From: a virus
Reading direction: 5' to 3' (one strand)
IMG/VR virus record: IMGVR_UViG_3300010389_000003
Location: 39,984-103,983 of that record
DNA: 64,000 bases
Shown here: one piece after another, positions 1-64,000 of the stretch
Position numbering within the stretch: position 1 is the stretch's first letter
Layout: each line of letters opens with the position of its first letter
Translations under genes and position numbers: made by a program
Notes under the pieces: generated by a model
The model's input: the letters and a program-made list of their open reading frames with translations, nothing else
What the model was told of the DNA's origin: nothing
The model's database searches: none

Positions 1-661
1 TCCTACGCCAACGCTGGTAGCAGCAGTCACATCCGATAGGATACCCGCAGATGGGCTATCTCAAGTCTATGTGTACGGAAGGTATACAGATACTGACCGG
101 TCTCCATTGGCGGGCGAAACGATCAATTGGCGCAAGGGTCGCCATATATACGACATGTTTGGCCTCGCCAGGAGTTCAGACCCTGCGACTCCTACAAGTA
201 CTTCTTTCGCTGGAGAGGTTACTACTGATAGTGACGGCAAGTTCGTGATAGGTCCATTCACCGCCGAAGAGCCCGCTTATCCCGGATATTGGTTCGTTGG
301 GGTAGAGGGCACCTATAACGGTGGCATGGATTACCAGGGGGATGTTGTTTTCTGGCAGGAGTATCCAGATGTGATCTATGGTGTGGAGATTTACTCTGGT
401 TTACCACAGTCATCGGTGCAGGATCTGGAGTGGTGGGATATACCAGATTACGCAACGCCATTGAGTTTCCCGGTAAGCTATGACGAGGCAACTCCGACCT
501 ATGGAAGCACTCCATCGAGTAACCTGATATGGGAGCCACCCAAGTGGTACGCCATTGATAAGTACACCCAGTATCAGCTCAATCTGCTTGGCTCAGATTA
601 CTATGAGTATGATTACACAACAGCCCAAGCCAATGAACACCCAGATTACAAGGAATTGTAA
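1..661 (+). CDS. C-terminal part of a virion (tail/baseplate-type) protein, 5' truncated
   Basis: The reading frame is open from the first bases of the window to TAA at 659-661, so the start lies upstream and about 219 residues are visible. The sequence is rich in Thr, Ser, Tyr and Trp. It has a beta-rich stretch (AGETINW, DSDGKFVIGPF, GYWFVGVEGTY) like an Ig-like or carboxypeptidase-regulatory-type fold used as a spacer in tail proteins. The next gene starts one base after this stop (TAAATGG), which suggests translational coupling with the large structural gene downstream. Family not recognised; the virion role is inferred from position and composition. Confidence 0.75.
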   Translation, partial: PTPTLVAAVTSDRIPADGLSQVYVYGRYTDTDRSPLAGETINWRKGRHIYDMFGLARSSDPATPTSTSFAGEVTTDSDGKFVIGPFTAEEPAYPGYWFVGVEGTYNGGMDYQGDVVFWQEYPDVIYGVEIYSGLPQSSVQDLEWWDIPDYATPLSFPVSYDEATPTYGSTPSSNLIWEPPKWYAIDKYTQYQLNLLGSDYYEYDYTTAQANEHPDYKEL

Positions 662-3600
662 ATGGAGAATTTCGTAGACAGAACTACAGCAGGCAATGAG
701 CGAGCCTTCCGAAGGGGAAAGCGAGTTCCCGATGGGGACGTTAACCTTGCATGGGTCAAATCGCCTGAGCTTACGCCAGACAATAACATAGTCATTCTGG
801 ATACGTCCCGCACCACAGAAGAAAACAGGGTCGATGCCCCAAAAAAGACTCAGCTCATGTATGCCAATTCACTGGGCATACTGGAGGATGAGTTCGGTAA
901 TCAAGTGATAGATGACGAATATCCCTGCGTGGCTGATGTCTTTACCCAAGACGAAGACTTTCTGCTGGTTGAAGGTAGTGAGTACGAAGATGATGACACA
1001 CTCCCGTTTGTCCACATCAGCAGGTATCTCCATGCCGATTTTGTTGGGATTACTTTGGGCACAGAACTCCATACTTATTCATCGGAGTCCTTGCAAGTAG
1101 TTGATCAACAGGGTAGAAACTATGTTGACGACGCAGGTGAACCGAAATATAAGATCAAGATATCACCGGCCTACAACTCAGTCGTGGACACAGTCATAGA
1201 TCAGTCCACCGGTATCTATAGGGTTTGGGCATTCGTAGACAGCAACGCCAATGAAAGTTTGTACCTCAAGTACAACAAGGTAGAGCTTGACACTTCTGGT
1301 GAGATCCGTAATCAAAATGTCGATTACACAGAGATACTGAACCCACAACCGTACTTTACGTATGTTCCAGAAGAGAGCGACGTTGTGGATCCAGCGAATC
1401 ATCGCAAGAAGATCTATACAACTAAGCCGATCAACAAGAAGAACAAGGCTGTCGGCCAGTCCCAGAAAGATGTTGAGGGTTATAGGGTCTACGTGCCTAA
1501 GAAGGCAGTGCCTGATCCAAGGCTTTATCAACTCTTCAGGTGGAGAGTTACCTGCGATTTTGTGCAGGACTATAAAGTGCGAGCCGACAAGATTGATGAG
1601 GATACCCTAGAGCAGGTCAATGTCGGTGTCATTGTCACGAATCAGAATGATAGCAGCTATGCCGCTTATGCTCTGCACAATCTCGAGAACAGTAATTATA
1701 ACAAGTCGAACGTTAGATTTGTCAACCCCTTTGCCAGCACCACCGAGAAGCAGACTGCTGCGTACTGGGAAGTCAACTTAAGCACCATTAATACCGCAGA
1801 TCTATCAACATACGACATGCTGATACTGTCACCTGTCAATACAACATTTGATGTCTCACCGATACTTGGGAAGATAGATCATTTCGTGAACGTTGTCGGT
1901 GGCACTCTGCTCATAGATACGAACAATCAATCAATCCTCAATAACTTTGGTTTTACCTTCTCCAACACCTTCTATCCGGTTAATGGTGGTACCAAGACTA
2001 CTGGCTCATCTTCATACCCATTAAGGGGAACGACAATCTCCATCGAGGACTCGACACATGAGATCATAGATGGACTCACGAGCCTTGGTGGCTGGCCTAT
2101 TACTGATGGTTCCAGCGATAATTTTGAATCAGTTTCTTTGTATTCAAACGGAGTTTTGGGTGAATACATTCAGTCTATAGAATCCTACCCAAGCGACTAT
2201 GATGAAATTTTGACGGGAACAACCACTAATGGAGCTACCAAGCCTGTTCTGGTTGGGAAAACAGCCATAGCAGATTCTGGTAGCAGAAAGGGGAAGGTTT
2301 ATGTATGCACCTCAGGGTTGACATACTCCGTCAATGCCTTTGTGGATCCGGATACTGGCAAATTGAAGTACGCCAACTATGGCAGAGACAATGTTATCAA
2401 TACGGCTGATTACGATTCATATATTAACTCTGTTTATTCGGCCACTGCTGCGAAGATGCTATACAACATGGCTTTGTTCTCCACTAAAGGCAAATACATT
2501 AATGTAGATCTTACCGGAGATTACAGTTCGGTATGGACCGTGAATTCCAATTGGGCTTCAAGTTGGGTTATCGACGGATCAGTGCTGACTGACTACGAAA
2601 AAGGAACCAACGATTTTGTCTTCCTTCCAAAGAACCCTGTTGGGGATACCGATACGGTATGGCAGAGGCGCTTGGGCACGAAAAATCTAAAACAAATGAT
2701 TGATGAGCAGCTTGTCGATTCACAACTTACTCGACTTGATAATGCAACTCGTGTTTACAGGATAGAAACAACTAATGCAGCTGTTAACACGCCTGTAACC
2801 CTTTCAGATAATACGATACCTCATGCCTGGACCGAGTCTTACAGTCCAGTATTCAATGTTCCCATTGAACTCGGCGCCCATATTGTGAGATCCGAATTGA
2901 TCCAAGGCGATTTCGATGCGGGCACCTATGTGCACAAGTCTTACCCGAGCAGAAATTACGATCTTCAAACTCAGATAACTCACACTTATGAATCCGATGC
3001 TTTCGTAAATCAGACAACTACATGGACCGCTACTGGTACGGCCACAAAGACAACAACATACAAAGGTACGACAAAGGTATCAGAGCCTGTTACCACGACG
3101 AGTACCAGAACAATAACGCGAGATGAAGAGATAACCTGGGCTGATTCAGGCTATGGCACCTATAGTGCAATGCCATCTTCCATCCCGTGGGGAACGGCTC
3201 AAAGGCCCAACGGTATTACTACTTGGCAGGAGCAGAATTATTTCACAACAGCGTGGGGTTCCGGCCTCAATAGCTGGCCCTACTGGGGCATGACGTCTAG
3301 ATACAGCACGGGTGAAAATGCAAGGGGAGAGGTTGTTCAGTTTATCCAAGCTGCACTAAATCAGTTTATCTTCTGGGGGATTGTCAATGTACCGTTCCTG
3401 CCCGAGGATGGCTCGTTCGGCTCTAGAACTGCGGCGGCAGTGAGAGCATTACAAGTAGCTAGAAATGCCAAGTACGTGGACGGCATCGTGGGGGCCGAGA
3501 CATGGGGCATGATTGGTTTTCAGATTATTAGAATTGGTCAGTTGATTGGCGCGAACAAACTAAAAGGTCAAGCGGGCTATAAGAGATTCTTCGGTTGGCC

Positions 3601-5902
3601 GTTTGATCGTTCAGACATGTTCAATATTTCCAATGGAGACCCATCCAAATCCTTTGTAAAGAAATCGTGGGTCAGAAATGGACCGTCAACAATATGGGAT
3701 ATGTTTACAGTTGTATTCCCCCTTGCGTATGACATCCATGCGGTGACGGTGATACCTTATGTGGAAGGGGCATCAAATAGTTGCATGGTTAGATCCCTGC
3801 ACACATCTCCTAATATCATCGACCTTACAAATTGGGATTCTAGAAACAGTCGTTATACATACCTTCCTTTCAGGCCTAAAGACGGTCAGGAATTGACTAT
3901 ACCAATCAGCGCACAGAGTGGACGTCAGATCATAGTCGGTATGGGACAGGATCAGTCTTCTGGTTTCGGTGCCGCTAGGATCTTTGGAGTCAGAGATATA
4001 AGGGCTCATGTCAAGACAAAGAAGACCATCACAGACACAAAGACCATACCGGGTGGAACCACATTCACTCCAGGTAAGCGAGAGGTCGAGAATATCACCT
4101 TTATTCAGACCGGAACTGTGACCGTTAATGCTAACGGGTCCAAGACGGTAACAATCAATGCGCTTGATTCAAATGTCTTGCAGCCTAGTGGCTCCATACA
4201 GAGTGCGAACGTGGACCATATCCACTTCAATAATGTGCGATTCACGGGTATAACATCCTCGAACCCAAATGTGACCGCCGAGTTTGATATCACTGGCGCC
4301 AATGCCAAGATGGTCTTTTCTACGAACTACGAAAAGAATAGTTCATCCACAAACATCCAATATGGACAGCGACTACCTGCACCTAATGGTGGATTCACAT
4401 ACTATTCAAGAACAGCTTCAGGATTTGTGAATTCAGCTCCGGAGTCGGGATGGGTTTCGAAAGAGGACGGAGTCAAGCTTCTTTGCGATTCGGCGGGTAA
4501 GCCCCTTGGATTTCCGGCATTACCCACAGGAATCAATACCGCTCAAGGTGAAACAAGCGCCTTCATAACAATGATCAGCAGGGGCACCGATCCCAGCGTT
4601 GTATATGGCTTCTATGACGCTTCGTCTAAGGAATTCATAACGTCGGGAAGTGGCGGCCAACAGGTCTTGTCCTACGAAGATTATGCTAACCGTGGATTCG
4701 GCAATGTTTTCATTGCGGTAGTTACTTCATATGAGGTCGAAGAGAATAAGGATCTGCCGGACTCATCCGACGCACCATTGATCCCCAGGTTGTGGGCAAT
4801 GCCAGTCTACGGCATATGCTATCGATCCAATTCCAGAATCGGTATAGACCCACTACCTGTTGGTCTTGGGCCCATGGACTTGTGGTCCATACCAATCAGG
4901 GTTGGATCTTTTGACAAGAACATATTCATACAGGATAGATTCTCCGTCAGCTCAACACACTGGTCGCAATCCTATGAAGGCACTACACTTAGAGCTTTTT
5001 ATGGAGTACCCGAGGCGGCTAATGGAGCATGGTCATCACTCTATGGTCGTCCGAATGTGGATATCCAAGACGAAATACCGGATGTCTTGTCGGACAGGGT
5101 GATTCAAGTTCGTCAGGCACCCATCCTCATGGTCAGGGAACCAACTGAACAAAATACCTGGGCCGATCCACTGAGACCCATCTTTACGGTTTCCACCAGA
5201 GCTACAGTGAACAGCCCCTGGGTTACTTTGGGTAGAGAAGAAATCCTCGACTACAATGTATCAAATGGTACCATATACCTTAAGGATTCATTAGCATCTG
5301 AAGACGCAAATCTTGTGAAGGTCAGCTACACATCTTCTAGGATGGTCTATGATTTCAAGCAGTATGCTGGGAACAAGATAAACCTCAATCCCTATATATT
5401 GCGAGATGAATCGCTGATTGGTAAGCCGATCTATATCTACGTTGTGCCAGAGTACGTACACACAGAATCTGGCAGCCTTATCGCTGAGTCGGTCGAAACT
5501 GCTACCATACGTTGGACGACGGATCCGGGTGTTTTCTCGGTATTGGACTCTGCCATGTACAATCCTTTAGCTATAAGACTAGGGGTTGTGTACATAAGCA
5601 GTGCAGCGGACATAGAGAATCTTACAATGCTGGACACTCGCCATCGCGGCGGAGGTGCTTCAGAGAATGTTTCTGATGGAGAACTTATCGGTAAGCATGT
5701 CATACCTAGAAATTACTGGGATGTGAACTATGCCGCTGGCGAAGCATATCAATCTGGTGGGTTTGTTCTCATCAGGCTCCCGGCCGAGTTGAAATCACGA
5801 TTCAATGACGATGACAGGTTTATAATGGAAGTCATTGATCGTAACATACCAGCTGGTGTAGGATATAAGATAGAGGATCTCAACGGAAACTCTTGGAGAT
5901 AG
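662..5902 (+). CDS. Very large virion protein (1746 aa) with an internal peptidoglycan-binding-like module
   Basis: Probably a tail, baseplate or fibre protein. Residues about 385-560 contain an alternating strand/helix segment (YDMLILSP, GGTLLIDT) that could be a Rossmann or class-I-amidotransferase-like domain. Residues about 880-950 match the PG_binding_1 pattern, with the hallmarks DGSFGSRTAAAVRALQ and VDGIVGAETW. Further beta-rich regions follow, including FGVRDIRAHVKT near residue 1113, which resembles a motif in the four following proteins. It starts with ATG immediately after the upstream stop and is two bases from the next ATG. A wall-binding module inside a tail protein suggests contact with peptidoglycan at adsorption or DNA entry; that is inference. 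No enzymatic wall-cleaving domain was recognised. Confidence 0.85.
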   Translation: MENFVDRTTAGNERAFRRGKRVPDGDVNLAWVKSPELTPDNNIVILDTSRTTEENRVDAPKKTQLMYANSLGILEDEFGNQVIDDEYPCVADVFTQDEDFLLVEGSEYEDDDTLPFVHISRYLHADFVGITLGTELHTYSSESLQVVDQQGRNYVDDAGEPKYKIKISPAYNSVVDTVIDQSTGIYRVWAFVDSNANESLYLKYNKVELDTSGEIRNQNVDYTEILNPQPYFTYVPEESDVVDPANHRKKIYTTKPINKKNKAVGQSQKDVEGYRVYVPKKAVPDPRLYQLFRWRVTCDFVQDYKVRADKIDEDTLEQVNVGVIVTNQNDSSYAAYALHNLENSNYNKSNVRFVNPFASTTEKQTAAYWEVNLSTINTADLSTYDMLILSPVNTTFDVSPILGKIDHFVNVVGGTLLIDTNNQSILNNFGFTFSNTFYPVNGGTKTTGSSSYPLRGTTISIEDSTHEIIDGLTSLGGWPITDGSSDNFESVSLYSNGVLGEYIQSIESYPSDYDEILTGTTTNGATKPVLVGKTAIADSGSRKGKVYVCTSGLTYSVNAFVDPDTGKLKYANYGRDNVINTADYDSYINSVYSATAAKMLYNMALFSTKGKYINVDLTGDYSSVWTVNSNWASSWVIDGSVLTDYEKGTNDFVFLPKNPVGDTDTVWQRRLGTKNLKQMIDEQLVDSQLTRLDNATRVYRIETTNAAVNTPVTLSDNTIPHAWTESYSPVFNVPIELGAHIVRSELIQGDFDAGTYVHKSYPSRNYDLQTQITHTYESDAFVNQTTTWTATGTATKTTTYKGTTKVSEPVTTTSTRTITRDEEITWADSGYGTYSAMPSSIPWGTAQRPNGITTWQEQNYFTTAWGSGLNSWPYWGMTSRYSTGENARGEVVQFIQAALNQFIFWGIVNVPFLPEDGSFGSRTAAAVRALQVARNAKYVDGIVGAETWGMIGFQIIRIGQLIGANKLKGQAGYKRFFGWPFDRSDMFNISNGDPSKSFVKKSWVRNGPSTIWDMFTVVFPLAYDIHAVTVIPYVEGASNSCMVRSLHTSPNIIDLTNWDSRNSRYTYLPFRPKDGQELTIPISAQSGRQIIVGMGQDQSSGFGAARIFGVRDIRAHVKTKKTITDTKTIPGGTTFTPGKREVENITFIQTGTVTVNANGSKTVTINALDSNVLQPSGSIQSANVDHIHFNNVRFTGITSSNPNVTAEFDITGANAKMVFSTNYEKNSSSTNIQYGQRLPAPNGGFTYYSRTASGFVNSAPESGWVSKEDGVKLLCDSAGKPLGFPALPTGINTAQGETSAFITMISRGTDPSVVYGFYDASSKEFITSGSGGQQVLSYEDYANRGFGNVFIAVVTSYEVEENKDLPDSSDAPLIPRLWAMPVYGICYRSNSRIGIDPLPVGLGPMDLWSIPIRVGSFDKNIFIQDRFSVSSTHWSQSYEGTTLRAFYGVPEAANGAWSSLYGRPNVDIQDEIPDVLSDRVIQVRQAPILMVREPTEQNTWADPLRPIFTVSTRATVNSPWVTLGREEILDYNVSNGTIYLKDSLASEDANLVKVSYTSSRMVYDFKQYAGNKINLNPYILRDESLIGKPIYIYVVPEYVHTESGSLIAESVETATIRWTTDPGVFSVLDSAMYNPLAIRLGVVYISSAADIENLTMLDTRHRGGGASENVSDGELIGKHVIPRNYWDVNYAAGEAYQSGGFVLIRLPAELKSRFNDDDRFIMEVIDRNIPAGVGYKIEDLNGNSWR

Positions 5903-5903
5903 T

Positions 5904-8411
5904 ATGAGAGACTTTTTGAACGATTTTATAGACACACTGCCCGACCGAACCAGGGTTAAAGCGTCCGTGATGATGAGGCGTGCTGCACTGGAACGTAAAG
6001 AGGTGGGTGCCCTAATAAAAAAGGTGACGACAGACCTATCCTTGGGTGATGTTAGATTTCCGGAAGTCTCACTGTTGGGCAGGATTGACGCATCCGAACT
6101 GCTCTTAAGCTATAGGGAACTACTGCTTAGGACAGATATGTTTTACAGGCTTTCCAGAGACATAACTGACATTCTTGATTCAGAAACAATCACGATGATG
6201 TCAGAGATCAAAGAGCTGGAACAAGAGCTGGAATCAATAGAGAAGTCCATTGCGAACTATTCTTTCTTGCTATCCGATGGCAATTCATACGACTATGCCT
6301 ACATGGAACCGTTTTCAGATGAGATAAACAGGGCAGTCGATCTTGACTTTCTGATACCCGATCGCGCCGGTCTTACCTTCTCGCCCGACCAGCAAGCTGC
6401 AGTGAACCGTTCACAAGGCAGATTAGTGCTTGCTTCGCACACCCAAAACACCACGCCATTTATAGCAGAAGTAGGTGAAAACAATTACGCTGGCTTCGTT
6501 ACATCAGATACGGGAGTGTCCAATATTGCTCAGAGTGAGGTTGGCACAGGGTGGAAGGTGTCCATCTCTTCTCCGGCACCCTTGACTGGTACCATACCCA
6601 GTTTTGTCGGCCTACACGGGGTCTCAACTTACTCCGGTGCTCAAGCGGTAGTCAACCTGCAAATGGCTGCACCCGCCCCTTGTGACTTTATCACAGTGGC
6701 CCCACTTTCCGATTCATCTGTGGATATCGCGCAAATTACCACATACTCTGATGATCAGGGTTCCGATCCGATTGACCTGCTTCAGGCAGCACTGTCGATT
6801 GAAAAACCTGTGGGGATTTTCTTTGAACCGAGATCAATTTCTGCGGTGAAGATACTCATCAGGCAGAGAACATACCGCAGAGATAATAGAGAACCGCAAG
6901 ATTCAGAAACGATTTATAAACGAGTATTCAAGAATCACAGATCCAGAGTTTCTTTCGGTGGTCGCAGGCAGAAGAATAAGATTCGCAGTATTAGTGGACT
7001 ATCTCAAATTTTTGTCAAGAACTACACAAGAAGAGCAAGGGGGCTGGAACCATTGTCGGTCCGAGTGTCCAACAAGAGGCTGGGCCTACACCGCTGGGGT
7101 CCTCTTGATGCTAGGATGAACATATCAAGGAATTCAGAAAACATAACGGCTAGGCCAGATTGGTTTGCCGGCAATGAATCTGAAGTGATAGTGAAGGCCG
7201 CGTATGATACAAAGCAGATGGGGGATCAGCTGAAAAAGGGAATCTTCACCAAGCGCAATGATGATACCCGCAGAGTCAACCCAGCCTACGAATACCTCTC
7301 TGAGGGAACCTTCGGAGATCGCATGAGTTCCAGGAGCACCTACGGGGACGGGCGCCCGAACCTGGAGACTGGTCGAATTCGGTCTATATCTTCAGTTGAA
7401 AATAAGATTGCAACTTCATATAAGTATAATCTTGGCCTAAATTATATAACCCTTGGAATTCAATCTCAAATCGAAAAGGGCGTCTTTGTATCTAAGAGCA
7501 TCCCGTCAAGTGGCGACGTGATCCAAGTAAAGATAAAGGAATCACACACTGACGCAATCATCAATAATGATGCAACCCTGGATACGAAGTTGGCATCTTC
7601 TGTAGAATATTCGGTGAGCAACGTTGCGAGACCAGCTTCAGAGAGTGATTGGGTACCCATTCAGCCGGTTAACTCTTCTGTTGTTCGTGGAGAACTACTT
7701 ATGCTGGACGATAAGGGTAAGGCATTCCTCCGTTTCCCAGCGAAGAAAAATGAAGGTATAACCGTTTATAAGAACAACTTCATCTTCCCTTTTGATGGTT
7801 CCGATATAGTTCATTCACAGGGCGATACAACCATAGTCGGGGTCATATTCGATACAGCAATGTTTACACCGACAGACATGTTCACGGTAGACTATGTGCC
7901 ATCTGGAGATCCCAGTCTGGTTGATTTCTCTAAGCGTGGCTATGTTGAAACCCCGCTCGTCTCATCGTTCGATGAAGATGGTGCAGGCGAAGGGTTTGAC
8001 AGTACTGATGGTCAGCTCAGCATCCAGCTTAGCAATCACCCGTTTATAGACTATGCACAGGTTACCACTTCTACATACAATTCCACTACTGGTATGACAC
8101 CATATCAGCCTTTGACGCCGGTTTTCGATGATGGAACGGTGGCGATCAACCTAACGAATTACAAGAGTGGTGCCGAAGCATCGCTCAATGCTGCATCCGC
8201 ATCCTATCAATTTATTCATAGGGGAAAGACCTTACTATTTAACAAGGAAATAGCCAGCCCTTTCAGGGTGTACTATAATCACCTTCCAAACAATATCAGG
8301 GTCAGAACCGTTCTCAGATCCAATATCCAAGGTGGACTGGTCTCTCCTTCTGTGGACTATGTTCAGCTAAAGGCTAAGACAAGAGCGGCAAACGCCAAGG
8401 AAATATCGTGA
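5904..8411 (+). CDS. Tail/baseplate-type protein, fibre paralog A (835 aa)
   Basis: The N-terminal part (residues 1-90) is helical. It is followed by a coiled coil around residues 95-120 (EIKELEQELESIEKSIANYS) and then beta-rich domains. The segment around residue 509 (GLNYITLGIQSQIEKGVFVS) resembles a motif in the next three proteins (for example GASHLEISRQSYDTSAKFVS). The order of helical head, coiled coil, beta sandwich and a final beta tail ending in a D-Y-x-Q-L type strand is repeated in the following genes, so these look like tandem paralogs. The stop overlaps the next start. Exact virion location unknown. Confidence 0.8.
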   Translation: MRDFLNDFIDTLPDRTRVKASVMMRRAALERKEVGALIKKVTTDLSLGDVRFPEVSLLGRIDASELLLSYRELLLRTDMFYRLSRDITDILDSETITMMSEIKELEQELESIEKSIANYSFLLSDGNSYDYAYMEPFSDEINRAVDLDFLIPDRAGLTFSPDQQAAVNRSQGRLVLASHTQNTTPFIAEVGENNYAGFVTSDTGVSNIAQSEVGTGWKVSISSPAPLTGTIPSFVGLHGVSTYSGAQAVVNLQMAAPAPCDFITVAPLSDSSVDIAQITTYSDDQGSDPIDLLQAALSIEKPVGIFFEPRSISAVKILIRQRTYRRDNREPQDSETIYKRVFKNHRSRVSFGGRRQKNKIRSISGLSQIFVKNYTRRARGLEPLSVRVSNKRLGLHRWGPLDARMNISRNSENITARPDWFAGNESEVIVKAAYDTKQMGDQLKKGIFTKRNDDTRRVNPAYEYLSEGTFGDRMSSRSTYGDGRPNLETGRIRSISSVENKIATSYKYNLGLNYITLGIQSQIEKGVFVSKSIPSSGDVIQVKIKESHTDAIINNDATLDTKLASSVEYSVSNVARPASESDWVPIQPVNSSVVRGELLMLDDKGKAFLRFPAKKNEGITVYKNNFIFPFDGSDIVHSQGDTTIVGVIFDTAMFTPTDMFTVDYVPSGDPSLVDFSKRGYVETPLVSSFDEDGAGEGFDSTDGQLSIQLSNHPFIDYAQVTTSTYNSTTGMTPYQPLTPVFDDGTVAINLTNYKSGAEASLNAASASYQFIHRGKTLLFNKEIASPFRVYYNHLPNNIRVRTVLRSNIQGGLVSPSVDYVQLKAKTRAANAKEIS

Positions 8412-10192
8412 CACAGCTCTCTCCGAACACTTCAATATACTCAAAGGCCCTATCAAGATTAAGAGATGTGAATAGGAACTATTCATTGGGCAATCTGAAG
8501 ACACCCGAAGATTACATCGCAGCCATCAATGATATAGCACATCAGCTTCTTTCAGAGGGTGAGAAGCCGCACCTGTTCTACGACTTCATTGAACATGGTG
8601 AGCCTCCGCTATCCAGGGAATATAATAGGTTCTGGGAGTCGATGAGTTCCGATGTCACAATTGCTTATGATCAGATTAATTACCTGAAGGCGCATGTCAT
8701 TAATGGGTATAATCTTTCAACCGCAGAAATAAAGAAGGCGCGCAACGAGAACGCAAGAGTAAAGGGGAAGCTGAAGACACTCCAACTGTATTCAACTTCT
8801 GTTGACAATGGGATACGCATCTTTGGTGACTTCTTTACTAATTTCGATTTCATTGACTTGGAAAAAACCCCAAATAGCGAAAGGGCGGAACTTGCGAATT
8901 ATGGCTTGATCACCTTGGGTAAAACGAACGAAGTAGAAAACCTGTTAAATAACGCTGTTGTGACCGTTGACGATGAGTCAAATGGGTTCCTTGGCAGAAA
9001 CCAAGAGATCTCCAATCCAGAGTCAGCTCCAATAGATCCGGTTACGAATACGGCGTACTATACGTTCACCGCAGAGAATGCTTCATACAACGATATGAAT
9101 GCGATACTTGACGATAATCCAGATACGTGGCTTGAGTATGAACACAATTGGGTTGACAATGCAACTCGAGAATCTGTTGGCAATATCGATTTCAGATACA
9201 GAGATGACAGGGACAACGCCGAAGAGCCCTACCTCGACTGGGCTTCTGGTCCGGAGGACGGGGTGCTGAAACTGGTCTTAAACTTCGATCTTCAATCAGT
9301 CAAAAAGGCAAGCAGAATCGTATTCATTCCACACAAGGTTTCACCGTACGGTTTACATCCCATCAGGATCAAGAATGTTACAGTTTCACCTAATGGAGCA
9401 GATTGGACAAGGGTGTCCAACAAGACCGTATGGGTGGGGACCGATATCAACATATCTGGTATTTCGGCAAACGAAGAGATAGTGATCGGAAGTGCAGTGT
9501 GGGAGTTCGATGAGCAAACAATAAGATATGCTAAGATGGAGATCGAACAGATTTGGCCCATACAGTCAAACATTGGGCATATGTATTTCCAGGATCAATC
9601 AGCAGTCACCCTAGAGCGTGATGAAAACGGAGAGTCCATATATCTCTACACCGCTTCAGACAGGATCGAAGGCCCAGTCCCACCGGTATCTGACATAGGC
9701 AAATACTATGATCCAACCTATGCGTCCAGCAAAAATCTCATTCAGTTCCGAGAATACTTTGAGGGGCAAAGGTGGGTGATAGGGATCAAAGATATCTCCA
9801 TCGAAAGTGTACGTTATAACGAGACCAGTACTATCATCAGCAAGCCATTCAGAATTGACGGTGAGGTTGATCGGATAACCATAGACGCAGACTATGATAT
9901 CCCCCCATCCTTTGCCAGCGATCAGAAGTGGGTCAAGTTTTATGTTTCCACAAACAATGGCCTTGACTGGTATCAAATATCTGACATTCGCGATTCTTCG
10001 TTGGATATCCCCGAGATAATTGCGTTCAATGATCCGCTTCCAGCTGAATTCAGGGAGCAGGGTGTCGCCTACTATAACACCGGCGATCGGGTGGATTCTC
10101 TGCTTGTGCGTATCGACCTATCGAGACCCAGTGACGCTAGTCATTCCACCCCAGTAGTCAGAAACTATCAACTGAAGGTACTCAAACGATGA
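8408..10192 (+). CDS. Tail/baseplate-type protein, fibre paralog B with discoidin-like domain (594 aa)
   Basis: GTG start overlapping the previous stop. A helical N-terminus and a short coiled coil (TAEIKKARNENARVKGKLKT, residues about 100-119) precede a discoidin / F5-8-type C-like segment. That segment has the pattern ILDDNPDTWLEYE near residue 235 and a following FDLQSVKKASRIVFIP strand. Such domains commonly bind glycans or mediate protein contacts. Near residue 457 GIKDISIESVRYNETSTIIS matches the shared module of the neighbouring paralogs. The last strand (TPVVRNYQLKVLKR) resembles the ends of the next two proteins. Function as a host-binding or baseplate component is inferred. Confidence 0.8.
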   Translation: MTQLSPNTSIYSKALSRLRDVNRNYSLGNLKTPEDYIAAINDIAHQLLSEGEKPHLFYDFIEHGEPPLSREYNRFWESMSSDVTIAYDQINYLKAHVINGYNLSTAEIKKARNENARVKGKLKTLQLYSTSVDNGIRIFGDFFTNFDFIDLEKTPNSERAELANYGLITLGKTNEVENLLNNAVVTVDDESNGFLGRNQEISNPESAPIDPVTNTAYYTFTAENASYNDMNAILDDNPDTWLEYEHNWVDNATRESVGNIDFRYRDDRDNAEEPYLDWASGPEDGVLKLVLNFDLQSVKKASRIVFIPHKVSPYGLHPIRIKNVTVSPNGADWTRVSNKTVWVGTDINISGISANEEIVIGSAVWEFDEQTIRYAKMEIEQIWPIQSNIGHMYFQDQSAVTLERDENGESIYLYTASDRIEGPVPPVSDIGKYYDPTYASSKNLIQFREYFEGQRWVIGIKDISIESVRYNETSTIISKPFRIDGEVDRITIDADYDIPPSFASDQKWVKFYVSTNNGLDWYQISDIRDSSLDIPEIIAFNDPLPAEFREQGVAYYNTGDRVDSLLVRIDLSRPSDASHSTPVVRNYQLKVLKR

Positions 10193-12360
10193 GCATATCC
10201 CGGATCCAAAAAGAGATGGTCTTAGATGAAGTGGCAAGGTTCTATTTTTCGAATGGAGAAAAACCAACCTCATCAGCCATTCTTCGAGACATGTCGATGT
10301 TCTTTGCCGACAATCCAATTGGGCGTCCCTTTAATATTGAGCCCAATAACATGCGAGAGGGACTTGTCTCTAATGTAGATGAAGTTAATGACAACATGAT
10401 TAGAGCCGTGTTGAACATATCGATATTATATGAATCCATGCTGCAGGATACAGAAAGGTCGATGTCCCTGTATAGCATAGTCCAAACAAAACTCGAGAAC
10501 CTAAGAGGCAGGCGGGCCAGAATAGAATCGGATATTGATGATTTCCTGTTGGCCCTGAATGATTCATCTGGCTATTTTTATAGCTTCTCTGATTACTTTT
10601 CGACCCTCGACTATACCGATTTGGGCATGTCATCTGCGTTTGTCGACATAGTTTCCGGTCAAGTATCTATACCACCTGTCGCTGAGTTCAGTCGACCACT
10701 GCCCGCAGGTGCTTATGCGGTGAACTCTGCTACCATGACGGTTGATGGAGCATCAGTGTCGTACCAAACAGAGAGCCCATTCGATGGTGCAATAGATGGG
10801 CTCTCCAACACAAATTGGGCCGTTTCTGTTTCAACAAATGAAGTGGCAGAAGTGATTATGGAAGTTCGTATAGACTTGTCTGATTTTCTCCCTCCTGTTA
10901 TATCGAAGGTTGAGATAGATCCATTCACCATGGTGCCAATGCAGGTATTCGTGGAGACAGAAAATACGCTATCCAATTCTGGTGTATTGCGTCAGCGTGA
11001 TTCATTTGGTCAGAACGTCAAATATGGTTCGTACAAGATGACATTTGTGGACACCGCCACCAAAGCGAATATCGTATATATCACAATGCGTAAAACAGAA
11101 CCTGACTATCAGATACAGGATAATAGTACAAATAAACATGTCTATGTTTTTGGTGCCTCTCATCTTGAGATCTCAAGGCAGTCTTACGACACAAGTGCCA
11201 AATTCGTGTCCGCCTCAATTGCCCTGCCTGAAGAGATAGCCACTGATCATGTCATAGATTCCGTATCCCTTTCGGTGGATGAGTACCTCCCAAACAACAC
11301 ATCCGCTGATTATTTCATAGCGGCAGATAGCGGTAACGGTTCTTCATTAGACGACTTCAATTGGCAACAGATATTCCCGGTTGAATCCTCATCTTCAGCC
11401 ACTGGCGCTGCCCTGAAATTGGACGGTGCTGCACTCCACTCCAGGAAGGTAAAACCTGCCGCCGAGGCTCTTTTCAATGACCTGGAGCTGATTCCCATAG
11501 ACGTAAGTGACAGTGACCTTTCCAAACGGAACCCCACAACAACCATCGTCGGTGGAGTTGACATCTATCGAATAGCAGAATTTAAGGAAGAGTTCATTCC
11601 TCAGACTATGGCTATGAGCGAAGGTGTCAATAGTACGAGAATACTGTCAACGGCTTTAGATCCCACAGTTACCAGTGACCTGACATATTGGGCCAGCTAC
11701 ATTGATGGCACCCTCACGGCTAATGAGTTCTATGGTCGGATAGATACTGGTAATGAATTCTTTTATGGGGGCGATATAGGCGCAAACAGTAAGAGTGTTT
11801 ATATAGAGACGTATGTTGATTCTCCCATCGACAGAGAAACTATTCTGAAAGAATTCCGAAAGTCAGATGACAACTCCCAACAGTGGGACGTTTACGTTTA
11901 CCTGAATGGCAGGACCATAGCTTCACTTCCAGCTGGAACAGACACTGCATTGATACCTTGGAAGTTTAACAATGGGCTAAATCATGTGGCGATGACAATT
12001 GATATACCAGCTGCCACCACTGATCATCCTACGCCATATCTGGGCACAATAGATCTTATGGTGGGCGAAGACCTTAGCGCATTTGGCAAGGTGCGGCTCG
12101 GTGAGTGGGTTTATGTTGACCCATTCAAAATGGAATACAATGAGATTGATGAGCCCATGACCTTTACTATATATAATGGGGAAGTCATTTCTCGGCGTCG
12201 CCCTACCACTAACTTTGAACTCAGGTACGCAAAGCCCACCGGAAGAGGCACTAGTGCTATTAGATTCAGGGCAGACCTGCAGAGATCAAATGATGATGAC
12301 AGTGTTACGCCGATTTTGGATAAATATTCGATCAGATTTTCATACGGAGATAGTGAATAA
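10189..12360 (+). CDS. Tail/baseplate-type protein, fibre paralog C with discoidin-like domain (723 aa)
   Basis: It starts at ATG 10189, overlapping the previous stop by four bases. The architecture repeats that of its neighbours. There is a helical head, a coiled coil (QTKLENLRGRRARIESDIDD, about residues 100-119), and a discoidin-like segment with AIDGLSNTNWAVSV near residue 205. The shared motif FGASHLEISRQSYDTSAKFV lies near residue 320, and the C-terminal strand is TPILDKYSIRFSYG. The similarity in order and motifs to the flanking genes supports origin by tandem duplication. Likely structural; no catalytic motif seen. Confidence 0.8.
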   Translation: MSISRIQKEMVLDEVARFYFSNGEKPTSSAILRDMSMFFADNPIGRPFNIEPNNMREGLVSNVDEVNDNMIRAVLNISILYESMLQDTERSMSLYSIVQTKLENLRGRRARIESDIDDFLLALNDSSGYFYSFSDYFSTLDYTDLGMSSAFVDIVSGQVSIPPVAEFSRPLPAGAYAVNSATMTVDGASVSYQTESPFDGAIDGLSNTNWAVSVSTNEVAEVIMEVRIDLSDFLPPVISKVEIDPFTMVPMQVFVETENTLSNSGVLRQRDSFGQNVKYGSYKMTFVDTATKANIVYITMRKTEPDYQIQDNSTNKHVYVFGASHLEISRQSYDTSAKFVSASIALPEEIATDHVIDSVSLSVDEYLPNNTSADYFIAADSGNGSSLDDFNWQQIFPVESSSSATGAALKLDGAALHSRKVKPAAEALFNDLELIPIDVSDSDLSKRNPTTTIVGGVDIYRIAEFKEEFIPQTMAMSEGVNSTRILSTALDPTVTSDLTYWASYIDGTLTANEFYGRIDTGNEFFYGGDIGANSKSVYIETYVDSPIDRETILKEFRKSDDNSQQWDVYVYLNGRTIASLPAGTDTALIPWKFNNGLNHVAMTIDIPAATTDHPTPYLGTIDLMVGEDLSAFGKVRLGEWVYVDPFKMEYNEIDEPMTFTIYNGEVISRRRPTTNFELRYAKPTGRGTSAIRFRADLQRSNDDDSVTPILDKYSIRFSYGDSE

Positions 12361-12734
12361 TGGCAGCGGGAGATAGCCCCACTTTTGAGGGCGTATTCTA
12401 TTCTAGGTTAGACAAGAAAGGTTGGCTTCACCAGCCCTCTTTTGTTCGGAGGCGCCACAGGTATCGCGGGCACCGCGAGAGCTTGAAGATCAACCAGGAA
12501 ATAGACAGCCTCTATGCCGACATGTCTTATCTTGATATGGAATTGACTGAAGCTGAAAACAATCTTGATACGTATGTCAGCAATATCCTTAATGGAGTGA
12601 CCCATACGGGCATTACCTACACAGACGAAGATGCTACTCCGGTAGATTTTGAAGTTACAATACTGTCTATAGACACCCTTGCCGCCAATATGGCAGCATT
12701 GGAACAGAGAATTGAGAGGTTGGAGAATGGTTGA
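12360..12734 (+). CDS. Small structural-type protein with C-terminal coiled coil (124 aa)
   Basis: It begins with ATG overlapping the stop of the preceding gene (TAATGG) and ends overlapping the next one. The N-terminus is basic (SFVRRRHRYRGHRE). Two helical segments follow: INQEIDSLYADMSYLDMELT and a final heptad-like NMAALEQRIERLENG. The position between two large fibre-type genes and the coiled-coil content suggest a trimerising or connector protein, or a detached N-terminal head of the paralog downstream. No family recognised. Confidence 0.7.
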   Translation: MAAGDSPTFEGVFYSRLDKKGWLHQPSFVRRRHRYRGHRESLKINQEIDSLYADMSYLDMELTEAENNLDTYVSNILNGVTHTGITYTDEDATPVDFEVTILSIDTLAANMAALEQRIERLENG

Positions 12735-13977
12735 TTCGCTATATACCAAGAAACGCAACGCGCAATCGAGAGGTCCTACGACTAGCGAGGACTATAATGA
12801 TCGTATAGAAGAGAATTATAGAGACCTTGTTGTGCTATACAACAGAACCGGATCTCTTAAGGAAGATATGCGTGCGTTCTATGGGCGTTTGGCTCAAGAC
12901 TTCCTGTCTCTACAGAAGAGATATGACGAGCTGGTATCTAGAGTAAGCGTTTTAGAGGATGCCACCAATACGCTAACCTTTTATTCCGCGACCCAAATCG
13001 ACAACGACCGATTCGATTCGAGCGAGTATGCTGTCCCCGCAGCATCAAGGTGCTATCATGACGAGAATCACGGACTTGTTGTCCTGCCAAGATCTTCTTC
13101 GGTATCCAAACTAAGGCTTACCAACGCCGATGGAACCCAGTTCATACCCTCGTCTTTTGAGGCCCTTGCATCAAACGTGCCTGGTGCCCTGGATGGGGAT
13201 TCGGGATCAGAAGTAATAGAGTCTGACATTTACTACTCAATAGTGAATGAGGTGGGCAAAGTGTGGGAAAGGCACGTTGTAGCTTCTGCCGCTGATGCGG
13301 AGGGTGCTGCCGTGGATCTTTATATCAGGGTGCCCACAGAATTCTTAACCACCGCTAAGGCGAACGTTTTTGTAATCCACCCCTACCCTATATTTGGTTG
13401 CGATGTAGAAAGCATCTCGTATTCGACCGCGCAGGATGTCAATCTCAACAGTACAGATGGTTATACGCCACTGAATTCAGGGTTATTTAGTAATGGTAAC
13501 GATGATGCTGTTGGATGGGTGGCTCCAGGTGCGTGGACAGACGACAAGATTGTCAAGTGTGGATCCAAGGCTTTCTACTTCGACCCCAAAACCGTAACCG
13601 GTTTGAAGATCAGATTGCGTCAAAAATCCTATCTCAACGAGGGTGGTAAAGCTCTCTACGCTTATGGTGTGTCCCATATGGACCTTCGTTACGACAGCTT
13701 TGCCGATACTGGTAGAACCATCATAAGATTTGATGCGCCAACTGGTAGCACTATTTCATCGGTATCCGATGTTGAGCTAGATATGTTCAATGTGGCAGTA
13801 GGTGAGAAGCCATTCTTATTCGATTATCGGGTCATATGGGAAACTAGTCACGAATCTGGAACATATACAACCGAACCCGTCCCTCTTTCACAGAGGGTTT
13901 GGGTAGAAATCACGCTAAATAAAGCGAATACGGGAACAACTCCAGCTTTGTCGGGTATGACAATTGCATATAGCTAA
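12727..13977 (+). CDS. Tail/baseplate-type protein, fibre paralog D (416 aa)
   Basis: I chose ATG 12727 (MVDSLYTKK) because GAGAGGTTGGAG lies just upstream and it overlaps the preceding stop. The head is helical and followed by a coiled coil (LAQDFLSLQKRYDELVSRVS, about residues 55-75). A beta-rich half follows, with the shared module YGVSHMDLRYDSFADTGRTI near residue 313. The C-terminal strand TPALSGMTIAYS matches the ends of the two larger paralogs upstream. It is the last and shortest member of the array. Confidence 0.8.
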   Translation: MVDSLYTKKRNAQSRGPTTSEDYNDRIEENYRDLVVLYNRTGSLKEDMRAFYGRLAQDFLSLQKRYDELVSRVSVLEDATNTLTFYSATQIDNDRFDSSEYAVPAASRCYHDENHGLVVLPRSSSVSKLRLTNADGTQFIPSSFEALASNVPGALDGDSGSEVIESDIYYSIVNEVGKVWERHVVASAADAEGAAVDLYIRVPTEFLTTAKANVFVIHPYPIFGCDVESISYSTAQDVNLNSTDGYTPLNSGLFSNGNDDAVGWVAPGAWTDDKIVKCGSKAFYFDPKTVTGLKIRLRQKSYLNEGGKALYAYGVSHMDLRYDSFADTGRTIIRFDAPTGSTISSVSDVELDMFNVAVGEKPFLFDYRVIWETSHESGTYTTEPVPLSQRVWVEITLNKANTGTTPALSGMTIAYS

Positions 13978-13999
13978 TCATTAGTTACTATTAGTGCCA

Positions 14000-14062
14000 G
14001 AGGGTATGGGTGCTTGTTAAACCAGGCGTGCAGTAACCTTGACCGTTATGACCTATACCCTC
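14000..14062 (+). promoter_or_regulatory. Long-armed inverted repeat between fibre array and next gene
   Basis: A 12-bp stem (GAGGGTATGGGT at 14000-14011 with ACCTATACCCTC at 14051-14062, one G-U pair) closes a loop of 39 bases. It is followed by ATACTTTTATATAGGAG. It sits in the 111-bp gap before the next gene and could be a weak terminator, an mRNA processing or stability element, or part of a leader. The T-rich run is interrupted, so a terminator is only one option. Confidence 0.45.
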
Positions 14063-14088
14063 ATACTTTTATATAGGAGACAAGAAAT

Positions 14089-14700
14089 ATGGCTAAATTT
14101 TACACAGGATACAGACCAGTTCTAAAGGGTCGTAACCGCAGTAACATGGTTCACCCCTGGAGGGGCGCTGGCGTCTACTCTAATTGGAGCTTGTATAGCA
14201 CAGACCATGTTCTCGATGGCGCTCCTGACACCCATGTAGAGCCCGGTGAGGGCGCTTTCCCGCACGGACTCCAGCTATCCCGTTGGTACCGTGGCCTCCG
14301 CGATAAGTGGCCCCTCGAGAATGCAGGTGAAGGTGCTCGTCAGCTAGGTGCTCGTTGGAATCCCCTAGAGTACAAGGGTCTCGACGGTGCTGCGGCATTC
14401 CAATCCACGTTCGGACATGTTCGTGATCGGAACGTAAGCTATGCCTACTACGACAACTATACCTTTGATGGTGTTACCTCCGCTGAGGTATTTGCTACTC
14501 TCGGCCACGCACAGCGCAAGGAAGGCCTTGGGGGTATGGGGGCATTTGACCCATATGAGCACAACGGCCCTGCTTCGACAGTGGTCTTTGCTAGCTCGTT
14601 CGGACAGGCCATACCAACCGGTTCACAAAATGCGTATGGACATAACAGAGTTAAAGAACACAGAGGCGTCACTTCCTCTAACGCACTCAATATCACTTGA
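14089..14700 (+). CDS. Unrecognised Gly/Trp/Tyr-rich protein, probably virion-associated (203 aa)
   Basis: ATG preceded by ATAGGAGACAAGAAAT, a strong ribosome binding site. The protein is rich in Gly, Ala, Tyr, Trp and His, has no transmembrane segment or signal peptide, and resembles no enzyme I know. Short loosely repeated units such as FGHVRDR, LGHAQRK and FGQAIPTG occur in the second half. It has its own leader with a stable stem and directly follows the fibre array, so a decoration or fibre-tip protein is a reasonable guess. Function not assigned. Confidence 0.7.
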   Translation: MAKFYTGYRPVLKGRNRSNMVHPWRGAGVYSNWSLYSTDHVLDGAPDTHVEPGEGAFPHGLQLSRWYRGLRDKWPLENAGEGARQLGARWNPLEYKGLDGAAAFQSTFGHVRDRNVSYAYYDNYTFDGVTSAEVFATLGHAQRKEGLGGMGAFDPYEHNGPASTVVFASSFGQAIPTGSQNAYGHNRVKEHRGVTSSNALNIT

Positions 14701-14717
14701 GCCAAGGGAGACATTAC

Positions 14718-14957
14718 ATGTTTGAAAGAGTACGGGATTTTTTCCTAAACCGTGAATGGGCGATGTTCGTTGGTATTATTACGACACTCGTTCTTTCCGG
14801 TGAGGAATTTCTAGAATGGATTTCTGTTCTAGCAAACGAGAACAATGACTGGAGCGTTGTGGGTATCCTGCCCCTCGTTGCAGCTGCAATCACTCGCTTT
14901 AGAGTTACATCTAACAGAACTGTTGAGGAGATCAAGGATCAGCTTGATAAGGGCTAG
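14718..14957 (+). CDS. Small membrane protein, holin candidate (79 aa)
   Basis: I chose ATG 14718 (MFERVRDFF) with AAGGGAG 9 bases upstream. Two hydrophobic segments are visible: residues about 14-34 (MFVGIITTLVLSG and onward) and about 50-66 (SVVGILPLVAAAITRF). A charged C-terminal tail follows (EEIKDQLDKG). The size, two transmembrane spans and charged tail fit a class II holin. However, the endolysin lies more than 31 kb away, so the assignment is only by topology. Confidence 0.6.
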   Translation: MFERVRDFFLNREWAMFVGIITTLVLSGEEFLEWISVLANENNDWSVVGILPLVAAAITRFRVTSNRTVEEIKDQLDKG

Positions 14958-15004
14958 TATAGGCGCTATACTCTAGTTACAACAACTTAGGAATTTCTAG
15001 GATC

Positions 15005-15040
15005 TGCGGATCCCTGCCTTCGGGTTGGGTCCGCATTTCT
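15005..15040 (+). terminator. Rho-independent terminator
   Basis: TGCGGA-T-CCC (15005-15014) pairs with GGGTCCGCA (15027-15035) around a loop containing the stable CTTCGG element. It is followed by TTTCTTTCT. It closes the structural operon before the nucleotide-metabolism genes. Confidence 0.8.
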
Positions 15041-15085
15041 TTCTCTAAGCACAAGTTTTATACAGGTTTTGGTAGGGATTAACCA

Positions 15086-15736
15086 GTGGCAAATACAAAA
15101 TCAGAAGACTTTGTAATCAAGAAGGAAGATGCTATCAAGTATCTAGTTCTCTATGTTGCACCAGGAGAAGACCAATGGATTGATGCGTTGGCCTCCTTGT
15201 CTAAGAGAATCGGAGATAAGGATCTACTGCGAAAAATAATCGCGGCCACCATTTTGCTTCCTGCTATGGATAAATCTGTGATCCCTGATATTCCCTACAA
15301 TCTCATCCACTGGATTAAGAAGTACGATCAATTCGGTAAACATGACTGGACAAAGAAATTGGAAACAGTCATGAAGCAAGATGAAGTAATAGCATCGTCA
15401 AGAGATCAGCTTTTGGTGTTGGGGTGCATAGACCCAATAGAGTATGCACCGTACCCTCGCCAATCATTCAGATGGCTGGTTCAGAGAAGTAAGAAAGCGG
15501 AAGAATTCTCCAAAAAAGCAGAGGGGAAGTTTCGTTCAATGGTTCACGTTTATGGTGGGGTATCCATAAACAATGTTTTCAAGGTGCATGAATCAAAGGT
15601 TAACAGAATACCCAACTGGAGAAGTCACTACTTCTTCGAAAGACTTATGCACAAGGTGTATAACATCGATCAGCTCGTAGAAATGAAGCGAGCGGAAATA
15701 GAACAAACAAACCCGACACTTGTCAAGAAACTATAG
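15086..15736 (+). CDS. Unrecognised protein upstream of the ribonucleotide reductase (216 aa)
   Basis: GTG start (MANTKSEDF). The protein is mostly helical with several Lys-rich patches and has no transmembrane segment or cysteine motif. It ends 15 bases before the reductase gene, so the two are probably co-transcribed. No family recognised. The conserved-looking core is LASLSKRIGDKDLLRKIIAA and DQLLVLGCIDPIEYAPYPRQ. Confidence 0.65.
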   Translation: MANTKSEDFVIKKEDAIKYLVLYVAPGEDQWIDALASLSKRIGDKDLLRKIIAATILLPAMDKSVIPDIPYNLIHWIKKYDQFGKHDWTKKLETVMKQDEVIASSRDQLLVLGCIDPIEYAPYPRQSFRWLVQRSKKAEEFSKKAEGKFRSMVHVYGGVSINNVFKVHESKVNRIPNWRSHYFFERLMHKVYNIDQLVEMKRAEIEQTNPTLVKKL

Positions 15737-15751
15737 CCTCAAGGAGCCGCA

Positions 15752-17791
15752 GTGAATAACAGCCATCTCTCATTTACGTTGCCAGAAGATTTCATCAAAA
15801 CCTACTCAAAGAAGCAGCCCAATTGGGGCTTTCCTGTTGGTGGTGGTAATAGCCTTGGTGAGATTACTTTCCTTACTAAATACTCAAGAAAGAAAGAGGA
15901 CGGATCAAAGGAACGCTGGTTCGAGGTCTGTAGAAGATGCGTAGAGGGTTACTACTCAATCCTCAAAGACCACTGTAAACAGAACCGGACGCCATGGAAC
16001 GAGAATAAGGCGCAGGCTGCTGCGCAAGATGCGTATGATAGAATGTTTGCTTTTAAGTGGCTTCCGCCCGGTCGTGGACTGTGGGCCATGGGTACTCCTA
16101 TGGTTCATGAGGATCGTGACTCAGCGCCCCTGTACAATTGCGCCTTCATTTCAACCGAGTTTATTTCAGCGCGATCGAAATACGATGCCACGTATCCATT
16201 CGTGAGACTGATGGAAATGTCAATGAACGGAATCGGTGTTGGCTTCGATGTGGCTGGTGCTGGTAAGATTGAGCTTCATCAGCCACTTGAAGACACATGG
16301 ACCTTTACCGTGCCCGACACTAGAGAGGGCTGGGCAGAAGCGCTGGGTCATCTGTTGGAGTCTTTCTTCTTCAAGAACCGTAAGACTGTGTTGTTTGATT
16401 ATTCCCTGGTACGGCCAGCCGGTGCTCCTATCAAGAGATTCGGAGGTACTGCATCTGGTCCAGAACCACTTGCTTTCACCCTAGAAAAGGTGCGCTCACT
16501 TCTCAGCAATCGTGAGGGCGGTAGAATCACTTCTCGTGATATTGTGGACATCAATAACCTCTCTGGCAAAGCTGTTGTTTCCGGCAACACGAGAAGATCA
16601 GCAGAGATAGCTTTGGGCTTTATTGATGATGATGATTTCATTAATATAAAGAACTGGGAAAGAGAAGAGAATTCTGAACGCATGAAGTACGATGGTACCG
16701 GTTGGGGTGGCCTTAGCAATAACACGGTTATCATTCGTGATGAGGAATCACCTGCTACGCTGGTCGACAGTATTGCCATCAACGGTGAGCCAGGGATCTT
16801 CAACATCGATCTAGCCAGAAAGTATGGCCGAATGGTTGATCCTGTAGATCCGAGTTTGGATTCGAAGGTAAGAGGTCTTAACCCCTGCGCTGAAATAACC
16901 CTTGAACATAACGAGCTATGCAACCTGGCAGAATCCTTCCCACAGCATCACGATTCCATGGAGGACTATCTCCGGACAGAGAAGCATGCATACTTATACA
17001 GCAAGGCGGTAACCCTTCTGCCCACTCCTTGGCCCGAAACAAACGAGGTCATTGCAAGAAACAGAAGAATAGGTAGTTCGATGTCTGGTATTGCACAGTT
17101 CATCGAAAGCAATGACTGGGCAGTTCTGAGAACCTGGTCCGACACTGCCTACCATGAGATTCAGCGTAGAGATGAGCAATACTCTGAATGGTTGGGTATC
17201 CGTAAATCAATCAAGACAACAACCATCAAGCCTTCCGGAACGGTGTCCATTCTTTGTGGAGCGACACCGGGAGTTCATTGGCCGGTTAAGAGTGGCGGCT
17301 ACATTCGCCGTCAGCGTTTCTCAGCGGAAGATCCAATCGTCCCCATTTTCATTGAGGCTGGATATTATGTTGAGCCATCAGTCTCTGATGAGGGTACCGT
17401 TGTTGTTGATTTCTACACTACCGGACCGGAGATGAGAGACGAGCGACAGGTTTCCGTGTGGGAAAAGGTTTCTGTTGCCGTTCTCATGCAGCGTTACTGG
17501 GCGGACAATGCCGTGTCAGCAACGTTCACATTTACGCCAGAAGAGGCAGATCAAATACCTCATGTCATCTCAGCCTATGGTGATCAGTTGAAGACACTCA
17601 GCTTTCTCCCGCTTGGTGAAGCCTCTTCTCCTGGTATGTATCCCCAGATGCCCTATGAAGCAGTGGAGGACAAGAAGTTTGAGGAAAAGGTTAATAAAGT
17701 CAAACGTCTTGACTTCGACATGCTGTATCATGGTAACCTAGGAGATGTCGATGCAGAAAAGTTCTGCACGAATGATACATGTGAGATCTGA
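15752..17791 (+). CDS. nrdJ: Adenosylcobalamin-dependent ribonucleoside-triphosphate reductase (class II, monomeric type)
   Basis: It reduces ribonucleotides to deoxyribonucleotides using a B12-derived thiyl radical, and so supplies dNTPs for phage DNA synthesis. At 679 aa it is close to the Lactobacillus-type monomeric enzyme (about 740 aa) and shares its diagnostic stretches. These are PDTREGW, FGGTASGP, NLSGKAVVSGNTRRSAEIAL, NGEPGIFN and YWADNAVSATFTF. Catalytic elements visible are the active-site cysteine in LYNCAF (about residue 129), the NPCAE motif with the radical Cys and Glu (about residues 377-381), and a C-terminal C-x4-C (CTNDTC) for thioredoxin-dependent re-reduction. GTG start with AAGGAG upstream. 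It is first in a cluster with thyX and dCMP deaminase. Confidence 0.96.
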   Translation: MNNSHLSFTLPEDFIKTYSKKQPNWGFPVGGGNSLGEITFLTKYSRKKEDGSKERWFEVCRRCVEGYYSILKDHCKQNRTPWNENKAQAAAQDAYDRMFAFKWLPPGRGLWAMGTPMVHEDRDSAPLYNCAFISTEFISARSKYDATYPFVRLMEMSMNGIGVGFDVAGAGKIELHQPLEDTWTFTVPDTREGWAEALGHLLESFFFKNRKTVLFDYSLVRPAGAPIKRFGGTASGPEPLAFTLEKVRSLLSNREGGRITSRDIVDINNLSGKAVVSGNTRRSAEIALGFIDDDDFINIKNWEREENSERMKYDGTGWGGLSNNTVIIRDEESPATLVDSIAINGEPGIFNIDLARKYGRMVDPVDPSLDSKVRGLNPCAEITLEHNELCNLAESFPQHHDSMEDYLRTEKHAYLYSKAVTLLPTPWPETNEVIARNRRIGSSMSGIAQFIESNDWAVLRTWSDTAYHEIQRRDEQYSEWLGIRKSIKTTTIKPSGTVSILCGATPGVHWPVKSGGYIRRQRFSAEDPIVPIFIEAGYYVEPSVSDEGTVVVDFYTTGPEMRDERQVSVWEKVSVAVLMQRYWADNAVSATFTFTPEEADQIPHVISAYGDQLKTLSFLPLGEASSPGMYPQMPYEAVEDKKFEEKVNKVKRLDFDMLYHGNLGDVDAEKFCTNDTCEI

Positions 17792-17950
17792 ATGATATCA
17801 GAAATTGTTTCCACGATCATGATCGTACTGTTGACAGCCGTTCCATTGAGCATGCTTGCTTATTGGTGCTCTTCCATTATGGACAATATCAATCATGAAC
17901 CCCTGCCAGAAAATTGGCAAACAATCGAAGAGGATATTGAGGGACAATAA
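17792..17950 (+). CDS. Tiny single-span membrane protein (52 aa)
   Basis: ATG 17792 overlaps the reductase stop (TGAATG) and TAA is at 17948-17950, three bases before the thyX start. Residues about 5-27 form one hydrophobic helix (STIMIVLLTAVPLSMLAYW) followed by an acidic tail (ENWQTIEEDIEG). The tight fit between two enzymes of the same pathway supports translation, but no function can be given. Confidence 0.6.
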   Translation: MISEIVSTIMIVLLTAVPLSMLAYWCSSIMDNINHEPLPENWQTIEEDIEGQ

Positions 17951-17953
17951 AAA

Positions 17954-18658
17954 ATGAGAGAACAAGTAGACTTCCTGGACAAGGGCTATGTAAGATTAGT
18001 CGATGTCATGGGCTCGGACTTGAGTGTCGCCAATGCTGCACGCGCTTCTTATCAGAAAGAGTCAGATGAGTTTTCTGACGCAGATGCAAGATTGATTGAT
18101 TTTCTCGTCAAAGAGAATCACACATCTCCATTGCGCCATGCATTCGTCACCATTGAGTGTCATGCTCCTTTGATGATTGCTCGTCAATGGTTTAAGTATG
18201 TGGTTGGTTCCGATCACACAATGGATTCGTGGAACGAGGCTAGTCGTCGGTATGTGACATCTGAACCAGAGTTCTATTTGGTCAAACCAGATGAATGGCG
18301 TGGTGCCCCCGAGAATTCAAAGCAAGGTTCGGGTGGTCCAGTATCGGACGATGTCGGCATGACATTAACTGCCGAACTTGGTAGCCATATCTCTCGTTCG
18401 GTAGAATTGTATGAGCAAGCAATGAAATGGGGTGTTTGTGCAGAGCAGGCAAGACTTTTCTTGCCAGCCTATGGACTCTATGTCTACTGGAGATGGTCAG
18501 CTAGCCTTCAGGCTGTTTGTCATTTCCTGGCACAGCGCCTTGCTCACGACGCTCAGCATGAGATCACTAGGGCCGCAGAGGCCGTTGCAGAGCTTGTGCA
18601 ACCAAGATTCCCAGTAACTATAGGAAAGTGGTTAGAGGTTCATGGAACTCATAAGTAA
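17954..18658 (+). CDS. thyX: FAD-dependent thymidylate synthase ThyX
   Basis: It converts dUMP to dTMP using methylene-tetrahydrofolate and FAD. The 234-aa length fits the family, as do HTSPLRHAFVTIECHAPLMI, ARQWFK (R77) and NEASRRY (about residues 94-100). The usual RHR part of the ThyX signature is replaced by KYVVGSDHTMDSW, a divergence of a kind seen among phage ThyX proteins. It lies in the dNTP cluster and overlaps a small membrane-protein gene at its 3' end. ATG start, three bases after the preceding stop. Confidence 0.93.
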   Translation: MREQVDFLDKGYVRLVDVMGSDLSVANAARASYQKESDEFSDADARLIDFLVKENHTSPLRHAFVTIECHAPLMIARQWFKYVVGSDHTMDSWNEASRRYVTSEPEFYLVKPDEWRGAPENSKQGSGGPVSDDVGMTLTAELGSHISRSVELYEQAMKWGVCAEQARLFLPAYGLYVYWRWSASLQAVCHFLAQRLAHDAQHEITRAAEAVAELVQPRFPVTIGKWLEVHGTHK

Positions 18659-18797
18659 TATAATCGCAAGTATATTATTGTTCTTGTCGGTTGGTTTTAC
18701 GATCAGCGCAGTCAATGATCTTGAGGCGGGCAAGCGGTCCGCGATCTTGTATCTAGTTTCATTGGCCTGTATTGTGGGAGCCGTGTTTCTGCTGTGA
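18642..18797 (+). CDS. Tiny two-span membrane protein (51 aa)
   Basis: ATG 18642 lies inside the 3' end of thyX in another frame, and TGA at 18795-18797 overlaps the ATG of the dCMP deaminase. Two hydrophobic helices (ISNIIASILLFLSVGFTISA and AILYLVSLACIVGAVFLL) flank a short charged loop (NDLEAGKRS). The coupling to both neighbours suggests a real gene. It could be a small holin-like or membrane-anchoring protein; function unknown. Confidence 0.6.
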   Translation: MELISNIIASILLFLSVGFTISAVNDLEAGKRSAILYLVSLACIVGAVFLL

Positions 18798-19261
18798 TGA
18801 AGATCACCCGTAAAGATGAGCAGATGATGGCGCTGTGTCTTGCACAAGCTAAGATTTTCAGAACGTGTTCAAGAAGAGCGGCCGCTGCAATTATTGTTGA
18901 TGAGAGATATCATGTCATTGGCACGGGCTACAATGGGGTTCCATCTGGAATGACCCACTGTATAGATGGCGGCTGCCCTCGGGGTCAGTCTGATGTCAAG
19001 CCCGGTAGCGAGTACGGAAATTGTTTCGCTATCCACGCAGAAGCCAATGCTCTACTGCATAGCGACTATACGGCAAACGGAAAGTACATGTACGTCAGCA
19101 GCGAACCATGCTTTGATTGTGCTAAACTGATAGCGAACAGTACCATAATAGGAATTTACTACCTGCACGATCCCAACTTTGATGCAGAGAAGTCTATGAT
19201 GATACTGCATAAAGCAGGAGTTGAAACGTGCGTGATGGGAGAGGTTGAAAGTGCCAGCTAA
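18797..19261 (+). CDS. Deoxycytidylate (dCMP) deaminase, zinc-dependent
   Basis: It deaminates dCMP to dUMP, feeding ThyX. Zinc and catalytic residues are visible as HAEANAL (His about 80, Glu about 82) and SSEPCFDCAKL (the two zinc cysteines). An N-terminal insert with C and H residues (THCIDGGCPRG) is typical of the second zinc site in phage and eukaryotic dCMP deaminases. I chose ATG 18797; a GTG one codon upstream is possible. A dUTPase was not found in the window. Confidence 0.93.
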   Translation: MKITRKDEQMMALCLAQAKIFRTCSRRAAAAIIVDERYHVIGTGYNGVPSGMTHCIDGGCPRGQSDVKPGSEYGNCFAIHAEANALLHSDYTANGKYMYVSSEPCFDCAKLIANSTIIGIYYLHDPNFDAEKSMMILHKAGVETCVMGEVESAS

Positions 19262-19499
19262 CAAGATGAACTATTTAGTTATATACGAGGGCCATAGTCA
19301 AGTATATGGTGCTGGTAGTGAAAAGATAGCCCTTGCATCACCACCCCCTGAGGGGTATGATCTTGAAGACAAGCACGTCTTGTTCGTGACTTACGAGCCA
19401 GACAACGAAGAGGTTGCGGTCTTTGAGGTACCCAAGGATGAAGTGATGGAAGCAGAGATTGTATATCCGAAAACCATGACAAAGAGAGCAAAGAAATGA
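19251..19499 (+). CDS. Small unrecognised protein (82 aa)
   Basis: GTG 19251 was chosen because GAGAGG lies six bases upstream; TTG 19245 and ATG 19266 are alternatives. Contains a compact alpha/beta-looking sequence (NYLVIYEGHSQVYGAGSEKI, LFVTYEPDNEEVAVFEV) and a basic end. Overlaps both neighbours by a few bases. No family recognised. Confidence 0.6.
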   Translation: MPANKMNYLVIYEGHSQVYGAGSEKIALASPPPEGYDLEDKHVLFVTYEPDNEEVAVFEVPKDEVMEAEIVYPKTMTKRAKK

Positions 19500-19687
19500 G
19501 ATTAGATGTTGGCCCCGGACAGGCGGGGCTGGTCCTGGACAAGAGCTTGCTGGAACACATATGCCTTACCTATACCGTTTTAGGTGATGAACAAAAGGAT
19601 TATGATCTACGCAAGCAATGGCATTCAGTTGCTTCCGAGATAAAATCTTGGCTAGAATGGAATGAGCAGGCCGATGAAGAAGACTGA
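19496..19687 (+). CDS. Small unrecognised protein (63 aa)
   Basis: ATG 19496 overlaps the preceding stop (ATGAG). Acidic, helical C-terminal half (SEIKSWLEWNEQADEED) and a Gly/Leu-rich start (LDVGPGQAGLVLDKSLLEH). It overlaps the next gene by 14 bases. No family recognised; retained because of coupling and coding-like composition. Confidence 0.55.
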   Translation: MRLDVGPGQAGLVLDKSLLEHICLTYTVLGDEQKDYDLRKQWHSVASEIKSWLEWNEQADEED

Positions 19688-19907
19688 GCATCTCGCAATT
19701 GTTGGCTTGTTGGCTCTGATGATCCTCTCCAGAAAGGCAACCGAGAGAAAGCACATCAAGGAAGTTCAGATGATGACGAGATTAGGTGAATTTTTTGATA
19801 AACAGGATCTCACCTATGCGAAAAAAGATTATCTAAACCTGCGCAGCCACTACAGTCCGGAGCAATCATTCAACATGGTGGTCATCAAGGGCGGCGGTGA
19901 AATATGA
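19674..19907 (+). CDS. Small protein with a short N-terminal hydrophobic helix (77 aa)
   Basis: ATG 19674 (MKKTEHLAIVG) was chosen; the hydrophobic stretch LAIVGLLALMIL could be a membrane anchor or signal. A charged helical part follows and the end is VVIKGGGEI. Its stop overlaps the start of the first glycosyltransferase (ATATGATC), placing it at the border of the glycan island. Function unknown. Confidence 0.6.
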   Translation: MKKTEHLAIVGLLALMILSRKATERKHIKEVQMMTRLGEFFDKQDLTYAKKDYLNLRSHYSPEQSFNMVVIKGGGEI

Positions 19908-20677
19908 TCGACCTCTGTGTGGTCAACTACAAGACCCCAAAGCACCTGAATCGCCTACTCGAAACACTCTGCCGCAGAGAGGGCAATTGGAAACTCTATA
20001 TAGCCGATAACGGTGGAGACGAAGAGTCCGCTAGGGTGATTAACAAACATGCCGAGTTTATAGAGCATGCGGTATTCAATGAGAACATAGGATACTCCGC
20101 TGCCTGCAATCAATTGGCTTCTATGGGCGACAGCAAGTATCTCTCTCTGCTCAATGCAGATGTTTGGATGAGACCCGAGCATGTCGAAGCCATCGAGGAG
20201 GTGCTTGAGTCTGATGAATCCATAGCCATATTGGGTCCCAAGCAGATGAACGAAAGAAACGAAATAGTCCATGCTGGAATCATTGGAACCAATACCCATC
20301 CAGCACATAGGGGTTGGCGCGTGGTGGATCACCAAGACACCATGTTCAAGGATCGGATAGACTGTGTAACCGTATCCGGTTCTGCATATTTCGTTCGTAG
20401 AGATGTGTGGGAAAAGCTGGGAGCTGACCCTGAATATAGAGATTTGTTCCCTGATGCCCTTGGCCCCTTTTTGCTTACACCTCATTACTACGAGGAAACC
20501 TTTTGTTCCTATTTTGCAAGACATAGGGGTTATCGCGTTGTCTATGACGGCACCGTCACCATTGGGCATTCATGGCATGCCAGCTCTGATGTTGGTGGTA
20601 GTGCAGATAGAATGTTCACGGTATCCAGAGACATATTCCGCAAGACATGTGAACACCTCAACATAGCAACCGATTGA
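19904..20677 (+). CDS. Glycosyltransferase, GT2 family (rhamnosyltransferase-like)
   Basis: GT-A fold protein of 257 aa that should transfer a sugar from a nucleotide-sugar donor. The N-terminal strand and nucleotide-binding region (DLCVVNYKTPKHLNRLLETL), NENIGYSAACNQL and the metal/donor site in LLNADVW (DxD equivalent) are characteristic. The C-terminal SGSAYFVRRDVWEKLG matches GT2 rhamnosyltransferase-like proteins. First gene of the glycan island; ATG overlaps the previous stop. Acceptor unknown. Confidence 0.88.
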   Translation: MIDLCVVNYKTPKHLNRLLETLCRREGNWKLYIADNGGDEESARVINKHAEFIEHAVFNENIGYSAACNQLASMGDSKYLSLLNADVWMRPEHVEAIEEVLESDESIAILGPKQMNERNEIVHAGIIGTNTHPAHRGWRVVDHQDTMFKDRIDCVTVSGSAYFVRRDVWEKLGADPEYRDLFPDALGPFLLTPHYYEETFCSYFARHRGYRVVYDGTVTIGHSWHASSDVGGSADRMFTVSRDIFRKTCEHLNIATD

Positions 20678-20696
20678 ATTTTTCTGTAAAAAGGCG

Positions 20697-20725
20697 TTGC
20701 AATAGATTGAAGTACCTGATAGATT
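20697..20725 (+). promoter_or_regulatory. Sigma70-like promoter
   Basis: TTGCAA (20697-20702), a 17-bp spacer ending TGA, and TAGATT (20720-20725), giving an extended -10. It lies in the 84-bp gap before the 60-aa gene at 20762. Confidence 0.5.
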
Positions 20726-20761
20726 AATCCACAGCTTACAACCAACAAAAAAGGAAGCATA

Positions 20762-20944
20762 GTGAGCAACAACAAGAACAAGACATGGACAGTTACCTTG
20801 ACCGCAGTAGTCAAGGCCAACACAAAGCGTGAGGCTGAGCTAGCCGTTAGCCGCGCCCGTGTTCCAGAGACAACGGTTGTCAGCCGAGACGTTACCGTTG
20901 AGCAGATTCCAGCTCGTGAAGCCAATAGGTATATGGCCTCCTGA
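20762..20944 (+). CDS. Small unrecognised protein (60 aa)
   Basis: GTG start with AAAAAAGGAAG upstream. The protein looks like a compact beta-alpha-beta domain (KTWTVTLTAVVKANTKREAE, then TTVVSRDVTVEQIP), resembling the DpnD/PcfM-like small proteins later in the window. Flanked by its own promoter candidate and a strong terminator, so it forms a single-gene transcription unit inside the glycan island. Confidence 0.65.
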   Translation: MSNNKNKTWTVTLTAVVKANTKREAELAVSRARVPETTVVSRDVTVEQIPAREANRYMAS

Positions 20945-20967
20945 CCCAAGGTACACTAATAGAGTTC

Positions 20968-20998
20968 AAGGGGAGGGCTTGTCCCTCCCCTTTTTCTT
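20968..20998 (+). terminator. Rho-independent terminator
   Basis: Perfect 10-bp stem AAGGGGAGGG / CCCTCCCCTT (20968-20977 with 20983-20992), loop CTTGT, followed by a T tract. Confidence 0.92.
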
Positions 20999-21007
20999 TG
21001 ATAAAAT
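20999..21007 (+). promoter_or_regulatory. Extended -10 promoter candidate (TGATAAAAT)
   Basis: TG-A-TAAAAT directly follows the terminator and precedes the second glycosyltransferase gene by 27 bases. It resembles the TGATATAAT motif found at 31830, 38559 and 44283. No good -35 box. Confidence 0.5.
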
Positions 21008-21033
21008 AGTGTTGACTCTAGGAGAGAACGGTT

Positions 21034-21735
21034 ATGAAAATAGTCGCCAACATGATTGGTTACAACGAGGCAGATAGATATCTACCCGAAGTGTTAGAAC
21101 ATTTACGGCCCCTGGTTGATGACATTGTTTTTACTGATGACGCCTCAACTGATAACACGCTGGAAGTGGCAGAGGGCTTCGGTGCACACGTGTATGCAAG
21201 CCTCTGGAAAGAGCCCATGTTCAAGATGAACGAAGCTCGCCTTCGTCAGTTCTCTTGGTGGAACTTGGAGAACCACGCATCTGTTGGTGACTGGGTCTTG
21301 GCAATTGATTGTGACGAGAAACTATACGAGACGTTTGACGACATTAAGATGCGTGATCTTATCCAGGAAGAGGACTTCGATGTCATCAACATCAAGTTCG
21401 TACATATGTGGAGTCGTACACACTTTAGGGTAGACAAGCTGTGGGCTCCCACCGACTCTCAAAGACTGTTTAGGTTCAGAGAAAACGCACAATATCGAAA
21501 CAAGAGATTAGCTTGCGGCGCAGAGCCAGCATATGTTATTGAGGCATTGAGACAAAATAGATTCCTCGTGAACAGTGGTCTAGTGATGCAGCATCTGGGG
21601 TATGCCGCCGAAGGAGATAAGGACGTTAAGTACCAAAGATATATGGAGCTTGATAAGGGCCAATATCACAATATCGATCATCTAAATTCCATCATTGACG
21701 AAGAAGTAGAACTAGTGGAGTGGAAGCTTTCCTAA
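21034..21735 (+). CDS. Glycosyltransferase, GT2 family
   Basis: 233-aa GT-A type transferase. VANMIGYNEADRYLPEVLEH is the usual first strand and helix, followed by FTDDASTDNTLEVA and the metal-binding DxD region AIDCDEKL. The first half resembles SunS / RfaG-type small GT2 proteins. Preceded by TAGGAGAGAACGGTT. The stop overlaps the next ATG (CTAATGCC). Donor and acceptor unknown. Confidence 0.88.
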   Translation: MKIVANMIGYNEADRYLPEVLEHLRPLVDDIVFTDDASTDNTLEVAEGFGAHVYASLWKEPMFKMNEARLRQFSWWNLENHASVGDWVLAIDCDEKLYETFDDIKMRDLIQEEDFDVINIKFVHMWSRTHFRVDKLWAPTDSQRLFRFRENAQYRNKRLACGAEPAYVIEALRQNRFLVNSGLVMQHLGYAAEGDKDVKYQRYMELDKGQYHNIDHLNSIIDEEVELVEWKLS

Positions 21736-22418
21736 TGCCAAGAGTAAGTATTATCTTAACCTCATACAACAGACCATATTTCCTAATGCAGTCGATCTGC
21801 TCTGCAATCAATCAGACCAGCAGAGACTTTGAGTTGATTGTGTGTGACGACAATTCGCCAGACCCCTTAGTAGAAGAGATTCTTTCTACTTTTGAAGAAC
21901 ATGATGATCACGTAAAGGTTTATCGCAGTGGGGTAGCGGAAGAGGACAGATATAAGACTGCGCGATACGCGACCATGATCAATCACGCAGTAAGAAACAT
22001 TGCAGAAGGTGACCTCATTACATATCTTACCGATGATGATATCTTCTATCCAGATAGAATCGAGAGAGGCATTGCAGCTTTTGATAACAACCCGTCTTAT
22101 CAGGTTGTTTATTTTAATCAGAATGTTTTAGATCTAGATCTTAGGATATGCGGCCAGCGTGAATTTGGAGACAAGCCCGTCTACAAAGCAGGGGATGCCG
22201 TTGATCATAATTCTGTCATGCATACAAAAGAGTTGTTCGATAGGGTTGATGGTTGGCCTGATATGGAACACCTGTGGGGTGGAGCAGACGCTGGGTTCTT
22301 CAAGGGAATCAATGACAAAGGCATAGCTTTCATGCCAGTCGGCGGCGCACCGGGAGATGGTCATCGGTATCACGAAGAGTCCGTACAATGGAAGCTAGCC
22401 AACGGAGTCTTTGGGTAA
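21735..22418 (+). CDS. Glycosyltransferase, GT2 family
   Basis: 228 aa with a complete GT-A start (VSIILTSYNRPYFLMQSICS), LIVCDDNSPD and the catalytic-metal DxD in YLTDDDIF (about residue 104). The C-terminal part (DGWPDMEHLWGGADAGFF) is where the acceptor base is expected. ATG 21735 overlaps the upstream stop, and TAATGG at the 3' end overlaps the next start, so the transferases are translationally coupled. Confidence 0.9.
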   Translation: MPRVSIILTSYNRPYFLMQSICSAINQTSRDFELIVCDDNSPDPLVEEILSTFEEHDDHVKVYRSGVAEEDRYKTARYATMINHAVRNIAEGDLITYLTDDDIFYPDRIERGIAAFDNNPSYQVVYFNQNVLDLDLRICGQREFGDKPVYKAGDAVDHNSVMHTKELFDRVDGWPDMEHLWGGADAGFFKGINDKGIAFMPVGGAPGDGHRYHEESVQWKLANGVFG

Positions 22419-22948
22419 TGGACATTACAGTTGTAACACCGACGCTGCCACAGAGAAGCCCACTATTGGCAGAAGCTGTGGCTTCGGTTTCCAAACAGAC
22501 CCATCAGGTATCTGGGCATTTGATTGGAGCAGACTATCGGCGTGATGGTCCTGTTGATATGAGAAATCGGCTCATCAATATAGTGGACACAGAATGGACT
22601 GCGTTTCTTGATGATGATGACATACTCTTCCCTAAACACTTTGAGGTTATGCTACCCTACGCAGATAAAGCCGACTTGATCTGGACCTGGTGTGTTTCAG
22701 AGGGTAGGGGCAGCTTTAACCCGAACAGCAGCTTCAATGAGCGTAGACTTAGAGAGGATGGCAATTATATACCCATAACGGTAGCGGTCAGAACAAGCTT
22801 CTTACGTGAAGTTGGTGGGTTCAGAGAACATCCACAGGAAGATTGGGACCTATGGGTACGCCTTCTTGATGCAGGTGCTCGATTTCTTAATGTGCCTGTG
22901 ATAACATGGAACTATAGATTCCTTGGAGAGAATAGGACATTTGGATGA
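22418..22948 (+). CDS. Glycosyltransferase, GT2 family (short)
   Basis: 176 aa; ATG 22418 overlaps the previous stop. Clear GT-A hallmarks: ITVVTPTLPQRSPLLAEAVA, then WTAFLDDDDILFPKHFE with the DxD, and EDWDLWVRLLDAG with the catalytic-base ED. Short but all core elements of the fold are present. Confidence 0.88.
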   Translation: MDITVVTPTLPQRSPLLAEAVASVSKQTHQVSGHLIGADYRRDGPVDMRNRLINIVDTEWTAFLDDDDILFPKHFEVMLPYADKADLIWTWCVSEGRGSFNPNSSFNERRLREDGNYIPITVAVRTSFLREVGGFREHPQEDWDLWVRLLDAGARFLNVPVITWNYRFLGENRTFG

Positions 22949-23646
22949 AAGATTTGACGATTGTTATTCCATTTAGGGCTGCCAGTGAACGTCGCATGCA
23001 GATAATGGATTGGATTTGTAACAGATATAGAATATTGTTTCCCGAATCAAACATTGTTGTCTCGGATTCCGATAAAGATAAGCCCTTTAGTAGGGCTCAG
23101 TCTAGGAACCATGGGGTAGACATGGTTGATACGGAATATCTTTTGTTAGCTGATGCAGACACGATACCGTTTCGTCCCTTCATTGAACTTGGTGTCAAGG
23201 CACTTCAGGAAGGTGCAAACTGGGTAGTGCCTTATGGTACTAGAGGTTTCTATGTCTTGAAGAAACCATTTTCAGATAAGTTGCTATCTGGTCCGCCCGA
23301 TGCATTTGTTACGCCGGATACATTTGAATGGCTACATCAAACCGAATCATGGGGAGGACTTATCTTGATGAGAACAGAATCCTTCTACGAGGTCAATGGT
23401 TATGATGAAAGATTCCAGGGTTGGGGATACGAAGATAACGCTTTCCAGCGTGCGATGGATACGATCATCGGTGAGTTTACTCGCATCGAATCAGGATGGA
23501 GCGCTCACCTGTGGCATGAAGCACCCATGGAAGAGACCTGGGAGCACCCACAAATAAAAGTCAATATTGACAGATTGAGTCATTATGTAGAGGCAGTAGG
23601 CAATCGTGAACAAATGCTTTCTGTAGTAAGCGGAAATAGGATTTGA
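22945..23646 (+). CDS. Glycosyltransferase with galactosyltransferase-type C-terminal region
   Basis: 233-aa GT-A enzyme. LTIVIPFRAASERRMQIM, VSDSDKDKPFSRAQSRNHG and LLADADTIPF form the N-terminal half. The second half has NGYDERFQGWGYEDNAFQRA, the Glyco_transf_7C (beta-1,4-galactosyltransferase-like) pattern in which the W-G-x-E-D motif binds the acceptor. Overlaps the previous gene by four bases. Confidence 0.9.
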   Translation: MKDLTIVIPFRAASERRMQIMDWICNRYRILFPESNIVVSDSDKDKPFSRAQSRNHGVDMVDTEYLLLADADTIPFRPFIELGVKALQEGANWVVPYGTRGFYVLKKPFSDKLLSGPPDAFVTPDTFEWLHQTESWGGLILMRTESFYEVNGYDERFQGWGYEDNAFQRAMDTIIGEFTRIESGWSAHLWHEAPMEETWEHPQIKVNIDRLSHYVEAVGNREQMLSVVSGNRI

Positions 23647-23649
23647 TTG

Positions 23650-24474
23650 ATGGACAAGCTTAAGTTGAACATCATAGGTGACACATTCACCTATAGACAT
23701 AGTGGCAATAAGGGCTTCTCTGTTCACCAGAAAGAAGCAAAGCACCTGGAGTGGACTCAAGATGGCTCCGGGGTTGGCTCTGTTTATGTCGATGTAGCAG
23801 TCCATAGGGGTCAGAATTTCAATTTCGGTGGCCCCAGATATGCCTGGTTGTATGAATCGAAATTTATAGTTCCGGGTCCAACGGCAGATGTCTTGTCTCA
23901 CACTGATTGGTATTTAGATAACTTTGACTTGATCTTCACACACGATCAAGAGATATTAGCTTTGAGCGACAAATGCAAGTTCGTTCCAGCTAATGGGATC
24001 TGGATCGAAGAGCCCAAGATGTATCATAAATCGAAATTGGTTTCAATGATCTCATCCAATAAGCTAATGACGGATGGTCACCGTGAAAGATTGAACTGGG
24101 TTGAAAGACTTAGGTCTCAGCTTGACCTTTATGGTAGAGGGTTTAACTCTATCGACTCGAAAGAGAGTGGACTATGCGACTACATGTTCTCTGTGACAAT
24201 AGAAAACGGATGCTACTCTTCGTATTTCACTGAGAAGATTCTAGACTGCTTTGCTACGGGGACAATACCCATATACTTAGGTAGCCCAGATATAGGCGAT
24301 TTCTTTAATCTGGATGGGATTATACCTTTGACAGATGATTTCAGTATCGACGAATTGACTACAGACCTCTATTACGATAAGCTAGATGCTATAAAAGATA
24401 ATCTAAATCGGGTGATGGATATGGTAATACCGGAAGATTATATGTATAAGCATTACCTGTCCGTGAGACATTAA
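23650..24474 (+). CDS. GT10-like (alpha-1,3-fucosyltransferase fold) glycosyltransferase
   Basis: 274 aa. The C-terminal region VTIENGCYSSYFTEKILDCF followed by GTIPIYLG is the GT10 donor-binding signature (ENS..YxTEK..., GxVPVxxG). The N-terminal half is more divergent. GT10 enzymes use GDP-fucose. A GDP-hexose is plausible here because a GDP-mannose epimerase-like gene lies 5 kb downstream, but the real donor is not known. ATG 23650 was chosen; an adjacent TTG could also serve. Confidence 0.75.
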   Translation: MDKLKLNIIGDTFTYRHSGNKGFSVHQKEAKHLEWTQDGSGVGSVYVDVAVHRGQNFNFGGPRYAWLYESKFIVPGPTADVLSHTDWYLDNFDLIFTHDQEILALSDKCKFVPANGIWIEEPKMYHKSKLVSMISSNKLMTDGHRERLNWVERLRSQLDLYGRGFNSIDSKESGLCDYMFSVTIENGCYSSYFTEKILDCFATGTIPIYLGSPDIGDFFNLDGIIPLTDDFSIDELTTDLYYDKLDAIKDNLNRVMDMVIPEDYMYKHYLSVRH

Positions 24475-24476
24475 TT

Positions 24477-25154
24477 ATGGGAAACATACACCTAGTACAA
24501 ACAGTAGGATTGGGTGATGTGTTTTTTATCCAGAAAATGTGTAATGTATTGTCGGAAAACAACACGGTATACCTGCCAGTGGAAGATAGCACCTGGAGTC
24601 GTGGAGCCAATAGATTGCGTAGCCCTGCTATCATTGCGCCCAAGAGCAATCTTGTAGCAGAAGTTGCAGACGCAGAAAGAATAGATTTGTCATATCAACC
24701 CCAACCTAGGGGTTATGTTGATACTATGACTTCAAAATACGATGGCGTAGGCATTGACTGGAGAGATTGGAGTGATTACTTTCTATACGATCGGGATATA
24801 GAGGCAGAAAAAAGAATAGCAGATCACTATAACGTAGAACCTGGAGACAGATTCATCATATGTAACGAATACTTTTCGTCTGAAGTTCAGGTCAACAGTC
24901 AAGTAAAGAAGGCTTTACCAAAAGAATATGACGGTAAAATTGTGGACCTCGATCCCTATATCCCTGAGACCACCGTTTTTGATTATTGTTGGCTTTTTGA
25001 AAACGCAGAAGAAATTCATACCACAGATACATGTTTCTTATTTATTATAGAAACTTTAAATTTAAATACAGATCGATTAGTGGTTCATTGTAGAAGAAAT
25101 CTTACAAAGGAGACGATCTCACCTTTGTTCACTAAAGTGTGGGAGTGGCATTAG
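24477..25154 (+). CDS. Possible GT-B type (GT9/heptosyltransferase-like) protein
   Basis: 225 aa. The N-terminal NIHLVQTVGLGDVFFIQKMC carries a GLGD motif as in ADP-heptose:LPS heptosyltransferases. The C-terminal NAEEIHTTDTCFLFIIETLN resembles the E-I-x-T-x-D-S donor-site region of that fold. The protein is shorter than typical GT9 enzymes (about 330 aa) and otherwise unrecognised, so the assignment is tentative. Its neighbourhood with HldE-like genes makes heptose transfer a reasonable hypothesis. The coding sequence is visibly more AT-rich than the genes upstream. Confidence 0.5.
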   Translation: MGNIHLVQTVGLGDVFFIQKMCNVLSENNTVYLPVEDSTWSRGANRLRSPAIIAPKSNLVAEVADAERIDLSYQPQPRGYVDTMTSKYDGVGIDWRDWSDYFLYDRDIEAEKRIADHYNVEPGDRFIICNEYFSSEVQVNSQVKKALPKEYDGKIVDLDPYIPETTVFDYCWLFENAEEIHTTDTCFLFIIETLNLNTDRLVVHCRRNLTKETISPLFTKVWEWH

Positions 25155-25155
25155 A

Positions 25156-25647
25156 ATGGAAACAATAGCTTTTGAAGGACAGAATTATCCAGCATTCCAA
25201 GCTAATGGAAACGCCGCGCAGTACATCATGCCTATAGCAAAAGAGTTTTGTTCTGGTTACGGGTATGATATAGGTTGCAATAATGATGAATGGAAAATGC
25301 CAGAAGCAATCCCCATAGACCTAACCTTTGATGACGAATGGGACGCTGCTAATCTTCCTGATGGCAAAGTTGATTACATATTCTCAAGCCATTGTTTAGA
25401 GCACCTGAATAATTGGGTGGAGGCTATAGAATATTGGACCACTAAAATCAAAACGGGTGGTTCTCTTTTCCTCTACTTGCCTAGCTATACTCAAAGATAT
25501 TGGAGACCCTGGAATAATAGAAAGCATAAAAGTATCATGGATCCGCAAGCCATATCCGATCTTATGGTTAACTTAGAATATACAAATATATATCTGAGTG
25601 GTATTGATTTAAATAATTCGTTTTCTATAACAGGAGAGAAGTCTTAA
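25156..25647 (+). CDS. Class I SAM methyltransferase-like protein
   Basis: 163 aa. SAM-binding motif I is visible as YGYDIGCNNDEW, an acidic residue follows in AIPIDLTFDD, and VDYIFSSHCLEHLNNWVEAI matches motif II/III of Methyltransf_11 proteins. It is short for the family and the C-terminal part may be reduced. Expected to methylate a sugar or other small acceptor in this island; the substrate is not deducible. Confidence 0.75.
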   Translation: METIAFEGQNYPAFQANGNAAQYIMPIAKEFCSGYGYDIGCNNDEWKMPEAIPIDLTFDDEWDAANLPDGKVDYIFSSHCLEHLNNWVEAIEYWTTKIKTGGSLFLYLPSYTQRYWRPWNNRKHKSIMDPQAISDLMVNLEYTNIYLSGIDLNNSFSITGEKS

Positions 25648-26237
25648 TGGGAGAGCTTAGTAAGGCTATAAATGTAGCTGATGTTTGTAATCATTACGAT
25701 ATAAAGGCTTTTCTAGAAACGGGAACCGGCGATGGTCTTTCTGTTAAATTTGTTGATGATGTGGTATCAGACATAGAGATACATACGATTGAGTTTGTTC
25801 ATGAAATTTTTGAAGAGACCACCAAAAATCTTATGCATGACCACACAAATATAAACTTCCATTTTGGCAGCTCGAAGGATAGACTCAAAGATATCGTTCC
25901 AAACCTTAATGGGAATGTACTTTTTTGGCTTGATGCACATTTCCCCGGGGCAGACTATGGATTAGCGGGATACGGTGACTACAAAGATGACTCTCTCCGA
26001 ATACCCTTAGAGATAGAGCTATCTACCATTTGTGAATTACGCGATGTATCGAATGATGTATTCGTCATGGACGATTTAAGAATCTATGAAGACGGACCAT
26101 TTCAAAGCGGCAATTGGGGAGACAGAAACCATCTTGGTGGAGTTGGTATAGATTTCGTTTATGACCTTTTGGGTGATACACATCGCATAGAAAAGTCTTA
26201 TGTGCAGCAAGGGTTCATTATAGGGTGGCCCATATAG
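25647..26237 (+). CDS. Class I SAM methyltransferase-like protein
   Basis: 196 aa. KAFLETGTGDGLSVKF is a good SAM-binding motif I, and VLFWLDAHFPGADYG resembles a conserved stretch of methyltransferases found in glycan gene clusters. ATG 25647 overlaps the previous stop (TTAATGGG). The two methyltransferase-like genes are adjacent and probably act on the same glycan. Confidence 0.72.
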   Translation: MGELSKAINVADVCNHYDIKAFLETGTGDGLSVKFVDDVVSDIEIHTIEFVHEIFEETTKNLMHDHTNINFHFGSSKDRLKDIVPNLNGNVLFWLDAHFPGADYGLAGYGDYKDDSLRIPLEIELSTICELRDVSNDVFVMDDLRIYEDGPFQSGNWGDRNHLGGVGIDFVYDLLGDTHRIEKSYVQQGFIIGWPI

Positions 26238-27116
26238 ATGAAAGTCTTAAACTTTGTTAGACCAGAAAATGGATTAATTCATGATCCAATATACTATTTG
26301 GGTTTTGAAAACTTTGAAGAAGATGGTAGAGATTGCTACTTCTTTATGGCAGATCTTTACGATGAATTAGCGTAAGGCAAATATGAAGACAAAGAAAAGG
26401 TCGCCCTTACATTAGAAGAGCCGAACTTTTATATGCCTGGATTGCATATGAGTATGTACGACCACGCTGATACAATCCTTACCCTGTGTCCATACACATC
26501 GGCGCTGCACGACAAAAGTACTTTGGTTTTCTTTCCATTTAATGAAGCACTTATCCCTCAAAGGGGAAACAAGCATATTGACATAGCCTATTTCGGATCA
26601 CCAATGCCATCCAAAGTTGTGCAGTGGGATAAATATATGAGCATTCTGGCACAATATAACTATCGTTATGGTCACTATAATGCTGGTAACATGCGTGGTT
26701 GCACCTATATGGATAAAATAATCACCCTCAGCGAGACCAAGCTTGCACTGGTACATGGTCTTTGTAATGTGCAGCAGCGATTCGTTCCACAGTATAAGGC
26801 TTCTCTTGGGGCCGCAGAGAATAAGGCCTTTGATCGCATTGATGAAGGGTACCTTCCGCAAATAAAGTCTAGGATGTTTGAGGCTGCTTTTACGAAAGCC
26901 GTGATGCTATGTCAGCATGATCCCTTCAATCCAATAGAAAACTTCTTTGAGCCAGATGAGGAATTCGTATATTTTTATAACGCAGAAGATTTAAGTGATA
27001 AGATAAAAGAACTACTTGATAACGATAGCCTAAGAGAGCAAATAGCAGAGAGAGCATATGAGCGCGCAATCAATAACTATACAACAAGACATTTCGTCAA
27101 CAATTTCCTACTATGA
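26238..27116 (+). pseudogene. Glycosyltransferase-like gene interrupted by an in-frame TAA
   Basis: ATG 26238 follows the preceding stop directly and opens a frame of 45 codons that ends at TAA 26373-26375. The same frame then continues without any further stop to 27116, with coding character throughout (GKYEDKEKVALTLEEPNFY just after the TAA). The C-terminal part (MFEAAFTKAVMLC, then FYNAEDLSDKIKELLDN and ERAYERAINNYTTRHF) resembles the donor-binding half of GT4/CgeB-like transferases. Either a single nonsense mutation or base error broke the gene, or the stop is read through, or translation restarts at ATG 26433. Without the TAA it would encode about 292 residues. Confidence 0.75.
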
Positions 27117-28065
27117 GCCATTAAAAATCAACATAGTCACAACAACAATCAATCCTCCTACTCCAGCCCTTTTAAAGTTTGCCGAGATAGTATCTCAACG
27201 CGGTGGTAAGATTTTCATAGTTGGCGACAAGAAGACTCCGCATTCCGATTATGCCGATTTACAGAAGTCCAATAGCAGCATTGTCTATCTGGATCCTGCG
27301 TATCAAGAAGATGAGTATTCAGATCTGAGTGCAATCATCGGATGGAACTCTATACAGCGTAGAAACATAGGCTTCATAGAGGCCTGGAGAGATGGTACCG
27401 CAGAAACCATTGCCACCGTTGATGACGACAACTACCCGTACGATGGTTGGGGAACGAATGTAGAAGTCAACAGATCACGACCGGTCGAAGTTTATGATAC
27501 TGAAAACCTACGCTTTGAACCCCTGAGTGTAACGAATCAACCACATCTTTGGCATAGAGGGTTTCCGGTAGAGCAGCTTCCGGATCGAAACAAGAATCAG
27601 TACAAGGGCGTATATGATATATATAGTCCGATTCAAGCAGACTTGTGGGATGGTGATCCAGACATAGACGCTATGTGTCGGATACCAAATAAGCCATGTG
27701 TTAAATTTGACACGACAAAGCCGTACACCTCCAGTGCCATGTCTCCTTTCAATAGTCAAAATACGTTCATCTCAAGACGATACCTACCAAATTATTGTGT
27801 CTTTCCGCACATTGGCAGAATGGATGATATATGGGGGGCCTATGTATTCCAATACCTAACTGACACACTGCCCGTATACGCTCCAGCATCTGTGTATCAG
27901 GATAGGAATGATCATGATTTGGTTAGAGACCTTGAGGATGAAGTCATAGGCTATCGGAACACCAATAATCTTGTTAACGATATGGCCAATTGGAAAGCCT
28001 ACATGCCTGCCAGAACTTTAGAATTTTGGGATGCGTATAGGGAGCAATACGGAGTGCCATCATGA
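27058..28065 (+). CDS. STELLO/DUF288-like glycosyltransferase
   Basis: 335 aa. INIVTTTINPPTPALLKFAE, the strand KIFIVGDKKTP, RRNIGFIEAW and the metal site ATVDDDNYPYDGWG match the DUF288/STELLO-type GT-A proteins known from plants, nematodes and some viruses or bacteria. The only in-frame start before the conserved domain is ATG 27058, which overlaps the preceding gene by 59 bases. The next gene's start overlaps its stop (ATCATGACC). Confidence 0.8.
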   Translation: MSAQSITIQQDISSTISYYEPLKINIVTTTINPPTPALLKFAEIVSQRGGKIFIVGDKKTPHSDYADLQKSNSSIVYLDPAYQEDEYSDLSAIIGWNSIQRRNIGFIEAWRDGTAETIATVDDDNYPYDGWGTNVEVNRSRPVEVYDTENLRFEPLSVTNQPHLWHRGFPVEQLPDRNKNQYKGVYDIYSPIQADLWDGDPDIDAMCRIPNKPCVKFDTTKPYTSSAMSPFNSQNTFISRRYLPNYCVFPHIGRMDDIWGAYVFQYLTDTLPVYAPASVYQDRNDHDLVRDLEDEVIGYRNTNNLVNDMANWKAYMPARTLEFWDAYREQYGVPS

Positions 28066-28460
28066 CCCTGGTTTTTGTGAACGGCTGTTTCGATATCATT
28101 CATGTTGGGCATATAGAACTTTTCAAGTATGCTAGCTCACTGGGCGACCTTCTTATGGTTGCACTTGACTCTGATGACAAGGTCAAGACAGATAAGGGTG
28201 GGGATAGACCTATCAACAACTTGATTGATAGGCTGGAAATTGTACGATCCATTAAGTATGTAGATTCAGTATCCTTCTTCAACAACAAGGAGCAGCTTGA
28301 GGGATTGGTAAAACTGTTTCGACCAGATATAATGGTCGTAGGTTCTGACTGGCGGGGAAAACAAATTGTCGGTAGCCAACACGCAGGAGAGGTAAAGTAC
28401 TTTGACAGAATCCCAGGATACTCAACATCAGCAACCATTGAGAGTATTGCTGATAGGTGA
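28062..28460 (+). CDS. HldE-C/TagD-type nucleotidyltransferase (sugar-phosphate nucleotidylyltransferase)
   Basis: 132 aa, the size of a single cytidylyltransferase-like domain. VNGCFDIIHVGHIELFKYA contains the GxFDxxHxGH catalytic signature. RPDIMVVGSDWRGKQIVGS and GYSTSATIESI match the second half of the HldE (RfaE2) adenylyltransferase domain. It would activate a sugar 1-phosphate, most simply heptose 1-phosphate to ADP-heptose, although TagD-like CTP use cannot be excluded. It overlaps the kinase gene downstream. Confidence 0.88.
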   Translation: MTLVFVNGCFDIIHVGHIELFKYASSLGDLLMVALDSDDKVKTDKGGDRPINNLIDRLEIVRSIKYVDSVSFFNNKEQLEGLVKLFRPDIMVVGSDWRGKQIVGSQHAGEVKYFDRIPGYSTSATIESIADR

Positions 28461-29235
28461 ATCATGTATGGACGAATACAGATACGGGACGGTGGATCGA
28501 ATTTCACCGGAAGCACCCGTCCCAGTATTCCTGCAATCCCATACTGAGACAAAGCTAGGGATGGCCATGAATGTCAAGGCTAATCTTGAGGCTTTTGGAA
28601 TCGAAGTACACGTGCAGACAAATCGTCCGAGTCAAATAATTAAAACTAGATACGTAGATACGACATCTGGTTATCAGCTTATGAGAGCAGATCTCGAAAA
28701 AGATATCGAACCAGTAACCGAATATGGTCTCAAGCCTGATCTAGAAGAATACAATGCTATTGTGATATCTGATTACGATAAGGGATTTGTTGATCCAGCA
28801 TACATAATAAGGTTGCGAGCCGAGACCGATGTGCCCATCGTAGTAGATAGCAAGCGTACTGATTTGTCACCATATGATGACTGCATCATCAAGGTAAACG
28901 AGAAAGAATATAACAATTTGGATAGAAAAAAGATACCCCCTACATGCCGCCTCTTAATCACCCAAGGCAAGATGGGTGCATATGACATGCAGGATCTCCG
29001 TCAGTATTCTGCTCCACAGGTTGAGATGTATGATGTAACGGGAGCTGGTGATGTGTTTACCGCTGCCCTTACATACGGTCTACTCAGCGAAAAGTTTGGA
29101 CCAACAGAGCCTCAAATGGCCTATGGTAACCCATTTTCATGTATACAGAAAGCCGTTGACATAGCATCACTGTCTGTCACGCACCATGGGGCCTATACCG
29201 TGACTGGGGAGGACATAAATGAAATATATAATTGA
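28402..29235 (+). CDS. PfkB-family kinase, HldE-N (heptose 7-phosphate kinase)-like
   Basis: 277 aa. LLIGESCMDEYRYGTVDRIS followed by PEAPVPVF is the start typical of RfaE1/HldE-N. IIKTRYVD, IVISDYDKGFVDP and IKVNEKEYNN are also conserved, and DVTGAGDVFTAAL holds the GAGD catalytic motif. Together with the preceding nucleotidyltransferase it reproduces both halves of HldE as two proteins in reversed order. TTG 28402 is the proposed start (GGAGAGGTAAAG upstream); TTG 28438 is possible. About 40 residues shorter than the bacterial domain. Confidence 0.88.
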   Translation: MTESQDTQHQQPLRVLLIGESCMDEYRYGTVDRISPEAPVPVFLQSHTETKLGMAMNVKANLEAFGIEVHVQTNRPSQIIKTRYVDTTSGYQLMRADLEKDIEPVTEYGLKPDLEEYNAIVISDYDKGFVDPAYIIRLRAETDVPIVVDSKRTDLSPYDDCIIKVNEKEYNNLDRKKIPPTCRLLITQGKMGAYDMQDLRQYSAPQVEMYDVTGAGDVFTAALTYGLLSEKFGPTEPQMAYGNPFSCIQKAVDIASLSVTHHGAYTVTGEDINEIYN

Positions 29236-29536
29236 TATAGATGGTACCATCTGCTATTCAAGAGATGGCGACTATGAAAGTGCCATCGCGATACCAGAGC
29301 GGATCGCTCAATTGAATAGGCTATACGATGAAGGCCATGTTATGATATATTTCACCGCCAGAGGAATGGGTAGGTTTGAAGGTGACACCAGAAGATGTGT
29401 AGATGTGTTCGCTGACTTAACACACAGACAGCTATACGAATGGGGAGTGAAGTATAGCGATCTTTGGATGGGTAAACCAAGTGGGGACTTTTATATAGAC
29501 GACAAAGGTATAAACGCAAATGATTTCTTCGATTGA
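29219..29536 (+). CDS. HAD-superfamily phosphatase (sugar-phosphate phosphatase-like)
   Basis: 105 aa. YIIDIDGTICYS carries the HAD nucleophile motif DxDGT, and MIYFTARGMGRFEG is the second motif with Thr. The acidic motif IV is near the C-terminus (FYIDDKGINANDFF). Proteins of this compact type occur in capsule and LPS gene clusters. It might replace GmhB in removing the 7-phosphate of a heptose bisphosphate, which would complete the heptose route; that is inference from context. Confidence 0.82.
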   Translation: MKYIIDIDGTICYSRDGDYESAIAIPERIAQLNRLYDEGHVMIYFTARGMGRFEGDTRRCVDVFADLTHRQLYEWGVKYSDLWMGKPSGDFYIDDKGINANDFFD

Positions 29537-29873
29537 GAAAGTAGAAAAAGGCTGGGGTCATGAGACCTGGTTTGTAAACAAGCCAGCGTATTGTGGTAAA
29601 TTGCTTTTTTTCGAGAAAGACAAGAAGTGTTCATGGCACTACCATAAAATAAAAGATGAAACCTTCTATGTCCACAAGGGTTCCATCGAATTATTCTTCT
29701 CTCATGAGGATGATCTATCTGAGGCCAGTATGATCACCCTGACCAAGGGGGATACATTTCATGTTTACCCAGGACTCAGACACCAGATGATAGCATTAGA
29801 GGACACCGAACTGTTTGAGTTTTCCACAGAACACTTTGAAAGCGACAGCTACAGAATAATCAAAGGCGATTGA
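29520..29873 (+). CDS. Cupin-fold protein, possible sugar isomerase/epimerase
   Basis: 117 aa single cupin domain. KKCSWHYHKIKDETFYVHKG contains the H-x-H...E metal-binding motif, and GDTFHVYPGLRHQM holds the second His motif. The sequence GWGHETWFVN at the start is typical of phosphomannose-isomerase-like or D-lyxose-isomerase-like cupins in sugar clusters. ATG 29520 overlaps the previous gene, and its stop overlaps the ATG of the epimerase. Confidence 0.8.
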   Translation: MISSIEKVEKGWGHETWFVNKPAYCGKLLFFEKDKKCSWHYHKIKDETFYVHKGSIELFFSHEDDLSEASMITLTKGDTFHVYPGLRHQMIALEDTELFEFSTEHFESDSYRIIKGD

Positions 29874-30853
29874 TGATGAATGATAAAGTTTTAGTGGCAG
29901 GAGCCGGTGGCTTCATAGGTGGTCACTTAGTTAAACGACTTCTAGATGACGGTCACGAAGTCGTGGCCGTAGATGTTAAGCCATCACCCGCATGGTACCA
30001 ATATCACGAAAAAGCCATGAACATAACAATGCTGGATCTTAAGAAGAACGATCAGGCGGAGTTTGTTCACAAGATGGGTATAAACCGAGAGTTCATGCTC
30101 GCTGCTGATATGGGTGGCATGGGATATATCGACTCCCATAAGGTTAACTGCATGCTTAGCGTCCTGATTAGTGCCAACATGGTTCGACATGCGGCAAATT
30201 ATGATCTGGACAAGTATCTATACAGTTCTTCTGCATGCATCTATCCGGGTTACATGCAAGACGAACAGAATGTATTCCTTAGCGAAGCCGATGCCTACCC
30301 CGCAGACCCGGAACCCGGGTATGGTTTAGAGAAGCTTTTTTCTGAGGAACTAACCATCAACGTCGGTAAAGAATTTCCTATCAGTACTTATGTGCCTCGA
30401 TTGCATAATGTGTATGGACCTTATGGCACCTATGATGGTGGTAGGGAGAAGGCTCCAGCTGCTATCTGTCGAAAGGTCATCAAAGCCAAATTAAGCGGAG
30501 ATCATCGCATTAGTATTTGGGGTGATGGTCAGCAGACTCGCAGCTTCATGTATGTGGACGATTGCATTGAAGGATTCATGAGACTAATGGATTCAGATCT
30601 GCACGCTCCAGTTAATTTGGGCAGTGAACAGCTTGTCACCATCAATCACCTTGTTGATGCTGTGGAGGCTATTGCAGATATAGAATTGGAAAGAGAGTAT
30701 GACCTCAGTAAGCCACAAGGCGTTAGGGGTCGTTGTAGCGACAACACATTCATTAAGAGCAAACTTGGTTGGGCTCCCTCGATATCACTGGGTGATGGTC
30801 TGGAGCGGACCTACGGATGGATTTACGATCAAATGGTAAAGGATTACAAGTGA
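29873..30853 (+). CDS. GDP-mannose 3,5-epimerase-like SDR enzyme
   Basis: 326 aa extended short-chain dehydrogenase. VLVAGAGGFIGGHLVKRLL is the NAD-binding motif. AADMGGMGYIDSH, YSSSACIYPG, GYGLEKL (catalytic YxxxK), GGREKAPAAICRK, GDGQQTRSFMYVDDC and GVRGRCSDN all correspond closely to plant-type GDP-mannose 3,5-epimerase. It should make GDP-L-galactose or L-gulose from GDP-mannose, or act on a GDP-heptose. ATG 29873 overlaps the cupin stop. This is the best-conserved enzyme of the island. Confidence 0.92.
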   Translation: MMNDKVLVAGAGGFIGGHLVKRLLDDGHEVVAVDVKPSPAWYQYHEKAMNITMLDLKKNDQAEFVHKMGINREFMLAADMGGMGYIDSHKVNCMLSVLISANMVRHAANYDLDKYLYSSSACIYPGYMQDEQNVFLSEADAYPADPEPGYGLEKLFSEELTINVGKEFPISTYVPRLHNVYGPYGTYDGGREKAPAAICRKVIKAKLSGDHRISIWGDGQQTRSFMYVDDCIEGFMRLMDSDLHAPVNLGSEQLVTINHLVDAVEAIADIELEREYDLSKPQGVRGRCSDNTFIKSKLGWAPSISLGDGLERTYGWIYDQMVKDYK

Positions 30854-31845
30854 TGAAAATAGTGAAGGGCAAGGGGCTATCTTTCGATGATGTCCTACTG
30901 ATTCCGCAATACTCGGAAGTCAGATCAAGAAAAGATGTGGATCTATCTGTCGAATTCGGCAGCATGAAGTTTCAGATACCCATTATGTCATCAAATATGG
31001 ATACCGTAACGGAAGTGGCCATGGCCAGAGCCATGAACAGTGCTGGCGGCGTGGGGGTTCTACATCGCAACATGCCTCTGGAACACAGATTCATGTACCC
31101 ATATGCAGGGGTTGCATTTGGAGTCAATGAGGATCTTGATTTTGTGATATCGGAAGCCAAAGATAGGGAAGCCAAGCTACTGGTGCTAGACATAGCACAT
31201 GGAGACTCCAAGCACGCCCTTGAGGCAATAAGCAAAGTCCGCGCTGGGATAGATGACGATGATTTGATTCTGGTTGGCGGCAATGTGGCTAGCCCTGAGG
31301 CGGTAACGCGTATGGCCGACGCTGGCGCAACTGCAGTCAAGGTGGGTATCGGTCCAGGCTCTGCGTGTACTACCCGTATCGCTACTGGTACCGGCATCCC
31401 TCAACTGACTGCCATATCAGAATGCGCATCAGCCGCAAGCTCGGTTGGTTTGCAGACTATTGCAGACGGTGGCATCAAAACAGCCGGGGATGTAGCCAAG
31501 GCTATTGCCGCTGGCGCTGATATGGTCATGCTAGGTGGAATGCTGGCGGGCACCAATGAAGCCCCCGGTGACATCATCGCTTATCAGGGTAAAAGCTATA
31601 AAGAGTATAGAGGAATGGCCTCCAAAGAAGCGGGCTCTGCCTACGCTGAAGGGATCTCTGGATTAGTTCCAGCGAGAGGTCCGGTTCGATTGGTACTAGA
31701 AGAGATATGCAATGGACTAGCGTCAGCATGTAGCTACTCGGGAGCATCGAACCTTATGGAGTTCAGAGAGAACGCCACGTTTATTGAGAGCCAACATGCA
31801 TCCACAGTAGTGCGCGAGTCTGCCCCCCATGATATAATTACATAA
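30853..31845 (+). CDS. IMP dehydrogenase / GMP reductase family enzyme without CBS domains
   Basis: 330 aa (beta/alpha)8 barrel. ATG 30853 overlaps the epimerase stop. [17 protein letters not shown], the catalytic loop [11 protein letters not shown] (Cys about 172), [18 protein letters not shown] and YRGMASKEA are present. The end [12 protein letters not shown] and the tail SAPHDIIT match IMP dehydrogenase better than GMP reductase, but the regulatory CBS pair is missing, as in GMP reductase. It would raise the GMP/GTP pool, fitting GDP-sugar synthesis or DNA replication. Confidence 0.9.
31830..31838 (+). promoter_or_regulatory. Extended -10 promoter candidate (TGATATAAT)
   Basis: TG-A-TATAAT with TATAAT at 31833-31838, inside the 3' end of the IMP dehydrogenase gene and 28 bases before the next ATG. 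No -35 box. Identical motif at 38559 and 44283. Confidence 0.6.
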
Positions 31846-31865
31846 GCCTAGACTCAGGAGAGATC

Positions 31866-32492
31866 ATGTCTCAGAACGATGAGCGATATATTATCGCTGA
31901 CCTGTTATTTCAAACAAACAAGTCTTACGCTGAGATAGGAAAGGAGATAGGTAAGCACGAGACATACGTGATGGCCGTAGTTAAAGAACTTGGCTACGAC
32001 TGGGTACGTCGCAAGAGTCGTAAAATGTCACGCGGTGCATCTGCACTCACCCAGATCTTCAAGGAGCTGATACCAGGAGCTGAGATAGTGAATGAGTTCC
32101 ATGCGGGAGAAAGACTCATGCTTGATGTCTATTGCCCTAAATATAAGATAGGAGCGGAATATCATGGGCGTCAGCATTTCTATTTCAACACGATGTTCCA
32201 CAACTCCAATAAGGACTTTGTCGAAGGTCAAATGAGAGACGAGCGCAAGATAGAACTCTGCAAGGACCAAGGTATTGATCTCATCGTATTTAGGTATAAT
32301 GATGACCTAACGGAAGACATCGTATACAACCGCATAGTGGAGGCATTACGTGAATCACCGACCGTCGGTCAGCCCACAAAGAAGAAGATCAAACCAAAGT
32401 CTTCGTTCTACGAAGAACAGCAAAAGCGCAGAAGAGTCCACTGGCGTCGTCAGTACAAGAAGATGAAAGAGATCAAAAAGAATGTCAAATAA
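31866..32492 (+). CDS. HTH plus Vsr/EDxHD-type PD-(D/E)XK endonuclease
   Basis: 208 aa. An N-terminal helix-turn-helix (SYAEIGKEIGKHETYVMAVV, about residues 18-40) precedes a nuclease domain. In it LDVYCPKYKIGAEYHGRQHF and QMRDERKIELCKDQGIDLIV match the Vsr-like EDxHD family typified by the homing endonuclease I-Bth0305I and many phage proteins. The C-terminus is basic (KKKIKPKSSFYEEQQKRRR). It may be a free-standing homing endonuclease next to the helicase gene, or a recombination nuclease. ATG with CAGGAGAGATC upstream. Confidence 0.78.
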   Translation: MSQNDERYIIADLLFQTNKSYAEIGKEIGKHETYVMAVVKELGYDWVRRKSRKMSRGASALTQIFKELIPGAEIVNEFHAGERLMLDVYCPKYKIGAEYHGRQHFYFNTMFHNSNKDFVEGQMRDERKIELCKDQGIDLIVFRYNDDLTEDIVYNRIVEALRESPTVGQPTKKKIKPKSSFYEEQQKRRRVHWRRQYKKMKEIKKNVK

Positions 32493-33936
32493 CATAATGT
32501 CAGACGAGAAAGGACCACCTCTAGAGTATCAGGTCTTTGCTTTATGCTTCCAACAAGAGGGTGCGGTAGGGTACTTCCAGGATAACCTTGACCCACTGAT
32601 GGTTGGCGCCATACATGGGGAGACTGGCACAAACCAGTTCTATAGGGCCATAATCGACTTCTATTCTCAAACAGGTTTAGATCCAGTTGATCCAATTGCA
32701 TTTAGATCTTGGCTGGAGGATACGGACATTTTCTCGGCTCTCGGTGGAGAGGCTGCTGTTCGTGCGTTCATGGGCCTGATAATGAGTATCGATTCACTGC
32801 CAGAAAAGCACCAGGCACTGAAGATACTCCAGTTGCGTGGCAATAAGAGAAAGCAATTGAACAGCATTCAAGAGCTGCAGCAGATCATCAATAAGAAAGA
32901 GGCTAAGAATGATGATGATCGTATGCGTATCTCTCAACTTACTGATGACATTAGAGATCTGGAGAAGCAGTTAGACTTCAATCCACTGGATTATGTCACC
33001 ACGGGTACCCAGATGATCGACAATGTCGAGAACCTGTTGGATATCCCTAGTTTCGTCCCCACCCAGTTCAAAGAATTGAACAAGGTGATGGGCTATACTG
33101 ATGATGGTGGATTTTATAGGGGTGCAGTACATGCGATCCTTGCTGCCTCAGGCATGGGCAAGTCAACCTTCTGCAAGTCTTTATGTAACCACTGGTTGGA
33201 TACCGGCTATACAGTTTTGTATGTCAACTTTGAGGAAGCTCAATCCCATTGGGAGAGAATCCTCTTCACCCAAATTATCGGTGAGAATGTTTACAAATAT
33301 GCAGACTCGTGGAGTGAAGAAGAGAGAGAAAAGTGGACGACCCTCTTTAAGGCTAAGCTAGCACAGTGGGGCGATAGCCTTATGGTGCGGCATGATCCGG
33401 ACACGCCATACTTTGACGACCTCGAGCTTTGGTTCAAAGACGTTATGGGTCATAACGATGTGCTTCCAGACATTGTGGTAATCGATACAATTCAATCAAT
33501 GTTTACTAAGGGATCAGGAAAGCCCAGATGGGCAGAGTTTGAACAGATGATGGTTAGATTGGAGAAGCTCGCAAGAGATATGGACTGCGTGCTTATCATA
33601 ACTGCACAGCAGAATGCCAACGCCATTAAAGACAAGAGAGAAGTGATCAATCAGGGTGACACTGGCGGTTCTATTACCATCCAGCAGAAATCCTCTGTCA
33701 CGATGTTTATCACCCCGGTCGCAGAGGATGGAGATGAGACAATAGACCCCTCCATCATGCAGCTACAAATCCCTAAGAATAGGATCACCGGTGGGGCTTT
33801 CTCTATGAGTCCACCTATGGTAAAATATGATGATGACTCTAAGTCCTACTTACCCTACGACATGGTTGAATTTGCAGCTGATGGCTACGGTACTGGACAA
33901 AATTACGACTTCAGCAAGGGTGTAGAACGACTATGA
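32482..33936 (+). CDS. DnaB-like replicative helicase
   Basis: 484 aa. The N-terminal helical domain (residues about 1-130) resembles DnaB-N. A charged linker (NKKEAKNDDDRMRISQLTDD) leads to the RecA-like core with Walker A AASGMGKSTF (about residue 220), the strand TVLYVNFEEA, Walker B IVVIDTI and the sensor ITAQQNAN. It unwinds the fork ahead of the phage-encoded polymerase and works with the primase encoded 1.6 kb downstream. The start overlaps the nuclease gene; the stop overlaps the next ATG. Confidence 0.92.
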   Translation: MSNNIMSDEKGPPLEYQVFALCFQQEGAVGYFQDNLDPLMVGAIHGETGTNQFYRAIIDFYSQTGLDPVDPIAFRSWLEDTDIFSALGGEAAVRAFMGLIMSIDSLPEKHQALKILQLRGNKRKQLNSIQELQQIINKKEAKNDDDRMRISQLTDDIRDLEKQLDFNPLDYVTTGTQMIDNVENLLDIPSFVPTQFKELNKVMGYTDDGGFYRGAVHAILAASGMGKSTFCKSLCNHWLDTGYTVLYVNFEEAQSHWERILFTQIIGENVYKYADSWSEEEREKWTTLFKAKLAQWGDSLMVRHDPDTPYFDDLELWFKDVMGHNDVLPDIVVIDTIQSMFTKGSGKPRWAEFEQMMVRLEKLARDMDCVLIITAQQNANAIKDKREVINQGDTGGSITIQQKSSVTMFITPVAEDGDETIDPSIMQLQIPKNRITGGAFSMSPPMVKYDDDSKSYLPYDMVEFAADGYGTGQNYDFSKGVERL

Positions 33937-34748
33937 TAACACTGACAGCGGACAAGATAAAAGATTTTCAAACATGTGAGAAGTTCTATGATTATCGCCA
34001 TATTGAAGAGCGGCTGGAACCCATAACACATAGGGAAATCCTCTTGTCTCGCTTCGAGTTTGAGATGAAAAAGATACTTTCTTTCTTCTTCTACAAAAAG
34101 CAGGGTGGTAACACCCCATCCTACAATGCGCTCCTCAATCGTTGGCAGCGAAGCTGGTTTGATGGGGATACAACAGCATACGACCTTGCTGTAGCCCAAC
34201 AGGAACCGCACGTGGTCAACGAGACCAATCTTACGACAAGAGCGGCAAATGTTCTGCGCCATTTCTATAATGACTTTTCAGAAGTCAGCGCACAGCCAGT
34301 TCTGATAGATGAGGCGGTAGGGATTTCCGTGTCAGACGATGTAAGACTGCTTGGTTCATATGATGTGGCTCTTCGTAATCCAAAGAATGATGATCTTCTT
34401 ATCCTCAAGTGGGTGACGAGACAGAAGGGGGCGTGGAGCGGAAGCATTGACTACGCTATGGATTTTGCGTTGATTGATTATCTCTTCCGGGAAAAAAGTT
34501 CACTCGCCACTCGATGCACACCGAAGTACGCTATCTACGAACTAGGAAACACATCGAATAAGATGAAGTTCTTTGAAGTAGAGCCTCGACACACGGATGC
34601 ACTTCTGTTCTGGGCGGAACGTATTGGCAATACCGAAATATTTCCCCCGATCAGAGGGATGAGTGTCGCTTGCAAGAGCTGCCCATTCGATAAGCCGTGT
34701 TCTAAATTTAGTCAGTACAGTATACCGGAGCCAGAAGATGAATCATGA
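33933..34748 (+). CDS. RecB/Cas4-like protein with apparently degenerate nuclease site
   Basis: 271 aa. Layout as in Cas4/AddB-type nucleases: an N-terminal cysteine (FQTCEKFYDY) and a C-terminal cysteine cluster (CKSCPFDKPC) that could hold an Fe-S cluster. The central GSYDVAL / LLILKWVTRQK lines up with the G-x-x-D ... (D/E)-x-K active site. The second acidic residue appears replaced (I-L-K instead of D-Y-K), so catalysis may be lost. A second family member with an intact site is encoded at 43132. Start overlaps the helicase stop. Confidence 0.65.
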   Translation: MITLTADKIKDFQTCEKFYDYRHIEERLEPITHREILLSRFEFEMKKILSFFFYKKQGGNTPSYNALLNRWQRSWFDGDTTAYDLAVAQQEPHVVNETNLTTRAANVLRHFYNDFSEVSAQPVLIDEAVGISVSDDVRLLGSYDVALRNPKNDDLLILKWVTRQKGAWSGSIDYAMDFALIDYLFREKSSLATRCTPKYAIYELGNTSNKMKFFEVEPRHTDALLFWAERIGNTEIFPPIRGMSVACKSCPFDKPCSKFSQYSIPEPEDES

Positions 34749-35415
34749 CGACATGTTGGATGCCTTCTTAGCCGAAGAGCTGGAAGAGGAAACTGAAGTT
34801 AATCCAGTCTTTGATCTAATCAGTGATGAGCTGTCGTTAATAAAATCTCATGCCATTCAAGAGTTCGTGAAGGCAGTGCTGGGACGATCAAACATCCTAT
34901 GGTTTGTATCTGTTGCCCCAGAAGACAATGATGATCTCCAGAACCTATGGCCTTCAGACTGTTACAAACCTGGTGGCGAACTTCTCAATATCCGAAGAGT
35001 TGTCCGAGCTTGTGATGTGTTAGCCGAGAGTCATCAGCTTGATCAGGAAGATAGAGATATCCTTCTGGCCGCAGGGTTCGTTCATAGCATTACAAAGTAC
35101 TATACCGATGAAGACGGGGAACCGAAATACGACCCCATGCATCCCTACACTGTGGACTCTTACGTTGGAGCATTGAGAGAGGAAGAACAGACAACGGCTC
35201 TCGAGGGCAATCCACATACGGTCCTTTTGGCAGATGAAACGGTAATGCAGATACTGAGAGTCGTCAGATGCCAAAGAGGTCCTTGGTCTATCATTCCAGA
35301 GACACTTCCGGTGACGCTTTTGGAGATCTTGCTACACACAGCATATCAGTTTATGATCAATGTAGATTACATAGTCGATGGTGATAATGTTGTGGAGGAA
35401 CGATGGGAATTTTAG
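34738..35415 (+). CDS. HD-domain-like protein (226 aa), active site not intact
   Basis: ATG 34738 (MNHDDMLD) was chosen from its overlap with the upstream gene. The helical order RRVVRACDVLAESHQ, DRDILLAAGFVHSITKYY, HTVLLADETVMQILRVV and LLHTAYQFM resembles HD phosphohydrolases. However, the central HD doublet is replaced by HS, and only some metal ligands can be located. Tentative family call; it sits between helicase and primase genes. Confidence 0.45.
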   Translation: MNHDDMLDAFLAEELEEETEVNPVFDLISDELSLIKSHAIQEFVKAVLGRSNILWFVSVAPEDNDDLQNLWPSDCYKPGGELLNIRRVVRACDVLAESHQLDQEDRDILLAAGFVHSITKYYTDEDGEPKYDPMHPYTVDSYVGALREEEQTTALEGNPHTVLLADETVMQILRVVRCQRGPWSIIPETLPVTLLEILLHTAYQFMINVDYIVDGDNVVEERWEF

Positions 35416-35564
35416 AGCGCAAATGGTTGATAGACAACTTCGATTCTATCTTAGGTGAGATGGAGTACCATAGGGAACACAGTAAGATGTTGAAGCTCAA
35501 ACGTGTTGTCTTGTGGAAACTGAACGATAAAGAGGGAAAGGCGAAACTTGAGACTTCCAAATGA
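35403..35564 (+). CDS. Small basic helical protein (53 aa)
   Basis: ATG 35403, stop TGA at 35562-35564, overlapping both the preceding gene and the primase start. Charged and helical (FDSILGEMEYHREHSKMLKL). No family recognised; may simply couple translation to the primase. Confidence 0.55.
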   Translation: MGILERKWLIDNFDSILGEMEYHREHSKMLKLKRVVLWKLNDKEGKAKLETSK

Positions 35565-36765
35565 TAAATCCAAATACAGCAACAATTGGAAGTGGGTTGA
35601 GCTGGGTAGATATGATTCGAATGAAGATAGGGTATTCAGAATCACAGACCAGAAGACAAAGCGACCTATCACTGTTGAGTACCCTGAAGCGGAAAGCTTT
35701 GCTGACAAGCATCAAAGAAATGGAATCTATACCTCCGTATTCCATTACAACAATCCCGACTATGAAAAAGCAACCCGTCTTGGATCTCTGTACTTCGACC
35801 TTGACCATACAGATACAGAAAGATCTCTCAAAGATGCACAAACGTTGGCGGGATACCTATCAGAGTTCCTCGATGAGAGTCAGATAAGAATCTATTTTAC
35901 GGGCATGAAAGGGTTTCACATTGAGTGTGAAGCTTTAGCTATCGGTGTCGTGCCCAGTAACGATCTCCCTTCTATCTTTAGACTTATAGCCAATGACCTC
36001 AAGGATAAACTGGCATTGGAGACCATAGATTTTGCCGTCTATGATGTGCGTCGTATGTGGCGCCTACCCAATACCCGTCATCAAAAGACTGGCCTATATA
36101 AGGTTCATCTTTCCATCGATGACTTGAATTCGGGTTACGAAAACATTCTGGAAATAGCTAAAGAACCAGTAGAGTTTTATGTTCCAGAACAAGAGTTTTC
36201 CTATGCTGGTAATAGATGGTATAAGGAGTATGAGTACACATACGAGAAGTCGAAACTGAACCAGAACAATGTCGACGACATGATAGATCTGTTTCGTAAA
36301 AACGGAACCGCTGGTGTCAGAGTATCTGAACAGAAAGACTTCAACCCTGTGAATCTTTTCGATAACTGTAAGGCAATTCTAAGATTATGGGAAAAAGCAG
36401 AATCGACAGGGCATTTAGAGCATGAAGAAAGACTGTTTCTATGCAGCATTCTAACCTACACAGATGAGTCAATTGAATACCTGCATATGATTCTAGGCAA
36501 TTGTCATGATTACAATTACGAGAAGTCCTCTTCCCATATAGATGACTGGTTGGCGCGAAGAAGAATGGGTATTGGTGGAAGACCATATACCTGTCGTAGA
36601 GCCAATGAGGTGGGGGTGGGGTGCCTAGGATGTGAACTTACCCCAAAAAAGAAGTACTACAAAGTGAATGGCGTTCTTATAGAGTCTGAAGAATATAGTG
36701 ACCCATCTCCAATTAGATTTGCATACGGTAACAATGATTATAATAACTCAAAAAATAAAAGATAG
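35548..36765 (+). CDS. DNA primase, archaeo-eukaryotic (AEP) type, with a probably replaced C-terminal tail
   Basis: 405 aa. The AEP catalytic motif is LYFDLDH (D84, D86). GMKGFHIECEA (motif II His, about 124) and VYDVRRMWRLPNTRH follow. The helical C-terminal domain ends in a cysteine-rich part (TCRRANEVGVGCLGCEL). The start is the TTG at 35548, with AAAGAGGGAAAGGCG upstream and no ATG before the domain. The last 48 residues, from VGC at 36616, have a second homologous copy at 37471-37608. The 3' end overlaps a homing endonuclease gene, so this tail was probably brought in with the endonuclease. Confidence 0.87.
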   Translation: MRLPNDKSKYSNNWKWVELGRYDSNEDRVFRITDQKTKRPITVEYPEAESFADKHQRNGIYTSVFHYNNPDYEKATRLGSLYFDLDHTDTERSLKDAQTLAGYLSEFLDESQIRIYFTGMKGFHIECEALAIGVVPSNDLPSIFRLIANDLKDKLALETIDFAVYDVRRMWRLPNTRHQKTGLYKVHLSIDDLNSGYENILEIAKEPVEFYVPEQEFSYAGNRWYKEYEYTYEKSKLNQNNVDDMIDLFRKNGTAGVRVSEQKDFNPVNLFDNCKAILRLWEKAESTGHLEHEERLFLCSILTYTDESIEYLHMILGNCHDYNYEKSSSHIDDWLARRRMGIGGRPYTCRRANEVGVGCLGCELTPKKKYYKVNGVLIESEEYSDPSPIRFAYGNNDYNNSKNKR

Positions 36766-37468
36766 ATTTGAATCTAATTTAGATAAAACAGATACGTGTT
36801 GGATATGGCAACGTGCATGCAATACTGTCACCGGATATGCTGTTGTTAGTATTGAAAAAAAACAATATCAGGCACGCGATGTTGCGTATCATATATGGAA
36901 GAATGGTCTTCAAAGTTTTGAAACAACAAAGCTTGAGTGCGGTAATAGACGATGTGTTAATCCTGATCATATGAGTATTGTTTTAAAGAGAGGATCTAAA
37001 AACAAAAACAGAAAATTAGGAGAAGATAAATGGTGTCCTAGCTGTGATACATTTTTGCCCGTACAAAACTTCTCTGAGGATTCTCATAAGGCGGATGGGC
37101 TAAGGGTTTACTGTAAGGCCTGTAATGTCTTACGAGTTCAGAACTATCAATACGACAATGCACATTATAAAATGAGGTCTCGTGATAGTTATTTAAAATC
37201 AAAATATAATATCGGCTTAGAGCAATATAATAAGATACTAGATTCACAGAATGACACATGCGCCATATGTCAAAAGCCTGAACAGTGGACAAAGAGTTTG
37301 TGTGTAGACCATGATCACACATGCTGTGGGGGGTCCGGATCATGTGGGAATTGTATTAGGGGACTGCTTTGCTCTCGGTGTAATACTGTTTTGGGTCAAG
37401 TAGAAGATAATATCGATATTTTTATTTTTATGATTGAATATATACAAAAACACAAATTAAATAAATAA
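36734..37468 (+). CDS. Mobile endonuclease: HNH_3 domain fused to endonuclease VII domain
   Basis: ATG 36734 (MIIITQKIKD) lies inside the primase 3' end. Residues about 15-85 resemble the I-HmuI-type HNH_3 domain (TCWIWQRACNTVTGYAVV, CVNPDHMSIV). A CPSC ... CKAC zinc knuckle lies in the middle. Residues about 150-235 match recombination endonuclease VII (LKSKYNIGLEQYNKILDSQ, CAICQKP, LCVDHDHTCC, IRGLLCSRCNTVLG). The gene is AT-rich compared with its neighbours, as expected for a mobile gene. It probably cuts primase alleles that lack it. Confidence 0.87.
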   Translation: MIIITQKIKDRFESNLDKTDTCWIWQRACNTVTGYAVVSIEKKQYQARDVAYHIWKNGLQSFETTKLECGNRRCVNPDHMSIVLKRGSKNKNRKLGEDKWCPSCDTFLPVQNFSEDSHKADGLRVYCKACNVLRVQNYQYDNAHYKMRSRDSYLKSKYNIGLEQYNKILDSQNDTCAICQKPEQWTKSLCVDHDHTCCGGSGSCGNCIRGLLCSRCNTVLGQVEDNIDIFIFMIEYIQKHKLNK

Positions 37469-37470
37469 GT

Positions 37471-37608
37471 GTGGGATGCGGCGATTGCAGTCTTGAACCT
37501 AAGAAAAAATGGGTAAAAGTAGGCGACATGTATGTCGAGTCAGATGAATTTACTGACCCTTCACCTATAAGGTTCGCATATGGTGGCGTTACTAGTAATA
37601 ACGAATAG
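37471..37608 (+). pseudogene. Displaced original 3' end of the primase gene
   Basis: The 45 codons from GTG 37471 to TAG 37606-37608 encode VGCGDCSLEPKKKW..., ending in DPSPIRFAYG and a short tail. They align with the primase tail starting at 36616: 24 of the first 38 residues are identical by direct count. It is in the same reading frame as the primase; removing the 855 bp between the two VGC positions would restore an uninterrupted primase gene. It has no convincing start of its own, so it is read as a remnant. Confidence 0.82.
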
Positions 37609-37626
37609 TATTATTAGGAGGCTATT

Positions 37627-37746
37627 ATGGCTAAAAAGACTGGTGTTTACGCCGGTGTCAAAACCGCAAAGCCAAATTTCGTCAGCGGAGACAAATCGGG
37701 CTCCGTGAAACAGCGCACGGCTAAAGGCCCAATGAAGGGCAAGTAA
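37627..37746 (+). CDS. Small basic protein (39 aa)
   Basis: ATG with TTAGGAGGCTATT upstream, an almost ideal ribosome binding site. Lys/Gly-rich (KKTGVYAGVKTAK, GSVKQRTAKGPMKGK). One of a series of tiny basic proteins here and at 53826 that may bind nucleic acid. Ends two bases before the next ATG. Confidence 0.65.
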   Translation: MAKKTGVYAGVKTAKPNFVSGDKSGSVKQRTAKGPMKGK

Positions 37747-37748
37747 TC

Positions 37749-37808
37749 ATGTCTTATGCACCTTCGCGCAAAGTAAAAAAGAAGAAGAAAAAAGGGGATA
37801 AAAAATGA
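37749..37808 (+). CDS. Lysine-rich micro-protein (19 aa)
   Basis: ATG 37749 to TGA 37808: SYAPSRKVKKKKKKGDKK. The stop overlaps the next ATG (AAAATGACC). Its short length makes it uncertain; the tight packing with flanking basic genes is the only support. Confidence 0.4.
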   Translation: MSYAPSRKVKKKKKKGDKK

Positions 37809-37999
37809 CCATTGAGACCAGGCTCGTGACTCGCCGCGGCAAAAAGATCCAGGACAAGGGGCACGAACGTTATGCTCCGAAGTCAAGCTCAGCTAAACAA
37901 CCCGCACACGCTCCAATTCCGGAGAAGAAAGAGGCTAAGGTTGAAGCAGATACCGCTAAGGCTAAGAAGCAAACCAGCAAAAAGAAAAAAGCAGACTAA
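37805..37999 (+). CDS. Small Lys/Ala-rich protein (64 aa)
   Basis: ATG overlaps the preceding stop; AAGGGGATAAAA is the ribosome binding site. Basic N-terminus (RLVTRRGKKIQDKGHE) and a low-complexity histone-like tail (KAKKQTSKKKKAD). Possibly DNA-binding; no family recognised. Confidence 0.6.
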   Translation: MTIETRLVTRRGKKIQDKGHERYAPKSSSAKQPAHAPIPEKKEAKVEADTAKAKKQTSKKKKAD

Positions 38000-38019
38000 A
38001 GACAAAAGGGAAGTAGACT

Positions 38020-38232
38020 ATGAGTGAAGAACTAGATCATAATATTGTAGGCATGTGTACAGAATGCAAGACCACCATTCCAACGACAACCATGGCCAAG
38101 AACATTTTTGCATCGGAGGGTGCCCCTCCAGTATGTAAGTATTGCGGTGGAGTTGTTGCGGTTATTGATCGGCGTGATGAGAAGTCTGTCAAGGTTCAAA
38201 TGGACGCGGCACGCAACCTCAATAGGGGCTGA
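38020..38232 (+). CDS. Small zinc-ribbon protein (70 aa)
   Basis: ATG 38020. Two cysteine pairs, CTEC (about residue 13) and CKYCGG (about residue 38), form a likely zinc ribbon. The helical tail KVQMDAARNLNRG follows. Could be an adaptor or transcription-associated protein. Upstream of the DNA polymerase gene. Confidence 0.65.
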   Translation: MSEELDHNIVGMCTECKTTIPTTTMAKNIFASEGAPPVCKYCGGVVAVIDRRDEKSVKVQMDAARNLNRG

Positions 38233-38260
38233 GCCAGTCTAGTTCAAGGAACGGTGTGGT

Positions 38261-38554
38261 GTGGCTTTCAGCGATGAGATCTCAATGCACAATCAATCAC
38301 GGCTTGACGGTAACACGTTGATAACCACCACGCACGTATATCTAAATGGCGAATTGTATGATCCAGTTGAGGTCACATTTTCCTTACGTTATCGCGATGC
38401 CCTCACCCGAAGGACCTTCTTAACCCAAACGAAGAAAGACACTTCAGATGATGCCGTGACCAGGCTTTCTATTGGGCTATATGAGTACAGAGAGGACGTC
38501 TCCAATTACCTTACCGGTAAGTACGATGTGGTTTGTAGTGTATCCGATAGCTAA
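38261..38554 (+). CDS. Unrecognised small protein (97 aa)
   Basis: GTG start with AAGGAACG upstream. Beta-rich first half (TTTHVYLNGELYDPVEVTFS) then a helical segment. Ends just before the promoter of the polymerase gene. No family recognised. Confidence 0.6.
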   Translation: MAFSDEISMHNQSRLDGNTLITTTHVYLNGELYDPVEVTFSLRYRDALTRRTFLTQTKKDTSDDAVTRLSIGLYEYREDVSNYLTGKYDVVCSVSDS

Positions 38555-38558
38555 AATG

Positions 38559-38567
38559 TGATATAAT
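38559..38567 (+). promoter_or_regulatory. Extended -10 promoter candidate (TGATATAAT) for the polymerase gene
   Basis: TG-A-TATAAT with TATAAT at 38562-38567, 24 bases before the polymerase ATG; no -35 box. Same nonamer as at 31830 and 44283. Confidence 0.6.
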
Positions 38568-38591
38568 CCTTGGACACTCTAAAGGATTTAT

Positions 38592-41500
38592 ATGGCAAAA
38601 CAATATGTAGAACTCCATTGTCATGATGTCTTCAGCTTCTTGGATGGGCATGGCAAGGTAGAGGAATATAGTCGTCGCGCTAAAGAACTCAATATGGGAG
38701 CCATAGCGCAGACAAATCATGGAAATATCCATGGATGGATGGACTTCTATGATAGCTGCAAGAAGCACGACCTAAAACCCATCTTCGGCCTTGAAGCATA
38801 CCAGGCCCGTAAGAGTCGATTCGATAAAGATGATGACGAGCGTGCTGGCCCCGCAAGAAATGAGTGGGATCAGCGTGGGCCGTACCACATAACCCTCTTG
38901 GCTAAGAACAAGACGGGTTATCATAACCTCATCAAGCTGTCCTCCCGTGCCTATACCGAGGGCTTCTATGTCAAGCCACGCATGGATCACGAATTGATCT
39001 CAGAGCATTCAGAAGGGCTTATAGTGATGTCTGGCTGCCTCAATGGGGAAGTGCAACAGGCGATCCTGCGCAACGATTACAAATCAGCCTTAATCGCTGC
39101 CGCCAGCATGCAAACGATTGTGGGCAAAGAAAACTACTTTATCGAAGTGCATGATCATGGGATTGAAGAAGAGCGCGCGGTCAGAGAGGCCCTTATTAGA
39201 ATAGCTAAGACAATTGATGCCCCTATTGTCCCCGTGGGTGATTGTCACTATGTATACAAGGACGATCACGACGCACACGATTCCATGTTATGCGTTTCAA
39301 CTAAGGCTCAGATCTCCTCAGAAGAACGTTTCAAGTTCTCCGGTCCCGAATTTTATCTAAAGTCCTACGAAGAAGTGGTAGAAAAGTTCGATCCAGATTG
39401 GGTCAAGAATACACTGCATGTAGCAGATATGGTTGATGTAAAGCTTGAATTTGGCGAATATCATTTCCCTCAGGCTCAAAACATTCCAGAAAACATTTCC
39501 GTTGATGAGCACCTAGAGACCCTCATGTGGGATGGTTTGCGGGAAAGATACGGAGATCCACTCCCTCAAGAGGTTATAGATCGTGCTTCTCACGAGCTGG
39601 GCGTGGTCAAAAGAATGGGTTTCCAGGAGTATTTCCTGGTCGTTTCCGACATAGTACAAGAGGCCAAGCGTAGAGGGATAGCGGTCGGCCCAGGAAGAGG
39701 TTCCGGTGCCGCCTGTATCATATCCTATGCATTGCGCATCACAAACCTGTGCCCGATTGAGTATGATCTTCTCTTTGAGCGCTTCTTGATTGAGGGGCGA
39801 AAGACCGTACCCGACTTCGATATCGACTTCGACGATCGCTACAGAGATGAGATCATTGAGTATTGTCGTGAGAAGTATGGAAGTGATCATGTTGCCCATA
39901 TTGCTACTTTCGCCCAAGTAAAAGCTGCATCTGCCATTAAGGACGCCGCCCGTGTGCTCGGTCACGAGTACGAAGTTGGGGATCGTATAGCGAAGATGAT
40001 ACCTGATGCCGTCTTAGGTGTGACCAAGTCCCTTGAAGAATGCATGAAGCTGGAAGATATCAAGAAGGTCTACGAGACCGATGATGATGTCAAAGAGATC
40101 CTGGATGTTGCGATAGGCCTTGAGGGCGTTTACAGACAGCCGGGCATGCACGCCGCTGGTGTAGTGATCACTCGTGGCCCCGTAACAGACTATGTCCCCA
40201 CAATGCAGAAGGGTGCTGATAAGCCACTGATTATACAGTGGGATGGTGACAATGTAGAACGGAACGGTCTTCTGAAGATAGACTTCTTAGGCTTGCGGAA
40301 CCTCGGTGTCATAGACCTGTGTGTCAAGCAGGTCAAGGTGCGTCATGGTGTAGATTTAGACATAGATAATATACCGCTTAATGATGAGCAGGTATTTGAG
40401 AACCTTAGACAAGGTAAGTCTATAGGCTGCTTCCAGATAGAGGGCGAGGGTATGCGTCAGATGATGATGGACCTTCAGCCTGAAAGCATCTTGGATATCT
40501 TTGCTCTGATATCACTGTATCGTCCCGGGCCAATGGGTTCCGGTATGGATAAGATGTATATCAATCGTAAGCATGGTCGAGAGAAGGTATCGTATCCACA
40601 CGAATCATTGAGACCGGTCCTCGAAAAGTCTAGGGGCATCATGCTCTACCAGGAGGACGTACTTAATGTTGCGAAAGTTGGCGCAGGGTTAGGCCCAGGC
40701 GATGCTGATGATCTCCGTCGAGTTATCGGCAAGAAGTATATGGACAAGGTGGCAGAGTATAGAAAGATATTCGTAGAGGGGGCCGTGAAAACCAATGGCA
40801 TGTCTGAAAAAATTGCCAACGATATCTTCTCTGATATCGAATACTTTGCGGGTTACGGTTTCAATAAGGCACACGCCGCTGCTTATGGGATCATTTCTTA
40901 TCAGACGGCATGGCTAAAAACACATTATCCAGTTGAGTACATGGCAGCCTTGATGTCAACAGTGACAGACAAGAAAGATAAGATGAACCTTTATCTCGCC
41001 GAATGCAAAAATATGGGTATAGAAGTATTGCCACCTTCGGTTTCAGAATCACAGTATTACTTCACGGTTAGGGACGATACTACAATACTCTTCGGATTGC
41101 TTGCGGTGGATGGTGTTGGTGAGGCTCAGATCGACCACCTTAAGAGTGGGAACGTAGACTATAGCAGCTTCTGGACATTTTTCAGAACCGCTGAATCAAG
41201 CGCATTAAACAAGAAGACCCTTCAGCAGCTTATCAATGCTGGCGGCTTCGATAACCTGGTTGATACGGACAGCTTAGTGCATAAGTCTATGTCGCGATCG
41301 GAGAAGGTCGAGATTCTGAATAGGGAGAACGCTGCTATAGGAATGTACCTGTCTGGTCACCCGCTTGAGGACATATGGCCAGTCATCAAAGATCAAGCAA
41401 CACACACCTGCGCTGAGGTTATGGAAAGCGAGGAGGGCAAGGGTTCTGCCAGAGTGGTCGGAATGATAACTGAATACAAAGAGATGACGACCAAGAAGAC

Positions 41501-41945
41501 AGGCAAGAAAATGTGCAAGTTCAGCATTGAGGATATGATCGGCAAGGTCAGTGTCGTTGTTTTCACTAAAGACTTTGCTCGACTGTCCAAATCTATCAAG
41601 ATGGAAGATGGGGAGGTCGTCTGTGTGTTTGGAAATATGCGCAGAGAATCAGAGAACTCTGATGTCACGATGATGTGCAGAGATGTAACCCCAGTAGACG
41701 TCAAGCTCGTTGAGGGCGGTTCACCCATTATGCTGGACTGCCCGCACAAGATTACCCCTAGCCAGATAAGGGGTTTATCTGATATTATTGGTAATAACCC
41801 GGGTGAGAGCCCAGTGTATTTAAAGCTTTACGAGAAGGGTTATGAGATCAATTTCCAATTTGATGGATTGGTCAATAGAGAAGCAAGAACAGTATTGGAA
41901 GAGGTATTGGCTTTGGCTAATGCCCAGAGTTTAGTAGAGGCCTAA
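38592..41945 (+). CDS. dnaE: DNA polymerase III alpha subunit (DnaE type)
   Basis: 1117 aa C-family replicative polymerase. The N-terminal PHP domain (YVELHCHDVFSFLDG) is present, but the usual TDHG is QTNHG, so its metal site may be altered. The polymerase palm shows GPGRGSGAACIISYAL and the catalytic aspartates in PDFDIDFDDRYRDE. IMLYQEDVLNVAKVGAGLG and FNKAHAAAYGIISY are also typical. The C-terminal region contains an OB-fold (ARVVGMITEYKEMTTKKTGK). The phage therefore copies its genome with a bacterial-type polymerase rather than a family A or B enzyme. ATG with AAAGGATTTAT upstream. Confidence 0.95.
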   Translation: MAKQYVELHCHDVFSFLDGHGKVEEYSRRAKELNMGAIAQTNHGNIHGWMDFYDSCKKHDLKPIFGLEAYQARKSRFDKDDDERAGPARNEWDQRGPYHITLLAKNKTGYHNLIKLSSRAYTEGFYVKPRMDHELISEHSEGLIVMSGCLNGEVQQAILRNDYKSALIAAASMQTIVGKENYFIEVHDHGIEEERAVREALIRIAKTIDAPIVPVGDCHYVYKDDHDAHDSMLCVSTKAQISSEERFKFSGPEFYLKSYEEVVEKFDPDWVKNTLHVADMVDVKLEFGEYHFPQAQNIPENISVDEHLETLMWDGLRERYGDPLPQEVIDRASHELGVVKRMGFQEYFLVVSDIVQEAKRRGIAVGPGRGSGAACIISYALRITNLCPIEYDLLFERFLIEGRKTVPDFDIDFDDRYRDEIIEYCREKYGSDHVAHIATFAQVKAASAIKDAARVLGHEYEVGDRIAKMIPDAVLGVTKSLEECMKLEDIKKVYETDDDVKEILDVAIGLEGVYRQPGMHAAGVVITRGPVTDYVPTMQKGADKPLIIQWDGDNVERNGLLKIDFLGLRNLGVIDLCVKQVKVRHGVDLDIDNIPLNDEQVFENLRQGKSIGCFQIEGEGMRQMMMDLQPESILDIFALISLYRPGPMGSGMDKMYINRKHGREKVSYPHESLRPVLEKSRGIMLYQEDVLNVAKVGAGLGPGDADDLRRVIGKKYMDKVAEYRKIFVEGAVKTNGMSEKIANDIFSDIEYFAGYGFNKAHAAAYGIISYQTAWLKTHYPVEYMAALMSTVTDKKDKMNLYLAECKNMGIEVLPPSVSESQYYFTVRDDTTILFGLLAVDGVGEAQIDHLKSGNVDYSSFWTFFRTAESSALNKKTLQQLINAGGFDNLVDTDSLVHKSMSRSEKVEILNRENAAIGMYLSGHPLEDIWPVIKDQATHTCAEVMESEEGKGSARVVGMITEYKEMTTKKTGKKMCKFSIEDMIGKVSVVVFTKDFARLSKSIKMEDGEVVCVFGNMRRESENSDVTMMCRDVTPVDVKLVEGGSPIMLDCPHKITPSQIRGLSDIIGNNPGESPVYLKLYEKGYEINFQFDGLVNREARTVLEEVLALANAQSLVEA

Positions 41946-42332
41946 ATGAGTCAAAGAGGATTAATGATAACCTCAGCCCACACCTATCGAGACCCGGTTG
42001 ACAAGTACTGTTTTCGTCAATGCGTGTCTTGCTTGAGATGTGCTAACAAGGGGATGAAGACAGAATGCGACGGATGTTCGGGGCACCCAGATCATCGGGG
42101 TGAGCGCATTCCCCATAACGATCACTTCTGTGACTGCACGAACGGTGTCATGCGCTGGGTAACGAAAAAGGGTCAATTGATCGTGAGACGTTTCATGTCC
42201 AACCCCTTCAAGGGAGAGGTCAAGACTGATGCAGTCAGTCAGGATGAGAACGACTGGAACAGCTACCTCTACGAGAGAAGAGAACAGCTGAATGATCCTG
42301 GCTTCAATCCCGTAAGAATTGAGGAAGACTGA
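41946..42332 (+). CDS. Cysteine-rich zinc-binding-type protein (128 aa)
   Basis: ATG 41946 follows the polymerase stop directly. Many Cys/His in the first half: CFRQCVSCLRCANKG, CDGCSGHPDH, HFCDC. These suggest one or two zinc sites. C-terminal half acidic. No family recognised. Confidence 0.65.
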   Translation: MSQRGLMITSAHTYRDPVDKYCFRQCVSCLRCANKGMKTECDGCSGHPDHRGERIPHNDHFCDCTNGVMRWVTKKGQLIVRRFMSNPFKGEVKTDAVSQDENDWNSYLYERREQLNDPGFNPVRIEED

Positions 42333-42598
42333 TGATCACCCCTAAGAAAGAATCCTATGAGAATGGCGTCTGTAGATTAGAGGTCTATGAAATGGGGGGC
42401 ATTTGGATTGGTGCAGGGTTGGCCGGTCTCTATATGTCACCCGAAGAGTTTGCAGATGCGTGGCCCCTACTCAAGGCATATGCCGAAGAGGCTGGTCTTG
42501 AGAAGCCCTCCCTCTCAAAAAGAAAAGACTGTACATGTCTATGCCATGGCTTTGATGACTATAAACATACGGTCGCATGTTGTGAGGGGAAACTATGA
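42332..42598 (+). CDS. Small protein with C-terminal Cys/His motif (88 aa)
   Basis: ATG overlaps the preceding stop (GACTGATGATC). Ends in CTCLCHGFDDYKHTVACC, a probable zinc-binding tail. The middle is LAGLYMSPEEFADAWPLLKA. Function unknown. Confidence 0.6.
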   Translation: MITPKKESYENGVCRLEVYEMGGIWIGAGLAGLYMSPEEFADAWPLLKAYAEEAGLEKPSLSKRKDCTCLCHGFDDYKHTVACCEGKL

Positions 42599-42631
42599 TA
42601 GTTTCAGTTGTTCAGAGTAAGGAGGCAAAAC

Positions 42632-42808
42632 GTGCAAGATGGAATAGGTGAATTCATGGAACTTGGAGATACCGGATGGTATCCAATGTCAGATGGTACT
42701 TACGTAAACCATAAAGAGGGTAAGGTAAGAGATGAGAACGGAAATATTTACAGCCTGGACGGAATCGAACTCAACGACACCGATCTCGACTCCCTTGAAG
42801 AAGATTAA
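42632..42808 (+). CDS. Small acidic protein (58 aa)
   Basis: GTG 42632 chosen because of AAGGAGG six bases upstream. Acidic end (LNDTDLDSLEED). The sequence GWYPMSDGTYVNHKEGKVRD looks like a small beta domain. No family recognised. Confidence 0.6.
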   Translation: MQDGIGEFMELGDTGWYPMSDGTYVNHKEGKVRDENGNIYSLDGIELNDTDLDSLEED

Positions 42809-43139
42809 GGTAGGACGCCACAGCTATAAGTTGATCGCGGACAGATCAGCACTCCTGGAGATGCTCTCTGAAGAGGGCGAAGAGTATATGGGCCGCTGTG
42901 ATAACAGCACCCTATGCATATACGTAGATGACACACTTCCTGTTTCGGTTTTTGATGACACACTATTACACGAATGCACCCATGCCCTAGTGCACCATTC
43001 TGGTCTGTCCACTTATTTCGAAGACAAAGGGGTGTCCGAAGAGTATGTGGTTACGGTATTCGCTACAGCTCTTCATAGCTTTATTGTGGACAACCCTGAG
43101 CTTATGAATATGATAGTGGCCGGTGCTGAGAATGGCTAG
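42732..43139 (+). CDS. Zinc metallopeptidase-like protein (HExxH)
   Basis: 135 aa. DTLLHECTHALVHH carries the HExxH zinc-protease signature and a downstream acidic stretch (GVSEEYVVTVFATAL) could supply the third ligand. It is similar in layout to ImmA/IrrE or SprT-like phage proteins. ATG 42732 has GGTAAGAG upstream but gives an unconvincing N-terminus; TTG 42795 would remove 21 residues and may be the true start. The 3' end overlaps the nuclease gene. Confidence 0.65.
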   Translation: MRTEIFTAWTESNSTTPISTPLKKIKVGRHSYKLIADRSALLEMLSEEGEEYMGRCDNSTLCIYVDDTLPVSVFDDTLLHECTHALVHHSGLSTYFEDKGVSEEYVVTVFATALHSFIVDNPELMNMIVAGAENG

Positions 43140-43941
43140 ACTTATCGAAGAAGTCACCGATCCCCTAGAACTCCTCTCACTCACCAGAATGTCATATTCT
43201 CGCTATAGCAGCTATGACATGTGCCCGGCTAAGTATTTTTATACATATGTATTAAGAGAGCCATCTGTATTCGGTGAGGCAGCAGTGATGGGTAATATCA
43301 TCCACACCGCCCTGGAAAATGTCCTGGAAAAAGACGTTAAGGTTGGCGATATAGCTGACGAGCTTATCGAAGAGTACAAGACACAGATTCCCGAGTTCGA
43401 TCCCGACTCCTTGATATCCCAAGACCTCATCCAAGCCGGTGAGATTATGGTGAACGATTTCATTGATAGGCACTCCCACGAATCTTTCCCAATACATGCC
43501 AAAGAAAAAGGGTTTGCGATTGTTGTGGGCACCACTCTGATCGCTGGTTACATCGACCGTGTGGACATAGATGATCAAACCGACATAATATATGTCACCG
43601 ATTACAAATCCGGTAAGTTTGAAGTTACCCAAAAATGGATCCACAAAGACCTGCAGTTGGGGATTTATGCACTGGCAATGAAGACGATTTTTCCGGACAA
43701 GCAGATCTATGCCGAACTATATTACTTACGTTCTGGTAAGCGTAAGGGCCACCTCTTTACTGATGAAGATCTGAAAGAGGTCGAGCAAAGAGTTATCGAT
43801 CTGTCTGCTGAGATAATGGATACCAACCAGTTCCAATATACTCATAACAGAAGAATCTGTGGGTTCTGCGAACACGCCAAAAGCGGAGCATGCCCTCGAG
43901 GAACAGTGGTCCTGAAGTCCAAGGCTCCCAGTAAGAGATAA
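43132..43941 (+). CDS. Cas4/RecB-like PD-(D/E)XK exonuclease with Fe-S cysteines
   Basis: 269 aa. SYSRYSSYDMCPAKYFYTYV is the N-terminal cysteine element, GNIIHTALENVL contains the motif with His, and AGYIDRVDIDD supplies the first Asp. IIYVTDYKSGKFE holds the (D/E)-x-K, and QLGIYALAM is the QxxxY motif. The C-terminal CGFCEHAKSGACPRG completes a four-cysteine Fe-S site. All catalytic residues are present, in contrast to the relative at 33933. Likely role: DNA end processing in phage recombination or host DNA degradation. Confidence 0.88.
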   Translation: MARLIEEVTDPLELLSLTRMSYSRYSSYDMCPAKYFYTYVLREPSVFGEAAVMGNIIHTALENVLEKDVKVGDIADELIEEYKTQIPEFDPDSLISQDLIQAGEIMVNDFIDRHSHESFPIHAKEKGFAIVVGTTLIAGYIDRVDIDDQTDIIYVTDYKSGKFEVTQKWIHKDLQLGIYALAMKTIFPDKQIYAELYYLRSGKRKGHLFTDEDLKEVEQRVIDLSAEIMDTNQFQYTHNRRICGFCEHAKSGACPRGTVVLKSKAPSKR

Positions 43942-43953
43942 CGATACAATATG

Positions 43954-43985
43954 AAAAGCCCCCCAATTAAGGGGGGCTTTTATTT
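43954..43985. terminator. Bidirectional rho-independent terminator
   Basis: Perfect 11-bp stem AAAAGCCCCCC (43954-43964) / GGGGGGCTTTT (43971-43981) with loop AATTAA, between convergent genes and T-rich in both directions. Confidence 0.93.
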
Positions 43986-44005
43986 GTGTTGATTATTGAA
44001 TCAGA

Positions 44006-44209
44006 TCAGCTATTGCTAGCAGCAACAAAATCGTCAGCGGACTCTGGCTCAACGACGGCATCGTCGGAGAGATCCCAGACGGAGTTGACGGCCTGCTCGA
44101 AAGCGGTGGTCTCGTCTACACCTGCTGCGACGAGGCGGAGGTACTCCGCTTCATCTGTGTCTCGGATAATGGTGCTGATGATCTGATTCATTTCATTTGT
44201 TTTGGTCAT
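44006..44209 (-). CDS. Small acidic protein on the opposite strand (67 aa)
   Basis: The only leftward gene inside the rightward half. ATG 44209 (MTKTNEM) was chosen; ATG 44191 or a longer form from 44269 is possible, and none has a clear ribosome binding site. A TTGCAA box with a TTAAAG 17 bp later lies just upstream, so a near-leaderless transcript is possible. Helical and acidic (DEAEYLRLVAAGVDETTAFE). Shares the terminator at 43954. Confidence 0.5.
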   Translation of the reverse strand: MTKTNEMNQIISTIIRDTDEAEYLRLVAAGVDETTAFEQAVNSVWDLSDDAVVEPESADDFVAASNS

Positions 44210-44282
44210 GTGTAGTACTTTAATCGAAGCCACCACACCATTGCAACCTGTTTCTGAAGAAATTTGCATTTATTTTGGTGAG

Positions 44283-44291
44283 TGATATAAT
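44283..44291 (+). promoter_or_regulatory. Extended -10 promoter candidate (TGATATAAT)
   Basis: TG-A-TATAAT with TATAAT at 44286-44291, 22 bases before the next ATG. A weak TTGCAT lies 16 bp upstream of the hexamer. It would drive the nuclease/sigma/HNH/endolysin group. Confidence 0.65.
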
Positions 44292-44312
44292 GAGATACAA
44301 CGAAAGGTTATT

Positions 44313-44909
44313 ATGTCTTACAAAACTACGAAATGGACAACACCAGAAGACGCGACTCTAGTGAGAATGTCATTAGAGGGTTCGAGCATCCCCGTGATCT
44401 CGAAGAAGCTCAAGAGGTCTAAGTCCGCAGTAACTAATAGGGCAAAGTACCTTCGTCGCAGTCTCTCAACACTCCTCAAAGAACCCAAGAAAACAAGCCA
44501 GACAATACACCGACAGGGGCATCGTAAGCATCTGGGTGTAAGTGTCAGGAGTTCTTGGGAGGCTAATTTCCTCACCGTATTGAACCACAAGAAGATCAAG
44601 TGGGAATACGAACCGAAGATGTTTATATTTGAAGAGATCCAGAGGGGTACCAGGGCTTACCTGCCCGATGTTTATCTTCCGGAAGAGGATATTTGGATCG
44701 AGGTCAAGGGTCGCCTCAGAAGTACAGATAAAACAAAGGTAAGAAGATTCAAGAAGTATTACCCAGAGGAGTTCTCTAAGCTGCAGTATGTGGCAAGGAA
44801 CCCCAGAGTGGAGGCTGCGGCCTTCTACCACTCCATGGGAATGAAGTGTTATGCGTACTATGACGATTTATATTCACAATATCATACTTTAAAAAACTGG
44901 GAAAAATAA
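44313..44909 (+). CDS. SANT/Myb-like DNA-binding domain plus PD-(D/E)XK endonuclease
   Basis: 198 aa. Residues about 5-50 look like a SANT/HTH domain (KWTTPEDATLVRMSLEGSSI, SAVTNRAKYLRR). The second half has RSSWEANFLTVLNHKKIKWE, YLPDVYLPEEDIWIEVKG and a Lys/Arg-rich helix. The E ... PD ... ExK pattern is that of T7 endonuclease I-like nucleases. May resolve branched DNA or act as a mobile nuclease. It overlaps the sigma factor gene by one base. Confidence 0.78.
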   Translation: MSYKTTKWTTPEDATLVRMSLEGSSIPVISKKLKRSKSAVTNRAKYLRRSLSTLLKEPKKTSQTIHRQGHRKHLGVSVRSSWEANFLTVLNHKKIKWEYEPKMFIFEEIQRGTRAYLPDVYLPEEDIWIEVKGRLRSTDKTKVRRFKKYYPEEFSKLQYVARNPRVEAAAFYHSMGMKCYAYYDDLYSQYHTLKNWEK

Positions 44910-45769
44910 TGGCAAAGAAGGCAAAGGCTAAGAAGGAAACCAAACCAAAGAAGAAAGTCTACAAAGAGAAGTACTACACTCTCAGCGAAGACGAGATGCA
45001 GGCACTCATCAAGTCTGCCAAGAAGGGCGATGATGCTGCCCAGAATGAGTTACTCAAGATCTTTGATAACTTCCTCAAGAAGTATGTCAATCTACTTTAT
45101 TACAATAAATACAATCTGGCAGACTACGACATACGTAAGTTCGTTGCTCTTTTTGTCAAGGATTCCAATGTCAGGTTCTACCTTGTCAGGAACAAGCTCA
45201 ATGCTTCCTCTTCCAGGCATGTTAAAGAATGCGTGAGTGGGATTGTTTACATGGCCACGAGATATGGTGACCCAGAGGATGTCAGGCAGACTGTCAACCT
45301 TACTTTTCTACAGTGCGTGATGAGATACGAAAAGAAGGGACCCATTCCGTTCAGTGGATTCCTTTATAGTTACTTCTTTTACATGCTCAAAAAGAATGTA
45401 GATCAACTACTCATTGATCAGCTTGGAAGGAAGACTTTCCCCCTGGCTACCGAAGAAGATCGTGGTGGAGACGATGACGAGATGACTATTGGTTTCGCTG
45501 CCCCACCACTACCATCGGCAGAGGAACTCATTGGACCAGACGAAATAGATGAACTGTGGGTCGCCGGAGACACTGCGTTCCCTCCGTTCGACCAATTAAC
45601 GATCCAAGAAAGGCAGCTGATCAAGTGGAGATTTGTAGATGGATACAAGTCGTCACAAATAGCAAGACGTATCACCGAACACCCCAATACGGTACGGGAA
45701 CACTTCAACAAGATTCGAACCAAAATTGCTGATATAGTTGGCGAGGATATAGAATTTCTGCTAGGATAA
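44909..45769 (+). CDS. Phage RNA polymerase sigma factor (sigma70 family)
   Basis: 286 aa. After a Lys-rich start, residues about 25-160 resemble sigma region 2 (LIKSAKKGDDAAQNELLKIF, GDPEDVRQTVNLTFLQCVMR). The C-terminal part LTIQERQLIKWRFVDGYKSS followed by QIARRITEHPNTVREHFNKI is a region 4 helix-turn-helix. The middle is acidic (EDRGGDDDEM). It likely redirects host RNA polymerase to phage promoters; the repeated TGATATAAT sites are candidate targets (inference). ATG overlaps the preceding stop (AATAATGG). Confidence 0.85.
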   Translation: MAKKAKAKKETKPKKKVYKEKYYTLSEDEMQALIKSAKKGDDAAQNELLKIFDNFLKKYVNLLYYNKYNLADYDIRKFVALFVKDSNVRFYLVRNKLNASSSRHVKECVSGIVYMATRYGDPEDVRQTVNLTFLQCVMRYEKKGPIPFSGFLYSYFFYMLKKNVDQLLIDQLGRKTFPLATEEDRGGDDDEMTIGFAAPPLPSAEELIGPDEIDELWVAGDTAFPPFDQLTIQERQLIKWRFVDGYKSSQIARRITEHPNTVREHFNKIRTKIADIVGEDIEFLLG

Positions 45770-45812
45770 ATTACTATCTCGGCATAGTGATCCGGCCAGT
45801 TAGGGGATTAGA

Positions 45813-46322
45813 ATGAATGTACTCATGCTGAACGCTTCTTATGAACCCCTACGGGTAATAGATTTCAAGAGAGCAATCATCCTGTTGTTACAGGGTAAAG
45901 TCGAAGCGGTCGTTGAGTCAGAGAAAATAGTTCGATCTCCCTCTATATTTGTTGTTGTGCCGTCGGTTGTCAGACTCCTCAAGTATGTGAGACTTCCAAA
46001 AAACTTCAAGGTATCCCCCACAAAGAAGGCTATATTCCGTAGAGATAATGGCCTATGTGGATACTGTGGCAACAAAGCAGATACTGTAGATCACATCATG
46101 CCTCGCAGTAGAGGCGGGAAGCATACATGGGAGAATGTGGTTTCCTGTTGTTTGACCTGTAACCAAAAGAAAGCAGATAAAACCCTCTCTGAGCTGAATT
46201 GGGAGTTACTATATACAGTAGAAGCTCCATTATATAGCCACGGACAGCATATTCGCGCTGGTGGTAATGTGGATTGGGATTTGTTTTTAAACAAAAAGGG
46301 AATAGAAAATGAGAATCATTAG
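45813..46322 (+). CDS. HNH endonuclease-family protein
   Basis: 169 aa. The N-terminal LMLNASYEPLRVIDFKRAII and KYVRLPKNFKVSPTKKAIFR match a widespread bacterial and actinobacterial HNH family. The nuclease part has CGYCG, VDHIMPRSRGGKHTWENVVS and CCLTCNQKK, giving the four-cysteine zinc site and the His-Asn-His core. It may be a mobile nuclease or a packaging-related HNH; no terminase is in the window. Overlaps the endolysin start. Confidence 0.9.
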   Translation: MNVLMLNASYEPLRVIDFKRAIILLLQGKVEAVVESEKIVRSPSIFVVVPSVVRLLKYVRLPKNFKVSPTKKAIFRRDNGLCGYCGNKADTVDHIMPRSRGGKHTWENVVSCCLTCNQKKADKTLSELNWELLYTVEAPLYSHGQHIRAGGNVDWDLFLNKKGIENENH

Positions 46323-47679
46323 TCGTCAAGGTTGGAATGCAAGGGCACCGAAGAGGCGTGCATTGATGAAGTCCCACTCTCGGGTTTTCATTCACCATAC
46401 CGCAGGCCCTACGTCGCAGACTCCCAGGCAAATCCAGAACTACCATATGGACACTAGAGGCTGGTCTGATATTGCCTACTCATTCCTCGTGCATCAGAAC
46501 GGTGACATCTACGAAGGGCGAGGCTGGGGTATTGCTGGTGGTCATACCGCCGGATACAACTCTGTCTCTCACGCCTTCTGTTTGATCGCTAACACAGAGA
46601 ACACGACACCTACAGACGCTGCAATACAATCGCTGGCCTTCCTAGTTGACGAAGCCACGCGACGTTATGGTCCACAGCGTGTTGAGGGTCACAGAGCAGT
46701 TGCATCCACCGCCTGCCCCGGTTCAAGACTTTTCAATATGTTGGGGCTTGTAAAAGCTGGTTCGTCCTTTTCACCAAGCCAACCAGCAGCTACCAGAACA
46801 CTCAGGGTAGGCTCGACAGGTAAAGATGTTGAGGTACTTCAAACAATGCTGAACGTTGCTGTCAAAACCGACCTGGTTGTAGATGGCAATTTTGGCCCAG
46901 CAACAGAAGCTGCTGTCAAAAAGTATCAGACAATCCTCAAGGTTTCAGCTGATGGCGTTTGGGGTCCAGCCTCACAAGCCGCTCACAACGCTCTATTCGC
47001 CTTCCTAGAGGGTCTCAGAAACAAGGACACTGAGGTTGCCAGAACGAGTACGCTGCCCTCAGGGACGCGCCCAACGCTTAAGAGGGGAGATTCTGGCCCG
47101 AATGTAACCAATCTACAGCATTCATTGGTCTATTTGGGTAATAAACTGACCGTTGATGGCTCTTTTGGTCCCGAGACAGAGAATGTGGTCAAGGGTTTCC
47201 AGGCGTTCTTCAAGGTGGATGGTGGCGCTGACGGCATCGTTGGACCCAGCACCTGGGATAAAATCGATTTCCTTACCGCTAAGCTCCAGATGGAAAAAGC
47301 TGTAGCCTACGCAAAAGAACAGGAAGCCAAAGCGGCGGAAGCAGCAGCGGCAGCAGCAAAGAAAGCCGCTGAGCAAGAAGCTATCGCTACAGAAAAGGAG
47401 CGTCAGGAAGCCCTAGCTGCAGAAGCTAAGAGGAAGGCCGACGCAGCAGCAGCAGAGCTTGAAGCAGCGAGAGCAGCAGCAAGAACAGCAGCCATGGAAG
47501 ATCTGCTTGAACGGGACAAGGAAGCTTCTGTTCAGGCTGAACTCGACCGAGTCAAGGCTGAGAGAGACGGCCTAAAAGAAAGCCTGTCAGAGGCTAATGA
47601 AGAGCTTGGGTTCCTCAAGAAGCTGATCAACAACTTCGTCAAAGCCCTTAGTGCCCTCAATAGGCCTGCAAGCCAGTAA
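46309..47679 (+). CDS. Endolysin: PGRP/amidase_2 domain, two PG-binding modules, Ala-rich coiled-coil tail
   Basis: 456 aa. The N-terminal N-acetylmuramoyl-L-alanine amidase (about residues 1-150) has SRVFIHHTAGPTSQ, SDIAYSFLVHQNGDIYEGRG and EGHRAVASTACPGSRLF; His29 or 30, His128 and Cys136 are the expected zinc ligands. Two PG_binding_1 repeats follow at about 163-232 (VDGNFGPATEAAVKKYQ) and 252-318 (VDGSFGPETENVVKGFQ). Residues about 330-456 are an Ala/Glu/Lys coiled coil unusual for endolysins, perhaps for oligomerisation or retention. It cleaves host peptidoglycan at lysis. Last gene of the rightward half. Confidence 0.93.
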   Translation: MRIISRQGWNARAPKRRALMKSHSRVFIHHTAGPTSQTPRQIQNYHMDTRGWSDIAYSFLVHQNGDIYEGRGWGIAGGHTAGYNSVSHAFCLIANTENTTPTDAAIQSLAFLVDEATRRYGPQRVEGHRAVASTACPGSRLFNMLGLVKAGSSFSPSQPAATRTLRVGSTGKDVEVLQTMLNVAVKTDLVVDGNFGPATEAAVKKYQTILKVSADGVWGPASQAAHNALFAFLEGLRNKDTEVARTSTLPSGTRPTLKRGDSGPNVTNLQHSLVYLGNKLTVDGSFGPETENVVKGFQAFFKVDGGADGIVGPSTWDKIDFLTAKLQMEKAVAYAKEQEAKAAEAAAAAAKKAAEQEAIATEKERQEALAAEAKRKADAAAAELEAARAAARTAAMEDLLERDKEASVQAELDRVKAERDGLKESLSEANEELGFLKKLINNFVKALSALNRPASQ

Positions 47680-47707
47680 GACAGGACTTTCTAAATAGGC
47701 CGTGTTA

Positions 47708-48037
47708 TCAGTTAGTGGGGGAGCCTTCTGGGCGACCTTCGCCTTGAGCGTCCTTGATCATCTGATATCTATTGTTCGTCTCGGTTGAGACCACACGCAT
47801 AGCATCGGCTATCGAGTTTGAGACGTCGTCTTTGATCTCTTCCATGTCGGCACCAACAGGTACAGCAACCCCGGCATAGATATCCAGGTGTTCGTAATTG
47901 CCAATATTGATGCGTCGGTTCACACCAACAGAGACGAATGGGGTTCTCGAGACAGCAGCCCCCAAGAGAACATCATCTGTTCTATCATTAAAGTTTTCGT
48001 TCGCCTGCTCTGTGGCACCTTTGTTCTTAGTTGGCAT
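47708..48037 (-). CDS. Conserved phage protein of unknown function with GNYE motif (109 aa)
   Basis: Contains VSVGVNRRINIGNYEHLDIY, a pattern common to a family of small phage proteins in which G-N-(Y/F)-E follows a V-G-x-x-x-N element. Helical C-terminus. Overlaps the upstream kinase gene by 11 bases, so it is co-translated. Function unknown. Confidence 0.7.
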   Translation of the reverse strand: MPTKNKGATEQANENFNDRTDDVLLGAAVSRTPFVSVGVNRRINIGNYEHLDIYAGVAVPVGADMEEIKDDVSNSIADAMRVVSTETNNRYQMIKDAQGEGRPEGSPTN

Positions 48038-48800
48038 CTACTAAACTCCCTATTCTAAACGTATCTCGGATGAGGTTATGTACCTCTATGATCTGATCTT
48101 CTAGAGACCAGTTGTTCGTATCTAATTTTACATCAAAAGGCATGACGTCCACAAGTGTTTCTGACTTGTGTCCCGCCTGCTCCTTGGTCATTGAGGTATG
48201 GTTAGCATCGCGACGTGCCAATCTTTCTTGTCTTACAGACTCAGATGCGTCTAGCTTTATCATAAGTCCGTTGGGATGATCCATTATCATCTGTGCTTCG
48301 TTGGGGAAGCGTACATCTGATAAAAGCACAACATAGGTGTGGCTGTCTTTATATGGGGCGAATCTTCTATTTACAGTACGCTTCATCCATTCGACCCAAA
48401 CGTCTGGGTTCAGAGCACGACACTTATCCGTACCGAACACCTGCATGAACTCTCTAGGCTTTATCGACGGGTCCTCTGGAAGGGCAAACTCTACTGTTTC
48501 ATATACAAGTTCCACAACTTCTGCTAGGTCCGGCGCTCCATATATTGGGCTACCAAAGATGTCCAAATACTTTTCCATTGTGAGATAGAGCTGGCGCTGT
48601 ATCTCATTGTCACCTTGAACATCACGTTTGATTGTGATGAGTTCATATAGTGGCAGTGCGAAGAAGAGGTGATCCCATACGACCATGTTCTTTTCGTCTA
48701 TTCTCATAGACTTCTGAGGCACTAGTCCTTCTGCGGTCATCGTTTTCCCTACGCCAGCCTTGCCACCAAAGCCTACGATTATTGGGTAATCTGGGTTCAA
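48027..48800 (-). CDS. Deoxynucleoside monophosphate kinase-like P-loop kinase
   Basis: 257 aa. IIVGFGGKAGVGKTMTAEG is the P-loop; MQVFGTDKCRALNPDVWVEW and VVLLSDVRFPNEAQMI are typical of phage dNMP kinases. A lid-like segment lies at RQERLARRDANH. It phosphorylates dNMPs to dNDPs, complementing the reductase, ThyX and deaminase encoded on the other strand. TTG start at 48800 with GGAGTTTAACCG upstream. Transcribed from the promoter at 48830-48858. Confidence 0.85.
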   Translation of the reverse strand: MNPDYPIIVGFGGKAGVGKTMTAEGLVPQKSMRIDEKNMVVWDHLFFALPLYELITIKRDVQGDNEIQRQLYLTMEKYLDIFGSPIYGAPDLAEVVELVYETVEFALPEDPSIKPREFMQVFGTDKCRALNPDVWVEWMKRTVNRRFAPYKDSHTYVVLLSDVRFPNEAQMIMDHPNGLMIKLDASESVRQERLARRDANHTSMTKEQAGHKSETLVDVMPFDVKLDTNNWSLEDQIIEVHNLIRDTFRIGSLVDAN

Positions 48801-48821
48801 CGGTTAAACTCCTTGGTTGAT

Positions 48822-48849
48822 TTGTTACTATTATACACACACATATGAT
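48822..48849 (+). promoter_or_regulatory. Sigma70-like promoter, rightward, overlapping the leftward one
   Basis: TTGTTA (48822-48827), 16-bp spacer, TATGAT (48844-48849). It would drive the 50-aa gene at 48880. Confidence 0.45.
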
Positions 48850-48858
48850 GTAAATCAA
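48830..48858 (-). promoter_or_regulatory. Sigma70-like promoter, leftward
   Basis: Read leftward: TTGATT (48853-48858), exactly 17 bp, consensus TATAAT (48830-48835). Transcription toward the dNMP kinase. The strongest promoter seen in the window. Confidence 0.8.
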
Positions 48859-48879
48859 AGTAAGATAAAGGAGCTACCT

Positions 48880-49032
48880 ATGAAGAGCAAAAAGTCCTCG
48901 AACAAAGGCAAGATGCCCACCATGTGGACAAAGGGTAATACTACCAAGATGTCTGCCAATACCAATAACGTAACGCAAGGGGATAACCCTTTCGGTGCAG
49001 GTAACCATGGTGGCAACACTTCACAGAAGTGA
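48880..49032 (+). CDS. Small Asn/Lys/Gly-rich protein (50 aa)
   Basis: ATG 48880 with GATAAAGGAGCTACCT upstream. Low complexity: KSKKSSNKGKMPTMWTKGN then a GAGNHGGNTSQK tail. The single rightward gene in the leftward half, with its own promoter and a terminator, so it is probably expressed at high level. Function unknown. Confidence 0.65.
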   Translation: MKSKKSSNKGKMPTMWTKGNTTKMSANTNNVTQGDNPFGAGNHGGNTSQK

Positions 49033-49061
49033 ATGAATCCTAATTAGATTCCCCGCGGTAC

Positions 49062-49100
49062 AAGGGGGGAGGGGCTATCTCACGAGCCGCCTCCCCCCTT
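49062..49100. terminator. Bidirectional terminator-like hairpin
   Basis: AAGGGGGGAGG (49062-49072) pairs with CCTCCCCCCTT (49090-49100), extended by GGCT/AGCC inside. It lies between convergent genes; the T tracts are short. Confidence 0.7.
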
Positions 49101-49114
49101 TGTGCGTTCTGGGT

Positions 49115-49609
49115 TTATTCCTCTTCTTTCTCTTCTGGTTTGGGTCCCACTTCTTCCTGAATCTGCTTCATATCTGGGTAACCGTACGTTTCTGCTACTT
49201 GTTTATCTACGAACAGTACATATACACCATTACCTTCATCATCTTTGATTGAGTAAATGGCACCATTACCCCACTGGGCAAATCGGCTTGTGAGATTTTC
49301 GTTAGAACCTTCAAGACAATATATCGGCATCTCAGATCTCACCGATCTACCAATGTACGGTATTGTTGCATGGTGATTCAAAAAGACATTAGCAAGTTCT
49401 TCTACGATGGGTGTGGTTACCATAGCCGAAGACCACGGTCTCCAATTCATCTTTCTGGCATCTAGGAAAACCGTTTGAATTGCGCTGAAATTGTCAACGC
49501 CCTGTTTGGATGCTATCTTTTCTAGCCCAAAAGGTACATCTGGTGTTGTCTCCAGGTAGTTCCAGAACCAGTCAGTCTTCCCTAGGTGGCTCTTCGTATC
49601 TAAGCCCAT
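49115..49609 (-). CDS. Unrecognised protein (164 aa)
   Basis: ATG 49609 with GGAGAAGATTATCA upstream. Acidic C-terminus (EEVGPKPEEKEEE). Core sequence FSAIQTVFLDARKMNWRPWS and GNGAIYSIKDDEGNGVYVLF. No family recognised. Overlaps the next gene upstream by 38 bases. Confidence 0.65.
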   Translation of the reverse strand: MGLDTKSHLGKTDWFWNYLETTPDVPFGLEKIASKQGVDNFSAIQTVFLDARKMNWRPWSSAMVTTPIVEELANVFLNHHATIPYIGRSVRSEMPIYCLEGSNENLTSRFAQWGNGAIYSIKDDEGNGVYVLFVDKQVAETYGYPDMKQIQEEVGPKPEEKEEE

Positions 49610-49766
49610 TGATAATCTTCTCCAGATATTCGGCTACTTCTTCTTTGGCATCTCTTAATGATATACCATTCTCTTGCGACTTATTGATCGCTGCAGTCAC
49701 GCAAAGGTTAAAGATATTCTCCAAGATCTGTGCGCTCACAAATTGAGATTCAGTTACTTCACTCAT
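49572..49766 (-). CDS. Small helical protein (64 aa)
   Basis: ATG 49766 (MSEVTESQF) was chosen with GGGGAAAC upstream; ATG 49781 is possible. Helical (SAQILENIFNLCVTAAINKS, LRDAKEEVAEYLEKIINGL). Function unknown. Confidence 0.6.
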   Translation of the reverse strand: MSEVTESQFVSAQILENIFNLCVTAAINKSQENGISLRDAKEEVAEYLEKIINGLRYEEPPRED

Positions 49767-50100
49767 TGTTTCCCCATCCATATTCGATTAGTCGTTCGTT
49801 CAAAGAAAGAGCATCACCCAAAGCATATATTTCAGCTCGCCATATATCATTGGTATCATGTCTGCTTGTATAGGCAAGGAATGGCCAGTCCTCATGGGAG
49901 TCATTTTCCTCGAACCATGAAGCTACATATTCAGTAGCCTGAAGCCCAACAGAGCGATTGTCGCCCCTACTTACCGGAGTCTTAACACCCGTAAGTGCCA
50001 CTAGCTTGCGTACTGCAACGTCAAAACCCAGATCAAAATCAGCAATGATTCTATCACCGGTGACTATTCTATGCAGTCTGCAAGGAAATTCTCTTGACAT
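49759..50100 (-). CDS. Staphylococcal-nuclease-fold protein, catalytic residues incomplete
   Basis: 113 aa. The OB-fold start HRIVTGDRIIADFDLGFDVA and the strand KLVALTGVKTPV are characteristic of SNase proteins. The usual Glu after T-P is Val, and the catalytic arginines are not clearly conserved, so activity is doubtful. The C-terminal LNERLIEYGWG is the typical family ending. First gene after the promoter at 50131; ATG with AGGAGTGTACAC upstream. Confidence 0.7.
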   Translation of the reverse strand: MSREFPCRLHRIVTGDRIIADFDLGFDVAVRKLVALTGVKTPVSRGDNRSVGLQATEYVASWFEENDSHEDWPFLAYTSRHDTNDIWRAEIYALGDALSLNERLIEYGWGNNE

Positions 50101-50130
50101 GTGTACACTCCTGAATGGCCTTATCCAGAT

Positions 50131-50158
50131 AGTATATCACAGTCAATGATGTTGTCCA
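50131..50158 (-). promoter_or_regulatory. Sigma70-like promoter, leftward
   Basis: Read leftward: TGGACA (50153-50158), 16-bp spacer ending in TGA, TATACT (50131-50136), i.e. a -35 box plus an extended -10. Confidence 0.7.
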
Positions 50159-50161
50159 CCT

Positions 50162-50581
50162 CTAAAAGGATTCGTCTTCCCCAAGTGATTCTATACCCTT
50201 GTCGATATCTTTATCTTTATATTCACCATTGGGTATGAATATGGGCTGGACTCCGCTGTCTCTCATCTGCGATATGAGTTGATTGATGCCAAGCTCCAGG
50301 TAGTTGATCCTGGCTGATGCCTGGGCTAATCTGACGGTTAGGGTATGAATATCAGCACCGTATCTTCTTCTGATCTCATTGACCTCCTGCTGGTACTGTT
50401 CAAGAAGATTGAAGATAAGTTGACGGTCTTCAGTTTTTCGTGCAAGGTTTATTGCATCTTCTGCCGCCTGCGCCTTCAAAGTATCTGTCTTCGTTTTTTG
50501 GTTCCAACTGAACCAACCAAGTATGACGGCCGATATCGTCGTCATTATAGTAGGTAGGCTTGCCGATAGATTTTCCCACAT
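50162..50581 (-). CDS. Single-span membrane protein with coiled coil (139 aa)
   Basis: An N-terminal hydrophobic helix (LPTIMTTISAVILGWFSW, residues about 9-26) is followed by a long heptad-type region (FNLLEQYQQEVNEIRRRYGA, LAQASARINYLELGINQLIS). Similar topology occurs in holin-like and spanin-like phage proteins, but no family match is claimed. Its start is preceded by a small GCCCC/GGGGC hairpin. Confidence 0.65.
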   Translation of the reverse strand: MWENLSASLPTIMTTISAVILGWFSWNQKTKTDTLKAQAAEDAINLARKTEDRQLIFNLLEQYQQEVNEIRRRYGADIHTLTVRLAQASARINYLELGINQLISQMRDSGVQPIFIPNGEYKDKDIDKGIESLGEDESF

Positions 50582-50591
50582 CGTTGAATAT

Positions 50592-50607
50592 GCCCCTTTG
50601 ATGGGGC
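50592..50607 (-). promoter_or_regulatory. Small hairpin at the start of the membrane-protein gene
   Basis: GCCCC / GGGGC with a six-base loop, 11 bases before the ATG at 50581, overlapping the purine-rich AGGGG that would serve as ribosome binding site. It may modulate translation. Confidence 0.35.
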
Positions 50608-50663
50608 TTACCCCCCTTAGAATAAGTAGATTCTATACTATAGTAACCCTCAAAGCTCGGCAG

Positions 50664-50738
50664 GTAATCATTGATTGAACATAAAAGGGGTCACATACTA
50701 TACATGCTAATTATTTAAAGCAAGTAATCATTGATTGA
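50664..50738. repeat. Two 15-bp direct repeats spaced 60 bp
   Basis: GTAATCATTGATTGA occurs at 50664-50678 and 50724-50738 with identical orientation. A partly inverted relative, CAATGATTCAATC, lies near 50753. The region between two leftward genes (50582-50760) holds no ORF, so these could be operator or iteron sites. Confidence 0.75.
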
Positions 50739-50760
50739 GAGCAAAAACCCCCCCAATGAT

Positions 50761-50925
50761 TCAATCTTCCTCTAAAGGTAGGTTCAAAGTAATGATGACA
50801 AGACCTGATTTCTCTATCGAAGAGGTTCCATCGAGTGGAACCCCCTTGTCATGACAGTAATCCAGTATCACTTCATGTAATTCCGAAATCTGATCTGGAG
50901 TTAGCTTCTTGAATGGTCTAGTCAT
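50761..50925 (-). CDS. Small protein (54 aa)
   Basis: ATG 50925, TGA 50761-50763. KKLTPDQISELHEVILDYCH then VPLDGTSSIEKSGLVIITLN. Stop lies just before the direct repeats. Starts one base after the stop of the next upstream gene. Function unknown. Confidence 0.6.
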   Translation of the reverse strand: MTRPFKKLTPDQISELHEVILDYCHDKGVPLDGTSSIEKSGLVIITLNLPLEED

Positions 50926-51090
50926 TTATACAGCTTCCACTTCATTATATGGGGTCCGTGTAGGCGTTGTCTTCGACTTCATCATATGGTGTGCATGTAG
51001 AGGTCCACAGTACACATGGATCCCCAGTTGCTTCAGCGCAGCCACACAAAATGGTGGTAGCTTAATTATATCTTTCAGTGAGTTCTTCAT
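50926..51090 (-). CDS. Small basic protein (54 aa)
   Basis: ATG 51090 (MKNSLKDIIKL) was chosen. Contains PPFCVAALKQLGIHVYCG and HAHHMMKSK, a possible Cys/His metal site. Overlaps a 29-aa frame upstream. Function unknown. Confidence 0.5.
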   Translation of the reverse strand: MKNSLKDIIKLPPFCVAALKQLGIHVYCGPLHAHHMMKSKTTPTRTPYNEVEAV

Positions 51091-51151
51091 CTGATAGATT
51101 AGTTGCATCCACTATGATGCTGACCTGCATTAAGTTTCTTTCATCCACCAT
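51062..51151 (-). CDS. Micro-protein (29 aa)
   Basis: ATG 51151 with GAAAGGGAAACTTA upstream; MVDERNLMQVSIIVDATN then an acidic end. It overlaps the next gene by 29 bases and may be a leader peptide coupling its translation. Confidence 0.45.
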   Translation of the reverse strand: MVDERNLMQVSIIVDATNLSDEELTERYN

Positions 51152-51190
51152 TAAGTTTCCCTTTCGTGAAGAGCGAAGCTCTGTCCGGTT

Positions 51191-51721
51191 TTACTTCAGA
51201 CGTTCAAGTTTGGCTATCATGGAGTCTCTGAGGCATCCAGGACAGTGGTAGCACCGCTTGCCAAAAGAATTATGGCCATCTTCTACATAGTATTCACAGC
51301 CTACAGGCATGAGAGTTTCTTTGTGCTTGACTAGCTGATGCTTCAGTTCGGCTACCAGCGTTTCAACTTCTTCTCTGTAAGCTTTTAGTCTGCTGGCGGC
51401 GCGGCGAGTCTGATCCCATTCCGGATCTTCTTTTTGGCTGTAATAAGCACCCTGCTTCAGATCATTATGCTGGTGTTCCAGATGCCGTATCAAGTAGTCT
51501 TCAATAGTTGCATAGCCTATCTGAGCATCATATTGAATCAGTGCTTTTGCACATGTCGGAGTGGCATCTGCAATATCCCAGGCCTTGTAACAGTGGATGC
51601 ATATTGCAGTATGTGCGTCCATCATCTTTGGCGTACAAGCGGGGTTCATTTTGATCAATCTCCAATTTGTTTCATCGCTCTCAAAAAGAGTAAGTAGCTC
51701 TTCGCTACCCCTTTTGGTCAT
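51191..51721 (-). CDS. Cysteine-rich protein with two zinc motifs (176 aa)
   Basis: CIHCYKAWDIADATPTC near the N-terminus and CYHCPGCLRDSM at the C-terminus suggest zinc sites around a long helical region (RAASRLKAYREEVETLVAEL). ATG 51721 lies inside the 3' end of the preceding gene. No family recognised. Confidence 0.65.
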   Translation of the reverse strand: MTKRGSEELLTLFESDETNWRLIKMNPACTPKMMDAHTAICIHCYKAWDIADATPTCAKALIQYDAQIGYATIEDYLIRHLEHQHNDLKQGAYYSQKEDPEWDQTRRAASRLKAYREEVETLVAELKHQLVKHKETLMPVGCEYYVEDGHNSFGKRCYHCPGCLRDSMIAKLERLK

Positions 51722-51875
51722 AGGCGACTTTGTCTATACTGAGACCCGTCTTCGCTCCGAGCAATTTAGCCACCTGCTGGCCCACAATGCAATCGCAGGC
51801 ATTACCAGCAGAGTCTCTCTTCATTGAGACACCAGTGTCTCTACACGCGAAGCATCTGATGAATTCATCTCTCAT
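51705..51875 (-). CDS. Small Cys-containing protein (56 aa)
   Basis: ATG 51875 to TAG 51705-51707. CFACRDTGVSMKRDSAGNAC followed by DC forms a CxxC...CxC zinc-ribbon-like motif. Overlaps the next gene by 17 bases. Confidence 0.6.
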   Translation of the reverse strand: MRDEFIRCFACRDTGVSMKRDSAGNACDCIVGQQVAKLLGAKTGLSIDKVAYDQKG

Positions 51876-51877
51876 TT

Positions 51878-52075
51878 TTAACCTACCTCAATAACTTCAA
51901 TAATTTTCAATATTTCTTCGGATTCAAGAGATTCATTCACTACTTCTTGAACCTCACCCTTACTTTCACTAGTACTATTCAAAACGTCAAGAGCATCGTC
52001 TTCATTTTCTGCCGTGACATAGGCATTGTTTGCTCCGCGTTCTTCATAAACATAGCGTATCTTATAGCTTTTCAT
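51878..52075 (-). CDS. DpnD/PcfM-like small protein (65 aa)
   Basis: KSYKIRYVYEERGANNAYVT and AENEDDALDVLN have the strand-strand-helix pattern of small proteins in which an E-A/D-A-x helix follows two strands. It resembles the neighbour at 52062, so the two may be a duplicated pair. Function unknown. Confidence 0.6.
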   Translation of the reverse strand: MKSYKIRYVYEERGANNAYVTAENEDDALDVLNSTSESKGEVQEVVNESLESEEILKIIEVIEVG

Positions 52076-52241
52076 CTAACTCTGTAACCTCATATGTTTT
52101 AGATGAATCATAATCTGTATCGTAGCTCCAGTCGACATCCATGTCCTGATCTGCCTTCTCTGAAGCTTCTTCTGGTGAGTTAGCTAGAACAGTACATTCG
52201 GCATAGGTGTCCATCTTGGCTTTGACTATGTAAGTCTTCAT
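52062..52241 (-). CDS. DpnD/PcfM-like small protein (59 aa)
   Basis: ATG 52241 (MKTYIVKAKMD) with GACAGAG upstream. TYAECTVLANSPEEASEKAD gives the same strand-strand-helix pattern as its neighbour. Acidic C-terminus. Function unknown. Confidence 0.6.
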   Translation of the reverse strand: MKTYIVKAKMDTYAECTVLANSPEEASEKADQDMDVDWSYDTDYDSSKTYEVTELDEKL

Positions 52242-52246
52242 CTCTG

Positions 52247-52540
52247 TCACTCTTTTGGGATTGGTTGGCGTTTCTTCTCCAACACAAACTGATTAGTGAA
52301 AGAATCTCTAGTGTATTCTACCCACGTTTCACAGGAGTTACACTTGGTGTAGAAGTTGTCTATGGCAAAAACCCTTATGGTTTCACCTGACTGAGCCTCG
52401 TACTCATATAGGGCATCGCGCTCTATATATTCCATGAAAGGGTAATTGGTGCTCTTCGTCTGGTACTCTTTGTCGAGCTGCACATTGCAATATGGGCACT
52501 GCTCATTGTCAAGAAGTTTTACATAGTCGAATAAACCCAT
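52247..52540 (-). CDS. Zinc-ribbon-type protein (97 aa)
   Basis: CPYCNVQLDKEYQTK near the N-terminus and FYTKCNSCETWVEYTRDSF in the second half supply two CxxC pairs. MGLFDYVK at the start is typical of phage zinc-ribbon proteins. Probably a nucleic-acid or protein-binding accessory factor. Confidence 0.7.
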   Translation of the reverse strand: MGLFDYVKLLDNEQCPYCNVQLDKEYQTKSTNYPFMEYIERDALYEYEAQSGETIRVFAIDNFYTKCNSCETWVEYTRDSFTNQFVLEKKRQPIPKE

Positions 52541-52541
52541 A

Positions 52542-52706
52542 TCAACCTCCTGGATGAGTAGGTCTCACACCACATTTCCCACACTTGCCAACCGAATGAA
52601 AAGCCACTATTGGATAGGTGGTACAGTCACAAGACATGTAAATGACAGGGTACTTGTCCCCGTCTATGTTGACAGTGGGAGCAGTGCTATAGGGATTATC
52701 GTCCAT
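52542..52706 (-). CDS. Small zinc-ribbon-like protein (54 aa)
   Basis: ATG 52706 with AGGGAGAACCCAC upstream. YMSCDCTTYPIVAFHSVGKC followed by GKCG contains CxC and CxxC pairs. Stop lies one base before the next start downstream on this strand. Confidence 0.65.
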   Translation of the reverse strand: MDDNPYSTAPTVNIDGDKYPVIYMSCDCTTYPIVAFHSVGKCGKCGVRPTHPGG

Positions 52707-52738
52707 GTGGGTTCTCCCTTAGTGTAGACGATTAATGC

Positions 52739-52888
52739 TCAGGCTACAACCGGACCATATACTCTAAGGTCTCTGAGCGCTTGAAAGGTAAGCTTCGTAA
52801 ACAGAAGCGTCATCTGAAAAGCTGTTGAATCCAAAAACTTATTTATCTTCGATAGAATGCTTTCTGATATCTGTTTGATTTTTTGCAT
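52739..52888 (-). CDS. Possible small helical protein (49 aa)
   Basis: ATG 52888 to TGA 52739-52741: MQKIKQISESILSKINKFLD then a moderately hydrophobic helix. No ribosome binding site is evident, so coding status is uncertain. It fills most of the 244-bp gap between 52707 and 52950; nothing else was recognised there. Confidence 0.35.
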   Translation of the reverse strand: MQKIKQISESILSKINKFLDSTAFQMTLLFTKLTFQALRDLRVYGPVVA

Positions 52889-52950
52889 TTGTCCATTGTT
52901 AGGTAGAGAGACTAACGTCTCTGTTCATTTTTGAGAAATGATACAATACC

Positions 52951-53067
52951 CTATCTTGTGGCCGGTTCCGGAACTTTAACCGGAGGGGAAGGCTCTGTCT
53001 TTGCAGGTTCCCTTGTCGGCCTGGGAACCTGTATGGGTTGTTCAGCAGGTTTCTCTATTTCAGCCAT
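52951..53067 (-). CDS. Proline-rich small protein (38 aa)
   Basis: ATG 53067 overlaps the stop of the upstream gene (GATGGCTGA). Pro/Lys/Glu-rich: EKPAEQPIQVPRPTREPAKT. Likely unstructured. Confidence 0.55.
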   Translation of the reverse strand: MAEIEKPAEQPIQVPRPTREPAKTEPSPPVKVPEPATR

Positions 53068-53776
53068 CAGAATCTTTTTCCTTTTTGAGCTGGTCTCTAT
53101 TGTATAGCCTACGCTCTTTGGAGTAGGTATCCAGAAGCCATTCCATATCCTCTGCCTCAGACGGCTCTATTACATCAGCACCATAGGCTTCTGCAAGCTC
53201 GTAGTCATAAGACTGTACAGGGTAAAGCGCCTTGATCAGTGCATACTGGGCACGGTAGCCCCTCTTATGGGGCCATACGAGTCCACCCAGCTCAACCAAT
53301 CCGGTAATGACATCGTGCACACCAGCCGTATAGAACGGCTTACGTCTCAGATCCTTGAAGGTCTTGTAAGCATAGATGCCACAACCAGGTTGAGGATGAT
53401 CAATGATCTTCTCTTCTGAATCTTGATGTTCCATTGAATCTTGATGTTCCATCCAAGACTGTTCGTGATAGTCCCATCTGACGTGATCGACAATTATGGT
53501 TTCGTCGGAAGCAGATGGTATAAGATGGTTGTCTCTTGGGTTTTTTTTCTGCGGGGTACCCATATAGCTGAAAGCTTGGGGGGACCACAGGGAAAAGCAA
53601 TCGACATATGTCAGGCATTGGGCCTTGAGAACTTTATCTTTTGGCCACGGAACTCTTGTTTTGATCTGTTTTTCGACAGGATCATATTTCCACTGACGAT
53701 AGCCTATTATCGTGGTAGGTATGTCAGGAACAAGAACTTCTTCGTCGTAGCCTATATAAAAGTTTTCATTGCTCAT
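53060..53776 (-). CDS. Unrecognised protein with an internal MEHQDS duplication (238 aa)
   Basis: Mixed alpha/beta protein with many aromatic residues (TTIIGYRQWKYDPVEKQIKT, GCGIYAYKTFKDLRR, GLVELGGLVWPHKRGYRAQY). The pattern GYR-W ... GI-YA-K resembles small phage or bacterial proteins of unknown function. Residues around 110-121 contain a perfect MEHQDSMEHQDS repeat from an 18-bp tandem duplication. Helical acidic C-terminus. Confidence 0.65.
   Translation of the reverse strand: MSNENFYIGYDEEVLVPDIPTTIIGYRQWKYDPVEKQIKTRVPWPKDKVLKAQCLTYVDCFSLWSPQAFSYMGTPQKKNPRDNHLIPSASDETIIVDHVRWDYHEQSWMEHQDSMEHQDSEEKIIDHPQPGCGIYAYKTFKDLRRKPFYTAGVHDVITGLVELGGLVWPHKRGYRAQYALIKALYPVQSYDYELAEAYGADVIEPSEAEDMEWLLDTYSKERRLYNRDQLKKEKDSDG
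53417..53452. repeat. Perfect 18-bp tandem duplication inside a gene
   Basis: TGAATCTTGATGTTCCAT occurs twice in tandem (53417-53434, 53435-53452) and adds six residues in frame. Confidence 0.95.
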
Positions 53777-53825
53777 ACCAATCTAGTAATATATCTACGA
53801 CAATTCGTAACCTATATACCTTTGA

Positions 53826-53960
53826 TCAAGCTCTACCCTGACGATTGTATGACTTCTTGTAGTTCTTGGAACCCTTCAGCTTGGAACTACCACGCTTGGA
53901 GTGTACGCCCTTGCGAGAAGGTTTGGTGGTTCTTTCGTAACTGTTCTTTGGTTTAGCCAT
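53826..53960 (-). CDS. Small highly basic protein (44 aa)
   Basis: ATG 53960 with AGAGAAGATC upstream. Lys/Arg/Ser-rich (TKPSRKGVHSKRGSSKLKGS) with no acidic cluster; likely nucleic-acid binding. Resembles in character the basic micro-proteins at 37627-37999. Confidence 0.6.
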   Translation of the reverse strand: MAKPKNSYERTTKPSRKGVHSKRGSSKLKGSKNYKKSYNRQGRA

Positions 53961-53998
53961 GATCTTCTCTTTTGTTCTCGTAAAATAATAGAGTGGTT

Positions 53999-54277
53999 CT
54001 ACTTTATGCCAGAGTCTTTATAGTAATACTGACATGTATCACAAGTAGGAAGATAAGAAATCCTAAAGATTTCTGGATAGAAAGCTTCTAACATCTCCCA
54101 ATTGCCATCATTGATAGCATCGACACACTTTTCCATATTGCTGGGCCAATCATTATGATGGGATCCAACGTGGGTTATGAAACCCAGTATCAACCTTTGT
54201 CTCTCTATCTTTCTCTTGGCGTCATCACCCGTCAGATTCGGTAGACTCGGATTCGATTTTGGAGATTCTAATTGCAT
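53999..54277 (-). CDS. Small protein with C-terminal Cys pair (92 aa)
   Basis: Helical (DDAKRKIERQRLILGFITHV) with NDWPSNMEKCVDAINDGNWE and a final CDTCQYYYKDSG. ATG 54277 lies within the preceding gene. Function unknown. Confidence 0.6.
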   Translation of the reverse strand: MQLESPKSNPSLPNLTGDDAKRKIERQRLILGFITHVGSHHNDWPSNMEKCVDAINDGNWEMLEAFYPEIFRISYLPTCDTCQYYYKDSGIK

Positions 54278-54362
54278 CGTCTCGGATACGCTCTTTCACT
54301 GATTGTATGTATTCTTCTGCCAATTCCTTTTGAATAAGTTTTCTTTTCAATCTTCTCATCAT
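54225..54362 (-). CDS. Small charged helical protein (45 aa)
   Basis: ATG 54362 to TGA 54225-54227: RRLKRKLIQKELAEEYIQSV then an acidic end. It overlaps the next gene by 53 bases, so only one start may be used efficiently. Confidence 0.5.
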   Translation of the reverse strand: MMRRLKRKLIQKELAEEYIQSVKERIRDDAIRISKIESESTESDG

Positions 54363-54366
54363 GGTA

Positions 54367-54657
54367 TCATTCTCCTGCTCTGTTTATAAAAATTTGGAGT
54401 TCTACATCTCCATTCAGTTCAGTAGATTTTCTTGCAACCAATTTCCACTCCAGGCCGAGTTCATTGTAAATCAACTGGTATATTTCACCACCATAACAGG
54501 ATTCCTTTTTCGGAACCTTTCTGGTCAATCTTTTGAGCGCCGAATCAAAATCATCATCCAGGTACTCTAACTTCTTGCCTTGAGAAACCTTAGACCAGTA
54601 AATGGTCTTTGCTTCAGGAGGGGTAAAGTGATTTAGTTGAAGTTTCATTTTAGCCAT
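54367..54657 (-). CDS. Unrecognised small protein (96 aa)
   Basis: ATG 54657 (MAKMKLQLN) was chosen; a start at 54648 is possible. TIYWSKVSQGKKLEYLDDDF and GLEWKLVARKSTELNGDVEL suggest a small alpha/beta domain. First gene downstream of the tmRNA. Function unknown. Confidence 0.6.
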   Translation of the reverse strand: MAKMKLQLNHFTPPEAKTIYWSKVSQGKKLEYLDDDFDSALKRLTRKVPKKESCYGGEIYQLIYNELGLEWKLVARKSTELNGDVELQIFINRAGE

Positions 54658-54686
54658 TTGTTTCAATTGGTTTCAATAATATTAAT

Positions 54687-55144
54687 TGGTGGACGTGTCC
54701 GGTACTGCCCCGGAGTCCGCGAGAGATATAAGGAACTTGATACAACCATGCTAGTCTTTCCCAGCTGTCACGTTGAACAAGCACGGGACATACAATTGTC
54801 CTCGGAGTTCAACAATACTAGTCTTTCCTAGAAGTCACTCGCATCTAAAGAACCTAGATCCCATAAATGCTGCAGGTCTTAGCTTACCTGTATGGTGGTC
54901 ACGATTGTCAGCGTCTCACTTTTACTCAAGCTGTCTTTCCAGCGTCAAACTGTTTGGTTGATAAGGTACAGTCAAACCCCAGGGATTAAGCTACGAGAGC
55001 TTCGGCCTCAAGGAGGTCGGCCAGTTCGGCATCCCAATCAACGGTAAATTCGTCAATTAGTTTTTGTGAGTGGTTTTACTTCACTACCCATGAAGAGTTG
55101 CAAGTTTCCGAATACTACTCCCACGTCGAAACTGTTTCACGCCC
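54687..55144 (-). ncRNA. ssrA: Transfer-messenger RNA (tmRNA) with acidic tag ending in ALVA
   Basis: Rescues stalled ribosomes and tags their products. Read leftward, the 5' end is GGGCGTGAAACAGTTTCGAC (55144 down), which carries the conserved tmRNA D-region. The 3' end is CACGTCC-A-CCA at 54697-54687. GGGCGTG and CACGTCC form a seven-pair acceptor stem with one G-U. An open frame ends DAELADLLEAEALVA at TAA 54988-54986 and can be no longer than 29 codons, because an in-frame TAA precedes it. The T-arm stem TCCGG/CCGGA is present, but its seven-base loop is GGCAGTA rather than TTCRANY. An imperfect repeat (GGAAAGACTAG...) lies in the pseudoknot region. Length 458 nt; CCA is encoded. Confidence 0.87.
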
Positions 55145-55161
55145 GTGGTATTGAGTAGTCT

Positions 55162-55190
55162 ATAGTAAGACTTAGAGATTGTCTAGTCAA
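55162..55190 (-). promoter_or_regulatory. Sigma70-like promoter of the tmRNA
   Basis: Read leftward: TTGACT (55185-55190), 17-bp spacer, TACTAT (55162-55167), ending 17 bases before the mature tmRNA 5' end. This implies a short leader removed by 5' processing. The -35 box overlaps the stop of the upstream gene. Confidence 0.75.
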
Positions 55191-55509
55191 CTTTCGGTTT
55201 TTTGGTCACACCTTTTATATTTTCTTTGAACTTCTTTTCGAAATCCTTTTCCATCTTCTCAAGAGCAGCATCAGTGAAGGTGTTCTGCATATGAGAAAGG
55301 ATGTTTTCCAAGGTGCCTGTCTTGTATCGATATACATTGTGTACGGTTTCGTTTTCTCTTACACTCGTGGTTGGAACATCAAGAGCATAGGAGTCGCCCC
55401 CCAGATGAACAATAAAGAAATGTACGGAGCCATCTATGGAAGAATCTACTGGAATGTAACTACTATCTTCATTCCAGATAATCAAGCGATACTTATCGTG
55501 CTCGGACAA
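55183..55509 (-). CDS. Unrecognised small protein (108 aa)
   Basis: TTG start at 55509, overlapping the previous stop. Beta-rich first half (VHFFIVHLGGDSYALDVPTT) and a Lys-rich helical tail (LEKMEKDFEKKFKENIKGVT). Ends at the tmRNA promoter. Function unknown. Confidence 0.6.
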   Translation of the reverse strand: MSEHDKYRLIIWNEDSSYIPVDSSIDGSVHFFIVHLGGDSYALDVPTTSVRENETVHNVYRYKTGTLENILSHMQNTFTDAALEKMEKDFEKKFKENIKGVTKKPKVD

Positions 55510-56359
55510 GAACCTTATCCTTTCCTAGGGGAAGTTCACGACGGGTGGGCTCATCAAGCTTGCCCATAAGCGCCAATGGGGCTGAAGCCCGCGTGAAAAA
55601 TCTACCCATAGCCTTACCCACCTTGTCTATGTCTACCAATAAGTCATGGTATGACTCTTGAGGCACAGGTATCAAGTCGGATGTTATTAGTCCTCTTGCG
55701 TTGGTTTTAGCGGTATCGGGAACGATATAAGCAGCTATGTTGTCATAATCGTAACGAACTTGGTACTTGGTATGAAACTTTTTCAGGTGCTCTTCATTAT
55801 ACGCCATACTCCAAAGGTTGACATTTACATAGTATGCAATTTCATATCTTTGTATGTCAATCAGCGGCTCTAACTGGTGATACTTCTTCCATCGTTTATG
55901 GGGAAAAGCAATTTCAAAATGATCTCTGAGTTCTTGTCTTCTAGTATATCTGTCATAATAATAAATAGGATTGGTGTTGGAAAACTGAGACACCAAAGGA
56001 TGACTAAAATAGTCCTTGTTTTGTAGCACAAGATGATTGTGCATTTGATAATTCACAAAACAATACATGCCTTTTTTCAGTAGAAAACGAACCAAGGTTG
56101 CATCCTTGAAGGTGTCTTCTACAGTTTGGTATCCCAAGTATTTGCAAAGATTATCCACAGCCAGAAAAGCTAACTGATTATGAGGATCATCAGAGTTTTT
56201 AATATCCAAAGATCCCACTATGTATTGAAGCGTTTCTTTTGTTCTGGTTACTTTTTTACCAGGTGCGTAGTTGTACTGAAATTCGTCAAAAGCAACTACA
56301 AGTAAATCCCTGCCATAAACATTTCTTGTAGCAGGCTTATTGATGTGTGTGTTTTTCAT
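55493..56359 (-). CDS. Unrecognised protein (288 aa)
   Basis: Mostly soluble, aromatic-rich (LLVVAFDEFQYNYAPGKKVT, MYCFVNYQMHNHLVLQNKDY, YRHQLEP-like regions), with no transmembrane segment or Walker motif. ATG 56359 overlaps the upstream phosphoesterase gene by four bases. One of the larger leftward genes, with no family recognised. Confidence 0.65.
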   Translation of the reverse strand: MKNTHINKPATRNVYGRDLLVVAFDEFQYNYAPGKKVTRTKETLQYIVGSLDIKNSDDPHNQLAFLAVDNLCKYLGYQTVEDTFKDATLVRFLLKKGMYCFVNYQMHNHLVLQNKDYFSHPLVSQFSNTNPIYYYDRYTRRQELRDHFEIAFPHKRWKKYHQLEPLIDIQRYEIAYYVNVNLWSMAYNEEHLKKFHTKYQVRYDYDNIAAYIVPDTAKTNARGLITSDLIPVPQESYHDLLVDIDKVGKAMGRFFTRASAPLALMGKLDEPTRRELPLGKDKVLVRAR

Positions 56360-56895
56360 TTATGCTGGTCCACTGGATAGTAGTCTTCGAGTTGTTCATT
56401 TACTTCATCAATATGAAAAGGTCTAAATTCTGGATGGCAGTCAATACCCACGTCCATTTGTGCAGGGTTGCTCCAAGCTGGATCGAGCAGACCATGACAA
56501 TGGCCATGCAGCTGTTTAACCCCTCTATGGGCACCATCCCAAGTGAGCATAGGGTAATGACACAGAAAGTATTTATGGGGTCCTACAGATATAATGCGCA
56601 TCTCTTTTATTGATGACCACCCGGGCAGCTTGCAAAGCCAATTGGGGTCATGATTCCCGCGAATCAGATGTTTGCTCCCGGGAAGAGCGTTGAAACATTT
56701 AGTGATTGTTTCCCTATCAAAAGACAGAGAGAAGTCTCCTATGATCCATACGTTGTCTCTTTTATTGACTACACTTCTGTAGTTCTCTATGATAGTCGAA
56801 TTCATTTCGTCAATATCTTTTCCGGGACGATTCGGATGGAATTCACGTATCTTGTGATGACAAAAATGAAGATCAGCTGTAATCCAGGTTTCCAT
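56356..56895 (-). CDS. Calcineurin-like metallophosphoesterase (179 aa)
   Basis: All five metal motifs are visible: TADLHFCHHKI (D-x-H), WIIGDFSLS (GD), IRGNHDP (GNHD), FLCHYPML (H) and LHGHCHG (GHxH). It is similar in size and motif order to phage and bacterial YfcE/Icc-like phosphoesterases. Substrate unknown; could act on nucleotides or RNA ends. Confidence 0.88.
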   Translation of the reverse strand: METWITADLHFCHHKIREFHPNRPGKDIDEMNSTIIENYRSVVNKRDNVWIIGDFSLSFDRETITKCFNALPGSKHLIRGNHDPNWLCKLPGWSSIKEMRIISVGPHKYFLCHYPMLTWDGAHRGVKQLHGHCHGLLDPAWSNPAQMDVGIDCHPEFRPFHIDEVNEQLEDYYPVDQHK

Positions 56896-57167
56896 TATAC
56901 CTTCTTTGTGACCACATAAGTGTCACCACTAAGCATTTTGATAATCACAACGTCACCCATCCAATTAGACACATGAATGAGCTGCCCCTTTCTTACTGCT
57001 ACGTTGACATCTGTTTTGATTCCGGTAATACCATCTTCGATGCTTACGACAGTATCGGGTTTGACTATGGGAAAACCTTCTCCATCAACATAGTCTCTGT
57101 AGTAAGTTTCTGCTTCGCAGTTAGTCTCTTCTTGGCCTTTGGAATCTTGAGGTATTGAAATTTTCAT
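56895..57167 (-). CDS. Unrecognised small beta-rich protein (90 aa)
   Basis: DTVVSIEDGITGIKTDVNVA and GQLIHVSNWMGDVVIIKMLS suggest a small beta barrel. Its stop overlaps the phosphoesterase ATG by one base. Function unknown. Confidence 0.6.
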   Translation of the reverse strand: MKISIPQDSKGQEETNCEAETYYRDYVDGEGFPIVKPDTVVSIEDGITGIKTDVNVAVRKGQLIHVSNWMGDVVIIKMLSGDTYVVTKKV

Positions 57168-57204
57168 TTAAAATCCTGGTTTCAATTTTGAAGTGGTTAA
57201 TACA

Positions 57205-57525
57205 TCATTCTGTTAACATTTCTATACATGGATTCTTCTTTTCAACAAGAAGATAACCATTTTCTTCTGCTGTTCTTTTAAGGCGCGCAAGCACAGCTCT
57301 TTTGCCTATGGCTCTAGCTTCAGCATCTGCAGCCTTCTCTTCTTCGGTTTTCGGTCGAGTCCACTGGGCATACAAATAGAACTCACCATCATAACATTCT
57401 ACATCTACAATTGCATCTGGATGTTCTTTGTAGACTTTGTACATCACGGTCAAAGCCTCTAAGATATTCAGTCCAACTAAATTAAGATCAGTATTTTCGT
57501 ACTTTATATCATCGAATTCAATCAT
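57205..57525 (-). CDS. Unrecognised small protein (106 aa)
   Basis: Beta strand then helix: YKEHPDAIVDVECYDGEFYL followed by TEEEKAADAEARAIGKRAV. ATG 57525 overlaps the zinc-finger gene upstream. Function unknown. Confidence 0.6.
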   Translation of the reverse strand: MIEFDDIKYENTDLNLVGLNILEALTVMYKVYKEHPDAIVDVECYDGEFYLYAQWTRPKTEEEKAADAEARAIGKRAVLARLKRTAEENGYLLVEKKNPCIEMLTE

Positions 57526-58066
57526 TGCCTCTCCATGTCATCTTGGCTGTCTGCCTAAAAGGGGTATTCATTGTTTCTTTGGAAACCACAAGTTCAAGAT
57601 CACAAATAGGGATATATTCGGTGGTCCTTCCTGCATCCTCTAAAAGCAGCCCATTTAGATCATCTAGATTAACAGATATGGTTTCACCTATACCGAGATA
57701 CTCATCTATCCAGGTAGACTGGACTGTGTGAACATTACCCTTATAGATTACGGTGTCCCCAGGAAAGGCCATCTGAAGTCCATCTATTTCCACGCGACCA
57801 GTTTCATCACAACTGGGGCACGGATAATCAACATAGCTCCCATCTTCATAACGCCATTTACGCAGGCCATCATTACACCCAAATAGAGTGCACTTTTTAG
57901 TTGGGTCAAAATCAATGTACCCACCAGTGCATTCGCAACAAGGAACATCAGCACCCTCGCCTGCAGAATTTAACTTCCAGTGCCTACTCGTTCCATCACA
58001 GTTGGGGCATAAAGTTTTCCATTTGCTATATCTGAAATTAGATGACTTCAACTTGTGCTTGCCCAT
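57518..58066 (-). CDS. DnaJ-type cysteine-rich zinc-finger protein (182 aa)
   Basis: Repeated CxxC motifs: LCPNCDGTSRHWK, PCCECTGGYIDF, FGCNDGLRKW and PCPSCDETGRV, as in the central zinc domain of DnaJ. The C-terminal half contains FPGDTVIYKGNVHTVQSTWI, a small beta domain. No J-domain. Possibly a chaperone-like or RNA-binding accessory protein. Confidence 0.72.
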   Translation of the reverse strand: MGKHKLKSSNFRYSKWKTLCPNCDGTSRHWKLNSAGEGADVPCCECTGGYIDFDPTKKCTLFGCNDGLRKWRYEDGSYVDYPCPSCDETGRVEIDGLQMAFPGDTVIYKGNVHTVQSTWIDEYLGIGETISVNLDDLNGLLLEDAGRTTEYIPICDLELVVSKETMNTPFRQTAKMTWRGND

Positions 58067-58067
58067 T

Positions 58068-58229
58068 TCATTCTCTCATTGTTTTACGTGGTCTTTGCTT
58101 CTTTGAGTACTTCAAATTCTTACGCTCGAGTTCGTATTCATAATCAGAAGGATGAGTAGTAGACCATTCACCATCTTCTCGGTCACCACCATGCCTATCA
58201 AATGGGTATGGTTGCATTTCATAAGCCAT
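58068..58229 (-). CDS. Small charged protein (53 aa)
   Basis: ATG 58229 with AAAGGAGGTCATT upstream, an excellent ribosome binding site. Tyr/Asp/Arg-rich (PFDRHGGDREDGEWSTTH, LERKNLKYSKKQRPRK). Function unknown. Confidence 0.65.
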   Translation of the reverse strand: MAYEMQPYPFDRHGGDREDGEWSTTHPSDYEYELERKNLKYSKKQRPRKTMRE

Positions 58230-58241
58230 AATGACCTCCTT

Positions 58242-58370
58242 TCAATCTCTTGTTTTGAGCGCTCTACCCGCTTCATCTCTCATTTCTGTGGCAGTGGTAT
58301 GCCCAGAGATTATACGCAGAAGAGACTTTTCATATGCGCTGAATCTGATCGCTGAATTGTTTTTCGGCAA
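58242..58370 (-). CDS. Possible small protein with TTG start (42 aa)
   Basis: TTG 58370 to TGA 58242-58244: AYEKSLLRIISGHTTATEMR then DEAGRALKTRD. Overlaps the 36-aa frame upstream by 41 bases. Supported only by continuity and composition. Confidence 0.4.
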   Translation of the reverse strand: MPKNNSAIRFSAYEKSLLRIISGHTTATEMRDEAGRALKTRD

Positions 58371-58440
58371 TGATGGCTGCTCTTGCAGGCGTTGGAGCTT
58401 CAATGTCGGCAACAAGGCTTACTCTAAAATTGCTATTCAT
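58330..58440 (-). CDS. Small protein (36 aa)
   Basis: ATG 58440 with GGAGAACATC upstream. NSNFRVSLVADIEAPTPARA then AAIIAEKQFSDQ: a strand-helix pattern like the DpnD/PcfM-type proteins at 51878-52241. Function unknown. Confidence 0.5.
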   Translation of the reverse strand: MNSNFRVSLVADIEAPTPARAAIIAEKQFSDQIQRI

Positions 58441-58682
58441 GATGTTCTCCGTCTTGCTGCTTTGTTAAGGGTTTTCAATTGGCCAGAAGTATAACGTACT
58501 AAAGAATTATATCTGTTGGCCTTAGCTGGACTAGTCTCTTCGTGAAGCTTTTTCAACAACTCTGCGACGCTGAGTAGATATCGTAGATCATCAGATGTGA
58601 CAGTTACTTTTGATTCAAGCGAACCGTCGTGTCGTAATCTTTTGATGATCTCATCTACAACGTCACCGTCAGTCTCACCCAT
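58437..58682 (-). CDS. Small helical protein (81 aa)
   Basis: DVVDEIIKRLRHDGSLESKV, DDLRYLLSVAELLKKLHEET. Basic C-terminus (LNKAARRRTS). Overlaps both neighbours by a few bases. Function unknown. Confidence 0.6.
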   Translation of the reverse strand: MGETDGDVVDEIIKRLRHDGSLESKVTVTSDDLRYLLSVAELLKKLHEETSPAKANRYNSLVRYTSGQLKTLNKAARRRTS

Positions 58683-58863
58683 CGGTCGCCTTTCTACTTG
58701 CCAGATCGTCTGTCAAGACCTTCAACAGCCCAATTTCGATGAGCATGCTGATGACCTCTGTATCCACTTCGACCGAAGCTAGCAGATCATTGTTCTTGTC
58801 GGTGAGGTTCAGAGTCCAGGGCGCTAGATCCTCTAGTTCGCATTCTTCTTTTTTTTCTGACAT
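58675..58863 (-). CDS. Small acidic protein (62 aa)
   Basis: ATG 58863 (MSEKKEECE) chosen. WTLNLTDKNNDLLASVEVDT then a helical end. Starts two bases after the preceding stop. Function unknown. Confidence 0.6.
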   Translation of the reverse strand: MSEKKEECELEDLAPWTLNLTDKNNDLLASVEVDTEVISMLIEIGLLKVLTDDLASRKATDG

Positions 58864-58865
58864 GT

Positions 58866-58988
58866 TCAACTACCCTGTTCTAATGTATCGGAGAATATAT
58901 TGCGACATTCCAAGCATATCCTACTTGCGTCTTCAACAGCAAGAGTTTTTGGATTTTTACAACGTGAGCATGGTTTTTTGTTCTGCAT
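58866..58988 (-). CDS. Small zinc-finger protein (40 aa)
   Basis: ATG 58988 to TGA 58866-58868. CSRCKNPKTLAVEDASRICL followed by EC gives a CxxC...CxxC zinc ribbon. Just downstream of a terminator, so it probably has its own start of transcription. Confidence 0.6.
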   Translation of the reverse strand: MQNKKPCSRCKNPKTLAVEDASRICLECRNIFSDTLEQGS

Positions 58989-59005
58989 ATTTATTCCATA
59001 AAGAA

Positions 59006-59046
59006 GGCCACACAACAGCCACCCAAACGGCAGCTGCTGTGTGGCC
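59006..59046 (-). terminator. Rho-independent terminator after the transglycosylase gene
   Basis: GGCCACACAACAGC (59006-59019) pairs with GCTGCTGTGTGGCC (59033-59046), 14 positions with one mismatch. Read leftward it is followed by TTCTTTAT. Confidence 0.75.
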
Positions 59047-59059
59047 CACTTTTAGGTTC

Positions 59060-59566
59060 TTAAGACCAACAACCCTTGGATGCATTCCAATGGCTGATAC
59101 CACCAAGGTCGTCTCTTGATATCAACCATGCGGCATTGAAGGCGTTGGCACGAGCATTCGTACGGGGCAAGTAACTATAAGGGGCTCCATGCTTGGCAAT
59201 GTTGTTCCAGGTGCTGGTGATGAACTGAAAGAGTCCTGTTGCACTACTTGGATTGTAGGCTTCATCATCAAATCTTGATTCACACCAGGCAAGGTCAGCC
59301 AATAAGGTTTTTGAAACATCATACCGAGCTGCAGCATCAGCAACTGCACACTCTGTATATTGGTCTGCTTCGTATCTCGGTAAGCAATCACGTTCGGTCA
59401 ACGCAGATATATTCTCGGCTTCCTCTTGAGAAAGCGTGTACCCTAAGTCTGCGTAAGCGTCTATAACTTCAGCCGGAGTACAGGCTGACAGTACGAAAGT
59501 AAAAGCTACCATTACAGAAATAAGGATCTGTTTGAGCTTCACTTTTCTCTTGTGGTTATGGATCAT
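59060..59566 (-). CDS. Lipoprotein lytic transglycosylase / lysozyme-like (SLT) protein
   Basis: 168 aa. Basic start and hydrophobic signal segment (ILISVMVAFTFVLSAC) with a lipobox L-S-A-C, lipid-modified Cys at about 29. The catalytic domain shows LADLAWCESRFDDEAYNPSS (catalytic Glu in ESRFD), ATGLFQFITSTWNNIA and AFNAAWLIS, as in SLT/Rpf-like folds. It would be anchored outside the membrane and cleave glycan strands. ATG with GGAGAAAACAAT upstream. It is separate from the endolysin, so a role in wall remodelling, DNA entry of sister phage or superinfection control is possible. Confidence 0.85.
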   Translation of the reverse strand: MIHNHKRKVKLKQILISVMVAFTFVLSACTPAEVIDAYADLGYTLSQEEAENISALTERDCLPRYEADQYTECAVADAAARYDVSKTLLADLAWCESRFDDEAYNPSSATGLFQFITSTWNNIAKHGAPYSYLPRTNARANAFNAAWLISRDDLGGISHWNASKGCWS

Positions 59567-59583
59567 ATATTGTTTTCTCCTAT

Positions 59584-60345
59584 TTAGCGAGCATAAGACT
59601 TCTTTTTGTGATACCTATATGTACCTGGAGCATAGAAATCATTTCTTCTCTGAAAAGCAGTAGGATAGTTGTCCATACCTACCAACGCACGACATATATG
59701 AACCATAAGATCATGGTTGATAGTCGTGAGGACATTGTTGGTCATTATAAATTCAGTTATGCCACGGGAAAACCCGCAGAGACGGTCAGCATTTTCGTAC
59801 TTACGAGAGTAACGGTTTTCAATGCCCACCTCTTTTGACATCCAGGTGTCAATGACCTTGCGCACCAAATCTATATCAGCTACCTCTTTAGTTGAGTAGT
59901 CTTCATTTGAGCTCATCACATAGTAACAAGAGCTTACGTCGCATTCAACTTTTCGGCGCGCAGCTCGTACGGCTGATTTGGCAATAGCCATTTCATCTGC
60001 ACGACGCTTGTTACTGGTGCGTCTTTTGTCATCGAGCATGCATTCGTGTAGTTCATAGACAACACAGCGAATCCATCTTTGCGCCTGGTCCAAAGGAACA
60101 TAAGATCTACGATTATCATTAAGGGTAGTCTTTAGCGCAGGAAGCCTAGGTTCGACTCCGGCTTTGCGTTCTGCTACAGTTAGTGCTCGTCTTGCCACGC
60201 TCAAGAGGGACACGTTCTTATGGCAATTGAAGAAGTGATAGAAGATCTCACGAAAGTCTTCCACATAGATCGCTTCACTGCCTTCTTTGTCGGTCCTCAA
60301 CAGGGAACCCCGCCTGTTGTTGATAGCTTTCTCACGCTTGTTCAT
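59584..60345 (-). CDS. Unrecognised basic protein (253 aa)
   Basis: Arg/Lys-rich helical protein (NKREKAINNRRGSLLRTDKE, RRTSNKRRADEMAIAKSAVR, AARRKVECD) without recognisable catalytic motifs. Overlaps the phosphoesterase gene upstream by four bases. Charge pattern fits a nucleic-acid-binding protein. Confidence 0.6.
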   Translation of the reverse strand: MNKREKAINNRRGSLLRTDKEGSEAIYVEDFREIFYHFFNCHKNVSLLSVARRALTVAERKAGVEPRLPALKTTLNDNRRSYVPLDQAQRWIRCVVYELHECMLDDKRRTSNKRRADEMAIAKSAVRAARRKVECDVSSCYYVMSSNEDYSTKEVADIDLVRKVIDTWMSKEVGIENRYSRKYENADRLCGFSRGITEFIMTNNVLTTINHDLMVHICRALVGMDNYPTAFQRRNDFYAPGTYRYHKKKSYAR

Positions 60346-61187
60346 GGCCTTAAGTGTCCCGTTTCCTCTTGGGTATCTATAAACTGGGCTAACTGAGAAA
60401 ATCTATAATCATAATCTTTGGTGTGACTTCCGCGTCTGATGTCAGCAATTGACAAAGTACTAGCGGCCAAACCAAGGGAATGGACAACATGACCACTGCC
60501 CAGTTCTACATCATAGGTAGCTCTGGTGTGGTAATGTCCATGTATTGTATAGTCGGGCTGTACGCAATCAACTAGATCTCTCAATCTGTGACGTACTGCA
60601 GCACACTCTGGAATCCTATCGGGATTTATGCCCGAAGGCAGAAGTAAATCCATTGGGGCGCCCCAATAAGTATCATGGGTCAACAAGAAGTCTATCTTAG
60701 CATCAAAGTCTTCATATCTTGCAATGCCTATTTTAATGTCGGCAATGCTGACCATTTCCTGTTCCCAATAGGTGACACCCAATTTCCTAGATCTTCTGTC
60801 TACGGAATAGGAACCACCCATACCCATGAATGATGTGTTCTCTAGAGTGAATATAGCACCGCGCGGTATCCAACCAAGGCCTTCGCGTATCTGCTTCAGT
60901 TCACTTAGGTCACAATCTGGTATGGTTGTTTGGAAAGGGGAGTCCATATACTCCATGAGCATGACATGGTTTTCATGGTTGCCATCTATAAATATCAAAG
61001 GCATGCCGAACTTGCGGATCATGCCTTGAATTTGATCTAGATAGTACTTGCCATGCGGGGTATGCTCCCAGTAACCAAAGTCACCGAGCTGAATGATTAA
61101 ATCACATTCAAGATTTTGTGCTCTTCTAAAACTCTCCCTGAGACCATGTTCATCACCGTGGAGGTCTCCCAAACATAAGATTTTCAT
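60342..61187 (-). CDS. Calcineurin-like metallophosphoesterase (281 aa)
   Basis: ATG 61187 (MKILCLGDLHG) chosen; upstream codons in frame lie in another gene. Metal motifs: LGDLHGDEHG, IIQLGDFGYWEH, IFIDGNHENH, LLTHDTYWG and YTIHGHYHTRA. It resembles Icc/Ser-Thr phosphatase-like phage enzymes. A second family member lies at 56356; substrates unknown. Confidence 0.88.
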   Translation of the reverse strand: MKILCLGDLHGDEHGLRESFRRAQNLECDLIIQLGDFGYWEHTPHGKYYLDQIQGMIRKFGMPLIFIDGNHENHVMLMEYMDSPFQTTIPDCDLSELKQIREGLGWIPRGAIFTLENTSFMGMGGSYSVDRRSRKLGVTYWEQEMVSIADIKIGIARYEDFDAKIDFLLTHDTYWGAPMDLLLPSGINPDRIPECAAVRHRLRDLVDCVQPDYTIHGHYHTRATYDVELGSGHVVHSLGLAASTLSIADIRRGSHTKDYDYRFSQLAQFIDTQEETGHLRP

Positions 61188-61389
61188 TTTTAAGATCTTT
61201 CTCACATATACAATTTTGAAGACATTCATTTTTAGGCATGACAATTATACATTCACATTTTAAAAGTGCAACATCCTCTTTGGTAAGATCCAAAGATTTG
61301 GAGTCGATCTCTTTCAGTTTCTGTTCATAATACCGCACTGTCAAAACATAAAGCAGCATGAAAAGAACTGTTACATCTAGGATGAACAT
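61153..61389 (-). CDS. Small N-terminally anchored Cys-rich protein (78 aa)
   Basis: Hydrophobic start (ILDVTVLFMLLYVLTVRYY) followed by a basic/acidic region and four cysteines (KCECIIVMPKNECLQNCICE). Single-span membrane protein with the Cys-rich part probably outside or metal-binding. Overlaps the phosphoesterase start by 35 bases. Confidence 0.55.
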   Translation of the reverse strand: MFILDVTVLFMLLYVLTVRYYEQKLKEIDSKSLDLTKEDVALLKCECIIVMPKNECLQNCICEKDLKNENLMFGRPPR

Positions 61390-61410
61390 ACAAGTTCTCC
61401 AGAGTAGTGT

Positions 61411-61602
61411 TTATGACAAAACCTTGTCACCAGATTGAAGAATCAGTCTGAGATCAAGACAGAAATTCATCACCTCTGATGATGGGATGAGATTTACCTT
61501 TGCGGTGCGGCCAGTGAAGAGGTCGATAAGATCGTATATTTCTTGTCTTTCTAGTTCGCTCACTGACGGTGTAGCCGCTACTGGGGAGGCTAATGCGGGC
61601 AT
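61411..61602 (-). CDS. Small protein overlapping the preceding gene (63 aa)
   Basis: ATG 61602 with CGGAGAAACGAC upstream. ELERQEIYDLIDLFTGRTAK and SSEVMNFCLDLRLIL look like genuine protein. It shares 149 bases in another frame with the longer gene at 61454. Function unknown. Confidence 0.6.
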   Translation of the reverse strand: MPALASPVAATPSVSELERQEIYDLIDLFTGRTAKVNLIPSSEVMNFCLDLRLILQSGDKVLS

Positions 61603-61897
61603 GTCGTTTCTCCGATACTGGTATGATTAGTATGTCTTCTAATAACTCTGCAAAGCCGGTTATAGGGTCCAACTTTCTTACGTCTTCAGGTAAATAGTAC
61701 TTGAAAAGGTGTAAAGTCAACACAGACCAGCCTACAGTAATAGGCCAACGATTCAACTCGTGGGCAACATTATCATTAAAAACACCAGAAAGGGTGGCAT
61801 AACGTTCTTTGTCTGATTTTTTCATCCAGCTTAAAGCTGCGTCTAGAACTGCAATGTGAGCAAACAAACTCACCCATCCCCAAGCACCTGGTCTCAT
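61454..61897 (-). CDS. Small protein with hydrophobic N-terminus (147 aa)
   Basis: RPGAWGWVSLFAHIAVLDAA and NRWPITVGWSVLTLHLFKYY resemble a group of actinophage proteins of unknown function that begin with a W-x-x-L helix and a VxxxD. The last 40 residues are Arg/Ser-rich and lie over the next gene, so they look like frame overrun rather than a conserved domain. Confidence 0.6.
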   Translation of the reverse strand: MRPGAWGWVSLFAHIAVLDAALSWMKKSDKERYATLSGVFNDNVAHELNRWPITVGWSVLTLHLFKYYLPEDVRKLDPITGFAELLEDILIIPVSEKRHARISLPSSGYTVSERTRKTRNIRSYRPLHWPHRKGKSHPIIRGDEFLS

Positions 61898-61971
61898 TTA
61901 AATACCTCTGCATTTTTAGAATTTATACCTATTGTAGTACCTAAGCAGAGACTTAATTGTCAAGTCGTTTC

Positions 61972-62526
61972 TTAAAAAAACTCTTTCTCTTTTGCTTCTG
62001 GCAACTTGGCTTTTACCTTTTTCATTATGTTTATCTGAGGTTTACCAGTTGCCATCTGCAATTCATACCGCAGTCTTATGACCTCTTGACGTAGGGCGCT
62101 GTTTTCCGCAAGCACTCTGGCAATTGAAGGATCGACACCGGGCTTGATAGTGCCAACAGTACGCACAGCAGAATAACCACGAGCCACAGAAGCCTCATAA
62201 TACCCTTGCTCAACCACACCAGCTTGAGCCATAGCCTCAAGCATCTGCCAGTACTTGGCTTCAACAACGGGCTTATTGATATAAAGGTGATGGTGTTTTA
62301 TCTGCGAAGAATGCAAAAGCTCAACTGGTGGCCACAACTGTGACGGAACATCAAAATCTATGACAGGGGCATGGTAACCTTCCATGTTCACCATCAAAGA
62401 TGTAACAAGGGTGCCTTCTTGATCGTCTACAGGCTCTGTATTTACTTTGCCTTTGTAGTTGTTTTTGTCGTCGTCGTTTTCAGGTTCATCTTGACCAAAG
62501 ACAGCTACGTGTTTACGTAGTATCAT
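61972..62526 (-). CDS. Unrecognised protein with C-terminal coiled coil (184 aa)
   Basis: Acidic start (DEPENDDDKNNYKGKV), a middle with histidines (HSSQIKHHHLYINKP), and a helical heptad part (RVLAENSALRQEVIRLRYEL). A TTGACA-type box lies leftward of this gene at 61958-61963. ATG 62526 overlaps the next upstream stop. Function unknown. Confidence 0.6.
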   Translation of the reverse strand: MILRKHVAVFGQDEPENDDDKNNYKGKVNTEPVDDQEGTLVTSLMVNMEGYHAPVIDFDVPSQLWPPVELLHSSQIKHHHLYINKPVVEAKYWQMLEAMAQAGVVEQGYYEASVARGYSAVRTVGTIKPGVDPSIARVLAENSALRQEVIRLRYELQMATGKPQINIMKKVKAKLPEAKEKEFF

Positions 62527-63560
62527 TATGGCAAGATCCGACCACTATCTTGAAACCAAACACGAACTGCACTTTGAATATTGCCCACAGATGGTTCTTC
62601 ATCGTTGCGATTCATCACGTACATATCCATTTCATTGAGCGCAAGCAAAAACAGCGAAGTATCCTGATTCAGCTGCTCTACGGTCTTTGCACCCGTATTG
62701 TTGCTAGATCTCGCCGCATAGCCATGAAGCTTCTTGAGCGCAACAATGATGCTACGTGCTTCTTCTTTCGTGAACTCGGCTTCATTGCCTTCAGTAGCAT
62801 ATGACTCTAAACTCTGAAGCGCACTGCCAACTGCATCTTTGGTAGAAACCTTGTCTGCGTCTTGAGATATGATGCCAGCCATTGCGGTATCCTCTACTTC
62901 TTCGGGTTGTACTTCTGTTGTTACGGGTTCTGGTCTCGAGACAGAAAATACAGCAGTCCGTCTCGAGGCAGGGGGAAATCTAGTAGTCCATATACTGTAA
63001 TCTGGAACCGATGTATTGGTTATCGTGCCCGTATATACAGTCGCGTTGTTTACTGTGTATGTTGTATTTGCCACTGAAAGAAAAGTCTCATTGTCGGAAA
63101 CAAAAGTTTCATTTTCGGGAATAGGGTCATTTTGAGGAATAGGGTTAGATTCATCATAAATGAGAGACGTCAACAGGTCGCGATTGTTCCGTACGTAATT
63201 TACGCGAGTCATTTCTTGAAGAGGAGTATTATATCGTCTTTCGACATTTTCTATAATACGGTTTTGCCGTGCAGCCTCTTCTCTCAAAGATCGAAAATGT
63301 TCAGAATCATCTGCTACAGTTGGATAACCGTAACCTGAATTTATGTCCGCATTTATACGATTCAGTTTGGATTCAAGGTATCCAATTCTATCTTGAAGCA
63401 TGGGCACCGTGGTGTTGCTGACAAAGCCGTTTCTGTCCGACTGCAACACTTTCAGTTCTTTTCGGTACTTGTTTATAAGCCGTTGTACTTCAGCAGGATC
63501 GTTTGAGTTGCTTCGTATGCTAGAGAACAATTTCTTCTTTCTCTTCTTTTTTGCAGTCAT
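62526..63560 (-). CDS. Coiled-coil protein with low-complexity middle (344 aa)
   Basis: A basic start (AKKKRKKKLF) is followed by heptad repeats (VQRLINKYRKELKVLQSDRN, LESKLNRINADI). A Thr/Asn/Pro-rich linker with repeated N-E-T-F units (PENETFVSDNETFLS) comes next, then a helical domain (FTKEEARSIIVALKKLHGYA). Could be structural or scaffolding-like, but it is outside the virion module. Function unknown. Confidence 0.6.
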   Translation of the reverse strand: MTAKKKRKKKLFSSIRSNSNDPAEVQRLINKYRKELKVLQSDRNGFVSNTTVPMLQDRIGYLESKLNRINADINSGYGYPTVADDSEHFRSLREEAARQNRIIENVERRYNTPLQEMTRVNYVRNNRDLLTSLIYDESNPIPQNDPIPENETFVSDNETFLSVANTTYTVNNATVYTGTITNTSVPDYSIWTTRFPPASRRTAVFSVSRPEPVTTEVQPEEVEDTAMAGIISQDADKVSTKDAVGSALQSLESYATEGNEAEFTKEEARSIIVALKKLHGYAARSSNNTGAKTVEQLNQDTSLFLLALNEMDMYVMNRNDEEPSVGNIQSAVRVWFQDSGRILP

Positions 63561-63575
63561 TTAATCCATGCCTTG

Positions 63576-64000
63576 TTAAAGAGTTTTGTAAAGTATGGGC
63601 GCTCTTCCCCGACCAGAGTACTTTGGGTCAGGCCCATTCACTTCCAACTGACCTTCTTCGATCATGGAATTCATGACCTTCTTTACGGTCAATGCAGAGT
63701 AACCAGTACGCTCACATGCTTGAGAAACCGTAAAGGCTCTCTTGGTTGTGAGGATTCTCTGCTCTATCTCTTTTTGAGAATCAGTTGCCTCTTTTGAGGT
63801 GGTCTTGCGCTTTTCCTTTTTGGGTTGCGGAGCTTTTTGGGGTTTCTTCTTTGGGTCCGCATTCAGAGAGTCATCAAGAGAACGAATTCTTCTTACCGAA
63901 TCAGGGTACTTGCTGGGGTTTTGATCAACCACATAGCGTACCTGAGAAATCATATCCTTTAGCCACTTGTAGTCTTGGGGTGACAAATCAAGTGTTATCT
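63576..64000 (-). CDS. Winged-helix-type DNA-binding protein, 5' end outside window
   Basis: The frame is open to the right edge (ITLDLSPQDYKW...), so the start is probably beyond 64000; a TTG at 63986 is possible. A Lys/Pro-rich linker (KKKPQKAPQPKKEKRKTTSK) separates a helical N-terminal part from a winged-helix domain. That domain reads EQRILTTKRAFTVSQACERT and YSALTVKKVMNSMIEEGQLE, then GRGRAPILYKTL. Likely a transcriptional regulator. Confidence 0.65.
   Translation of the reverse strand, partial: ITLDLSPQDYKWLKDMISQVRYVVDQNPSKYPDSVRRIRSLDDSLNADPKKKPQKAPQPKKEKRKTTSKEATDSQKEIEQRILTTKRAFTVSQACERTGYSALTVKKVMNSMIEEGQLEVNGPDPKYSGRGRAPILYKTL

Follow-up and report, generated by a model that had tools for sequence, protein, structure and literature searches.

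The window analysed here is a stretch of 64,000 nucleotides (positions 39,984 to 103,983) of the metagenomic virus record IMGVR_UViG_3300010389_000003. The whole record spans 104 kb and carries tailed-phage genes encoding virion proteins, a ribonucleotide reductase, a DnaB-like helicase, a DnaE-type polymerase and an endolysin. The presence of lysis, replication and virion genes indicates that the element hosting the locus described below is a phage genome and not mitochondrial DNA. An ORF opening with a TTG start codon (35548-36765) encodes a small primase of the AEP type, whose AlphaFold model (pLDDT 84) has the LigD polymerase domain, PriS and Prim-PolC as its best structural matches. It is followed by an endonuclease gene that starts within the end of the primase ORF and, 2 nt past the endonuclease stop codon, by a second copy of the primase C-terminal tail, which is still open (Table 1). 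The copy fused to the primase is referred to as the upstream tail and the copy behind the endonuclease as the downstream tail.

The two tails flanking the endonuclease had been noticed in a sequence-only reading of the window, and both their positions and their relationship were confirmed. The upstream tail VGCLGCELTPKKKYYKVNGVLIESEEYSDPSPIRFAYG and the downstream tail VGCGDCSLEPKKKWVKVGDMYVESDEFTDPSPIRFAYG are identical at 24/38 residues; as that reading had also stated, they lie in the same frame, the distance between their VGC codons being 855 bp, a multiple of 3. The extent given for the fused copy (36616-36765) was refined. The duplicated part consists of the 38 codons VGC…FAYG at 36616-36729, followed by AACA ahead of the endonuclease ATG. 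This ATG is located at 36734; the 11 residues with which the primase ends (NNDYNNSKNKR) are therefore in essence the beginning of the endonuclease gene, translated in a different frame. In the downstream tail, the part shared with the upstream one covers 37471-37584. The insert is coding almost throughout, because the endonuclease start codon falls within the primase ORF and the downstream tail begins directly behind the endonuclease stop. The native part of the primase extends at least to around the GVG codons that precede VGC.

A six-frame self-BLASTP indicated that the pair of tails is the sole same-strand protein-level duplication of its kind within the window (46 aa, 56.5%, E=2.6e-14), and a search of the whole 104-kb record recovered these two copies only. 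A profile built without the window from 30 distinct insert-free tails of the family matched exactly two places, the downstream tail (E 9.4e-25) and the upstream tail (E 1.3e-14), the next hit being at E 0.9. At the DNA level the two copies are 61% identical, and the invariant residues are retained in the replaced end. Very short lysine-rich ORFs (37628-37999) occur directly 3' of the downstream tail, at a position conserved in the insert-free relative L001 described below.

Table 1. Features of the primase locus and of the five loci with a comparable layout.
Feature	Record	Coordinates	Strand	Basis
Native body of the phage AEP-type primase	window	35548..36615	+	PHROG primase families (E about 1e-31); AlphaFold folds; body tree
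Upstream tail: in-frame 3' end of foreign origin that replaces the primase's own	window	36616..36733	+	L001 identity; family tail profile; invariant columns
Endonuclease gene (244 aa) with a degenerate N-terminal domain of HNH_3-like type, a zinc ribbon and an Endo VII domain at the C-terminus	window	36734..37468	+	Pfam; PHROG; structure matches; alignments
32-bp overlap between the 3' end of the hybrid primase ORF and the start of the endonuclease gene	window	36734..36765	+	ORF coordinates
Downstream tail: stranded native 3' end of the primase, VGC…FAYGGVTSNNE, still open	window	37471..37608	+	L001 identity and synteny
L136: RuvC-like resolvase with foreign 3' end and Endo VII	IMGVR_UViG_3300004806_000634	1975-3031		Empty-site relative L328
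L142: terminase, mirror case (5' end)	IMGVR_UViG_3300049017_000055	2220-4163		Empty-site relative L376
L465: DNA polymerase A 3' end duplicated around a 101-aa Endo VII endonuclease	GenBank MW202601.1, also MW202604.1	75-2312
L482: amidase 5' end	Actinomadura alba prophage	2205-3620		Survey of bacterial genomes
L472: 5' end of an unknown gene	Nitrosomonas MAG	1587-2782		Survey of bacterial genomes

The hybrid primase keeps every invariant residue

Alignment of 24 primases revealed as invariant the cysteines C344, C354 and C357 and a terminal PSP-x-R-x-AY motif. The insertion point falls between C344 and C354. The upstream tail contributes C354 and C357, by which two of the four invariant cysteines are restored, together with the entire PSP-x-R-x-AY end, and the hybrid primase keeps every invariant residue, in agreement with the earlier proposal that the target gene had stayed whole. 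In the AlphaFold model this replacement end forms a beta hairpin, predicted with fair confidence (pLDDT about 71-80). The locus differs from the 'genes in pieces' produced by splitting of a target, since the hybrid primase is full length and the second piece redundant. The insertion would be expected to be tolerated because the upstream tail supplies the end without which the gene would be truncated within its Cys motif.

The downstream tail matches insert-free relatives

The polarity of the two tails was addressed with L001, an IMG/VR contig whose primase body is 82% identical to that of the window. L001 encodes one continuous primase, immediately followed by the small genes that also lie downstream of the window locus; the endonuclease gene is absent from this place and the flanks are syntenic, which makes it an empty-site allele. 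Its tail is identical to the downstream tail at 31/36 residues and to the upstream tail at 21/36, the opposite of what was expected if the sequence-only reading were wrong, namely an insert-free relative resembling the fused copy. Codon changes between the downstream tail and L001 are mostly synonymous (18 synonymous, 5 nonsynonymous), similar to the body, and those between the two tails are evenly divided (15 and 14, respectively). The profile of the 30 insert-free tails scored the downstream tail at 83 bits and the upstream tail at 51 bits, and more than 80 further insert-free loci of the primase family agree with L001 on the polarity. As the L001 match and the profile scores both favour the downstream tail, this copy is the native one and the upstream tail is foreign. 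The stranded copy is the phage's own primase end, and the fused one most likely came from elsewhere.

Separate trees were built for the body and the tail, as had been proposed. The body of the window primase groups with L001 (support 98/97), and the tail-only tree, with 36 columns too short for placing the donor, did not reject the two tails as sisters (p-AU 0.96), nor by itself a fast-evolving duplicate formed in situ. The upstream tail shows a similar identity to every sampled family member (16-22/36), as expected for an end from an unsampled lineage. Scans for a donor allele with 64-aa and 53-aa tail queries returned only insert-free family members, with 22/36 as the best match; among named phages only distant primases and no close relatives were found, and none of the prokaryote genomes searched contained this primase. 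The exact junctions and any co-conversion tract of the window locus are illegible because the closest empty-site relative is only ~75% identical in DNA.

The insert encodes a putative DHHRN homing endonuclease

The C-terminal half of the endonuclease is an Endo VII domain (Pfam PF02945, E 4e-22; PHROG endonuclease VII) preceded by a zinc ribbon, and the protein matches T4 Endo VII (1e7d, E 4e-6) and Hpy99I. The DHHRN residues are intact (VDHDH…IRGLLCSRCN); such D, H, H, R and N catalytic residues define the F-CphI DHHRN family of homing endonucleases (PMC6083498). The N-terminal 90 residues correspond to an HNH_3-type domain (listed as 36734-37018) in which two usually conserved histidines are lost (AHR to ARD and xHxC to LEC), and which may be a retired nuclease kept for DNA binding. 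The G+C content of the gene is 0.35, versus 0.45 for the window. Judging from these features, the protein is a putative free-standing DHHRN (Endo VII) homing endonuclease, predicted to cut and to home.

The same layout is found at five other loci

Endo VII genes were surveyed with a score comparing the upstream with the downstream translations around each gene, swapped neighbours serving as control. The sample comprised about 228 Endo VII loci, 163 distinct ones of viral or phage origin and 65 from bacterial genomes; it is not random, and the fraction of cases is therefore only indicative. Clear outliers were the window, L136, L142 and L465 among the viral or phage loci, and L472 and L482 among the bacterial ones. 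Besides the primase, 3' ends are affected in a resolvase (L136) and a DNA polymerase (L465), and 5' ends in a terminase (L142), an amidase (L482) and an unknown gene (L472). Although the targets are unrelated, the six loci share one layout: the replacement end overlaps or abuts the nuclease ORF, and a native remnant lies nearby. The overlap amounts to roughly 8-32 bp in the window, L136, L142 and L482 and to a few bp in L472; in L465 the two abut.

At two of these loci empty-site relatives settle the polarity. In L136 the endonuclease ORF continues, without a change of frame, into the native resolvase end that was displaced. Its near-identical relative L328 is identical to this displaced end and to ~90 bp of downstream DNA (2953 to 3122), and about 62% identical to the fused tract (2345-2514). 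The fused end is closer to other family members (134/175 nt to L359/L362) than to L328 (110/168). The fused tract begins ~30 codons upstream of the starting point of the displaced copy, as expected if repair had co-converted sequence on the left side of a cut. In the mirror case L142, the order is a truncated native terminase 5' end, the endonuclease and a complete terminase. A single clean breakpoint divides the gene within its Walker A codons (GAA|GTGKS). The empty site L376 matches the remnant at 84/90 and the replaced end at 62/91, and over the first 30 compared codons the replaced end carries 24 synonymous changes and 1 nonsynonymous change.

For the polymerase locus L465, no close insert-free relative was found in the phage collection. 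The same Actinomadura genome that holds L482 contains an insert-free second prophage (L548), and this comparison gives mild support to the upstream remnant of L482 being the native copy. In L472 the endonuclease ORF opens with the start codons of the native gene; a genus search retrieved no relative of this target.

Other high-scoring loci were rejected. The scores of L133, L123, L130 and L400 stemmed from GC-rich spurious frames with low-complexity, antisense-like alignments. In L169, L170 and L203 the endonuclease is flanked by psbA/psbD, which are paralogous neighbours, and the tail-protein pairs of L151 and L502 were likewise paralogous neighbours; in the latter, from a Chloroflexi MAG, the Endo VII endonuclease sits between two tail-type proteins (1524-3161) that are probably tandem paralogues. 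No flanking gene-end duplication was found at HNH_3-type endonuclease loci (L010-L039).

A separate observation concerns L462, the Arthrobacter phage Crewmate, where the annotated Endo VII gene (546-995) overlaps by 47 bp the start of the terminase large subunit (949-2655) and by 4 bp the end of the small subunit. No second gene end was detected in L462, which is possibly an older or resolved form of the 5'-end mirror case.

Proposed mechanism and alternative explanations

We propose that the free-standing Endo VII (DHHRN) endonuclease and a diverged copy of the 3' end of the primase gene that it targets move together as one cassette, and we put at about 85% the probability that a cassette with a replacement primase end explains the locus. 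During a mixed infection, the enzyme would cut an insert-free primase near the Cys-motif codons (VG|C). Repair of the left end of the break would use the donor allele as template and run through both the donor's primase tail and the endonuclease gene that overlaps it. Closure of the break onto what remains of the recipient's 3' end would follow, even though donor and recipient share little sequence there. The recipient's 3' end would be left stranded as an untranslated or separately translated remnant. The outcome would be one full-length hybrid primase made with no splicing, the junction being changed enough to evade recutting. The central claim of the sequence-only reading, that a mobile endonuclease brought a donor primase 3' end and pushed the recipient's end downstream, is supported by the synteny with L001, the more than 80 insert-free loci and the five further loci.

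An alternative, which we consider unlikely, is that the primase end was duplicated in situ, that the endonuclease entered between the copies and that the fused copy then diverged fast, with no foreign donor involved. The upstream tail does sit on a long branch, possibly as sister to the downstream tail in the 36-column tree, and it has two residues, P in PKKK and D in DPSP, in common with the window/L001 clade. A duplication of this kind predicts, however, that the conserved copy is the one in use, and the copy in use is the divergent one. The parallel loci also argue against it: the fused end of L136 is nearer to L359/L362 than to L328, to which its displaced end is identical, and the replaced end of L142 has changed almost only synonymously.

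Slightly less probable still is that the endonuclease is not aimed at the primase and hitch-hiked beside a divergent primase end through ordinary phage recombination, leaving the remnant by chance. Free-standing phage endonucleases usually cut far from their own insertion site (PMC2988022), and nuclease genes are located at recombination boundaries (PMC10448857). This explanation fits poorly with a single tight layout at six loci with unrelated targets and with the clean split of L142, and both ends would not remain after an ordinary exchange between flanks.

We rate as highly improbable a self-splicing intron that spans 36616-37470 and encloses the endonuclease gene, with the tails as alternative or relic 3' exons. 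Phage endonucleases are often housed in group I introns, and excision of the 855 bp between the VGC codons would give a primase with the native tail. The insert is nevertheless coding except for about 2-4 nt, which leaves no space for a ribozyme, and the parallel inserts are too short for one (that of L465 measures about 390 nt in all, of which 306 nt are the nuclease ORF). A search of 36000-38500 against Rfam with permissive filters, group I and II introns included, produced nothing at E<=5. A chimera of assembly or sequencing, conceivable in a metagenomic record, hardly deserves credit, since the two tails are too divergent in DNA for mis-joined repeats, every frame is intact and similar arrangements are present both in the genome of an isolate (Actinomadura alba, L482) and in phage records of GenBank (MW202601/MW202604).

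Relation to known systems

A cassette carrying a replacement gene end has close counterparts in fungal mitochondria, where hybrids between mobile ORFs and C-terminal gene ends are reported in atp6 of Allomyces macrogynus and in atp6, atp9, cox2 and nad3 of Glomus sp. (PMC3630166). The phage locus resembles them in having an in-frame foreign C-terminal end on a native body, with the endonuclease ORF behind it and the native end displaced downstream, and in the displaced native end being closer to the insert-free relative (L001 in our case) than the inserted end. It differs in that the genes affected in phages serve replication, packaging and lysis and are not organelle genes, and in its Endo VII (DHHRN) nuclease; the 5'-end mirror case found in phages was not seen in the available description of the mitochondrial hybrids (PMC3630166). 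From its sequence features, the phage primase locus appears to work like an Allomyces-type mitochondrial hybrid but, being part of a phage genome, is not a member of that group.

The F-CphI family (PMC6083498) shares with the window endonuclease the D, H, H, R and N residues of the Endo VII catalytic motif and the status of free-standing phage nuclease. F-CphI is not described in the account available as carrying a replacement target end, and the window endonuclease has the extra degenerate HNH_3-like N-terminal domain. The T4-type free-standing endonucleases (seg/mob) lie between genes or split their target, as for Aeh1 mobE/nrdA and T4 mobA/gene 60 (PMC2988022, PMC5009743). Like them, the present gene is intronless, lies in or beside an essential gene and has a start that overlaps the gene before it (by 32 bp, against 11-24 bp in the T4-type genes); unlike in the T4-type split genes, the primase is full length by means of the supplied end and a redundant native end is left. 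A working analogy can also be drawn with the engineered home-and-rescue (HomeR) drive, a synthetic CRISPR system in flies in which the 3' end of an essential gene has been re-coded (PMC7968924). Both combine a nuclease within an essential gene with a changed 3' end, which in the engineered drive keeps that gene functional and uncut; here the arrangement is natural, and the changed end would likewise preserve function and allow escape from cutting. No phage report of a replaced target-gene end was found in the open-access literature searched, which is weak evidence as most subscription papers lie outside it.

Significance

Homing endonucleases are usually thought to require an intron, an intein or an intergenic gap to survive in or beside an essential gene. 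The phage locus shows another route, in which the endonuclease brings along its own spare gene end. Neither an intron nor an intein would then be needed for elements with replacement ends to occupy coding sites that are highly conserved. On balance, we favour the broader view that phage Endo VII homing endonucleases include a recurrent natural home-and-rescue class, in which a divergent, cleavage-proof replacement is provided for whichever end (3' or 5') of the essential target gene the insertion severs. A strategy so far described from fungal mitochondria is extended to phages, together with a 5' mirror version. The strategy also accounts for genes with hybrid ends, by which phylogenies of primases, polymerases, resolvases and terminases would be misled. 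By analogy, the primase locus and the five further cases point to a naturally occurring equivalent of the engineered home-and-rescue gene drives; they provide a natural precedent for re-coded rescue drives, for which the frequency and the target genes of origin can now be asked.
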